Origin: Loxodes magnus
Lineage: Eukaryota; Ciliophora; Karyorelictea; Loxodida; Loxodidae
DNA: 64,000 nucleotides
Reading direction: 5' to 3'
NCBI GenBank assembly: GCA_946699065.1
Contig: CAMPDV010000064.1
Span: forward strand, 868,001-932,000
The notes beneath the pieces are model-generated. The model was not told where the DNA came from. It saw only the letters and a list, made by a program, of their open reading frames with translations, and ran no database searches. Shown here piece by piece: positions 1-64,000 of the stretch. The position numbers were made by a program, and so were the translations under genes. How positions within the stretch are numbered: the first letter of the stretch is position 1; each line of letters starts with the position of its first letter.

Positions 1-849
1 TTTTATTATTATCTTTTGCAAATTAGATATAAAAAATTGATGAAAAATAATTTAAACAATTTTTTATGCCTTTAATAGATTGTCGTCTTTTAGTTCTAAT
101 GGAGTATTGATATTAGAAGAATATAAGCTTAACTAATGTTGATTTTTTATTATTTTTAAGCATAAAAATCCAAAATTTTGCTTTTTTGTCTTTAAAATTT
201 ATTTTAATTTTTTTATTTAATTATGCTAAATGGACTTAATAAAACTAATGTCTTCATTTGCTAAAAATAATAAATTGTTTTGAAAATTTAAATTTACATA
301 ATAAAAAATTTTAGGAGTACTTTAGGGATTTATAATCATTTAAAGAATTAAAAAAACTTAATTTAATGAGATTATATTTTCTTAATAACTTGATAGCTTT
401 ATTTTTAAAGATTTATTTATTCTTTAGAAGATCGCTTGTACAATGTATTTTTATCAATTTTTTGCAATTTTAATAATCAAAAAATTAGTTAGTTGATTTC
501 TTTTAATTAAGTTAAGTTTAAAGTTTTCTTTTCGCTTGTTACATGTTTCTTTCTTAGAAAAAGAAAGATACACTAATAGTATCATCACAGTAGTCAAAAA
601 TTTCCTTTTCTATAAACAATCTACTATAAAGGTCTTCATTATCAAACAATTCTCAAATCTACTTTACAAGATCGTAATTTTTAATAGTCTATCTTTATAT
701 AATAAATGGAACAAAAGTGAACTTAGCACCTTGATTAAAAATAGCCAAAAAGTGCAGGGAATCACTTGAAAAAACTAAGATTTTTTTAAATAATTTTTTA
801 GATTTTTCATATTTTACAATTGCATTAAGAATATAAGAACTATCTTTTA
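1..849. other. AT-rich flank, no supported gene
   Basis: AT-rich sequence with homopolymer runs. A 77-codon standard-code frame at 536-769 exists, but it has no recognisable motif and no paralogue in the window. In this genome real genes contain many TAA/TAG codons, so a stop-free frame is not evidence for coding. I see nothing else here. Confidence 0.5.
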
Positions 850-1762
850 TTAAATATTCCCATGAATCAAAACTTTTATTTATATTTTAGTTTAAAAATT
901 TCTCACTCTAAAGTTATTTAAATTTTGTTATACAAAAAATTTAACTATCTAAGGAAAGTGATTTTCATAATATAAGAATGAATCTTAATTAAAAAAAATG
1001 TTGATAAAGAGACTAATAACCTTTTAAATAGTTTTTTTAGTCATTTATCAAATAATGTTGACAGAAAAAAATGGGAAGATTTTATATAAATTTTTTAGAA
1101 TAAAATTTGCAGGGAAAGAGGAGAATTAATTTCATTATATAATTTTTACCTCTTAAAGATAAGAAAAAACAATCAATAATAAATAGAAAAAATTTATCCT
1201 TAAAACTTAAAAATTACTATAATTTAATCTTAAACAATTATATAATTTAATTTTTTCTATGATAAACATTAAGAAAAAATTTATTTTTAAATTAGATTGA
1301 TTATTTTTAAGTGTTAGCATGTCTTTAATCTATTAATTTGTTTATTCATTTTTAAATTTGTTTAATATGTTTATTCTATTTTTTCTTTAAACATACAGGG
1401 TAATTATTTTTGTTGCTGAATAAAATTTAATAGATTTAAATTTGCTTGTATAATTAGAATGGCTTGTATTAAATCTAAAATAATTGAAATAGTTGTAGAT
1501 TCTTTTTTTTATTTTTAATTATTTAGTTCAAAAATAAAACTTTAATCTTATGATCTAAAATGAATTTATAAATTGCATGAATTTATACCTCTTTTATTTG
1601 TTTCTTTGTGAATATTAAACTTTATTGACTTAGATATATTAAAGTTATTAGTAAGACATTATGTAAATTTAATAAGTATACTTTTAATATATGACAATAT
1701 TTATCAGTAAAGCTTTATTTTCTTTTTATGGTAAAAACAATATTAAATGTATAAGCTTGTTA

Positions 1763-4036
1763 TTAAAATTTAAAATTGCTACCTGTAAGGCTTTCGATTG
1801 TATCCAGGATAATTTTACAGCTTGAAGGTTTGTTTAATACTTAGCTCATTCCTACTTCTAAACATCTAGTTATGTCTTCTTCGGAGCTGTAGGCTGTATA
1901 TCCTAAAATAGGTTTCTTATATTATAGACTCTTCCTAATAAAATCAGTTGCTTATCACCCGTCCATAATAGGCATTTCGCAATCCATTGTAATTATATAA
2001 AACTCCTAGCAGCATTTACTTTTTTATTTCATTTCTACTATTTCTATAGCTTCCTTACCATCTTTTGCTTCACAAGTTTAGTATCCATTTGCTTTAAATA
2101 TTTCTACTAAAGAAAGTCTCACAAAATCAGAATCATCGACTACTAATACCTGCTTGCATAAACATACGGAGGAATTTTCATTTTCTGGAGTAGATTAACT
2201 TTAAATAGTTATCGAATAAGGACTTGAATCATTAATACCAAGATATGACTATCCTTAGGCTATTGATTCTTAGCTAGAAGTTGGAGATAAAATTTGACTT
2301 AAAGGAATTTGTAAAGATTTTAATATTTTTTACTTTTAGCTTGATACTTGTACTTTCTATTTTTATTCAAGTTCATTTACTGCTCTCACATAAAACTTTA
2401 CTCTAGTCCATTTCCATATTTGAGATTTTACTTTCAAATGCCTTCCACTCATTTATAGAGATATTTACTCAGCTAAGTATAATCCTATTCCTAAGCTTTA
2501 ACTTTGTTTATCATTTAAGTCGAAATCGAATAAATCTTATACCTTTAGAATTTACTTTTCAGACATTCCACATCCACTATCATGAACGGAAATCGAGTAC
2601 ATTTCATGGGGAACATCAATGAAATTGATCTCTTACTTTTTCCTACTCTTCTTTATTTTTAGCTATATAACTCCATATTTAGTGAACTTTACAGAGTTCA
2701 CTAACAAATGCTATAGAACAAAAATAACTCTTTGTTTATCAATGTTTAGTTACTTAGGAACGTTAGGTGCAATATTTATCTCCAAATTTATCTTTTTCTT
2801 TTTTGTTTGATGTTTTACCAAGGACAAAGCTTCTTATGCACATTATTACACATCTTAAGCTTCATATTAAAGGGTGTAGTTTTTCTTTTAAATTTCGAAA
2901 ATATCCTGCATCTATAATGAAATTAAGAGTAATTTAGAAACTTCTTTCTTTATAAATCTAATTTTTTTCTTGCAACTAATTAGGAGACTTTCGAACTTTT
3001 AGTTCTCCTAAATCACTAATTCAATCAAATCTCTTAGATTATTTAAAGTCTCCATAAGTCCAATTAATGGATGTCTTATCTCATGCTAAAAAGCTCTAAT
3101 GAATAAACTTTTAAATTTGTTTCCTATCATTTCTTTATAGAAAGTTTCAAATTCAGTCCATTCATACACATACAAAAGAGTTACGAATTCACTATTAGAG
3201 AGTATATTAACTGCTTTAACTTAAAAATACCTTGATTTATTAAACGATTGGTCTAACTCAACAACAATGTTTGCCTTCAATTTTTTATTTGCTTCTGAGT
3301 GTAAAAATTATGTAAAATCTAGCTAGAAATTTGAGTTTTGCCTTTTAATATACTCAGCTCGAAATAGAACATCTAAGATATTTTAATCTTTAAACATTCT
3401 ACTAGCTTGTTTACTTTTATAAATTACTTGCAAATCCTTTATTTTATAGCAAGCAACATTAGGTATTTTTGCTAAAAAATCCAATTTTTCTGCTTATATT
3501 TTTATCTAATTTTTCCCTTCGAATAGTTATTTCTACTCTCTTTCTTGTGTATAGATTTATTTCAGGATAAAGTATGTGAAAAGAGTCAAACTGATTTAGT
3601 TACAAATATCAAGCTTCTAAAAGTGACTATTGTGGAGGGCCAAACATCACCAAATCGATAAACTGATAAAAAATCAAATTTTTTGGAAATTAAATTATCT
3701 CACATTCATCTATGCAAACTATTAAGAAAAGGCTAGATAGATAAATGAAATTAGGTAATCTTAGTTAGTTTATAGCGAAATAAAGATTCCTTTGAAGTTC
3801 ATAAAAACGAAAATAGCAATTTAAATGTATTGTTAACTTCTTAAGTTCCTAGCTTGAAGATTTTGGAATGAAACCAAAATTAATAAAATTAAAGCTATCT
3901 CATTAATAAGGCTTTGAAAATTCCACTCATAGATGAAAACTTTTATTAGCCATATAATTAAGACTAAAGTGAAGATGAAATTTTTTTACTTCAAGTGATA
4001 CTTAGCTCTCTCAAGGTTAAGCATGCTATATTTCAT
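1763..4036 (-). CDS. Hybrid sensor histidine kinase/response regulator, copy A
   Basis: A two-component hybrid kinase of about 757 residues, probably in a membrane. The N-terminal ~190 residues hold several hydrophobic helices. A coiled linker follows, then an H-box (HEIRHPL, His near residue 318), a HATPase domain with N-box (VNSVKFT), G1 (DSGCGMS) and G2 (SLGIGLYL), and a C-terminal receiver with VVDDSD, phospho-acceptor Asp in MDCEMPIMDG and Lys in NKPS. The frame is intact from ATG to the receiver end only with TAA/TAG as Gln and TGA as Trp. TGA lies in the conserved MDG-W-QAT position (1955-1957), while YEW uses TGG (3158-3160). The end given is the first TAA after the receiver; no TGA occurs in frame for well over 100 codons beyond. 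Its mirror copy is at 25096. Confidence 0.85.
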
Positions 4037-7000
4037 TTTTTATTATTGTTATGCAAACAAAAATATAGGAGTTTTAAGAATTTAGTTGAATATTTTAAAT
4101 AAAGGAATATATCTATAATTAAATCAAACACTGTTAGATTTATTCTACTCTTAGAAAATTAGTAGTTATCATATACATGTATGTATAAATATTCATAATT
4201 AAATTTTAAATTTATTTTCTTTATGAAGTCTTCCAAACTTCACCAAAAGTATTTAGGTTTTCTTAACCAAATATTTGTTAGAATCTTTTACTACTAAGCT
4301 AGGCATATATAATATTTAGCAACTATTTAAGAATTTATTTAACTTTGAAATCAAATTTAAGTTTCTGATTTTTCTTTTAAATTTAAGGGTTATTAAATTG
4401 ATATTTTGGCTTTAATGAGTTAGTAAATTTTTATAATAATTTATCATATTTAAAAGGTATTGATTACAACTATTAATATATTTATCCTTTATATCACTAA
4501 AATAAAAATTATCTTTTTGTTTTTAATTCAGAAAGAAAAAATTAAGAATATCATAATTTATGATCTGAAAACTAGAAATAAGTTAGAAAATGCTAAGATT
4601 ATATTATTAACAATAAAAGCTTTTTTTATGATTCCTTTATATAATATTCATAGCACTTAATGAAAATTTGATTCAATATTTTTCTTAAGCTTCATCTAAA
4701 ATTTATGGAATACCTACCTTATGTATTCTGTATGATTATTAATTAATTAGTATATTTTATAGAAACCTTTAATAATTTTTAAATATATCTTCTACATTTA
4801 TACGAAAAAAGATTTATTAATAATTAAATCATTTAGCAAAATTAAATTTTTATTTTTAAACCTAAATTAATTTTCTTATGATATACTGATTTAGTTAAAT
4901 AATCATAAAGCAAGATAATAGATTTAAACATATATGGTATTATTTTTATTTTAAATATTATATTTTTTATTTAATATAAGAATATTAAATATTCAAAAAT
5001 TAAAATTGAAAGTCTAAGAGAAATCATTTATAAAGCTAATTTCAGGCTATTTTCATTATATATTCCTTTTATTCTCTCTTTTATATTTTGATCATTTTAC
5101 TATTAAATTACATTGTAGCTTTATAGTATAAAAATTGAATAAAGATAATCTAGGATAGAAAGACTTGATAGTTCTTAAAGTAAATAGTTATGTATTGTTT
5201 ATATATGCTATACTTTAATCAAGTTAGTCATTTAGTTATTGTTATATATATATTTTGCTTTGACTAGTTATTCATATATCAGCTATGTATCCTATCTTGA
5301 CTTTAGATATATAAATTAATTTTTTAAAGTTAACTTTCTCTTAGAGCTAAACTCTTAGTCCTATAGAGTAAACATTGAATTCTATTTTTATTATAGATAT
5401 TGGAACATGATATTTAACTATATACCAGAAAATTAGTTTTACATTTTATATACAACTATTAATTATTTCTCCTTCAGAATATCTCTTGATGCAGTTATAG
5501 AATTAAAGATACTTATATCCATGTATCTATCAGTCTATAATTTAAAGTTTTAAGTCTTTAATAAATTTAGATTTAGTATAATTTTTAATTTCTACAGCTT
5601 AAGATTAATTAATACTAAGTTTATTAGTCTAAGAACTATTTAATTAAAGCAAAAGCTAAATAAATGATATCAATATGAAGAATATATCTAAGAGTCTCTA
5701 AAATTAGATAAGACTGAAAATTAAAAGACTAAATTAAGATTTTTAAGTTAAATAATGTATTTATATTTAAGGGAACTAAATAAAGATAGCTTTATTCTCA
5801 CATTTTATACATATGGTGAACTGCTATTATTCTAAACCAAACAAAAATATTTAAGAATGCTTGCTAAAATAAAGATATATTTCAATATATTTAGAAGCTC
5901 AATTATTAGTAATTTAATGCTGCTATATTTAATTTAGATTAAATTTAATGCTCATAAAATAACCAACTTATCCTTTCAATTCTATCAGATACAGACACAT
6001 GGATTTTTATTTTTAAACCACCAGAAATCTGAAGCTCTATATATTAAGCTAAATATGCTTATTTAATATATTTTATGCTTATTAATTATCGTCACTAAAA
6101 AATGGAGAACACGGGTATCGATCCCGTTGCCTTGCTCTCTTGCATTTGAGGTAGTTCCCCTTAATATAAAATTTGGTTTCTTAAAAATAGTTAGTTGGAA
6201 CTAAATTGATAATCTTAGATTATGCTTAATATTAACTGATGAGTGTATTTAAATTTGATAAGGAATATTGAGTTAATAATAAGAATTGGCCTTAATTTAA
6301 TTAATTAGCTATATTTTAGATTTGGCTATGAAGTTCTCACTATATTAAGATAAGTACATGACTAAAGTTTGAAAATACATTTTCAGAATATTTAATATAT
6401 TTATTTAATTTTCCTTTGTATCTTTTAGTTAAAAACAAATGTTTCTATAAAGTATTGCTTCTATTAAAGTCACACATCAATGTATATTAGTTTAATGTGA
6501 TATATTTCAGATTAGAAATATCTTGTGATTAATCTAAAAGGACTAAAATTAATTATTATTCTTAATAATTAGAATTTCCTTTATTATATATTTTAGACTA
6601 TATCATTTTAATTACTATGTCCATATAATCCTTATAATCACATTTATATAAACAAATATTACTTCTTTATTTTATTAGAAAATATGAAACGCAATTGTTT
6701 TACAACACTTTAATCACCAAATACTCAAACTTTACAACTGCTATACCAATTTTCTCTCTTTAGAACATCCAACTTCTTCATCAAAGTAAATGCTTTCTCG
6801 TTTTTATTTCTTATAATCACATAAATCAAACTGGATCATTTAAATTATACTTATATTTATGCTTTTTTAAAATGTTCTACTATCTAGTCTTATATACCAT
6901 TAGTAATTTATTAGTTTTGCATTTATACGAAGATAGAAAATATAAAAATAGACTTGCTTTATAAAATAGGATTTTGTTAGTAGAAATAATATTTTATTAT

Positions 7001-7689
7001 TTAAGCAAAAACTAAACAGTCATTATTATTATCCTCACTAAGAGTAAATTATTTAAATATTTTACAATTTTATATTTGCTTCGCTTCATTAGAACATTTA
7101 AGTAATATACCATACTAAAAATAAATTATTATAGATAGGTTCTAAAGCATATTAAGAAGAATATCATAGCAAACCAATAGTTACATCAAAGAATTGCTTT
7201 ATAAAATTATAGAAAAACTAACTTAATAGATTTTTACCTAAAAGGATTTATTGGAGGAATAAAAATTATAAAGAGAATATTATAAGAATCATAGCATAAT
7301 ATATAGATAATACAAGCTATCAAAAAATTATCTAAAGATAAACATTTCTCAGAATGTATTACTTTAAATAAATAAAGGAACAAAATATGAAACATACAAA
7401 TTTTATGAGTTTTAAATTAATTTAATATAATTTACACTTAAACTAATTTTCAACTTTTTAGATACTTTTAAGGATAAAATTTAAAAATATTTATTTCATT
7501 AATTTTGTTCTTCAAATATAAAATTTAATTTCTTAGGTAAATTAAAGCTATAAATTTTAGGATAGCATTATAATTTGAATCTAGAAATTTAATTTAGATT
7601 TAATTTTAAATAATCTTTACAATTTTACATTTTTTAATTTTTTCTATTTTATCAGATAAAAATAGAACAGTAATATTTTAAGCATCATG
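4037..7689. other. Long AT-rich intergenic region between divergent kinase and tubulin genes
   Basis: About 3.7 kb between the kinase start and the tubulin promoter, repeated almost exactly in the right arm (21410-25095). The only structured element I recognise is the tRNA-Ala remnant near 6.1 kb. The 66-codon frame at 4460-4660 is not otherwise supported. Its high arm-to-arm identity matches that of the genes, so identity alone does not show function. Confidence 0.6.
6103..6160 (-). pseudogene. Truncated tRNA-Ala remnant (left arm)
   Basis: Read on the minus strand this is the 5' acceptor region and start of the D arm of a eukaryotic tRNA-Ala, then a jump to the 3' anticodon-stem side, variable loop, T arm (stem ACGGG/CCCGT around ATCGATA) and 3' acceptor ending GTTCTCCA. 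About 20 nt covering the D loop and anticodon are missing, so it is only ~56-58 nt and cannot fold as a normal tRNA. An identical remnant is in the right arm, so the deletion predates the duplication. Confidence 0.7.
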
Positions 7690-7812
7690 CCTACTCTTAA
7701 TATTTTTCTAGATTCTTTTTATTTATAAACTACCCTTTGTAAAATTGTATAGGGTTATTTTTTAGTTTAAATACCCCATCCATTTTTTTATTTATTCGTC
7801 CCTAGAGACAAA
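7690..7812 (+). promoter_or_regulatory. Alpha-tubulin 5' flank / putative core promoter
   Basis: This ~120-bp flank is the only upstream sequence kept in all three tubulin loci, including the trimmed third copy where homology stops just upstream (45444). It contains a TATA-like tataaac, an imperfect inverted repeat (ACCCT ... AGGGT) and a cluster of pyrimidines just before the start. Conservation in a copy that lost everything else suggests it holds the sufficient promoter and 5' UTR, but that is inference. Confidence 0.5.
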
Positions 7813-9177
<1,365 letters not shown>

Positions 9178-9331
9178 GAAGCTCAAAAAACTATATTTAA
9201 TTTCTATATTCATAAAAATAATTTTTCTTCTAAACTTAAAATTATATAAAAGCTTTTAATTTAAATTTTATTTTTTTAATATTTAATTAAATATATATTT
9301 TTTTATTAATTTTCTTTCTTTTTTGATTAAA

Positions 9332-9812
9332 AATCTAATTCATTTTTATTTTTCTTTTTTTTCTATTTATTTTTAAATAAAAATTAATATAAAAATGAGT
9401 AATTTTTATGATTTTCATAGTTCTAACGTAGCGATATATGGATTTGAAACTTTTGTTTATTTTATTTAATAAATAAAAAATATAAATATATTTTTACGAT
9501 ACAATGATTCACAAATAATTAGTAATAATATTTTTTAATTTTTAAAGGATTTCATTCTTCGATTTATATTCTTAAAAAAATTAACTGTTTAAAATATTTT
9601 TTCGTGCAAGTATTTGGTTATGGCGTATTTGAAATTAAAAAATTTTTCTTCATATGAATTCTTCAAAATTTTTAATTTTGTTCTAAGCAAATTATGTCTT
9701 TTTTATAAGAGAAAACTTATTACGAATATTTTTTCATATAAATTTATTCTAAAAAACTTAAATAAATATAAAAATATTTCTATTTTTAATTAAATGCTAA
9801 ATAATAAATTAA
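9332..9812. other. AT-rich spacer start
   Basis: The first unique sequence inside the inverted-repeat spacer: AT-rich, with no gene or repeat I can support before the tRNA. Confidence 0.5.
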
Positions 9813-9885
9813 GCCGGTTTAGCTCAGTCGGTAGAGCGCCAGCCTTTTAAGCTGGTGGTCAAGGGTTCAAGTCCCTTAGTCGGCG
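9813..9885 (+). tRNA. tRNA-Lys (anticodon UUU)
   Basis: A 73-nt cloverleaf. Acceptor GCCGGTT pairs with AGTCGGC, with discriminator G. The D arm contains AGCTCAGTCGGTAGAGC. The anticodon stem CCAGC/GCTGG encloses CTTTTAA, giving anticodon TTT. The T arm contains GGGTTCAAGTCCC. A TTTT run just downstream fits RNA polymerase III termination. An identical gene lies at 63844-63916 on the other strand. Confidence 0.97.
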
Positions 9886-11095
9886 CTTTTCTTTTAAAAA
9901 AATAATAATTTTATATATAATTTTTTTAAATATTTTCCTAATTTTATTTGAAAATATTTTATATAATATAAATTATATTAATTAAAAATATATTATTTAA
10001 GATTTATAAGCAAATAAAACTTAGTAATCAATTGAAAAATAATTTAATGTTAAAATAATAAAATCTATATACGTAATAAATAATTAATTAAGTATAAAAA
10101 TGCTTTTATCTCAGATAAATTTTGAAGAATTGATTAAGATATTCAGCTTTTTTCTAAAAAATTGAAGAGATTAATTTAAATTATTTAAATTGGTAACAAA
10201 TGAGAGCAGTAGCAATAATAAAATATATCTATCTCTTTAAGAAACGTAAGAACAGAAAAGAAAAGAAAAACTTGTTTTAATTTTTAAATATTTCTAAAAT
10301 TTAAATGAAATACAAAAAAATTTCTTCAGAATTTATTTAAAAAAATTGAATTCGCTTGAAAATATTTGAAGAAATAATTAAATAAATATAGTAAATAAAA
10401 TGACTAAAAAATTAAAAATTAAAATATGTATAATAAATTAACTTTTAGTTTATGAATTTCATTAATTTAATATTAAAAAGACAGCTATAAGCGTTTAATG
10501 GATGCATTCTTCAGCATCCAGTATCATTAGGATAAGAACACGACCTAGCTGAAGGATTAAGTTTGTTTAAAAAGATTCAGTAAAAGTTAATAAATATAAA
10601 AATAAAAATAAAAAACTATCAATTAAATATTAAAGTTTCTTTAATATTTTGGAATTAAAATAGATACAAAAATACATAATCAAATAAGTAAAATACTATC
10701 TAAAAGGATGAAATAAGTTAAAAAATTTAAAAAAATTTAAAGCATTTATTAGGCTTTAAAATTAAAATTGATTTAATTTCTAAAATTATAATATAAAACG
10801 CAATTAGAAAAATTTTAATTTAATTTTAATTTTTTTAATTTTTCATTTATTAAATAAATATACTTTTTAAAATAATTTTCTTAAATAATTTTAATTTAAT
10901 TTTTTATTCAAATTTATCGAAAATTATAATTTAAATTATTGTAATTATATTTTATCTCTACTGCTCACTATATATTTTTATTTCTCTTTAATAATTAATA
11001 TTTATTTTCAATTTATTATATTATATTATATTTTATTTTATTAATTCTGAATTAAATATAAATTAAAATTATCTTTTTTTAATATTAAGCTTATT
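9886..11095. other. AT-rich region with one small hairpin
   Basis: Mostly AT-rich. Around 10497-10565 composition is less biased, and TGGATGC ... GCATCCA forms a 7-bp stem nested near a CTTCAGC ... GCTGAAG pair. It could be a small structured RNA, but there is no family match. Otherwise I see nothing. Confidence 0.35.
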
Positions 11096-11968
11096 AAATT
11101 AAAATAAAGTTTGTCTAGAAGTTTGAAAAATTTAGAGATTTCAGGAGTTTCCTTTTACTAATAGTATTCAAGCTCCCATCCAGTTATTCTTGCTTTTTCG
11201 GTCAAATTTTTCCATCTATCAATGGAATGAATGTTGTCGATTTGTGTCAGATCGATCTCTATATTACTCTTCTTATTTTCTCTTTTTGTAGATATTTCCA
11301 TCATTGTTGCCATCGATTTGGCAAGTATTATGAAGTTTTCGAATTTCTTTTGGTTTTATTTGTGCTTGTTCATTTCATTTCCTATTTCCATTGAAATCAA
11401 CCACTTTATAAGGATTCTTGTCGGAATTATTCCAGTTTTTTTTAAATATATGTATTAAATTAGTCTTGCCTCACTCAGTTTTTTTATCTTGTTATTAAAA
11501 AATTCAGACGCTATTTTTCGATATCTGAACTCTTTCTCTCGCCATTTATTGTTCTGTGATATTTCTATATTGTCTGCCGAAGTGAGATTCTTAATCTTCA
11601 ATGCATTTTCAATTTCTTTTTTTGATTGCCTTTTATCTTCTTCCAATATTCAGATTCTTTCAATCAATGTTCAGATTAGTTCAAGCATTTAAATTGGATC
11701 CATGTTTTTTTATAGTTTTCTCGTCCAAGTTGCTCCAATCTGTTTCAGCGTTAAAATATCTATTTTATAGTTATTAAATTGTATGAGTTTTTTTAATTTC
11801 TTTGATGGAGTTTCAGCGTCTCTCGCATATCATTCTTTTCTCTTTTCAGGTGGTGGACCAGGAAAGAGCCACACCTAAGGAGGTTTTATAATCTGGCCCT
11901 TTACTTTGGTTCTTAACCTTATTGTGTCACTCCTTCAACAAGAGAAATCCACCTTTAAGAACTTCCAT
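11096..11968 (-). CDS. Retroelement ORF1-like coiled-coil protein
   Basis: A minus-strand frame is protein-like for about 290 codons if TAA/TAG are Gln and TGA Trp. An N-terminal proline/aromatic part contains VWLFPGPPPEKRKEW. A long charged coiled-coil part contains SADNIEISQNNKWREKEF and ends with RWKNLTEKARITGWELEYY. An ATG lies at 11966-11968, but the best text is one frame away from it, so either the start is elsewhere or there is a small indel. Its build resembles the other ORF1-type genes at 47-63 kb, but it lacks a zinc knuckle. Function inferred as a nucleic-acid-binding chaperone of a non-LTR element; not proven. Confidence 0.5.
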
Positions 11969-13084
11969 TTTATTAATATCTTTTTAATTAATAAAATTTT
12001 TTATTTTATTAAGTAGTTGTATTTGTATTTCTAATTTTACTTTTTTAAGAATTATTAATTTAAGATAAGTAAATATATTTATAAATTTATTTCATGATTT
12101 GAAAGAAATTATGCAATTGAATCCTCTTTAATCACTTTCTAAAAATTAATTATTTTTTATAAAAATAAAATTTTACTCATTTTTTTTAGATTTTGATTCA
12201 TATAATCAAATTGTAATTCTTTTATGTTCAACTTCAAAATGATACTTTAAAATTTATTAAAAATCAGCAATTTAATATTTTTAAAAAGCCACTCTAATTA
12301 AATTTATTAATTTTTATTTGCTTTTGACTTAATTTTTTCAAATTTTTAAATTTGATATATATCAATTTAATTATATATTTGTTATAAAATAAGTATCTTG
12401 TTGTCAAAATAATATAAGCATTTTCTATAAAAAATTTGTTACGGAAAAATTAATTTAATAGAAAAATATTTATGGCAGTCTTCAAATTTTTCTTTATTCA
12501 AATTGATATTTAGATAAAATACATAAACATTTTCTTATATATAAAATAGTTAAATTGAAACAAATAGAAAATAATTAGGCTTAATAATGAATTTAGTTTC
12601 TTAAATTCGATATAAGAATAAAAAAACGCTAAAAATATAAAAATTATTTATAAAGATAGAAAAAATTTGTGAAAAATCATGAGAATTGGTAAAAAATTAT
12701 TTATTTATAAAATCTTAATTCATACTATCCGATATTTATGAATATAAATAAATTTATTATAATTTTTTTTATTTATTCTTAATATGCAAATATAATTAAA
12801 TATTTAATATTGAATATATTAATTGTTATTTTTAAGTTTCTTTTTTAAGCTGATTATTATTTATTAATGTAAAATTTTTTGATTAATTTTATTATTTATT
12901 TAACTTACTAATTATAAAATTTGATTAAATATAAGAGAAATAATTTGAAAATATATTAGTTCCTAATTTTTTTATTTTTGGCTCTTTGACTTTAAGATCT
13001 TTATTTATAATTATTTTTCTTTTGAGTTTTAAAATTAGAAACAATTAATTATAGTGATATACTAATTATTAAATTAGCTATTCT
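11969..13084. other. AT-rich region, nothing supported
   Basis: Very AT-rich with long A/T runs. I found no motif, RNA gene or coding-like frame. Confidence 0.5.
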
Positions 13085-13760
13085 TAATTTTTTCTTTAAG
13101 TTTCTCATCTAATTTCTTTTCTGGGATTGAAAGTTCTTTCGCTAAGTTTATAAAAGTTTCAAGATATTCTTGTTCATTTTCATAGATAAGAACTTTTCAA
13201 CCCAATTAATTTCTAAGTATGAAATGTAAATGATATTCTCTTTTGCCTATTGTATGATGTTGTTTTTTTAACTTAAATCTTGATTTTAGAATCAAATTTT
13301 TATTTAAGATTTTAATTAATTATTTAAGATTTAATATGTTTATACCATATTTCATATAGGTAATAAAAAATGTCTTTAAACTTCCATCTCAATAATCTTG
13401 ATTCATTTTTCTTTAATGATTTATTTTTCGCTTTACTTTCTAACCAAATTGTTCCAATAAATTTTCTACTTGTTCATCATTTTGCTCTAAAATTTAAATT
13501 CTTCTTCGAAGCAACTTTTATTGAAAATATTGAATTCTTAAGTCAATTTATTAAAGTTTTCTTCAATTAGAGAAGTTAAGATTAATGTAATTTTGGTTGT
13601 AAGTTATAAGTTAAAGTAAATCATAATTCCTAAAAATCTTTAAATTCTTCTATTAAATCTTACAGAGCTTCACATTAGAAATATATTAATAGGTATCTTA
13701 TTCTCTGCAATGCAAATTTCAGAGCGCTTTACTCAATAGAAAATGATACTAAAAATTGTA
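13085..13760 (-). pseudogene. Coding remnant, helical protein with RAP-like end (unassigned)
   Basis: Minus-strand text is strongly protein-like. It begins near EQSALKFALQRIRYLL, continues through DLIEEFKDFQELWFTLTYN (Trp by TGA) and WLESKAKNKSLKKNESRL, and ends KREYHLHFILRNQLGWKVL then KELSIPEKKLDEKL. The last part weakly recalls a RAP domain (basic helix, then GW-hydrophobic strand). A frame change lies between the two blocks. A GT-AG interval of 67 nt would restore the frame; otherwise it is a broken gene. It lies directly downstream of the ORF1-like remnant at 14222 and could be part of the same element. Family assignment is a guess. Confidence 0.4.
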
Positions 13761-14221
13761 ACTAAAGGTCCTTAATTTGTAAATTGATTAAGATTTTATT
13801 TTTATTATTTTTTAATGTAATTTAAAAATAGAAATCTTCTTATATCAGATAGATTAATAATCTTTAATTATTTTTTTCTATTAGAAACTTAAATCTTCAC
13901 TTAATTATATTTTAGTCTTTTTAACTTTTATATATAAATTTTCACTCTCAGTCGGTTAGAAAAAATTTATATATATTTTTTAAACTTTCTTTATTTAAAG
14001 GAAATTTTTTAATTAAATTTTATAGGAAAAACTTAATCTACAAATATTTAGAAAATTCTTATTATTTATATATGAAATAAAAAATACTTAAATCTTAATT
14101 AGCAAAATAAATACTTAAATTTATTATTTTATTTAATCATTATTATTTTTTTGCTTTATAATAGTAATAATTATTATTAATTAATGTGATTTTATCTTTA
14201 TTAGTTCAAAAACGAAATAAA

Positions 14222-14912
14222 ATTTAAGGCTTAATAAAAATATTCATTTTAAACTTGTTTGGATCTTCTCTGTCATAAGTCTTGATGAATTTTAGATTGC
14301 TCTACTAATTTTTTATTATAAATTTAGTCCCAATAATTTTTTAATCAAATTAATTAACTACTTTTTAAATGAAGGAAGTTTCTTTGTGGGATTTAAATTT
14401 TTTTTCCTATATAATTTACTTTCATGCGTACAATAAATTTTGAAAAAAATATTTTCAGAATTTTATATTTTTGCTTTTTAGCAATTTTTTATATATCCAA
14501 TAGGATTTTTTATGTGCCCTAGTCTTCTATAGAATTAGCACATAATTGAACTTCTTTTTTCTTTCTTAATTAATAAAAAAGTTTTTCTACATTTGATAAA
14601 TATTTTATCTTGATTTTTCAATCTCCATTAGATCATACTTGGTTTCATTCATATATTGTAAATGGTTTATTGCATAAGGTTTTTAATTAATTAATTAAAT
14701 AGATGCGCTTTTAGGCTCATTTTTGTGTTAAGGATTTTATATTCCTTTTAGAGTTATTTAATTTTTATATCTAATACTATCTATTTGCTGAATTTATCGC
14801 TTCTCTGCATCTTATAGTTTTATGCAATCAGTCTATAACGAGTAAATTTCATTCAAATTATCTTATTGCTAGTTAACAGATGATCTTAGGTGATTTGTTT
14901 CTTAGGTGCCTT
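14222..14912 (-). pseudogene. ORF1-like zinc-knuckle gene with lost start
   Basis: The beginning matches the MAPKKQ-type ORF1 at 50574, but the ATG is AAG. The text then runs through NLNEIYSLQTDCIKLQDAEK and NETKYDLMEIEKSRQNIYQ to KTYDREDPNKFKMNIFIKP. A degenerate knuckle CQFYRRLGHIKNP (second and fourth Cys missing) occurs in an alternative frame, so at least two frameshifts are present. A decayed retroelement ORF1, probably continuous with the remnant at 13085-13760. Confidence 0.5.
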
Positions 14913-14925
14913 TTTATATTATAAA

Positions 14926-15365
14926 TAATAATATTTAATAATCAATTTATTAAGTGTGAATTTAATTAAAAGTAAATAAATATTTGTAATCTATTTTCAA
15001 AGCTTTTTATATTTAATTTATGAATTAATTTAGAAAAATTACTCTACTAGTCTTTTTAATTAATTATAACTTCTAAAATAAAGTACTATTTTTCTCATAA
15101 TACACTTTTGTAAAGAAAGAAATTTTATTATTAATTTAATATTTTTAATTCTTTTTTATATCAATATATAAATTCTAAAGTTTTATTTAACTTAAGATTA
15201 TTTTATTTTCTTAATATTAATATAAACTTATTCATATTTCTTTTTACTTTAGAAATTATTACTATTTGTTATTTTTCCATAGATAGTTAAGTAACATATA
15301 TATTACTTATTATTTTAATATTTTTATTAAATATTACTATTATATTAATTAATTTCAGCTAAAAA
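14926..15365. other. AT-rich, nothing supported
   Basis: AT-rich sequence between the ORF1 remnant and the GC-rich island; no features seen. Confidence 0.5.
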
Positions 15366-15369
15366 AGTT

Positions 15370-15648
15370 TTTGGACTGGAAACTCCTTTCTGATTGTACG
15401 ACCCGACGCTCTCTTTTTATGGAATAACGGGGATATCCTGTTGTGCTCCAGGCACAGCTGCTAGGGAGCTCCATCGCTATGAGCAGCCAGGCTTCAATCC
15501 CTACCAAGAGCGGATAATCTCAAAGACAGCGTTCCCTTCAGAAAATGAATCTGACCAGGGACTTTCTCAGCGACAGGAAAGGAACTTGTTCCTAGCCATA
15601 AAACCAGAAATTGTGGTCATAAAGGTCATTCTCAGCTCCCACCATCTT
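15370..15648. other. GC-rich island of foreign composition
   Basis: About 280 bp at roughly 50% G+C in a genome near 20%, with abrupt edges. The plus strand has one frame open in the standard code (15394-15660) with diverse residues such as GISCCAPGTAARELHRYEQ. The minus strand is open only if TAG and TGA are sense. GCTGCT ... AGCAGC and other pairings suggest structure. Candidates are a recently inserted organellar or bacterial fragment (plastid DNA from algal food is plausible), an assembly contaminant, or a structured RNA gene. I cannot decide; a nucleotide search would. Confidence 0.6.
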
Positions 15649-15660
15649 TTCAATTACTAA

Positions 15661-16204
15661 ATATTTCTATTTTAAATAACTTTAATTATAATTAAAAAAT
15701 CTTAATTTTTTAATTACCTTTTATATAGCACAAGAGATATAAAATTTCTTCTTTTAAGATGATTTTTTTATTTACTGTATAAGATAAAGCAATATAATTG
15801 AATTGTCTTGTAAAATTGTGCTTTTTAGCTGATATAATTTTTTAGAAAAAATATAAATATTTTGCTATTAGATTTATTTAATAATTTAAAAGAATTTATT
15901 TATTAAATTAATTTAGTAAAATAATTATTCATATATGTCTATTTTCTAACTGATTTTTATTATATTTAGACTTAAGCTAAACTAATTTATTTATTTTAAA
16001 TAGAGCAAAGTGTTTAATCTATATTTTCTTTTATAATTTAGATTTATTTAATATTAATTTATTTAAAATTCTCTACTCCTATCGCCTTAAAGTATTTATC
16101 TTGAGTAGCATATTAGATTGTTATTTTTTAATATTATCATAATCCTATTTTTTGAATGTATTTTTTATTAATTAGATATAATAATAAATAATAAATAAAT
16201 ATTA
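15661..16204. other. AT-rich, nothing supported
   Basis: No coding-like text or RNA gene recognised. Confidence 0.5.
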
Positions 16205-16608
16205 TTGTAGAGCACGTAACATCTCAATGGTGTGCAGCTCTTTCAGTATTAATATTTTATATTAAAAAAGTGTTTGCATAATTCTTATTGTTATTCTATT
16301 CGTCCAATTAGTCATATCAGCTTCTCCAATTGAAAAATATGCTTGTTAAGGATTATTATCGAATCTTGAATCAAATACCAAATGCTCCATTTTTTAATAA
16401 GATCCAAATAAGAATTTTTAGTTAAGTCATTAATAGTGCGTTAGTCAAACGTTCATACTCCTAACAAAAACCCTTGGGCAAGTTTGGCTTATCTCTTCCT
16501 AGCTTGTACAAACTTCCCCGAGGTGGCCTCAAGTGCGAAATTACTCGTATTGTCTTATACACTGCACCAGATTACCTACTAATTCTCCTAACCGTGACTT
16601 ACATCCAT
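16205..16608 (-). mobile_element. Non-LTR reverse transcriptase 3' fragment, copy 1
   Basis: Homologous to 18238-18612 in opposite orientation over its full ~400 bp. Minus-strand reading gives PPRGSLYKLGRDKPNLPKGF and, in a neighbouring frame, AQGFLLGVWTFDQRTIND, like RT motif B (PQG) and the residues after it. Further on come GIWFKI and NWRSWYDQLDEQN, then KELHTIEMLRALQ at the 3' end, which also forms the conserved hairpin. TGA at 16371-16373 stands where copy 2 has TGG. Frames shift several times, so this is a degraded 5'-truncated copy. Confidence 0.55.
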
Positions 16609-16612
16609 ATTT

Positions 16613-17190
16613 TTTTAAATACATTAAGTACATAATATAAATTATAGTTAAGTTCTAGATCTTCTATATTTTGTAAATTGTTTTTTAAATATCTAGAGAT
16701 ATATAAAAGACTGCTTATATATTTAATCCTTCTTATTAGTTTCATTAACTTATTTTAAATTTTAAATATTTCCTTCTATTATTAATTTATAAAATAAAGC
16801 ATCTCATAGAATATATTTTAGAATCTTATAGAAGAAATTAGGATTTTTATACTTTAACATTAAATACTTAATAAATATTAACTAATTTCTATTTTTAGCT
16901 AATTTTAAGTTATAAATTTTCTTTTTAGACTCATTCAAATAAAATTTAAATATTACAGAGCTCTTATTTAAATTTTCTTTGGTCTTTATTTCTTTTAGTA
17001 AGAAATCTATTTTAGAAATATTTATGATTAGCTTTTGAAATAAAGTAGAAATGAGAAATTACGCTAGTTTAGTCTAAAAATTAAAATCTAAAGTGCTTCA
17101 AGTTACTTATATTTCAATATTTTATTTAAATATAAACAGATATTTTAAGTTGGATACTTAGCCCTTAGTATTTGAGAGTAAAATATCCAT
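16613..17190. other. AT-rich, nothing supported
   Basis: AT-rich DNA between two retroelement fragments; I see no features. Confidence 0.45.
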
Positions 17191-17194
17191 TTTA

Positions 17195-17845
17195 TTATTG
17201 TTTAAAAAAAAGAAACCTAGTTGTGACAAGCAAATGCCCTTTCTGTAATGATGTAAGAGAAAACGAAAGGTATATCATAGAAAAATGCTCAGAATACAAA
17301 GAAAGTAGATAAATATGTATTTGAAAGTTAAGAACAGAAGGAGTAGAGAGACAAGGAATGGAACTATTTGATATAATATGAGGTACGGCAAAATTCGAAA
17401 AATTCATTAGAACCTAAGAAGAGTAAAAAAGAGCTAAAAGTGACTTGATAATAAAAGATTATATCAAAAACATATTAGAAAAAAGAAAAAAAGGATACTT
17501 AGAAAAGAAAATCGAATGAAAAAAAGAAATAGGAAAAGATTATAGAGCAGGAAAAGGATAATTTTTATGAGTTTATAAAAGCTTGATTAAGAAGAAAAGA
17601 ATTAGAAACGAAAATTAGCAAGGTATGTAAAAAAAATAATGGACGCTTGAAACAAAGAATCAATAAAACGTAGATAGATAGAAGACAGAAGAACAAGAGA
17701 TAATGAAGAAGAAAATTATGAAGATATGGAACTAATAAGGGAAGAATTTCTATTACCTGAAGGCTTACTTGAAGAAATAGACATGTATTGAAACATTTAT
17801 TAAAGAGCTGCGCACCAACGAGGTGCTACGCGCTCTATAATCAAA
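17195..17845 (+). mobile_element. Non-LTR ORF2 3' end with C-terminal zinc motif
   Basis: One frame is open for about 215 codons with TAA/TAG = Gln and TGA = Trp. It contains CPFCNDVRENERYIIEKC, matching the cysteine motif after the RT domain of LINE ORF2 proteins (C-x2-C ... C, with Tyr where His is usual). Lys-rich text with four Trp from TGA (including ICIWKLRTEG, FDIIWGTAKFE, KIEWKKE, QFLWVYK) follows, ending FIKELRTNEVLRALQ. The last 38 nt (17806-17843) form the hairpin shared by other elements here. The RT catalytic domain itself is absent (5' truncation). Confidence 0.65.
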
Positions 17846-18237
17846 TTTATTTATTTATTATTTATATTACTACTTTACTAAAAATAAAAGAAAGAATGAC
17901 TTAATATTATAAGCGTTATGTTTAATATAAATTTGATTGCTTCTTTAAAAAATCAATGTAATTTAATGGAGAAATAAATATTATTTAATCAATCTGAATT
18001 ATGATTTAGACTTATATTTGTTATTTCATTAGAAAATTAAAAAAAGTATATAAAAAATAAATTAATCTAAAAGGCTGATAGATAAACAACTGAAAATCTA
18101 ATTTTGCTATTAAAGATTGCTAAAGTCAAATATGAATAAGATAATAAACAATGAAATTAGATGTAAATTTAGCAAACTGTTAAAACTGAGACGAAATAAA
18201 CTCTTAAAGTTGAATATAATTATATATATAATATAAA

Positions 18238-18612
18238 ATGGATGTCAGTCGCGTCAGAAAAACTAGTAGGTAATCTCGTACTAGATGCCACCTCGGGGAA
18301 GGATGAATAAGCTCAGTTGAGACATGTCTAACTTACCCCAAGGGTTCTCTCTAGCAGTATGAAATTTTTACTGACGGGCCTTTTAATTAATTACTTAACA
18401 ACTAATTCTTATTTTGATCTTATTCATAAAGACTGGAGCATTTGGTTCAAGATTTTAAAATAATTTTTAATAAGAAGATTCCCCATTTGGAGAAGATGAA
18501 GTGACTCTTTGGACGAATAGAATGAAATCAAGCTTTTGAGAGCAATTTTTTAATATTAAATATTAATACTGAAAGAACTGCTCGCCAACGAGGTATTACA
18601 CGCTCTATAATT
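18238..18612 (+). mobile_element. Non-LTR reverse transcriptase 3' fragment, copy 2
   Basis: Counterpart of the 16205-16608 fragment, inverted relative to it. It reads VISYQMPPRGRMNKL, then NLPQGFSLAVWNFY (RT motif B-like), then DWSIWFKILKQFLIRRFPI with Trp by TGG at 18443-18445, then WRRWSDSLDEQNEIKLL with Trp by TGA, and ends KELLANEVLHALQ over the hairpin. Truncated and possibly frameshifted. The inverted placement of the two fragments around the ORF2 end makes this 2.4-kb cluster look like nested insertions. Confidence 0.55.
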
Positions 18613-19768
18613 ATATTTTTAATATTAATTCTCCATATAACTCATAAATAAAAAAATAAACATTAAATTAAAATTAAAATTAATTGAATAAAAAAATTAA
18701 TAATTTAAAATAAAGAAAACAATCCAAACAATATAAAAATGAAATTAATTCATTTTAATTGAATTATTTTAATCTAAATTCTATCTTAAAAATGAAATTT
18801 TTATAGATATTATAAATAAATTGATAAAATTCTGACTTAAGCTTAGCATATATTAAAACTAAAAGTTGATATAAAATTTTAAATTTATAAAAATAAGATG
18901 TTTTTAGCACTTTTTATAATTAAAAAATTCTTTAATCATTTATAGTTTCCCAATAGTATTGTGCTCTTCATTCTTTTATATGAATAAATTTTACTAAAAG
19001 ACTTCAAATAAAACGAAATATATATTTAAATTTTTTAAATGTTAAAACTTATTAATAGTAGAAATTCATATTTGCATAAGGATTGTACAGGCATCATAAT
19101 TGAATTGTATCATAATTCTAATCTCAAATATTTTATTAATTATTTCAGAATAAAATGCGCTATATACAATATAAAAATAAAACTTAATTTTGAATAATAA
19201 ACATTTTTTCAATAGAACCTGAAAAATTTAAAGAAAATAAATAGGTGCAAACTTATTCGATGCTTTTATTCATTTTAATTTTATATAATAATAATGAAAA
19301 TGAACCTAAATTAGTTATGTTTTTATAAGTTTACTCTTAATTTCTTCTGAGTTGAAAGTTTGTTTGGTTTTAATTAAGCTAAACAAGATTCTAAAAAAAA
19401 TAAAAAAATAATAATTAAAAAAAAAATCTGTGACCCAAAAATTTATTGAGAATTCATGTGAATTAAATAAGTAAAGAAACAAAAAAATTAGAAAATTTCA
19501 TTTTTAAAAAGTGTTCTGAAAAAATTTGAGCAATGGAAAAAAAACAGAAAACTTAATAGTTTATTATTGAATTTATAACTAACTTAGTTCGAAACTTTAC
19601 TTCTCATTTGTCTATTTTATTTAATTTTTCGAAAAAAAACATAAAAAAATATAATATACAATAAATATATTTAAAATCTTAAAAAAATAAAATTTTTTTA
19701 GCTAATTTATTAAATTAAATAGTACCTCAATATAAAAAAATTTCCTTTATTTAGTTTAAAAGAGGAAT
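18613..19768. other. AT-rich end of spacer, nothing supported
   Basis: AT-rich DNA up to the right arm's inner boundary. No coding-like text seen. Confidence 0.5.
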
Positions 19769-19922
19769 TTAATCAAAAAAGAAAGAAAATTAATAAAAAA
19801 AATATATATTTAATTAAATATTAAAAAAATAAAATTTAAATTAAAAGCTTTTATATAATTTTAAGTTTAGAAGAAAAATTATTTTTATGAATATAGAAAT
19901 TAAATATAGTTTTTTGAGCTTC

Positions 19923-21287
<1,365 letters not shown>

Positions 21288-21406
21288 TTTGTCTCTAGGG
21301 ACGAATAAATAAAAAAATGGATGAGGTATTTAAACTAAAAAATAACCCTATACAATTTTACAAAGGGTAGTTTATAAATAAAAAGAATCTAGAAAAATAT
21401 TAAGAG
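21288..21406 (-). promoter_or_regulatory. Alpha-tubulin copy 2 5' flank
   Basis: Counterpart of the conserved ~120-bp flank at 7690-7812, differing at a base or two near the ccccatcc/cctcatcc stretch. Confidence 0.45.
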
Positions 21407-21409
21407 TAG

Positions 21410-24400
21410 GCATGATGCTTAAAATATTACTGTTCTATTTTTATCTGATAAAATAGAAAAAATTAAAAAATGTAAAATTGTAAAGATTATTTAAAATTAA
21501 ATCTAAATTAAATTTCTAGATTCAAATTATAATGCTATCTTAAAATTTATAGCTTTAATTTACCTAAGAAATTAAATTTTATATTTGAAGAACAAAATTA
21601 ATGAAATAAATATTTTTAAATTTTATCCTTAAAAGTATCTAAAAAGTTGAAAATTAGTTTAAGTGTAAATTATATTAAATTAATTTAAAACTCATAAAAT
21701 TTGTATGTTTCATATTTTATTGCTTTATTTATTTAAAGTAATACATTCTGAGAAATGTTTATCTTTAGATAATTTTTTGATAGCTTGTATTATCTATATA
21801 TTATGCTATGATTCTTATAATATTCTCTTTATAATTTTTATTCCTCCAATAAATCCTTTTAGGTAAAAATCTATTAAGTTAGTTTTTCTATAATTTTATA
21901 AAGCAATTCTTTGATGTAACTATTGGTTTGCTATGATATTCTTCTTAATATGCTTTAGAACCTATCTATAATAATTTATTTTTAGTATGGTATATTACTT
22001 AAATGTTCTAATGAAGCGAAGCAAATATAAAATTGTAAAATATTTAAATAATTTACTCTTAGTGAGGATAATAATAATGACTGTTTAGTTTTTGCTTAAA
22101 TAATAAAATATTATTTCTACTAACAAAATCCTATTTTATAAAGCAAGTCTATTTTTATATTTTCTATCTTCGTATAAATGCAAAACTAATAAATTACTAA
22201 TGGTATATAAGACTAGATAGTAGAACATTTTAAAAAAGCATAAATATAAGTATAATTTAAATGATCCAGTTTGATTTATGTGATTATAAGAAATAAAAAC
22301 GAGAAAGCATTTACTTTGATGAAGAAGTTGGATGTTCTAAAGAGAGAAAATTGGTATAGCAGTTGTAAAGTTTGAGTATTTGGTGATTAAAGTGTTGTAA
22401 AACAATTGCGTTTCATATTTTCTAATAAAATAAAGAAGTAATATTTGTTTATATAAATGTGATTATAAGGATTATATGGACATAGTAATTAAAATGATAT
22501 AGTCTAAAATATATAATAAAGGAAATTCTAATTATTAAGAATAATAATTAATTTTAGTCCTTTTAGATTAATCACAAGATATTTCTAATCTGAAATATAT
22601 CACATTAAACTAATATACATTGATGTGTGACTTTAATAGAAGCAATACTTTATAGAAACATTTGTTTTTAACTAAAAGATACAAAGGAAAATTAAATAAA
22701 TATATTAAATATTCTGAAAATGTATTTTCAAACTTTAGTCATGTACTTATCTTAATATAGTGAGAACTTCATAGCCAAATCTAAAATATAGCTAATTAAT
22801 TAAATTAAGGCCAATTCTTATTATTAACTCAATATTCCTTATCAAATTTAAATACACTCATCAGTTAATATTAAGCATAATCTAAGATTATCAATTTAGT
22901 TCCAACTAACTATTTTTAAGAAACCAAATTTTATATTAAGTGGAACTACCTCAAATGCAAGAGAGCAAGGCAACGGGATCGATACCCGTGTTCTCCATTT
23001 TTTAGTGACGATAATTAATAAGCATAAAATATATTAAATAAGCATATTTAGCTTAATATATAGAGCTTCAGATTTCTGGTGGTTTAAAAATAAAAATCCA
23101 TGTGTCTGTATCTGATAGAATTGAAAGGATAAGTTGGTTATTTTATGAGCATTAAATTTAATCTAAATTAAATATAGCAGCATTAAATTACTAATAGTTG
23201 AGCTTCTAAATATATTGAAATATATCTTTATTTTAGCAAGCATTCTTAAATATTTTTGTTTGGTTTAGAATAATAGTAGTTCACCATATGTATAAAATGT
23301 GAGAATAAAGCTATCTTTATTTATTTTCCTTAAATATAAATACATTATTTAACTTAAAAATCTTAATTTAGTCTTTTAATTTTCAGTCTTATCTAATTTT
23401 AGAGACTCTTAGATATATTCTTCATATTGATATCATTTATTTAACTTTTGCTTTAATTAAATAGTTCTTAGACTAATAAACTTAGTATTAATTAATCTTA
23501 AGCTGTAGAAATTAAAAATTCTACTAAATCTAAATTTATTAAAGACTTAAAACTTAAAACTTTAAATTATAGACTGATAGATACATAGATATAAGCATCT
23601 TTAATTCTATAGTTGCATCAAGAGATATTCTGAAGGAGAAATAATTAATAGTTGTATATAAAATGTAAAACTAATTTTCTGGTATATAGTTCAATATCAT
23701 GTTCCAATATCTATAATAAAAATAGAATTCAATGTTTACTCTATAGGACTAAAAAATTAGCTCTTCTAAGAGAAAGTTAACTTTAAGTTATAACAAAAAA
23801 TAAATGAATGTATCTAAAGTCAAGATAGGATACATAGCTGATATATGAATAACTAGCCGAAGCACAATATATTTTAAAATGTTTAGCAATAACTAAATGA
23901 CTAACTTCATTAAAGTTGTATAGCATATATAAACAATACATAACTATTTACTTTAAGAACTATCAAGTGTTTCTATCCTAGATTATCTTTATTCAATTTT
24001 TATACTATAAAGCTACAATGTAATTTAATAGTAAAATGATCAAAATATAAAAGAGAGAATAAAAGGAATATATAATGAAAATAGTCTGAAATTAGCTTTA
24101 TAAATGATTTCTCTTAGACTTTCAATTTTAATTTTTGAATATTTAATATTCTTATATTAAATAAAAAATATAATATTTAAAATAAAAATAATACCATATA
24201 TGTTTAAATCTATTATCTTGCTTTATGATTATTTAACTAAATCAGTATATCATAAGAAAATTAATTTAGGTTTAAAAATAAAAATTTAGTTTTGCTAAAT
24301 GATTTAATTATTAATAAATCTTTTTTCGTATAAATGTAGAAGATATATTTAAAAATTATTAAAGGTTTCTATAAAATATACTAATTAATTAATAATCATA

Positions 24401-25095
24401 CAGAATAAATAAGGTAGGTATTCCATAAATTTTAGATGAAGTTTAAGAAAAATATTGAATCAAATTTTCATTAAGTGCTATGAATATTATATAAAGGAAT
24501 CATAAAAAAAGGCTTTTATTGTTAATAATATAATCTTAGCATTTTCTAACTTATTTCTAGTTTTCAGATCATAAATTATGACATTCTTAATTTTTTCTTT
24601 CTGAATTAAAAACAAAAAGATAATTTTTATTTTAGTGATATAAAAGATAAATATATTAATAGTTGTAATCAAAATTTTTAAATATGATAAATTATTATAA
24701 AAATTTACTAACTCTTTTAAAGCCAAAATATCAATTTTATAACCCTTAAATTTAAAAGAAAAATCAAAAACTTAAATTTGATTTCAAAGTTAAATAAATT
24801 CTTAAATAGTTGCTAAATATTATATTAGCCTAGCTTAGTAGTAAAAGATTCTAACAAATATTTGGTTAAGAAAACCTAAATACTTTTGCTGAAGTTTGGA
24901 AGACTTCATAAAGAAAATAAATTTAAAATTTAATTATGAATATTTATACATACATGTATATGATAACTACTAATTTTCTAAGAGTAGAATAAATCTAACA
25001 GTGTTTGACTTAATTATAGATATATTCCTTTATTTAAAATATTCAACTAAATTCTTAAAACTCCTATATTTTTGTTTGCATAACAATAATAAAAA
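21410..25095. other. AT-rich intergenic region (right arm)
   Basis: Mirror of 4037-7689. It contains the tRNA-Ala remnant; I find no gene. The 79-codon minus frame at 24487-24726 is unsupported. Confidence 0.55.
22942..22997 (+). pseudogene. Truncated tRNA-Ala remnant (right arm)
   Basis: Plus-strand copy of the 6103-6160 remnant. The tRNA-Ala 5' start and 3' half are joined with the D loop and anticodon missing; T arm and the GTTCTCCA 3' end are intact. Confidence 0.7.
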
Positions 25096-27369
25096 ATGAA
25101 ATATAGCATGTTTAACCTTGAGAGAGCTAAGTATCACTTGAAGTAAAAAAATTTCATCTTCACTTTAGTCTTAATTATATGGCTAATAAAAGTTTTTATC
25201 TACGAATGGAATTTTCAAAGCCTTATTAATGAGATAGCTTTAATTTTATTAATTTTGGTTTCATTCCAAAATCTTCAAGCTAGGAACTTAAGAAGTTAAC
25301 AATACATTTAAATTGCTATTTTCGTTTTTATGAACTGCAAAGGAATCTTTATTTCGCTATAAGTTAACTAAGATTACCTAATTTCATTTATCTATCTAGC
25401 CTTTTCTTAATAGTTTGCATAGATAAACGTGAGATAATTTAATTTACAAAAAATTTGATTTTTTATCAGTTTATCAATCTGGTGATGTTTAGCCCTCCAC
25501 AATAGTCACTTTTAGAAACTTGATATTTGTAACTAAATCAGCTTGGCTCTTTTCACATACTTTATCCTGAGACAAATCTATACACAAGAAAGAGAGTAGA
25601 AATAACTATTCGAAGCTAAAAATTAGATAAAAATATAAGCAGAAAAACTAGAACTTTTAGCAAAAATACCTAATGTTGCTTACTATAAAATAAAGGATCT
25701 ACAAATAATTTATAAAAGTAAACAAGCTAGTAGAATGTTTAAAAATTAGAATATTCTAGATGTTCTATTTCAAGCTGAGTATATTAAAAAATAGCACTCA
25801 AGTTTCTAGCTAGATTTTACAGAATTTTTACACTCAGAAACAAATAAAAAATTGAAAGCAAACATTGTCGTTGAGTTAGACCAATCGTTTAATAAATCAA
25901 GGTATTTTTAAGTTAAAGCAGTTAATATACTCTCTAATAATGAATTCGTAACTCTTTTGTACGTGTATGAATGAACTGAACTTGAAACTTTCTATAAAGA
26001 AATAATAGAAACCAAATTTAAAAGTTTATTCATTAGAGCTTTTTAGCATGAGATAAGACATCCTTTAATTGGACTTATGGAGACTTTAAATAATCTAAAA
26101 AATCTGATTGTACTAGCGATTTAGGAGAACTAAAAGTCTGAAAGTCAATTATCAAACTATAAGAATAAAATAAGAGTAATAAAGAAAGAAGTTTCTAAAT
26201 TACTCTTAATTTCATTATAGATGCAGGACATTTTCGAAATTTAAAAGAAAAGTTACACTCTCTAATACGAAGCGCAAGATGTATAAGAATGTGCATAGGA
26301 AGCTTTTTCATTGATAAAACATCAAACAAAAAAGAAAAAGATAAATTTAGAGTTAAATATTGCTCCTAACGTTCCTAAATAACTAAACATTGATAAGCAA
26401 AGAGTTATATACGTTCTATAACATCTGTTAGTGAATTCTGTAAAGTTCACTAAATGTGGACTTATTTAACTAAAGATAAAGAAGAGTAGGAAAAAGTAAG
26501 AGATTAATTTCATCGATGTTCCCCATGAAATGTACTCGATTTCCATTCATGATAGTGGATGTGGAATGTCTGAAAAGTAAATATCGAAGGTCTCAAATTT
26601 ATTCAATTTCAACTTAGATGATAATTAAAATTAAAGCTTAGGAATAGGATTATACTTAGCTGAGTAAATATCTCTATAAATGAGTGGAAGGCATTTGAAA
26701 GTAAAATCTCAAATATGGAAATGGACTAGAGTAAAGTTTTATGTGAGAGCAGTAAATGAACTTGAATAAAAATAGAAAGTACAAGTATCAAGCTAAAAAA
26801 TATTAAAATCTATTCAAATTCCTTTAAGTCAAATTTTATCTCCAACTTCAAGTTAAGAATCAATAGAATACGAATAGCCGAATTCTGCTGCTTATGATTC
26901 AAGTCCTTATTCGATAAATACTACAAGTTAATCTAATCCAGAAAATGAAAGTTTCTCGGGATGCCAATGCAAATAGGTATTAGTAGTTGATGATTCTGAT
27001 TTTGTTAGATATTCTTTAGTAGAAATATTTTAAGCAAATGGATATTAAACTTGTGAAGCAAAAGATGGTAAGGAAGCGATAGAACTAGTGCAAAAGAAAT
27101 AAAAAAATAAATGCTGCTAGGAGTTTTATATAATTACAATGGATTGCGAAATGCCTATTATGGACGGGTGATAAGCAACTGATTTTATTAGGAAGAGTCT
27201 ATAATATAAAAAGCCTATTTTAGGATATACAGCCTACAGCTCCGAAGAAGACATAACTAGATGTTTAGAAGTAGGAATGAGCTAAGTATTAAACAAACCT
27301 TCAAGCTGTAAAATTATCCTGGATACTATCAAAAGCCTTACAGGCTGTAATGTTCTTTTTAACAATTAA
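25096..27369 (+). CDS. Hybrid sensor histidine kinase/response regulator, copy B
   Basis: Mirror copy of the gene at 1763-4036, also about 757 residues, starting MKYSMFNLERAKYHL. Hydrophobic helices span roughly residues 20-190 (FTLVLIIWLIKVF, IALILLILVSF, WFFISLSIWWCLA). H-box His is near 318, N-box Asn near 447, G1 Asp near 486, G2 near 516, receiver from about 625 with acceptor Asp near 683. TGA encodes Trp at YEW (25972-25974; TGG in copy A) and at MDG-W (27169-27171). Autophosphorylation on His with phosphotransfer to the receiver Asp is expected from the family; the signal sensed is unknown. The end given is a TAA; no TGA follows in frame for more than 100 codons. Flank similarity to copy A drops at this 3' end. 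Confidence 0.85.
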
Positions 27370-28317
27370 ATTTAATAAAAGGCAATATATTTAAGAATGT
27401 TTAAATTAAAAAAATAAATATTTATTGATAAATATTGCTATATATTAAAAATATATTTATTATATTTACATAATATCTTACTAATAATTTTATAATATCA
27501 CATTTAATAAAATAAATATTCAGAAAATATAAATATAAATAGAGGTATAAATTTATATAAATTGTATATTAATTTAAAGATCACAAGATTAATGTTTTAT
27601 TTTATGAATCAAATAAATAAAATTTTAATAAAAGAGTTTATAATAATTAAAATTATTCTAGATTTAATAAAAATCATTCTAACTATATTAAATAAATTTA
27701 AATATTGCTAATTTTATTCAACAAATAAAAAAATTATTATCTATATGCTTAAAGAAAAAAGATAAAGAAAAAAATGTAAATAAATGTAAAATTTATAATG
27801 AATTTAATAATTTTAATACATATTAACTCTTAAAAATAATTAAACTATTTTAAAATTTAATTTCTTTTTACTTCATACTTATCAAAGAAAAAACTATAGA
27901 AATTTAAAATTTAAATATTAAAATTATAATTAAAAACAGAAAAAGTGGAAAATGTTATATTTAAATTTATTAGAATGAAATTTGTAGAGAAAGAATAGAA
28001 ATAAAGTTTAATTGAATATTTATTCTTAAAAGTAATCAAAAATAAATAGTACACTTATAAATTTTTTAATTTAAATAAAGTTATAAAATGATTTATATAA
28101 TAACTTTAATATACTATTTAATAAAAAGCTACTATTCTTTTTGTTAAAGCTATATTTAAATTAAGATTCTATTCTTATATTATGAAAATCTATTTCCTTA
28201 GATAGCTAAATTGATTTGTATAATTAAATTTTGAATAATTTCAGGATAATAAAACTTGTAAAATAAAATATAAAGGAAAGATTTAAATCATGGAAATAAT
28301 TAAAATAAATAAATAAA

Positions 28318-28770
28318 TTTGATTATAGAGCTCGTAGCACTCTCGTTGGTGCGCAGCTCTTTAAAAAATGTTTCATACTGATAAGAATGTTTGTTACTGA
28401 TAAAATTATCAGATACTGATAAAAATGTTCAATACTGATATAATTTTAGAATACTCGTAATCTTTAATACTTGCTGGAGGTCTAAGGACATGGCAGGATT
28501 GTGTCTAATTGCATCACCAAAGTAGAGGACGACATGTGTCTATTATGGGTACTTAAATTCCCCACCTCTGATGAAGCTCGCAAAAATAATTTCCTTTTAT
28601 TTCCAGAATTAAAAACTAAATTAAGCCAGTGCCGAAGGTCTAAGAATCTTATGTCTCGAGGCTAAACCAAAGCAGAGGAAGACATAAAGTCGATTATGGG
28701 TACTTAACTTCCCCAACCTCTGATGAAGATGTCCCTTGTTGTTCACCTTCGAAGAACTATGGCGGTTTTT
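28318..28770 (-). mobile_element. SINE-like dimeric repeat with retroelement tail
   Basis: Read on the minus strand. Two ~105-bp units (28630-28735 and 28472-28580) share CTTCATCAGAGG, a GTTAAGTACCC-type core and a TTAGACC... end. About four TTATCAGTA-type repeats (28384-28440) follow, then the same hairpin tail (28323-28362) that ends the ORF2 fragments. Borrowing a LINE 3' tail is typical of SINEs. The unit's CATCAGA ... AAGTTAAG spacing is reminiscent of 5S rRNA's internal control region, but the match is short. No ORF is claimed. Confidence 0.5.
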
Positions 28771-29426
28771 AAAAATATATTAATAAAATGCAGTTCTTTT
28801 ATTTTTTGGGTAATTAAAAATTAGAAAAAAAGTTTAAAAATTTATTTAAAAAATAATCTTAATATTTTTAATTGATCACTACATTTTTCTGGCTTTTTCT
28901 TATCAAGATGTTTAACTAAATTTTAGTCCGTTTATTTTATAAAAGATAGCCTATCAAAAATAAAATTTTAAGAAAAAAAATTGAAAATTGTTTCGCAATA
29001 AAGATCTTTATTGATGATATTTTATAGAAATAACTATTTACGACTACTGGATTGAAATTTAGAATATTTCTTGCTTTTTGCTAAGAAAAAAAAGAAGTTT
29101 TATTTCAGATAAAAGAATCAATAAGTTTAATACAATTAGAAGAAATTATTTTCCTAATTTTTAAATTATTAAAATTGCGAAAAATAGATAAAAAATGTAT
29201 TATGCAATCAATCTTCTAAAGATTAAATAAATCTTTAAAATAATAGATATCTATTTATTAAGAGCAATAATATCATTAAATTAAATTTTATTTATTTAAA
29301 TTATAATAAATCACTAAATATTTCTTAAATTCCTTTATCTTGCAAATTTAAAAGTTCAAAGCAATTTATTAATTTAAATACATTAAAATATTAATTTTAT
29401 TAAATCCATTTAAAGTATAATCAAAA
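28771..29426. other. AT-rich, nothing supported
   Basis: AT-rich DNA between the SINE-like repeat and the zinc-knuckle ORF. Confidence 0.45.
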
Positions 29427-30318
29427 ATGGAAAGACTTGCCAAAGGATGGATGATTCCAGAAGAGGAGAAGAGGGCCAAAAAGGCTTCCAACCAGCCACC
29501 TTTTTCAATCACTCCACCTAAGAAAGCAGGCAAGCACTAACATTATTCGGAATCCACTTAAATCCCACCTAAGAAACTAAAAATTAACGAGTAAGATAAT
29601 AAGTAAGGAGATTCACAACCAACGACGACTTGAGAGACCTCACTAAAGAACAAATCTGCAGCATGGACTAAAATCAGACCCTTAAAAAAATCTTCAGGCT
29701 AATAAAGACTATAACAGAGCTTGAAGAAGAAACGCACAAAATAAGACAAGATCTCATTGCTCACGGAGAAGACGATGAGATGCATATGGTTGACAGAAGA
29801 GCCAAGGCAGGCGTCTTTGAATAAGTCCAAGAGCTTGAAAGCGACATTTGAACATTGAAACAAAAAGACGAAAAGAATTGAGTCAAGCTAGACGAGAGAT
29901 TAGAAAGAATCGAAAAAAGAATAGAAGAAAAAAATCACTAGTCTCAGCAATAAGATCCAATGGATATAGAATAAATTAAAGTAACAAGATTCAAGAAAAT
30001 TAAAAAGAAGTGTTACATCTGCTGCAGCACGAAGTACTTATGAAGAAAATGTCGTGAATAAAAATAAATCAAGAAAAAATTGTGAAACGACTTTTGGAAG
30101 AAAAAAACGACTTTCATACCCTCAAGTGACGGAAAGCTGTGGAGGAAAAAAGAAAAAAGCACCATGTAAGACCCTAAGCAAATAAGACTCCAATTTGACT
30201 TAAGACAGGAACCAAGAATATTTAGGAATGTCAAGCTATATGATAAACTTTATAAACCTGTAAAGTTGGAAGGCGAACATATTTGATTTAAACTTAAATT
30301 CATTTAAAGCGATTAAAC
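29427..30318 (+). CDS. Retroelement ORF1-like protein with zinc knuckle
   Basis: Starts MERLAKGWMIPEEEKRAKK, with a basic, Pro-rich N-terminus. A coiled coil follows (TITELEEETHKIRQDLIAHG; then LDERLERIEKRIEEK), then a Cys motif CYICCSTKYLWRKC like a CCHC knuckle, then a basic C-terminus (NDFWKKKTTFIPSSDGK; LEGEHIWFKLKF). TGA encodes several Trp. The N-terminal frame joins the rest only if about 2 nt (mod 3) are skipped near 29590-29610. A 17-nt GT-AG interval, GTAAGATAATAAGTAAG, does exactly that, giving KINERFTTNDD; otherwise it is a frameshift. Likely an RNA-binding Gag/ORF1 protein of a non-LTR element. The 3' end is approximate. Confidence 0.6.
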
Positions 30319-33300
30319 AAATGCAGTTAAGCATCTTTTATCTTAAAAACCGAATATATTAAATTTTATATTTAAGCAACCATTAATAAAATCTTAACAG
30401 AACAGCTAAGTTTATTTTGCTGATGATTAAGTATTCTGGGAGTAATAAATAAGCATCTAATGAAAAAATAAAAAATATTTTAATTTTTTTCATATTTCTT
30501 TATCTTTTCTAATTTATAATCTTATTTAGAACGATAAAAAGCAAAGATTGCTATATATTAAATTCGTTGTTTATAAGAAAAATAATACTCTTAAATTTTA
30601 AAACATATTTTGCAACTCTCTTTTTCATAATGTTTTAAGAATAATAATTTATGAAGATTCTATAAATAGTACATATTAAAGTTTCTCAAAGAGTTAAAAA
30701 GGTGTAAAAATCAATTTTAGTGCTTAAATACCTAATTTTTAGGTTTTCTATTTTATTTTATTTTATTAAGTTTCATTTCTGTGAATATTTTGAAATGGGT
30801 GGAGATGAAAAAAAATGAAAGAAAAAAAATTGATAAAATTAAGAAAAAGAACTTCTGAAAGTCTTTAAAAAAGTACTGTAAAAATTAATATTTTTGTTTA
30901 ATAAAATAATTCTATGAAGAAAAGAAAAAAATCTAATTATTAAAGTCCATATACAAAAAATAAAATTAATATAAAAAAATAATGTTTAAAAATTAAAAAC
31001 CCAACAAGATAAAAATTAGAGAGAATAAATAATTATTTAAAAATTTTTATATGAAATATTCAAAATTTTTATAAATTATATGAATATTGAATTGCAAAAA
31101 CTTAAAAATTGCTAAAAATTTAAAAAGTGAATTGAAAAAAAAAATTTAAAAATTTTGATAGGATAAAAGGGAATACCAAAAAGGATATAAAATTAAAAGA
31201 ACAACAAAAATAAAAAAATTATAATCTATAAAAAGAAACAAACGCAAACATGAGAAAAAAAAAAAAGAGTTAATAAAAATTACAAAACTTTATAAAAAAA
31301 ATTATAAATAAATACAAGGAAATATTAAAAATTTTACAATCATCTGAATTTTAATATAAAAAAGAAAAATTTTAATATTTTTATAAAATTTACTTGATAT
31401 ATATAGTGAATTTTGTTTAATGGTTTAATGCATGCTTTAAATACCGGAGGAAACTGTATTAATACCCTTGTTCTGATAATTTTTCTCATTTATTTTTAAA
31501 ATTTATAGTATATTTAATTTTTAAAGACTAAGCAATCTTTCTTTTCTAAGTTCAACCAGCGTTTTATACTTTAACTATAATTATTTTTCTTATTATTGAA
31601 ATATTTATTTTTTAGATTTATACATATTTAAAGTTATTTAATCTAAATTCTAAAAAATAAAATCTTTTTTATACTTAATTGTAATAAAGTATGTTTATTA
31701 AAGCATAATAATTTTTATTTTGTCATTTTCAATTTTTTTAATATTTTTAATATATTTAAAATTTAAAAAATATTTAAATTTTAAATATATTTCATTTTAT
31801 TAGAAACTTAAATATTCTTATGGAATAAATTAAGATTTTAATTTTTTAAATATTTTATTTTGGTTCATTTTTTTTTAATATTTTTTCTCAATTTTATATA
31901 TTTAAATTCTTAGCGGTTAAATGTTTTATTAAATAAAATTTCTTTTTATTTCAATGAAAAGATAAATCAAAGTTCAATTTTAACTTATTTCTTAACATTT
32001 TATACAAATTTTTATTTCTTTTAGTTTTAAAAATAATTTTTTTTAAATATAATTTCTTGTGTTGAAATGGATTTAGCAATAATCACTAAAATCTTTCAAA
32101 TTTAACTCCATATCTTAGGATTTTTAAATTATATCATAGAATAAATATTTAACTTGTATTTTTACGCTAAAAAATATAGGGATAATTAGATTTTAACTTA
32201 AGTGAATGGTATTATATAATATTTAATAAACTTAGAATAAATAAAAAAATTTAATTATAACTTTAAGAGCTTTTGATTCTATATTTCATTCATTATTAAT
32301 TAATTCATGAAACTTTTGCTTATATTATTAATTAAATATTGTTAGAAAATTTTCTCTTAAAACTTATTTTTTTACTCTTCCTTTATGCTTAATATAAGTT
32401 TAACCATCTATATATCATTAATATTAGTTTTTGATTTTTTTATTTCTTTTTCTTGCCATTAATTTTACTTATATATACAAAAAGATCTTTAATTTATTAT
32501 AGTTTTTTTATCAAAATTCACAATATACTTATTAATAGGGATTTAAGTATTGCAATATGAATAAATGAGATAACTTTTTTAATTTAGATAATTATCATCG
32601 ATCTTGTCTTTATTAAAATTAAAAATTACATCTTCATTATAAATAAATAAGCGCAAAATATTTCAGTGTAATGAGCTAGTTTCTTATTTTTAACTTTCTG
32701 GATTTTTATTTTATAAATTTATGAATAGAACTAGCTTATTTTCATATAATATACATGGTTCTAATTTTAATTTTTGGATTTAAAATAAAATATATATCTT
32801 TACTAGATAAAATATTTTTTATTTTGAGATGCAACTCAAAATATATCTATGAAATAGAGTTAAATTTTGATTCATTACATCATTTTTATATGATCTTTTC
32901 ACCAATTTATGGATAAAACTATTTATTTAAGATGATAAATAAAAATTGCGTTTAAGACTTTATATTAATTGATTTAGTTTATATTTATTTTTCTTTATAT
33001 TATAAAGTATTGGTCCTATATATTTAGCGATAAATGCTTAAACTTTATTAAATTAAATTCTTTAATTATTAAATACAGAAAGCCTCACGAAATTTAGTTA
33101 ATTTTATTTATTTTACTATACTTTTAAAAAAAATTTCGTTTTTAATAGCTTCTCACGAAAATTGAGATCACTATTTAAAATAATGTATACATACCAGAAA
33201 AGAATAAAGAGTATGCTATTTTGTAGTAATTGATTTTTTATTTAGCTAATAAATGTATGATTTGAGCCGTAATTATTTTATTTACTTTGAATATAATAAA

Positions 33301-34233
33301 ATTGAAATTTAGGCTGCTAAAAGGATTTACAAGGATCAACTTTAGTTTCCTTTTTAATTTTAACTTAAATTTTCTTTTATTTTATTGATAATGATAGATT
33401 AATAAAAATTTTTGGAAAGCATCACTGCTACCATTGAAAGAAAATTGAAGATTCCTCATAGTTATTATTTTTTTTCTTCTAAAATCAATAAGAATAAACA
33501 TATCTATTAATTTTTATCAATTTAAAAATACAATTTGGCTTGCTTGGTTGATTAAGAATTTGCTATTAAAAGAATTATCAAAGTTGAATTCAATTTACTT
33601 TGTAGCGAAAATTTTTTTCGATATTCTCAATATCTCGTTTTTATATATCTCTTAAAATGTTAGATCAAAAATGCTGTAACTTGTATAAAATATGAAAATA
33701 AATCTTCCAATTTATATTTGAAAATGAAAATAGCAAAATGGATTTATTGTAGAACTAACCCTTAGGTTTAATATCAAACTTCTATTTTAATAAACTGAGT
33801 TAAATAAAAAATTGATTTTATAGCTTAAACAAATTCCTTATGCTTAGTTATTTTATTTTTATCCAAACTCTCTATCATTTAACTTAAGATTCATTATTTT
33901 TGAAAATCAAATAAATATGGTTTTAAATATTAAAATGAGATCTATTGGCTCGATTTTGGAAGCATTGAAACTTTTAGATGAAGGTGGGTTTTAAGTATAT
34001 TTTCTTTAAAATATAGTACTAGATATAGATTTTATTTTTATAATGATTATAAAATGTTTTGAACTAGTAACTGACTCATACCTAAATTATTTTATAAAGA
34101 GTCTATTTATAAAATTAATGAAGAGACTTCTTTTTAAATTAAATTCTCTGACATTTTCCTTAATATTTAATTATAACCTTAAGTTTTTTTGTTAACTCTA
34201 AGTTAAATTTCAGTGATAACTAGAATTAATAAA
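30319..34233. other. AT-rich region with a decayed tRNA and weak coding-like text
   Basis: Mostly AT-rich. A decayed tRNA-Ala lies at 31406-31476. From about 33400 to 34000 the plus strand reads somewhat protein-like (for example NEIYWLDFGSIETF near 33950), but frames compete and I recognise no domain. It could be the 3' part of an unknown gene upstream of kinase copy C. Confidence 0.35.
31406..31476 (+). pseudogene. Decayed full-length tRNA-Ala-like sequence
   Basis: A ~71-nt stretch aligns end to end with a tRNA-Ala pattern: a D-arm-like AATGGT, an anticodon-region GCTTTAAAT (GCTTTGCAT in the gene), GGAGGAAAC before the T arm and CCCTTGTTCT at the 3' acceptor. Most stems are broken. It differs from the truncated remnants in keeping the middle part. 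Confidence 0.4.
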
Positions 34234-36503
34234 ATGAAGTTTAAAATGTTCCTTCAGAGTAGATATGAACTATAGGCTAATTAAATGCAGGTTCCCTTCG
34301 TTTTAGTTGCGGCCTTTTGAATGGTAAAAATTTTTTAACGTGAGAGAAACTATCAAAATAGTATTTTTGAGTTGGCTTTTACATGAATATTTCTAGGCTG
34401 TCTTTACATCAACAAAAAAAGAAATTTAATAAATTAACAGGTTCTATTAGTTACATTATATGTGCTTATGAATCTAAAAGGAATCTATATTGCATATTAA
34501 ATGGATTAGAATTTTATGCTAGCCTTTATCTATTTAGCTCTTTCTTAGTAGTTTGCCCACTTGAACGAGAAATAATTTAACTACTAAAATGCTATATTTT
34601 TTATCAGTTTATCAATCTGGTGAAGTTTAGCCCTCCATAATAGTCACTTTTAGGAACTTGATATTTGTAACTAAATCAGTTTGGCTCTTTTCACATACTT
34701 TATCCTGAGACAAATCTATACACAAAAAGAGAGTAGAAATAACTATTCGAAGCTAAAAATTAGATAAAAATATAAGCAGAAAAACTAGAACTTTTAGCAA
34801 AAATACCTAATGTTGCTTACTATAAAATAAAGGATCTACAAATAATTTATAAAAGTAAACAAGCTAGTAGAATGTTTAAAGATTAGAATATTCTAGATGT
34901 TCTATTTCAAGCTGAGTATATTAAAAAATAGCACTCAAGTTTCTAGCTTGATTTTACATAATTTTTACACTCAGAAACAAATAAAAAATTGAAAGCAAAC
35001 ATTGTCGTTGAGTTAGACCAATCGTTTAATAAATCAAGGTATTTTTAAGTTAAAGCAGTTAATATACTCTCTAATAATGAATTCGTAACTCTTTTGTATG
35101 TGTATGAATGAACTGAACTTGAAACTTTCTATAAAGAAATAATAGAAACCAAATTTAAAAGTTTATTCATAAGAGCTTTTTAGCATGAGATAAGACATCC
35201 TTTAATTGGACTTATGGAGACTTTAAATAATCTAAAAAATCTGATTGTACTAGCGATTTAGGAGAACTAAAAGTCTGAAAGTCAATTATCAAACTATAAG
35301 AATAAAATAAGAGTAATAAAGAAAGAAGTTTCTAAATTACTCTTAATTTCATTATAGATGCAGGACATTTTCGAAATTTAAAAGAAAAGTTACACTCTCT
35401 AATACGAAGCGCAAGATGTATAAGAATGTGCATAAGAAGCTTTTTCATTGATAAAACATCAAACAAAAAAGAAAAAGATAAATTTAGAGTTAAATATTGC
35501 TCCTAACGTTCCTAAATAACTAAACATTGATAAGCAAAGAGTTATATACGTTCTATAACATCTGTTAGTGAATTCTGTAAAGTTCACTAAATGTGGACTT
35601 ATTTAACTAAAGATAAAGAAGAGTAGGAAAAAGTAAGAGATTAATTTTATCGATGTTCCCCATGAAATGTACTCGATTTCCATTCATGATAGTGGATGTG
35701 GAATGTCTGAAAAGTAAATATCGAAGGTCTCAAATTTATTCAATTTCAACTTAGATGATAATTAAAATTAAAGCCTTGGAATAGGATTATACTTAGCTGA
35801 GTAAATATCTCTATAAATGAGTGGAAGGCATTTGAAAGTAAAATCTCAAATATGGAAATGGACTAGAGTAAAGTTTTATGTGAGAGCAGTAAATGAACTT
35901 GAATAAAAATAGAAAGTACAAGTATCAAGCTAAAAAATATTAAAATCTATTCAAATTCCTTTAAGTCAAATTTTATCTCCAACTTCAAGTTAAGAATCAA
36001 TAGAATACGAATAGCCGAATTCTGCTGCTTATGATTCAAGTCCTTATTCGATAAATACTACAAGTTAATCTAATCCAGAAAATGAAAGTTTCTCGGGATG
36101 CCAATGCAAATAGGTATTAGTAGTTGATGATTCTGATTTTGTTAGATATTCTTTAGTAGAAATATTTTAAGCAAATGGATATTAAACTTGTGAAGCAAAA
36201 GATGGTAAGGAAGCGATAGAACTAGTGTAAAAGAAATAGAAAAATAAATGCTGCTAGGAGTTTTATATAATTACAATGGATTGCGAAATGCCTATTATGG
36301 ACGGGTGATAAGCAACTGATTTTATTAGGAAGAGTCTATAATATAAAAAGCCTATTTTAGGATATACAGCCTACAGCTCCGAAGAAGACATAACTAGATG
36401 TTTAGAAGTAGGAATGAGCTAAGTATTAAACAAACCCTCAAGCTGTAAACTTATCCTGGATACTATCAAAAACCTAAAAAAAGGGCTTACTAGCGATGAA
36501 TGA
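34234..36503 (+). pseudogene. Hybrid histidine kinase copy C, one frameshift
   Basis: Third kinase gene, ATG at 34234, ending at TGA 36501-36503 after GLTSDE. The first ~120 residues (MKFKMFLQSRYELQA; VPFVLVAAFWMVKIF; LMNLKGIYIAYQMD) are clearly homologous to copies A/B but strongly diverged. From about 34600 to 36470 the DNA is nearly identical to copy B. Near 34724 copy C has cacaaaaagagag where A and B have cacaagaaagagag, a 1-nt loss that shifts the frame just after the membrane region. All H, N, G1, G2 and receiver motifs are intact downstream. TGA = Trp at YEW (35109-35111) and MDG-W (36306-36308). Either a recent pseudogene or a sequencing error. Confidence 0.8.
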
Positions 36504-39500
36504 CTTTAATAACTTTTTTTATTGCTTCAAATTTAAAGCTTGTTCTCTATAAGTTTTCTTATTGCAGTACTAATATATAAATTTATAATGTATTTATTTT
36601 ATTTGCAATAATAAACATCTTTAAAGCAGCAATATATTTTACTCTCATCAATGTAAACATAATCATAGTTTAAAATATCCCCTATAATTAACTTAATATT
36701 AAATTTAATGCTATATGCATTTTCTAAGCCTAGCTTTTTAATTTGAAAAATAAAAAGAAAAATAGAAGAATAAAATAACTAAATAAATAGATTTAATTTT
36801 TAACATATACTTTAATAATTAGAGAAAATCATTATTTAAAACACAACGTCAAGGTTTTTGGTCCAGTATCCATTAATAAGAAATATAGTATAAGTACCTT
36901 GGTATTTTTGCTAAAATAGTTGCTAAGTATTTCTTATAGTTATAATATAAATGTATCTGCTAATAATGTTTTTACTTTAGTAATCAAATAATAAAATTCA
37001 GGATATTTTTAAAGAAAAACAAATAAATGTATTTTTCTATTTTTAATATATATGAAGATAAAGGAAGTTTTAAAGATAATAAATTTATTTAGTCAAAATC
37101 AAAATATCTAATTATAGGTTGCATAAGGGAAGATATATCCAAATTAAAGTATATCGAATATAAAGTTAAAGGAAGATTCATATTCTAATTATATTACTAA
37201 AATCCACTTTCGATATAAATTTATCTTATTTTTTTCTATATCTTTTTAGTTTCTCTTACAAAAGATAGCTAACAACTTTTATACTTTCGAAAATTTTCAC
37301 AGTTCATTTATTATTTTCATAATCATTTTTTCTTAGTCCTCATAAGTGAAAATTTTAAAATCTTTTAGCAAAAATTATCTTAATATTAAGAATTTTTTCC
37401 TTTAGATAAAATAGAATTTTAAATATTTTAATTCCGGTTCATTAACTTTTGATTTATTTAACTCAAAAAAATATTCAATTTTAGATATAAGGCTATCTTA
37501 AAATATATGTCTGCTTATTATCTTAATTATAAATTTTAACTTTATTTTTTATTCTTTCTTAAATTATCTGATTTATATCCAAAACTTAACTCTTTTAAAA
37601 TTTTTTAAATATACATTTATTTTATAACTCAATGCATTCAAATTTCTTTAACTGACTCTAACTAATTTATTATTTCTACAAGATGAATTATTAAGCAAGC
37701 AATGATAGATTTTTTAATTATTTTAACTCTATTTATAGTTTTATACCAATTATTATATAATACTAAAGATATACCATTTTAATATAAAAGGCATATTTCA
37801 GAATTATCTTCCATTTAATCCATTAGATTTATAATTACTCTATTTCTATTTATCTAGCTTTCCTTCAATTAAATAAGTGAATCTTAGTGGCATAAATTAA
37901 GTCAGGACAATTTATAAATGTAAAGTAAACGTATAAAATATTTGAGTTATAAAAATAAAGAAAATCTCTGAATTTAAATCTAAACCTTATAATTATTTTT
38001 AGAACTGACAACTTAATAGAAATATTTATCTTCATAAAAGCGCAAACATTTAAATAGCTTATAAATACCAAGAAATTATTGTGATTATTTTAGGAAAAAA
38101 CAACTTAAAATATTTAATATTTCAATAAAAATATTTCGCTAAATTTTAATATAAGCTTATTAATTAACTATTAGATATTGAGGCTTTAATCTAATTTTTA
38201 ATTCTAAGATAAAATTAAATGGTAAAATGGGCTTGAAATTCTATCCAAAGATATTAATTAAGAAAAAATTAAAATTATTCTATTAAAGAAATTTTTTGAT
38301 ATATAAAAAAATGATTTATAGCGTAATCATCTGTGAAATATTTCCAATTTTTATGCATATTTAGTAAGATAAAAAATTATAATACCCAAAGAAATATTAG
38401 CTTAACCTTCGTAATCATAATTTTGTTAATTTATGTTCTTTCGTTTATTTTCATATCAAAGAAAAAGTTATCATTTGAATAAAAAGGTTTTTGAATCAAA
38501 TATACTTTATTTGGTTTCTTAAGAATATTTTAGTTCTAAATTATTTTATTTTATATCTAATTTTTATTTAGTTTTTAGTAAAAGAAAATTCATTAAATAG
38601 AACCATGATATTCTATCTCATTTATAAATAGCAATGGATCCTAAGGATCAATTAAGTAATCCATAAGTAAATTATTATTATAGCTATATAAACATTCAGA
38701 TGATTTTTGCGTTTTATAACTAAATTATAGAGTTTAAACCACCTAAATGATCTTAATTAATAGTGTTATAGGTATTATATATTTTAAATATTAACTATCT
38801 TAGTTTTATCTTTCAATTAATGCCTAATATGTACCAAAGTTGTTTCTTTAAATTTTTAATTACCTTTAATTTTAAAGAAAACTGGCTATTAATATTAAAA
38901 ACTTATATCTATTTCTAATATAATTTTTTCAAATATAGGTAGTTTTTTTCAACTGGAAAGTAACAGGAAAATTATAAAAAACTTGTTTAATTAAATAGAG
39001 AAAGGATTTAGTTGATTTTATTGGCAGGTAAATTTATCATACCATATGAGTGTTTAATTGAAGAAAATACTTCATAAAATAAAAGCCTTAAAATATGCTT
39101 TTAGTGATGAATTAAAAAAGATTATCAAAAAATATTTGAACTTTGGTTAGTGTGAACGACACTATATTTTAGATAGCTAACGATAAAGTTTTATACTTAA
39201 TGATTTGCTTAGAACTCTTTTAAGATTTTTTAAAAGTTTCATATCTTGCTTTCTTCATATCTCTAACCAACTTAGATTATGGCTAGTTGCATTTTTAACT
39301 TTAATTATCTTAGTAAGACTTATATTAACTTTTAGATTTCAATTATAATTAGACTTAGCACCAATTTTAAGAAAATATCAGTACTATAAATTAAAGCCAT
39401 AAAAAAACTATTAAATGATGTTTGATGTGTGCTTTTTTTTTTAATAGCCTAACTAATAGCTAAAACCCTTAACTTTCTTAATACTTTTATATTAAATTAT

Positions 39501-41682
39501 TAATATTCCTTATATTAAATCAAAAGCTCTCATATGTGTAAAAACTAAATTATGCTGCTAATAATAAATCTTTAACAATTTTTAATTTTTAAGCTTATAT
39601 TAAAATAATATACTATACAAAACTATTTTCTATCTTACTATATCTCATCTTATTTAATAAATATATATAGCTTTGTTTCTCTTGCTTGCATTATAAGTTA
39701 TTTTCAGTCTAATTTAACTCTTTCTCTACTCATAATTATTATCTTCATAATCTTCTACTTTAAATATTTGCCAATAATATATTCTTTTCTATGATTTTTA
39801 CTTTTGAATAAAGTTAAAATCCTCACTATTCTTAAAATATTAATATCACATAATATAGTTACTATCAATTATAAATAAAAAGGGAAAATGCTTGTAATTT
39901 ATATCTGTCTTATATAAACTACTAAAAAGCTAGTGTTGTTTATTTCTTTATCCTATATCTATAATCATAAGTATGAAGAAATGATTGTCTATGAAATTAT
40001 CAACTTAGACATGGAGTAATATTTGCATTAGAGCATTTATTATATATTATGAAACATTAGCTTCTATACTTTATGTTTAATTAAATAATGCTGAACTTTA
40101 ATATTTAGTTTTCTCAGCTTCAGTATTAATTAGATTATTTATCAAGCACTATCAAGTTAAATTAGTTGCTTTTATAAGCATAAATATTTTATAGACTTAT
40201 TGTTAATACCATTTTTTCATAAACTCCCTCAATTTTCAATTGAAGCTAAGGAGTGAATATTCTAAAATGAAATCTAAAATAATTTTAAAGTAGACTTATT
40301 AAAAATATTAGTAGGCTGTTTAATTTAAGACGACTAAAACAGATTAAATAAAAAAATTTGTTTAAGTGATAGACTTTAAGATTTTCCATAGAAGAGAGAA
40401 ATAATAAGTTGAAAGCATAAAATAGTATAAATAGCTTAATTGTTTATGCTATAACAATAAAATATTAGCTGTCTTTTTAAGTTTATAAAATCTCAACTTT
40501 GTTGCTCAGTTTCTAAAAACAAATTTAAAGTGTTCGCTAAAAGGTTTTTATAGCTATATATTATATATGCTTATTATATCAGATTCAATACATTTAATAA
40601 AGAATCATATTGATTTATATTAAATTTCTAGTAAACAAAAAAAAATCAGATTTCTCTAAAAAAATTAAAAGAATCACAGTAAGTTTAAGTTCCTTTACAA
40701 TCTAAAAAAATAAATTTATTTTTCATATATACAGACAAAATCTTAGGTTTACATCCCTTATTAATTAATATTAATTTTTAAAGTCAATTATATTTAAAAC
40801 CATCACGATCTAATGATAATTAACTTATCTATTTTTTACATTCTTTACCATTAAAGATAAATTTAAATTTGAAGGTTATGGGAATATTTTTAATAGGGTA
40901 TATCAATAAGAATATTTATTCCTATTATACTTTTTTATTAAGTATATTACTTTCATATGCAAAAATTTAGAAATTGATATGCTGTTAAATTTTCTTTTTG
41001 ATAAAGTAGCTAAATAAACTTGATTATTAGTTTAGCTAAATTGAAAATATATTAGAAGCATCTAATTTATTTTAAAGGTTTAAGTTATATTTATTTCTGC
41101 AACTAAAATCTGTTCAAATTATTGAGAGATATAGTCATCTTTGAAAATATATGATAAAGAATCTTTTATTTAACTACCATTTATTAAGCTGAATGTTGAA
41201 CATTATATCATTTAATTTATTTAACTACCAAAAATTCAGTCTTAGTTTAAAATTTAATTTGATATACATGATTCTAATAAAAAGCTATTCTTAATAACCT
41301 TATATTTCTTTATTAAGGTAATATTAGTTATTTAATAGACTAAAGCTATTAATACTAAATAATTTAATTATAAAAGGAATTTTTCCTTTTAGCTTAGAAA
41401 TAATTTAAAATTACTATTATTTTAGTAATATACTTTAGGTTTTCATTATCTATCTTTCATTCAATGTTATCCTTTTATCCCTGCTAGAGGGTTTTTCTTT
41501 TCCCTTTTTTATGAAGATAATCTAATTCTATTAAAGTTAATATATTAAATTCTTAGTTTTCCTTAATATTAATTCAAACATAATTGAATATACAGTGATA
41601 TATACCTATTTTTAACTATTATCGATACTTAGTTATTTTTTTCTAATTAATGAAGTTTTTTTTAAGGAGGAAAATTGAAAAA
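36504..41682. other. Long AT-rich region, no gene I can assign
   Basis: About 5.2 kb of AT-rich DNA. Weak coding-like text occurs on the minus strand near 36530-36730 (ILNYDYVYIDESKIYCCFK) and on the plus strand after an ATG near 40268 (KTTKTDQIKKFVQVIDFKI). Neither has a recognised domain, paralogue or clear end. With three sense-read stop codons, AT-rich DNA often gives such text, so I do not call genes here. Confidence 0.35.
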
Positions 41683-42236
41683 ATGGGTAAGAAGGATTTT
41701 TCTAGGCTTTAGGATAGAGATAATAGGATTGCACTGTAATATATAATTAAAAAATGTCTAGAAACATATCTATTTTCTAAAGCTATAACTTCGTCATAAT
41801 AGCATTTAAAAATAGACAATTATATAGAAATCTCAAATTTTTACAAATCAGAAAGTAAAACTTTTAGATCTCATGTTTAATTATAAAAAGAGATTGAACG
41901 GTAAAAGTTAGATAGTTAAAAATAATGAAGCTTATAAATAAATAGGGAGATATGTATTTAATTTATTGAAAAAGAAAGATTAAATAGTGAAATGTAAACC
42001 AAATTAGATTAAAGTTGTATTTAAATTATTAACAGGCATTTGGATTATTATTATAAAAACATTAAATATTTCTAAATTCTCTTAAAAATAAATATATAAA
42101 GGTCTAGTATGATAAATTTTAAAAAATAAAGTTAAATTCTAAGGAATTTAAAGGAAATAAACGAATATATTCGTATCATATAAGTATATTATAAGACAGT
42201 GAATAAAATAATATTTTTTTAAAGTTTTGGAATTAA
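41683..42236 (+). CDS. Hypothetical protein, unrecognised
   Basis: Begins MGKKDFSRLQDRDNRIALQ after a purine-rich leader. About 150 residues follow with balanced charged text, helical and Gln/Lys/Glu-rich (CLETYLFSKAITSSQQHL; KEIERQKLDSQKQWSLQ with Trp by TGA; ICIQFIEKERLNSEMQTKL). The frame stays open past 42230, so the end is approximate. No known domain. Coding is supported only by residue composition and a sensible start. Confidence 0.4.
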
Positions 42237-43920
42237 TTAGAATATTTATAAAGTTATTTCATTCTGTATGAACAAATTTTAATTTTCTTTGTTATTTTCT
42301 CAATAATTGAAAAAAAAACCTTAAATTTGTTTAGCAAGATATTTTATATTTAATTTATTTCTTATATATATAATAAATTTATAAATCAGAAGAAAAATTA
42401 TTTAAATTTAAATTTTTCTCAAACGAAAGAACAGAAATATGAAATACCCCAAAACTAAATTAAAAATATATTTAATATTAAAAAGCATAAGAAAATCTAA
42501 ATGTTTAGAAAAAAAATGTAAGGTAATTTATAATGAAAAAATAGCTTATATTTATTATTTTTTAGATATTTAACTTTTTATCAGCTATTTTAGTGGAATC
42601 ATTTAAATAGTACAAAAAAGAAAAAAATTATCATAATTAAATTTAAATTTTTCGTAGCATTTTTATGATTTAATAAATTAGTTATATTTTCAGAAGAAAA
42701 ATACTAACAATGATTTAAGAAAAAATTTATTTGCAAGTCCTAAAAAATAATCTAAAACTTTGAACATATTTATATATCACTGATTCTTTAATTATTTTTG
42801 CTTATAACCACTTTAAGAATTTACCTTTGACTAAAGCTTTTAAAATAATTTTCACTTTTATTAACTATTTATCTCAATAAATTATTTTTCTCTATTATGA
42901 ATATAATAAGTTGGAATATTATAACAAAAGACTAAATTAATCTATTCAAAGTTTGAAAGTAGCATAAGCATTACCTTTTAAATTACTATGAAAGATTACT
43001 AAATCATGTTAGTTTATTTAATTATAAAAGCTTCTATAGACTTATTTTTAATTAAATTGCTTGAATTTTAATCTTTTAGTAATAATTAAATTTTTTATAT
43101 TAATTGTCCATCAAATTATTTCTTGTTTCTAACTATTTTATGCATACACTTATCAATAGTCACTTAAACTTAACTGCTATTCATATATTATTTTAATTAA
43201 TTTAGCATGTCTAACTATATTTCCTTTTAATCTTTACTACTAAAATTTAATTTTTTTGTACTTTTTTAGTAAAGTAATCATAAGAGTATAACTGAGTAAA
43301 TTTATAAGCTAAATTAAATGCAAAATCATAATATGATCTTAAAAGGTAAAAATCAAGAGAAATAAAGGTTTAATAAACCTATTATTTAGATTTTATAAAG
43401 ATGCATGTGAAAGATGATAATTATCCTAAAATTCAGCATTATAATTTTTAGCTTATTATTTATAATTTTCTCTGATTGAAGAAGAGTGATACTAATTAAT
43501 ATTAGTTTTATAATTATCTTCCTAAATTGATAATCATTTTATAATATCTATTAATTATCTCTTTTTATTCTTTCTTCTAATTTTATTTTAAGATAAAAAA
43601 CAATCTATTATAATTATTTTTAGGGCGATTTATCATATTTATTCCATCACTGCTTTAAAGAATATTAAAAGGAAATTTAATTAGTTCTAACTTTTAGTTT
43701 TTTGCTAAAATATTTTAAAATTAAAACGTAATATCCTTTATTCTCTTCTATGTGAAATATGATTAAAAAATTAGAGTTAATATGAAAACTTAAATTATTA
43801 CTAAAAATGATTAAGTTTATATAAGGTATCTTTTAAGTATTTTTATGAAATTTTAATAATAGCATCAAATTTATTTTACCTTAAATAATTTCTCAGTTAC
43901 TTTTATAGACGCATATAGAC
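42237..43920. other. AT-rich, nothing supported
   Basis: No coding-like text, RNA gene or repeat recognised. Confidence 0.45.
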
Positions 43921-43961
43921 ATTTTTATGAATATAGAAATTAAATATAGTTTTTTAGCTTC

Positions 43962-45326
<1,365 letters not shown>

Positions 45327-45444
45327 TTTGTCTCTAGGGACGAATAAATAAAAAAATGGATGAGGTATTTAAACTAAAAAATAACCCTATACAATTTTAC
45401 AAAGGGTAGTTTATAAATAAAAAGAATCTAGAAAAATATTAAGA
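45327..45444 (-). promoter_or_regulatory. Alpha-tubulin copy 3 minimal 5' flank
   Basis: 118 bp of shared upstream sequence; beyond it the DNA is unrelated to the other tubulin loci. Confidence 0.45.
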
Positions 45445-47824
45445 TAATAATCCAAAGTATTTAGTTATTTTCTATTCAATTCTGTCAAAAAAAATGAAAA
45501 ATGATATGAAAAATGAAAAGTTTTGTAGTTTAAATAAGTAAGAAAATAATAAATTAATAAAAGCAAGAAATTTTAAAATAGATTATTTTTGTATGAACTT
45601 TATAAATAAGATAATTAACTTATGTAGAATGAAATTTTAATAAATGCAAAATATTTAAATTTTGTTATATTAAAATAATAAAATAGTAAAAGGAAAATTT
45701 AAACATATTTTAATTTTGCAATTATTATTTTTTTGCTATATAATTTCTTTATCTGAAATAACTCATTTAAAAAAAATTTAGGTGAGATATATATACAAAA
45801 TTTATAATATTTAAAAAAATTTGTTTTAAAACTTCATAAAATTAAGTGATTTAATATAAAAAATAAAATTTGCGAGTTAACTAGATAAATCAGAGTTAAA
45901 TAAAACTAAAAGATAAATACATAAATTTAAATAAGCAAAAACTTTCTTTGATTCATTTTAATTTTTAAGATTTTTACTTTAGAAAAATTATAAAATTTAC
46001 TCATTTGAATATAATTTTATTTATTCGCTCTTTTTCATTAAACTTTATCGAAAGATGATTGCATAAACATTTTCAATTATCTTTCTTAATTAAACTAAGA
46101 TTATTAGAAAAATATTTTATTTACTCTTTAGTAGACATTTCTCTCTTTTTAATAACCTTCAGTCTCAAACTTTAAAAAAAAAAAGCAAAGATAACATCCA
46201 CAACGAAAGTTCTTAATTATAATTACTTTAATTCCCTATTATTTTAATATAACTGAGTTAAATAGATATCTAATTATACAAAATTCTTTAAAAAACTAAT
46301 CTATATCTTATAAGATTTTATTCTTATAAAATTAAGAACATTTTATCCTGTTTAAGGATTTATTTCTTAATTTGTTTTTTAATTTGCTTAATATAAGAGA
46401 TCTAAATTAAAATTTGAATAAATTGTAAAGGAGCTAATAAGAGAAATTGTTTTGATACTTAATCTTTGCTCTCTTATTTATTTCTCTATTCTAAGTAGTT
46501 TACTAAATATTTAGACTAAACTAAATAAATACAGTTAAATTATATGAAATTATTGATTTAGCATAATAAATTTTAGCGTAAATTCATTTTTAATTAATTA
46601 ACTTACAATTATGATTTTTACTCTTTTCAAAATTTTAAACTTTGTAATGAAATTAGCTACCTACAAGAAAAGTATACAACCATAGTTTAAAAATTTCAAT
46701 TGTCAATTTTTATAATAATTTAAATGAATTTTAGGTATTTTAGCTACATTTTTCTAAGTTCATAAAGAATAAAATTGCTTGCTATAATTAAAATTTTGCT
46801 AATACAAAGTAAATTTAAAAAAGATTAGAGAATAAATATTTTCTATCTCAAAGATTTATGAGAAGATACTCGAATGGGCATTATCTAGAATGAATTTATC
46901 GATTTTATGAAGGATATAATAAAATATTTTCAGTTCACTTTTAAAGTTAATTTTGGTGTTACGCAAAAGCTTTGAAAATTTTCTAATTTTATATTTTAGT
47001 TAAAAATCCAAGAATCCAAAAATAAGGTAGTTTAAGTATTAAATCAAAGAAAATACTTTAAAAAAATAAAGATTTAGAATAATTTACACAAGTGAACATA
47101 AAAGGGTATTTCTTACATATGAGCTAACTTCTTTTATTGATCAATGAATCATTAACTATGTCATTCAAATAGGTAATTAATAGAAAATAAAAAAAGCAAT
47201 GAGTTTATTTTAATAAATAAATATTTTAATCTAGTTTAAGTTGCGTGATTCTAGATTTATTTTTTATAGTAAATTTCTTTAATTTTATTACCAAGATTCA
47301 TATAATATGCTATTATGGAATAAATCAAATATTATATTTCTATAACATTTTTTAAGTTTAAGAGTATATTTGATCTTTCTCTATTCGAAGCATTTAAGTT
47401 GAGTTCTAATATTTTAAAATTATTTTTTAGATAAGCAATTACCTAATCGATTTTGACTAAAACAATTTAAATTTAAGATTAAAAATTAAAAATGATTAAA
47501 CAGAATAGTGATTTGTATAAAGATTCATAAAGAATTAATGAAATTTTAGCAATATTAATCAGTCAGAAGCAATAAATGTTTGATTTATTTAGTCTCTTTA
47601 TGTCGATCAGTATTGAATAGCTTTTTAGCGACCTTAAATATTTGAAAGAAGATGAAATAAAGTGAAATAGATTAAAGATAAACAGAGTTGTTAGAGTTAC
47701 GTATACTTGCATTTGAAGCGTATAATTTCTTTTTAATGATAACCCCAATGCAAGTATAATACACATGTTTGCTTATTAATTTTAAGTTTAAGTATATGAT
47801 TTAGTTTTTGACTTTAATTAATTA
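45445..47824. other. AT-rich, nothing supported
   Basis: AT-rich intergenic DNA. The 67-codon minus frame at 47563-47766 has no support. Confidence 0.45.
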
Positions 47825-48600
47825 TGCTCAAATTTATTTCTCTAATCATGCAAATCTTCATATATGTCCTCTTAAAATTCTTTTATATACATCTCTTCTT
47901 CATTTTTGTCAGCATCTATTCCAATGAATTATTTGTAATTATTAAAATTTTATTGTATTTCCTTAAGTTTATTCTCAATATGTTAAAGTAGTACTTTAAT
48001 CAAGATTTTAACTGAGGATTTTTTTCATTTCATGTTACGACTTTTGTCTCTTACTCATGAGTGAATTACTCGTATTTACGTCTGTAATTTCCATATGGCG
48101 CGAAGTATTTTCTCTTGATAATTTGGAATATCGTCTATATCATTTTTATAAATTTTTAAGTTTCGGGCATTATTTGAAGTTGTGTCAGATACTTGGGCAG
48201 AAGAAGCATCGTCTTATTATTCTTATAACCTGCTAGTGAATAACTTTTTTAGGAGCTTCTTATTTTTTTCTTCAATTTCTACAATAAAAAGTTCCGTTAT
48301 TCTTACATTTTGTGTTTAATCCATTCATTTATCTTGTTAGGCTAAATTCTCTAGTTCCTAAATTTTCTTGGTAATTCGTCATTTTTTAACTAAAAGTTTT
48401 AATTCATATAAAGCTTTTATTAATTTCTTTCATTTTATGTAGATTTATTCTTGCTTCTATTTAATTTTTATATTTTAGCTGACTTATTTAGCAAGTCAAG
48501 TTTCATAGAGCTATATTATTTTCTTTTTCAGCAGATCTTAACATATTATTTCTGCGACAGATATATTCTTCTTTTTTTAATACACACAATTTTCATCAAA
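47825..48600 (-). CDS. Coiled-coil protein, retroelement ORF1-like
   Basis: A single minus-strand frame reads without interruption for about 250 codons with TAA/TAG = Gln and TGA = Trp. It starts near NFDENCVYQKKKNISVAEII and runs through LYETWLAKQVSQNIKI and LELLVKKW-type helices. A long coiled coil (VEIEEKNKKLLKKLF) follows, then DTTSNNARNLKIYKNDIDDI, NYQEKILRAIWKLQTQIRV and an acidic end (DADKNEEEMYIKEFQEDIY). No in-frame ATG is obvious at the 5' end, so it may be truncated. No zinc knuckle. Neighbouring elements suggest a mobile-element origin. Confidence 0.5.
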
Positions 48601-49325
48601 ATTCTAAAAACTAAAATGAAAGTGAAATAAGAAGCATCAATGAAGTAATTAATGCAAACAAATTAATTAAATTTAATAATTATGATTAAGATAGAAATGA
48701 ATTAAATATATTTAATTAAGAGATTTAATAAGAAATTAAAAGTGTATTAATTAACTTATTTTTTAATTCTTTTATATTTTGCAAATTTAAGACTAAAATT
48801 TAATATTCATTCAAAAATTAGTTTTATGATTTTAATTAGTTTTTTTCGTAGATTTTTTAAATAAAATAGCAATTCTAGTAAGATTAAATTTATACTTATT
48901 AAAATTGATAGAAATAAAAATTAAAAAAAATTAAAAAGTTATAAAATATTTTTTATTCAGCTCTTTCAATAAGCTATTTATATTTTATTTTATTGATTTT
49001 TTCTTCTATAAATAGCCCATAAAGTTATTTTAACTTATTAAATTGATTTATACTCTATTTATAACCATAGAATTCTTTTTTTTGTTATTATATATAAAAA
49101 TGAATTTAATTTTAAACATATGAATAATGAAGTGAAATTATTTATTTAAAAATAATTATTAGTTTTGTAATAAACTTAATAAACTCATTTTAGAATTTTT
49201 TAATTATTACATAAAATAATTGAATATTATTATTAACTTATTTTATTTTCTTATATTAAAAAATATAATTTTATAAATATAATTTGACACCTAAAATTCA
49301 AATGCGATTTTATAAGCAAATACAA
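48601..49325. other. AT-rich, nothing supported
   Basis: AT-rich gap between two minus-strand ORF1-like genes. Confidence 0.45.
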
Positions 49326-50205
49326 AATTAAATGTTTGCGTTCTTGGTGGTATTTCGAACACTTTTCCGCGAACCTCTAGATTTCTCTAGAAATTTTTTT
49401 AAAGTTTTTATGTTTCTATAACTCTTATCTTTGCAACGAATTTTGTCCTTAATTTCTTCTTTTGTTTAGGTAATGCTTGGCATAATTATCTTTTATATTT
49501 TCTGAATTTGTTGTAATATATTCTTTCTCTTTCTCTTTTTAGTTATATCAATATTGTTTTTTCTTTTTACTCTACGATTTCTTCTAGTAGTTTCATTAAT
49601 TTTATTTGAAATCGAGAAATTTCTAACATATTTTCTACACAAGTGTTCTATAGTTAAAGTAGCAGCAACTTTTTGCTTCTCGTTTATTTTTAAATCTTGA
49701 GCTTTTTCTTTTCGATCGTAATTAGATCATTTCCTTACTCTTTCAGTTCCATTTAACACTGCAATTTTTGCTGGCTTTCTTCTATTTTTTTTGCCAGTTC
49801 TTTCTACTTCTATCATTATTTTTATGATTAACTGTTTTGTTCTTGTGAAATATTTCAAAATGCGTTAAAGTTTCTTTCTTAGGTTATGAATCTCGACTCT
49901 ATTTCCTCTTCAAAATCAAGTTTTTTCCTTTTTTTCTTATTGTCTTTCTTCAACTTTTTGACCTTTTCGTGAATTCCAGCACCATTTTAATCAGTTAATC
50001 ATAGATTCTTTCTTCTCTGTGGTGAGATTTGAGACTCCGAACTCATTCTATTTTTAGCCTACTTCATATGCTTTTCTTTATAGATGAGAGGCTCATCTTG
50101 ATGGATGATTTTTTTGGTGCCCTTTTCCTGTTCTTAGCCTTTCTAGGATTTCATCAACTCCAGCTTTTCAGGAATCGTGAAGAATACTGATTTAAATCCT
50201 GACAT
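49326..50205 (-). CDS. Coiled-coil protein, retroelement ORF1-like
   Basis: Starts MSGFKSVFFTIPEKLELM and continues in one frame for about 290 codons: a basic N-terminus (KGTKKIIHQDEPLIYKEKH), Trp from TGA (RRKNLWLTDQNGAG; FNAFWNISQEQN), then a long coiled coil (ELAKKIEESQQKLQCQMEL; LEISRFQIKLMKLLEEIVE) and a basic end (LRTKFVAKIRVIET; LEVRGKVFEIPPRTQ). It is divergently oriented to the zinc-knuckle ORF at 50574, with 370 bp between. Probable ORF1 of a mobile element; exact stop unknown. Confidence 0.55.
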
Positions 50206-50573
50206 TTTTTTAATTTAAATGAAATTTAATTATTTAATTTGTTTGTTTTCTTTTTAATAGTTTTATTTTCTATATATTATTATTATTATTATTCTATCTC
50301 ACAAAAATTTATAATAATATCAATTACTCTTTTGAGACTTGGTAAATATATTTTAAATGCTACAAATCGCAGAATCAAACTCGATTAAATTAAATTTACT
50401 CACTAATAACCTGTTATTCTGCCACTTAAGTGAGTAACCAACAAGTTATTAATTTAATCTTAGTTAATCTAAATTTGATGTCTTCTTTTGTAATTGAGTT
50501 TAATGCTTTTATTATTTCGTAATAAATTTAGAATTTTATTTCTTTTAAATAAAGATTTATTATGATAAATAAA
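50206..50573. promoter_or_regulatory. Divergent intergenic region with palindrome
   Basis: Between two divergently transcribed ORF1-like genes. TTACTCAC ... GTGAGTAA forms an 8-bp stem around 50397-50440, with GTTATT/AATAAC repeats inside. It may be a bidirectional promoter or the 5' junction of two elements. Confidence 0.3.
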
Positions 50574-51469
50574 ATGGCACCTAAGAAATAATAGACCTCT
50601 ATTAATGAATACTTGAAAAAATAAGAATAACCTAATTTAATTGAAGAATAGCCTTAATAAGATAAAGATTAATAATCTAAGGAATCCTTTGCATAATCAG
50701 TTCGGCAAAGGATATCAAATATCCAATATGACTTGAAAAAGCAAAGATAAAAATAGAAAATTTAGAAAACTTACTATAAAAATTAATGGAATAATTAAAC
50801 CTATAATTCCCATCCATAGATGAATCATTAAATAAAATCTAATCGTAAATAGTAATTAAATTGGAATAAATTGATAAATAATTTAACGAAGTCCCTCAAA
50901 TGTTCCAATTTAATTTTTCTTAAATTGAATATCAAATAAAGCAACTTTAAGAAAAACAAGAATAATAACAAGTAATAATTTAAAAATTATAAGATTAATA
51001 AGATTAATAATCAAATATCCCAATGGAAATCGAATCGGAATTCTAATAATAAGAAATAAATTAGATCAATTATTATCGCAAAAAGATTCGGTGCTATTTA
51101 TGCTAGAAAAATCATTGCTGGAAAAAATGCTGGAAGAAACAAGAAATTGAAAAAATTAACAAGTAATAAATATTAGACTAACTTTTCAGAATATGACCAA
51201 CAAGAACAGGATAAGTATACAGAAAGAAATTCTACAACTCAAGAAACAACGAATTTTATAAAAATGGAAGAAGAAACTATAACGATAATTAGTGGATGAG
51301 GGAGAGACAAGGATGGCAGACTAATGTAGTGCTACGCAGTCCTTTAGTTCAGAAAAGAGCAGGAACAAAAACAAGTGAACCCTGGAGCTCTTTTCTAAAA
51401 CTATAAACTTAATTTTATCCTTTTTATCTTTTTATAAAGAATTTAATTTTTGCTATATTTTACATTTGA
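50574..51469 (+). CDS. Retroelement ORF1-like zinc-knuckle protein
   Basis: Starts MAPKKQQTSINEYLKKQEQ. A coiled coil follows (KIKIENLENLLQKLMEQL), then a CCHC-type knuckle CYLCQKNHCWKKC (C-x2-C-x3-H-x4-C), then a basic tail with QGWQTNVVLRSPL over the element hairpin (51325-51350). The frame changes once near 50700, before KYPIWLEKAK, so this copy carries an indel or a very small intron. The first TGA in frame is at 51467-51469. Protein-like text ends earlier, at FLKL followed by TAA, which suggests TAA might be the real stop. Confidence 0.6.
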
Positions 51470-52961
51470 AATTTTTAATTGCTCATGTTTATTCTTCTTT
51501 TTGACATTATAGTATCTTAACCAAAAATGTTTCTAAATTTTAAGGTAAATTATTAAATAAAATCTTATTTTTTCTTTGCTAAATTTTTATTTTATCTTTT
51601 AATAAGTCTTCATCATTCTTTAGTTTATTAAGTATTTAGTTCTTTTAGCTTCTCTATCTATTCCATGTTTATTTTTAAGGATAAATTTACTCTTTATTTT
51701 TTAATTTTTTTCAAAACTATTTTTACTTCTCACAGAGTTTTTAAATTCTTTACTTATTTTCCAATATTTTTTAGAAATGGATACTAAATTATATTGATTA
51801 TACTTCATTTAAAAAATAAAATATTTTAATAATTAAATTTTATTTAAAATAGCTTTAAGTTCATCCAATTAAGTTATATATGCCTCTTTTCAAAAATCCT
51901 TTTTATGACTAAAGAACATCAAAACATAGCACTATTAAATTCTTTACTTTCGATATTAAAAATTGTTCTATCACTCTTTTATTAATAAGATTGAAAAAAA
52001 AATTAATTTCTAATATAATTTTATAAATATGCAAAATAAATAAAAATAAGATTAATAAAAATAAATAATTGCTAAAACTAAGATTATTAATTTAAATTAT
52101 AGGTAATTTAACTACTTTTAAGCTTTTATATTATAAACATTTTCGCATTCATAAATTTTTATTTTCTGAGTAAAAATGATTTAAGAATCTCTTTTATATT
52201 ATCTTATTTACATTTTTTTTAAATATTGATTTGAAAATTTTCCTTCTAAGAAATATAAACATTTTTAAATGAGTATTTGTTTTATAAAATTGAAGCAAAA
52301 AATTTAATTGATAAATTAAAGTCGCTTAATAGATTTAGATGAATGTTTCTTCTAAAGCATAATTAACTAAATGCTAATTATTTCTATTGATGTAAATGGC
52401 TATAATAATTAGTAGAATATTAATATATCTATCTAATAGTTGAAAATTTAATATAATTCCTAAATAATCTATAGTATATTCATAGCTGTTTATTATACTG
52501 AGATGCTTATTGTGCTTTCATTTACTCTCAAATTTTAAATATTTTAATTATTTATATTTTTTGATAGATAAAGTTAGAATATCCACACAAATGAAATCAC
52601 TGTTGCCTACGTTCTACATTCAAAACAGCAAAAAAAGCAAAAGAGCATTCTACTTAAACATTAAATCAAAAAAATGTGTTTTTCATACACTTTTCATCTT
52701 CATAATAATCCCAATATTTTACTAAAAAAGCATAAGAAACAATTTATTATTGATGTTCTCAATTTATTATTATTAGCATAAAAATAGATATAAATAATTA
52801 ATAATTTATAATAATTTTAAAATAAAATAAAATGTTAATATTTTTATATGAAAGAAAGTTTTTTTGATAATGTATTTATTTTAAAACTACATAATAGTCA
52901 AAATTAAAAGTCCTTTAAATAATAATTCTTTTATAATAATAATTAATAAATAAGATTAGAG
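51470..52961. other. AT-rich, nothing supported
   Basis: The 71-codon frame at 52510-52725 is not supported by composition or homology. Confidence 0.45.
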
Positions 52962-53280
52962 ATTTCGTAGAGCCTCAATGGCGCACCTCTTTAATAAAGA
53001 TTTTTGAAGTTTAAAATTTTTTTTCTGCAATCTTCCACATTGCTAGCATTCCTTTGTGAGTTTAGTCTTCTATAGGGCCGTTTATCGGAATGCTTCCTAA
53101 GAGAATTTAGTATCTAGCATCTTTCATTAATAGCGCAACTTGATGCCTCTTCATTCTTTGTATTCTCTCTTGGCTACTACCAAGATTTTTGTTCAGTCTT
53201 CGCCCATGTCACAATCTGGTACCAGATCTTAAGTTAATTTCAGTTGGACTATTTCTCCTCTCTATTTATTTATATAATAA
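52962..53280 (-). mobile_element. Non-LTR ORF2 3' end fragment
   Basis: Minus-strand text QERIQRMKRHQVALLMKDA, YQILLGSIPINGPIEDQ and HKGMLAMWKIAEKKF ends FIKEVRHWGSTK, aligning with FIKELRTNEVLRALQ at the end of the 17195 element. The 3' hairpin is at 52963-52993. Clearly coding in origin and 5'-truncated. Confidence 0.6.
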
Positions 53281-53729
53281 TTTCCTTGAATTAACATATT
53301 TTTCTACTAATAAAAAATTAATTTTAAATATTTAGATTTAACCTAATATTAAAAAATAGGACTAAAAAGAGAAAATACACATTTATATCATCAAATTTAA
53401 ATTTTTTATAATCTTAAAAATAAATTTAATTTATATAAGTTAATAATACTTCTATATATGAGAAAAACATGAAAGTGATAAATTAAATTAAAAATCATAA
53501 CTTTTACAGCAATTTTAAGATTTTTATTTTATGAAAAGCTATTTAATCAAATTCCTCATGCTTCAAAGTTAATATTTTATAATTATTAACTTTTTAATTA
53601 ATAGTTTAACTTAAAACTTTCTTTATAATTTTTGAAATAAACGATTACAAATAAAATAGTAGATTTAGATTTAATAGACTTTAAAATATTAAAAATAATA
53701 TTATAAAGTAAGTAAGGAAATTAAAAGTT
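53281..53729. other. AT-rich, nothing supported
   Basis: Short 3' flank of the MORN/LRR gene. Confidence 0.5.
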
Positions 53730-56501
53730 TCACTATAGTTTATAAAATATTTCTTTAATATCAAAACTAATTTCTTTCTCTTGTAAATTTTGTTCTTAAT
53801 TTTCTACAAAAACTTTTAATTTCTTAAAGCTTTATTTAAAATTATTGAGCTGATAAATTAATTTCTACTTTTGACTTTCTAGTTTAAGTTGTTTTAAGTT
53901 ACTAATATATTAATATTGATTTTTTTTGGTATAATTAGAAAAAGCATTTTCGGTAATTTCGCTAGCTCTTCCCAAATCTAGTATTTCTAAGTTATAGCAT
54001 TTTTATAATATTAGAATAATATCATCATTAACCAATTTAACATCTTAAAATTGTAAGTATTTTAGATGTTAAATGCTCACTATTCATTGTGTATGTTTCA
54101 CACTAAAATCTCGAAATCCACCTAAGCTTATACTTTCTAGCTTTTAGCAATATTAATTCATATATTTGAAAGTTTCGATACTTAATGTCTAGATATTATG
54201 AAGTTCTATTTTTTTCAAATTAACGCATTATTTTATAATCGCTCTTAAACTATCATCTTCTAGCTGAGGTAGTTCCCTTAAACTAATTTGCTAGTACTTC
54301 TATCCATAATTAGCTATAGCTAGTAAAGCTTTATTATTAAGTGAGCTCAATTACTATAGATGAATGGATAACAAATTTGGCGTGCTTTGTAGCAATTAAT
54401 TTAAATTTGAATCATTAAAAAATGAGCAGTTACTAATACTAACTTGTTATAGTTTGGGATATTATTAAGACATAAAATTTGAAAGTGCTTAATCAGTAAA
54501 ATTCCCTTTTAATTTTAAATCTAGCAGATTTAGTCCTTTTATCTTATATAATATGTAGCTCTGATTAACTTTAATTTGCAAGTCAATTTTTTATAAATTA
54601 GGACATAACTAAATATAGGCTTCAATATCCTCATTTTAGTTTATTCAAATTTCTTATAGTTGATTTCCTTTGATTAATAAGAAGTGCTCAATGAACTTTT
54701 ATTCTATCTACTAACTTTCTATCTTCAAATAAATCAAATTTAAATCTGTACAAAACATTGTAAGAAAGCTTCCCGTTACTCTTGATAAGTTATTGTCTTA
54801 GAAGAAGTTTTTAAATTCAAAAGATTCTAGTTTTGCGCATCTTTTTAGAAATCACAAGTCTTCATCAAAATATTATCCATGCAGAACCAATTTTCTCAAA
54901 TTAGAGAAAGGTAAGCAAGAAGGAATGAGAAACTAATTCGTATAGCAGTATAATTGTAATTCATATAAGGATTCTTGATTCTAATATTTTAAATTAAGTC
55001 ATTACTTCACTAAAAAGCTTTTACATAATATTAAATGAAACTATTCAAGCAAATCACTTGAAAAATATTTGGTATCAATTATAATTTTTCTAGTAAAACA
55101 GTGAGAAATTTACTTCAACCCTCAAGTGAGTTTTGATTTGAAGTTGTCAGCATAACTCTCTTTAAATTTTATAGAAAGCGAAATAAATGAATAGTTGTAA
55201 TAATAAAAAAACCTGCTAGTGGATTATAAATTGCAAATGCTTTTAAGGTTTAGGAATTTTAAGATGTTTGAAGTAATTCATTTACTTTACTTAAATATAA
55301 GCAGATTCTTGCTTACATTTGGAATTTACTCACTATAGAACTATTGAAATTAATTTTTTTAGCATGAAAAAAACTAACCATCGTATATTCTTCCATCAAA
55401 AAAGCTATAAATCCCAGTAAAATCTATTTATCCATTAATAAATTGGCCTTCATATTTGTCTTTATTATTATAAATGAAAACTCCTTGTCCATTTTATTTG
55501 CTATTCTATCACATTCCATCATATTTTTCGCTATTCTAATAAATCATAATCCCAATGCCTTGTCTTTTATCATTTAAAAATTATCCTTCATATTTATCTC
55601 CATTCTTAAACAGAAAAAGACCATTTCCATTCTTTTAATCATTTTAAAATTCTCCTTCATAAACTTATCCATCATTATATAGTAAAATTCCTTTTTCTAT
55701 TCTTTTTCCCTTTTAAATTTTTCCCTCATAAGTATTCCCATTTTAATATTTTATTAATCCTTATCCAGAAAATATGATTTCATTTTTTCATTTTCCTTCT
55801 AATGTCTTTCCATCGCTATAATACAATATACCCTAGCCATGTTTTGAACCTCAATTAAATTCACCTATGTATTTATCACCGTTTGGGTATATTAAAATTC
55901 CTTTACCATTAAAAAAATTTTACTTCCACTGTCCATCGTAAGATTTGTTATCAGTAAAAAACATTTTGCCTTATCCATGCTTTCCATTATTAATAAATTG
56001 CCCTACATATTTATATTTGCTATATTAAATTTCAATTCCCTATCCATTTCATTAATCATTTCTTCATTCTCCATCATATTAACCGTATTTAAAATAAAAA
56101 ATCCCTTTTCCTTCCCTTTTACCATTTTTAAAATATCCAACATATTTTTCGTCACTTTAATATTCTAAAGTTCCATATCCATTATACTTATTCTATTATC
56201 ACTCCCCTTAATAAATTCTTCCGTCTTTATATATCAATACTCCCCAACCATTTTTTTAGTTGTTTACAAAATTACCTTCATATTTATCCCCATTCTTATA
56301 ATTATAAACTCCTTTCCCATTTTAAGCATCATATTACCATTCTCCTTCATAAATTCCTCCATCACTGAAATATTAAATTCCAGTACCTTCTCTTTAGCAT
56401 TATTTTACTTATCCTATATATTTATCTCCATTATTATAAACCTTAATCTCTTTATTTTTCTACATATTATAATTTTAGCCAATATAAGCATTTAAATGCA
56501 T
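53730..56501 (-). CDS. MORN-repeat / F-box-like / leucine-rich-repeat protein
   Basis: A single 924-codon frame with no intron. Residues ~15-380 are about 16 MORN repeats (YEGEWQY, YDGQWKQ, YEGQFLN with GxG between). Around 400-435 is a probable F-box (SKWITSNILKFLNLKSI; STSRFFYYYN). Residues ~480-900 are AMN1-type leucine-rich repeats (CPNLQKIDL, CVNLKKIEL, CQKLESISLGG, YNLEILDLG). The frame needs TAA/TAG as Gln throughout and 11 TGA as Trp. Four of these fill the aromatic position of the MORN motif (56199, 56064, 55788, 55509), where other repeats use TGG. The start is ATG in MHLNAYIG; the stop is TGA 53730-53732, preceded by TAG. MORN repeats suggest a membrane or scaffold role, F-box/LRR suggests an SCF-type ubiquitin adaptor; the combination's function is unknown. 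Confidence 0.88.
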
Positions 56502-57115
56502 TCCTTTATTTCATAATTTAAAAATAATTTTCGTTTTATAAATTAATAATGCATTCCTTATTACTAATTTAAGTCTACTTATTTATTAACATTTCTTTCT
56601 ATTTATATTTTTCTTATTTATTAACTTAAAATTAATTAGGTAAATATGGTACCGTAGGAGGGTGGTCCAAAGAGCCAAGTTCCAGATTATTATATTGGTT
56701 ATTGTACCCTTTAGATTCTTTCGCAAGGTTACGTATCTCTTAATTATTATAAGAAGATGATACTTCGATAAAGACGATTGGAGTCTAATCTTTTGAATTG
56801 TCTTCATTTCAGTGCAGAATCGATGTGGATTACACTGTGAAAAGATTAGGCGAAGAAGATTAATTCTCAAACATAGTTTCTATCAAGGATATTGTGGTTT
56901 TTATTTCCACTTCTAGAAGTCCCAAATCTTGAGCCTTTTAGCATACTTAATATTTTCATAAATTAAAATTAAACTTAAATCTAAATCTTCTAACTACAAC
57001 ATGTTTATAAAATGTAATTCTATTTTTTTATTTTCTTAGTTGCAACTATTTTAAGATTATTCTCCTTATTCAAATAAAAAGTTTTATAGCTGTTTGTTTA
57101 AAAATTAAATATAAA
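56502..57115 (+). other. Less AT-rich coding-like fragment upstream of zinc-knuckle ORF
   Basis: From about 56648 to 56960 base composition is milder and plus-strand text is protein-like: MVPQEGGPKSQVPDYYIGY, then in another frame FELSSFQCRIDVDYTVKRL and EEDQFSNIVSIKDIVVFIS. No domain is recognised. It may be 5' sequence of the element carrying the ORF at 57116, or a separate broken gene. The antisense 94-codon frame is probably a shadow. Confidence 0.3.
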
Positions 57116-57932
57116 ATGGTTTCTAAGAAATAACAGAACTTTGAACAAAACATTTAAACAGGAAAATTCTCTAAAAAATAAAAAAGCGAAATAATTACAA
57201 TGAGTGAAAGTGAGAAATATGACTGATATGACGAACATTAACCACTTGGAAATACAGAATTAAAAAAACTTCTGACACTAACTCAAATAGAAATATTATC
57301 TAAGTCATTAAAAGAGTTTATGTTTAAAAATAGATACCTCACTGATAAAGTAGAAAAATTAATAACGTCTTTACTTGAGAAACAATATTAATCATCATAA
57401 GAAATAGAAAATAAAATGGAACATAGAATTCTTTAAATTTAATAATAAATTCAGGTAACGCCATTTTTGTTTTAACAAAATTAATCAGATCCTATGGAAA
57501 TAGAAAATGAAGCCTCAAATTAAAATAAACAGTAAATTTAAATTAAGTAAGTGTTACAGGAATAATAGTTTAAAAGAAGAATAAAATGCTACGTGTGCAA
57601 TAAATAACACCAATGAAAATACTGCTACTAACTAAGCGAAATTTAAAGAAAGAAGAAATAAGATATTTTTAGAAAACTATTTAGGATATATCCAACATAA
57701 AGCGGAAATCTTATAGAAAAAAATTCTTTAAATCAAATCTTAATCCTTGGATAAATAATTAGGAACGCTACGTGCAAGATAAAAACTATTCAGAATATTA
57801 AAGGATGGTGCTCTAATGAAGTGCTACACCGCCTAACTAAGCCTAGTAGGAATTCAAGACAAACTAATAGAGACAAGCTGATAGAATAGGTCAGATGGCC
57901 GACTACTAAGACTTTAACAAAGCTTTTTAACT
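57116..57932 (+). CDS. Retroelement ORF1-like zinc-knuckle protein, intact
   Basis: The best-preserved ORF1. MVSKKQQNFEQNIQTGKFS leads, then ESEKYDWYDEHQPLG (Trp by TGA) and a coiled coil (SKSLKEFMFKNRYLTDKVE). The acidic DPMEIENEA precedes a knuckle CYVCNKQHQWKYC whose Trp is TGA. The tail ends GWCSNEVLHRL over the hairpin (57806-57838), then PTTKTLTKLFNF followed by TAA. One frame throughout. No TGA follows for more than 60 codons, so TAA is the likely stop. It shares start, knuckle and tail with the 50574 ORF but is diverged, so the two are related families. Confidence 0.65.
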
Positions 57933-58504
57933 TTTAACTTTTTATAAAAAATTTACAAAAAGGTGTTTAAATATAAGGTAAATAATATGTTTACTTAAAA
58001 AAAATATATATTCTATTAGAGATTTACTAGAAAATTAATTTTATTTAATTTTTTATATCTTTATTAATTATAACTATAAATAGAAATAAACTATAAGTTT
58101 ATAATTTTATTCTTTTGGATTTTTATTAAATTTAGATTTGTAAATATGATTATTTTTATTAAAATAAAACTATAATTATTTAAATTTGAAATCAATCTTA
58201 TCTTTTAGTAAAATTTAATTTAAATTAGAAAAACTTGTAAGGCTTTTATTTCAATATATTTTAAATTTTAGTTCGTTTGCAATTATAATTTTAGTTTTAA
58301 GATTTAAATAAATATTAATTTTATTTTTTTAATAATTTTAAGCATTAAAAAATAAAGATAAATTTAATTAAATTTTTAATGTAAACGCTTATTATAAAAA
58401 AAATTAAAAAAATAGCAAAAATTTTTATTTCTGAATATGTCAAAATAGTTTGGCATTTAAATGCTTTATTTTTCTAAAATTATTTTTCATAATAATATTA
58501 TTTT
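57933..58504. other. AT-rich, nothing supported
   Basis: 3' flank between convergent ORF1 genes. Confidence 0.45.
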
Positions 58505-59321
58505 ACTTAAAGGCTTATAAAAGGATTTTGCTTTCCCAAGGATTTTCAACCTGTTTGAAGCGGCCCAGAATTTTGTCATGGTTGGTTATCAGGGCCTTTT
58601 TGGTAAGGAAAATATAAGGAAACTTATTCTTCGTATAAGATTCCTTAAAAAATTTTTCTTTTATAAACTCCTGATTTGGTAAGGTAGATTTTTATTTTTT
58701 CTTTTAATATTTTTGCTTCCTCCTTTTTTTTAGTTTTTTAAATTTTTTTTAGTTTTTAATTAAATTTCAGCTTGATTGACAATATCAAAACCCCTTCCTC
58801 TAATTGTTCATTGTGCTTTGTTTCCTAATTACTTTTCAATATCTTATATTGCTTTATAAAAGGTACATTAATCTTTATTAATTTCTTATTAATCCTGATT
58901 AAGGAGCTAGTATGTGAGATAATTAATTTTAGTTAGCTTCTATTTCCAATTTTACATATTGGGATGGTGGAAGTTATATCTTAAATCAGATTTATTCTTG
59001 CGTAATGTAATTTTGTTTTACTAATAAATCTTTAAGTTAATCAATTTCAATGTTCAGTTGATCGATATTGGTTCATATTTCTCTTATCTAATTTGAAAGA
59101 TTTAAGATTGCTTCCTCTTATTTAAAATGACTTATTTTAGGTTTTAAATTTTCTCCTTTTCTATTAGCAGGTTAAGGATTTATAATGCACTTTCCTTAAG
59201 AAGAAGATAAAGAACTTGATTAATCGATAGCCTACGGTTTTTATTTTTAGATCTTAAGGGTTTTTCTTCTAACCTTCTTGATTTCTCCTTTTTTATGGTT
59301 TTGTCCAATTTTAAATTCCAT
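58505..59321 (-). pseudogene. Retroelement ORF1-like protein, frameshifted
   Basis: Starts MEFKIGQNHKKGEIKKV and has a Ser-rich acidic patch (QSSSLSSSQGK), coiled coil (QIREIWTNIDQLNIEIDQL; Trp by TGA), and after a frame change QEINKDQCTFYKAIQDIEK and RGRGFDIVNQAEIQL. It ends with a QKGPDNQP-type basic tail that resembles the KKGRG tails of the next two genes. Related to the cluster at 59.4-63.0 kb. Confidence 0.5.
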
Positions 59322-59439
59322 TTTTTCTTTTTTTATAAAACTATTTTTTATTTAGGGCAATAATTTTAAATTTAAATCATAAATAAATTTTCGCCTTTAA
59401 TAAGAATTTTCTAGATAGAATTAAATGATATTTTAATAT

Positions 59440-60268
59440 AATAATAATAATAATATATTTAAAGTTAGTAGAGTTTTGCATTCTCTGGAATTGTAACCAG
59501 TTCCTGCGGACAGTTTTTTTAACGTGGGTGTGATCCACGACCTTTTTATTAAGTGGAAGGTTACCACTGTAACAGTTCAAGTGGTCTTGCAAAAAGCTTT
59601 TATTTGTAGATCCCTGTTGGAGTTTTTCATAGTTTATTGAGTTGTCTCCATGTTCTTTTCTGCTCTTATTCGTTTATTTTCTTTCATTATCAACAGTTTT
59701 TTTAAATATATTGATTTGATTTGCAACATCAACAAAGTTTGTATTATTGTCTTTATTTCGTTCTTTTTTATGATAATTTATTTTCTATATTTTCTAATCT
59801 TTTAATGAAACTTGAAGCAATCATTTCTTTTTCTGGATTCAATTCTGTTTTTAATTCTATTGGTATTTTTTCTATTTCCATTTTTGTGTCGTATTTAAAA
59901 TTTTATTATGATTAAGTTCAGAGTTATTCTTCCGTCATTAATTTGCTACAAATAAGTTATCTTCTAAGTATTAGTAATTCGTTGTTCTAATCTTCTATGT
60001 TACTCATTAGTTCCCGTATTTTTTCGCCTAAATTGTAAGTTGTTTCTTCATAATTTGAGATTACTTTTTACATTTGGTCTAATTAAATTTAAAGTTTTCG
60101 ATTAGTTTCGTTTTTAGGTTAACTTATCTCTATTTATCCTACCATAACTTTACCTTCTGAAGAAGAGCTTAACTCCTCCTATTGTTATTATTTTTTCTAA
60201 ATTTCTTTTGCCGCTTTTCTCTTTAGGTTTCTAAGTTAATTTTTTGAGAGTCGAAGAGATCAATCCAT
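59440..60268 (-). CDS. Retroelement ORF1-like protein with Cys knuckle
   Basis: Starts MDWSLRLSKNQLRNLKRK (Trp by TGA) and has a Ser/acidic patch (EELSSSSEGKVMVG), coiled coil (NLGEKIRELMSNIEDQNNEL), acidic linker (MEIEKIPIELKTELNPEK), and knuckle CWCCKSNQYIQKNC comparable to CYICC...C at 29427. A QKGRGSHPRQKN tail follows. One frame from start to tail. 34 bp separate its start from the divergent ORF at 60302. Confidence 0.55.
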
Positions 60269-60301
60269 TTTTTTTAATATTTTAATATAAAAAAATTAAA
60301 A

Positions 60302-60690
60302 ATGAAATAGAAAAAAAGATTTCATAAAACTGTACAGATTATTAATTTAAAATTTATCCGAATTTTGTATTAGTAAAAAAGGAGTTAAGTATAGGAAAAG
60401 CATTCTAGGCTAAATAATCTAGTCTTTTAAAAATAGAAAGACTCACTGGTAAAATTGGACGTGAGAAACGTCAAAGACAAAAATTACCACCATATAATTA
60501 ACTCTTTTATGCGAATTATTCATAAATATAGTAAAATTAAAGAAAAAATTGATGAACTAGAAAAAGAAAAAGCTCAATGAAATAATTTAATTGATTGCTA
60601 AAAACAACTTAAATAAGTAAAAAAAATAAGAGATAAATTTTAATTATTAAATTAAGCAGAATATGCACAAAAATTTGTAATAATTATAAT
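60302..60690 (+). CDS. Small basic coiled-coil protein, unrecognised
   Basis: Starts MKQKKRFHKTVQIINLKF and is basic throughout, then helical (INSFMRIIHKYSKIKEKID; ELEKEKAQWNNLIDCQKQL with Trp by TGA) for about 125 residues. Divergent from the ORF1 at 59440-60268. No domain identified. It could be a regulatory or accessory ORF of the same element. End approximate. Confidence 0.45.
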
Positions 60691-60699
60691 ATATTTCAT

Positions 60700-61245
60700 G
60701 GCGTCTCTTTTATTTGATTTACCATGAAAAAGAGTTTGAAGAAATCTTTTATCTTCATTAGATTTTGTTGTCGTATATTTATGATTTTTTTGTCTTATAT
60801 TCTTTTACTTGCTTGTTCTCTTCTCTTGATAAATGTTGGAAATCAATGCTGTATTATCAATTTTTAAATATTATCAGTACATCCATTATTTTGGAGCTTC
60901 TAGGTAATTCTAAATTTTTTTTTCTAACATAATCTTCCGCTCAGCGAGAATAGGTCTTGAAAAGGTTTTAAATCCTATTTTCTATTTTTTTTTTTATTTT
61001 TCTCTAAATCTGTAGCGCTAGTATACCTCATTTTCATATTTTTTGCAATATCAACTTTTAGATTTTCTTTTTTAAGAAGTGAAGCTAAAGGACGGATTTT
61101 TTTTTCTTGATTCTGGATCAGATCATTAGTCAAACTAGAATATTCCAATTAACTGATCATCTAGTCGAAATTTATCTTAAACTTATTTCTTTCTCATCTC
61201 TAGAAAATAGTTTTTTATTTAAGTTCTTTCTAAGGTTTCTTCTCA
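60700..61245 (-). CDS. Retroelement ORF1-like remnant
   Basis: Minus-strand frame with MISQLEYSSLTNDLIQNQE, RPLASLLKKENLKVDIAKN, MRYTSATDLEKNKKKN and QDLKPFQDLFSLSGRL, then weaker text. ATG at 61158-61160. Coiled-coil-like and basic. It lacks the knuckle; probably partial. Confidence 0.4.
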
Positions 61246-61536
61246 TTTATCAATTTGTTAATAATTAGCCTTAGAGATTAAGTTATTTATTTTATATATA
61301 AATCTTATTTTACTAGCTTTCAGTTATCTAATTATAGCATATAAAAAAATTTAAAAAAATATTTCTAATTATGAATTAATTTTGCGAACTATTTATTTCT
61401 TTAGATTCATATTTTTTATAATCATAAAAAAGGAACGGAAATAAAATTTTAATTATAATTAAAATGAATATAGGGCTATAAAAATAAATAAAAAAAATCT
61501 AAAATTAAAGAAAAAAAATTAGATTTAAATACTAAA

Positions 61537-61983
61537 ATGATCTATGAATCTATGTAATTACAGTTAGTCAGCGAAAGATATAACTTAGAATTTTAAGAGT
61601 TAAGTGGAAAAAGAAAAAAAATTAAGAATTATGGAGTACTATATCAAATATTTTTACATAAATGGATACTGGTACATAAAAAATTTGCCTCTCAGTATGT
61701 ATCTCATTTTATAATTAATCTTTAGAGAAAATTATGATTGAGTAATTATTTTAGAATTCTAAGAAATATCCATTGAAAGATTACACTATCGAAGCTTATT
61801 GCTAAATCAGATTACATAATTATAGCCAATTAATATAAAAAAACAGTTTGAACTAGAATATCTTACAATTTTACTATTGCTAAGGTAAGGAAATATGCTA
61901 ATAGTTCTATAAAAATCAAATAATAATAAGATGAATAGTGGTTATTTTATGCATATGTGAGATTTAAAAATAAAAATAATTAA
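61537..61983 (+). CDS. Hypothetical protein, unrecognised
   Basis: About 148 residues starting MIYESMQLQLVSERYNLEF, with aromatic and basic helices (GVLYQIFLHKWILVHKKF; SHFIINLQRKLWLSNYF with Trp by TGA; KKTVWTRISYNFTIAKV). Composition is protein-like to about 61980. No domain or paralogue seen in the window. Confidence 0.4.
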
Positions 61984-62069
61984 AAATATTTTTCTAATAA
62001 AATTAAAATTATTAAAAAAATAATATTTATCATACTATTAAATAATCAAATATAAAATTTAAATGAATT

Positions 62070-62974
62070 ATTTTAGATTTACGTTTTTAATCAAAATATT
62101 TACATTAATAAAATTTAAAGTGATTTTCAAAAGGTAGAAAATAGAAAAGCTTATTTTTATTATTTTAACTAAATGTAAAATTAAAGTTTGTATATCCTTG
62201 GTTTTCAACCAGGCTTCTGCTGACAAATTTTTTTTACGTGGTTGTTCTCCTCGACCTTTTTTAAAGTGGACGGCTACCACGAAAGATTCTCTTAGTTTCT
62301 TGTTCATAGTTTCTATTTATATATGCCTTACTCAGTTATCCAAAGTTTGTTTAAGTTTCTTCAGGTCCTTTATTCTTCATTGTACTTGGGTTATCTTCAT
62401 TTCTTACAATGATTTAGTAAGTGATACCAAGATTAGCAATACCAGCAATTTTTATATCGTTTTTCTAATTTCTATTTTTAATAAACTTTTTTCTCCAGCA
62501 TCAATTCTTTTGCTTATATTTTTATCATTTTTTTCTTAATTTTACTTTTCTTAAAGTTGTATTTTGTGCTAATCTTTTTCTATGATAATTTTTTATGATT
62601 AAGTGAAGTTAGTTTACGACATTTCATAAAGTTAATTTTCTGTTACTACTGAGTTTTTAATCAGTTAACTTTTGAGAATTAGCAGTTCGTTATTTTAATC
62701 TTCTATGTAATTCATTAGCTCCCAGATTTTTTCTCCTTGATTAAAAAATATCTCTTCAGATTTTGCAATTTTTTCTTTCATTTTTTCGATTTCACTTTGG
62801 AGTAAATTGTTATTTTGGTTTCAGGGTTTTATTGTTCATCCGGACCAACCATTACTTTTCCTCTGAAGACGAGCTAGATTCTCTATCCTGTCTTTCCTTT
62901 TTTAGCTCCTCGTTCGTCACTTTTTTTCTTGTTTTTCTTTGTTATTTCTTAGAAAGACGAATGTTCTTCTCCAT
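62070..62974 (-). pseudogene. Retroelement ORF1-like protein, frameshifted
   Basis: A paralogue of the 59440-60268 gene. It starts MEKNIRLSKKQQRKTRKK, has the Ser/acidic patch (ESSSSSEEKVMVG in two frames), coiled coil QGEKIWELMNYIEDQNNEL (compare GEKIRELMSNIEDQNNEL) and tail HFKKGRGEQPRKKNLSAEA. One or two frameshifts lie between patch and coil. Confidence 0.55.
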
Positions 62975-63011
62975 TTTTAAAGCTATATTTTATAAAATAG
63001 AAAATCTTTAA

Positions 63012-63550
63012 ATTATTTATTTCGCATATTAAAAAATCTATATAATTATAATTATTTCTACTATAAAATCATTAAAATTAAGTATTTATTTTCTTTTCAT
63101 TTCATTATAAAATCATTAATGGTGGTTGTTTGGTTTTTTCTCTTTAAATATTTTTCTTATGGTTTTTAAGGGAAATATTTTAATTTTATCGAATGTTTGA
63201 TCTTAAGAATGATTTTTTCAAATATTAATTTAAAACAACTATTGATGAAGTTTTTAAAGTTAAACTGAATTATTTAAAATATATAAAGCATAAGCAAATA
63301 GATTTAACTATAAGCAGATTGTACTAGGATTTTTCTAAGGCTTAGAAGTTTAATCAGATAAATCTAAATCTTACTATCGCCATTTTTTTGATTGTTACAA
63401 TTATTAATTTTACAATATTTGGTTAGAGAAGTTTAAGAAGGGTAGTTGAAAATAATGATAAAATAATAAATAGCTAGTTTAAGATTTATTTCTGATTAAA
63501 TTTTCCTTTTTAATCACATATTACAAAATTATCTTAAATTAAATTTAAAA
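63012..63550. other. AT-rich, nothing supported
   Basis: No features recognised. Confidence 0.45.
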
Positions 63551-63813
63551 ATGAGTAGAAAGTAAAGCTCTTACATTCTTAGAAACCAACAGTTAATAAG
63601 AAAAGTCTTAATGTAAAATCTATAAGATGTCTTAAAACATAATTTAAATCTTGGCTATAAAATTTAAAAAATTTAGATGCGTATTAGTCTATAATTTCAA
63701 AGGAGGATTCAAAATGAAGAATTTTCATTAAAGTTGTTGGAGAATTAAAAGTTGTTCCATAATTAGGTTATTTGTACTTATAAATATAGCAATCTAAGCT
63801 TGAAGAACGTTTA
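63551..63813 (+). CDS. Small hypothetical protein, weak
   Basis: Starts MSRKQSSYILRNQQLIRKV and continues RRIQNEEFSLKLLENQKLF for about 85 residues to a TAA. If only TGA could stop, the frame would run into the antisense tRNA-Lys gene, so TAA would have to terminate it. No domain recognised; may be chance. Confidence 0.3.
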
Positions 63814-63843
63814 ATTTTTTTAAATTAAATAAAAAGACAAAAA

Positions 63844-63916
63844 CGCCGACTAAGGGACTTGAACCCTTGACCACCAGCTTAAAAGGCTGGCGCTCTACCG
63901 ACTGAGCTAAACCGGC
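63844..63916 (-). tRNA. tRNA-Lys (anticodon UUU), second copy
   Basis: The 73-nt sequence is the exact reverse complement of the gene at 9813-9885, with anticodon TTT in loop CTTTTAA. It is followed on the minus strand by a T-run (TTTTTGTCTTTTT), a Pol III terminator. Flanks beyond a few bases differ from copy 1. Confidence 0.97.
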
Positions 63917-64000
63917 TTATTGTATATTTATAGCATTCAATTAAGAATGTAAGAAATGCTTAAGTTGACTAGTTAAACTTACATATCTAAATTTAATAAT

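Follow-up and report, generated by a model that had tools for sequence, protein, structure and literature searches.

Sequence evidence for TGA as both tryptophan and stop codon in a macronuclear region of Loxodes magnus

The MORN-repeat gene

The window, by which we mean the whole 64,000-nt stretch of Loxodes magnus DNA analysed here, carries a long MORN-repeat gene on its minus strand. The frame from 56501 to 53730 runs unbroken for 924 codons when TAA, TAG and TGA are all read as residues, and no frameshift was seen in it. The features of the gene are:

53730..56501, minus strand: MORN-repeat gene with an LRR-like C-terminal half, 923 aa under table 27, terminal TGA included in the span
53730..53732, minus strand: terminal TGA, the probable stop of the gene, from the frame and a fall in GC
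56199..56201, minus strand: TGA at YQGE-W of a MORN repeat
56064..56066, minus strand: TGA at YDGE-W of a MORN repeat
55788..55790, minus strand: TGA at LEGK-W of a MORN repeat
55509..55511, minus strand: TGA at YDGM-W of a MORN repeat

The frame, its coordinates and these motifs are as a sequence-only reading of the window had described them, except that the eleven TGA codons it counted are in fact 12 internal ones and a terminal one. The gene thus has 13 TGA codons along with 3 TGG, 53 TAA, 20 TAG, 19 CAA and 4 CAG, and translation with table 27 gives 12 TGA as Trp and 73 TAA/TAG as Gln. TGA accounts for 12 of the 15 Trp codons, and 168 of the 215 other A- or G-ending codons of the gene end in A.

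The raw number of TGA codons was rejected as evidence, because 12 in 923 codons is not low relative to the other frames. The coding frame has 13 including the end, and the other five have 12, 40, 11, 12 and 10. As the count resembles that of the other frames, the evidence lies in the positions of the TGA codons and not in their number. The gene contains 13 strict YxGx motifs, and the codon that follows is TTT in six, TGA in four, TGG in two and GTA in one. Four of the six TGA codons in the MORN half (codons 1–351) fall on these 13 positions (hypergeometric p ∼1.7e-5). The two TGG codons occupy the same aromatic place in the sister repeats YEGE- (codon 55) and YDGQ- (codon 192). It had been claimed that TGA occurs exactly where the motif needs an aromatic residue, with TGG there in sister repeats. 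This holds for the four named sites and for the TGG codons, but the other two TGA codons of the MORN half (codons 151 and 217) lie off the motif position, elsewhere within a repeat, six further ones lie in the C-terminal half, and the motif position is also filled by Phe (TTT) in 6 of the 13 motifs.

The domain content was assessed with Pfam, as had been proposed for the MORN, F-box and LRR families. The MORN model matched with an E-value of 6e-48 and the LRR model weakly, at 30.8 bits against a cut-off of 27, in the C-terminal half, while the F-box model had no match on the protein itself. A homolog search with residues 400–923 alone as the query, in which only the 7989 candidates with the most shared words were scored, returned four proteins with 22–28% identity over 19–28% of the query, three of which carry F-box and LRR models. 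These homologs are too weak for judging single TGA sites in the C-terminal half.

Tryptophan and glutamine sites in conserved sequences

Three histidine kinase paralogs in the window allow the codons to be compared site by site. They are:

1796..3541, minus strand: HK1, histidine kinase / response regulator paralog; Trp of VYE-W-TEF is TGG; receiver-domain TGA at 1955–1957
25591..27330, plus strand: HK2, paralog; same Trp site is TGA; receiver-domain TGA at 27169–27171
34728..36467, plus strand: HK3, paralog; same Trp site is TGA; receiver-domain TGA at 36306–36308

Pfam was run on HK2 and on part of HK1. At the VYE-W-TEF site the flanks are nearly identical, with TGG in HK1 and TGA in HK2 and HK3. 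All three paralogs also have a TGA inside the receiver domain, with conserved sequence kept beyond it. Overall, the dN/dS ratio of HK1 was 0.247 against HK2 and 0.231 against HK3. Between the two TGA sites the corresponding values were 0.268 and 0.255, and over the final 54 codons, which begin at the receiver-domain TGA, they were 0 and 0.061. As dN/dS is low beyond the TGA codons, we conclude that selection acts on the protein made past them. At four aligned Gln sites of HK1 and HK2, one paralog has CAA or CAG where the other has TAA or TAG, with a one-base difference at three sites and a two-base difference at the fourth; six sites pair TAA with another residue (Glu twice, Ser, Tyr, Thr and Lys).

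A fourth histidine kinase paralog lies directly left of the window (L017:3576-5348) and has TGA at the site that is TGG in HK1. The tubulin and histidine kinase copies are carried on inverted duplications, one of 3800 nt with 99% identity (5536-9335/19765-23564), and further ones of 2082 nt with 94% (2334-4415/24717-26798) and 1495 nt with 99% (7695-9189/43950-45444). The tubulin/histidine kinase stretch is a repeatedly copied block.

To extend the comparison beyond the window we searched the genome (705,730,643 bases in 7843 contigs) with the MORN model and extracted MORN-rich stretches. The search reportedly reads through stop codons, and the choice of loci by the MORN model should for that reason not favor TGA. 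The tally comprises 255 distinct MORN repeats from 19 of the 28 extracted loci and from the window; left out were seven small loci that lie inside larger ones (L001–L003 and L005–L008) and the two window flanks, which were taken for other purposes (L017 and L018). In these repeats 111 of the 123 TGA codons fall in columns 5 and 18, the two Trp columns, as do 153 of the 160 TGG codons, with 12 TGA codons outside both columns. TGA in columns 5 or 18 is present in 18 of the 19 loci as well as in the window, and TGA makes up 123 of the 283 TGA and TGG codons.

The codons were also scored against the column profiles of the 20 amino acids. For TGA the best profile was Trp, with a fit per codon of −1.47, followed by Phe (−1.93), Cys (−2.72) and Tyr (−2.78). 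Gln was the best profile for the 230 TAA and the 25 TAG codons. The control set comprised the sense codons counted 20 times or more, 40 in all. For 36 of them a score against the profile of their own amino acid was possible; for ATG, CAA, CCA and TGG it was not. Deprived of its own profile, TGG fits Phe, the other aromatic residue of those columns. The control assigned 28 of the 36 codons to their own amino acid and misassigned eight (AAC, ACT, AGG, AGT, ATA, CTA, TTA and TTG), so the method is imperfect.

Several other conserved genes carry TGA in their frames. A coding-score scan of the window mostly re-found its own training genes, and a second version of the scan served solely to pick segments in other loci. 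In a MAP kinase gene (L021) TGA codons are found at TR-W-YRAPE and VDM-W-SVGC (residues 219 and 239), where all three PDB MAP kinases compared have Trp, and these two of its seven TGA codons were counted as support. The TGA at residue 114 corresponds to Tyr in all three PDB matches and lies just before a poorly aligned stretch; those at 153, 156 and 170 lie within that stretch, which may hold an intron, and the one at 369 is beyond the alignment. In the gene for the exosome subunit RRP4 (L013) the TGA at residue 163 corresponds to Trp in all three PDB RRP4 chains compared, and the second, at 238, is beyond the aligned part.

The TGA codons of two further genes were excluded from the support. 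In an isoaspartyl peptidase gene (L016) the three matches compared have Tyr, Ile and Arg opposite the TGA at residue 146, and the other seven TGA codons are outside the aligned part; the TGA after VSIFED may be its stop. In a methylisocitrate-lyase-like gene (L023) the first TGA, at residue 188, is at the edge of the match, with a gap in the first match and Phe in the second, and the other three are beyond it. Solved enzymes match this gene (L023:9060-9863) only up to about residue 190 of 268, and the remainder may be an intron or lie in another frame.

Kinase motifs were scanned as well. The codon preceding xAPEL is TGA in four kinase-like genes, three of which are alike. The xAPE scan had six matches in all, four with TGA, one with TAT (the Tyr after the MAP kinase TGA) and one with CAA in a stretch not recognised as a kinase. 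A scan for DxWSxG had five matches, with TGA, TGG, TTT (twice) and TAT; a kinase-like stretch has TGG at DVWSYG. The kinase-like genes (L009, L011, L012, L015 and L028) were named by eye. Judged by eye from the translations, kinase-like domains share one frame with long MORN arrays at L009:1701-3872 and L015:2500-6273, and similar kinase motifs and MORN arrays are found at L011 and L012.

Gene ends and tRNAs

The window contains three alpha-tubulin copies:

7813..9177, plus strand: alpha-tubulin copy 1, ends at TGA; named by eye from the sequence
19923..21287, minus strand: alpha-tubulin copy 2, ends at TGA
43962..45326, minus strand: alpha-tubulin copy 3, ends at TGA; its three Trp codons are all TGG

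A fourth copy was found beside the window, and all four copies found end at TGA with the same C-terminus, which bears out and extends the earlier statement that tubulin in the window ends at TGA. Because the copies are near-identical, they count as one gene in effect, and tubulin is the only gene whose end is fixed independently. The few gene ends that could be placed include none at TAA or TAG. At the end of the MORN-repeat gene the GC content falls from 0.197 in the 300 nt upstream to 0.117 in the 60 nt downstream. A TGA stop is plausible there and fits, though it is an assumption based on the frame and the drop in GC. At the four window ends inspected, those of the three tubulin copies and of the MORN-repeat gene, GC drops after the stop, and the final 25 codons contain no further TGA.

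The 3′ ends of HK1 and HK2 have another appearance. No in-frame TGA occurs soon after the receiver domain in 1650-1796 (HK1) or 27330-27480 (HK2). Counting from the receiver motif MPIMDG, HK1 reaches its next in-frame TGA after 209 residues and HK2 after 216, vs. 71 in HK3, and TAA codons are found 5 and 7 codons past the shared SLTG in HK1 and HK2. This may be due to short introns, to the use of TAA as a stop or to 3′-end decay. If a 35-nt GT...AG stretch at 27347 is omitted, the HK2 frame ends at a TGA 15 residues on. This stretch would then be a candidate intron, longer than most introns of L. magnus, 93% of which are reported to be at most 25 bp (PMC11441545).

ARAGORN detected two tRNA-Lys (TTT) genes in the window, at 9813-9886 (plus strand) and 63844-63916 (minus strand), as the sole tRNAs there, and found no tRNA in the 28 loci. 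The absence of a tRNA with a UCA anticodon is in any case a poor refutation test for UGA as Trp. For Loxodes a tRNA-Trp(CCA) with a 4-bp anticodon stem is reported, in which the top pair of the stem is unpaired, and nuclear tRNA-Trp(UCA) is described as absent (PMC13092985).

The genetic code and its alternatives

Taken together, the sequences support TGA as both Trp and stop, with TAA and TAG as Gln, in the window and in the 19 other loci taken for their MORN repeats. This is what the sequence-only reading had proposed, and the MORN columns, the histidine kinase paralogs, the MAP kinase, RRP4 and the tubulin ends agree with it. The codon meanings are observed here through position in conserved proteins and substitution between paralogs. 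In translation, UAA and UAG would be Gln, and UGA would be Trp within coding sequences and, close to the mRNA 3′ end, the sole stop; following published work, stop and sense would be told apart by nearness to the poly-A tail together with a short 3′-UTR. The dual code has already been published for L. magnus, including its context dependence and a dedicated gene finder, in a study that presents a macronuclear assembly of 706 Mbp (PMC11441545). According to the same source, karyorelicts including Loxodes use table 27, with UGA as the only stop and also as Trp when far enough from the poly-A tail; the median 3′-UTR of L. magnus is 41 bp, UGA and UAA are depleted before the stop, and the gene finder was built for the table 27 code. 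The karyorelict code was described for Parduczia (PMC4967479). The sequence-only reading had left the choice between tables 27 and 28 open. Table 27 fits, because tubulin ends at TGA, the end of the MORN-repeat gene is plausible and UGA is published as the only stop. Table 28 is not needed, although the gene ends placed here would by themselves fit either table.

The nuclear code of Blepharisma also reads UGA as Trp, as here; its TAA and TAG codons remain stops, whereas they are Gln here. Table 27 as given for Parduczia and Loxodes has the same assignments, TAA/TAG as Gln and TGA as Trp and stop (PMC4967479, PMC11441545), and the AT-rich sequence past the stop and the lack of TGA over the final 25 codons of the four genes whose ends were inspected resemble it further; the tests made here gave no difference. 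Mean UGA usage in Parduczia is quoted as 0.120% of codons (PMC4967479), against which our 12 of 15 Trp codons refers to one gene and not to a genome mean. Table 28, of Condylostoma magnum, likewise has all three standard stops translated and UGA as Trp and stop (PMC4967479), and differs in the TAA/TAG gene ends, none of which was identified here among the few ends that could be placed. In the nonstop code of Blastocrithidia the three stops are reassigned as well and UGA is Trp (PMC12153298, PMC13092985), read by a tRNA-Trp(CCA) with a 4-bp stem according to one report (PMC13092985); UAA and UAG are Glu in that code and UAA is also the stop, whereas here UAA/UAG are Gln and UGA is the stop.

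We are highly confident that the window is L. magnus macronuclear DNA using table 27. Its MORN-repeat gene is most likely an ordinary one, in which 12 UGA codons encode Trp and the terminal UGA is the stop. A Condylostoma-like code, in which TAA and TAG would end genes besides TGA, is very improbable. It would accommodate the late TGA after MPIMDG in HK1 and HK2 relative to HK3 and the TAA codons beyond SLTG, and it draws on tubulin being the only independently fixed end. Those same tubulin copies end at TGA, however, UGA is called the only stop in L. magnus (PMC11441545), and the candidate intron at 27347, despite its length, would take HK2 to a TGA. Still less probable is a Tetrahymena-like code (table 6) with a decayed gene, in which each TGA codon would be a genuine premature stop and the gene a pseudogene. 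In favor of this, no close homolog of the gene's C-terminal half was found among the candidates scored, and the TGA count is near that of the other frames. These points are outweighed by TGA on the Trp sites of the MAP kinase and RRP4 and before xAPEL in the kinase-like genes, by TGA in the MORN Trp columns of 18 of the 19 loci, by the purifying selection past the TGA codons of the histidine kinase paralogs and by a 924-codon frame in which no frameshift was seen. The paralogs, the MORN columns, the MAP kinase and RRP4 all use TGA as more than a stop, and table 6 is already refuted for the genome as a whole.

That TGA encodes another residue such as Cys or selenocysteine, or is subject to programmed readthrough in a few genes, we consider scarcely credible. 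UGA does also encode selenocysteine in Condylostoma and Parduczia (PMC4967479), but in the MORN repeats Trp is a better fit than Phe, Cys or Tyr, TGA replaces TGG at one site of the histidine kinase paralogs, and TGA-Trp is found in unrelated genes. Editing of TGA to TGG in the mRNA is compatible with genomic DNA taken alone and is just as hard to credit: very many sites would presumably need it, and in Condylostoma mass spectrometry finds Trp at UGA and ribosome footprints span a transcript with an in-frame UGA (PMC4967479).

It is a genuine curiosity that one codon should serve as both stop and sense, and gene calling with the standard or the Tetrahymena code breaks down on it, as the sequence-only reading had foreseen. 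The value of the present analysis is that of an independent check from raw sequence, in which the conserved Trp sites, the substitutions between paralogs and the MORN columns all point the same way. A limited literature search on this code found no statement of such heavy use of TGA for Trp in a gene (12 of 15). Tentatively, UGA might be a near-neutral Trp codon in many L. magnus genes that is kept out of the highly expressed ones, since it makes up 12 of 15 Trp codons in the MORN-repeat gene (close to the A-ending share of 168 of 215), 123 of 283 in the MORN repeats and none of three in tubulin; we would sooner doubt this than rely on it. If this pattern held across the whole genome, Loxodes would decode UGA much more efficiently than one would expect from the low mean usage of that codon quoted for Parduczia and Condylostoma.
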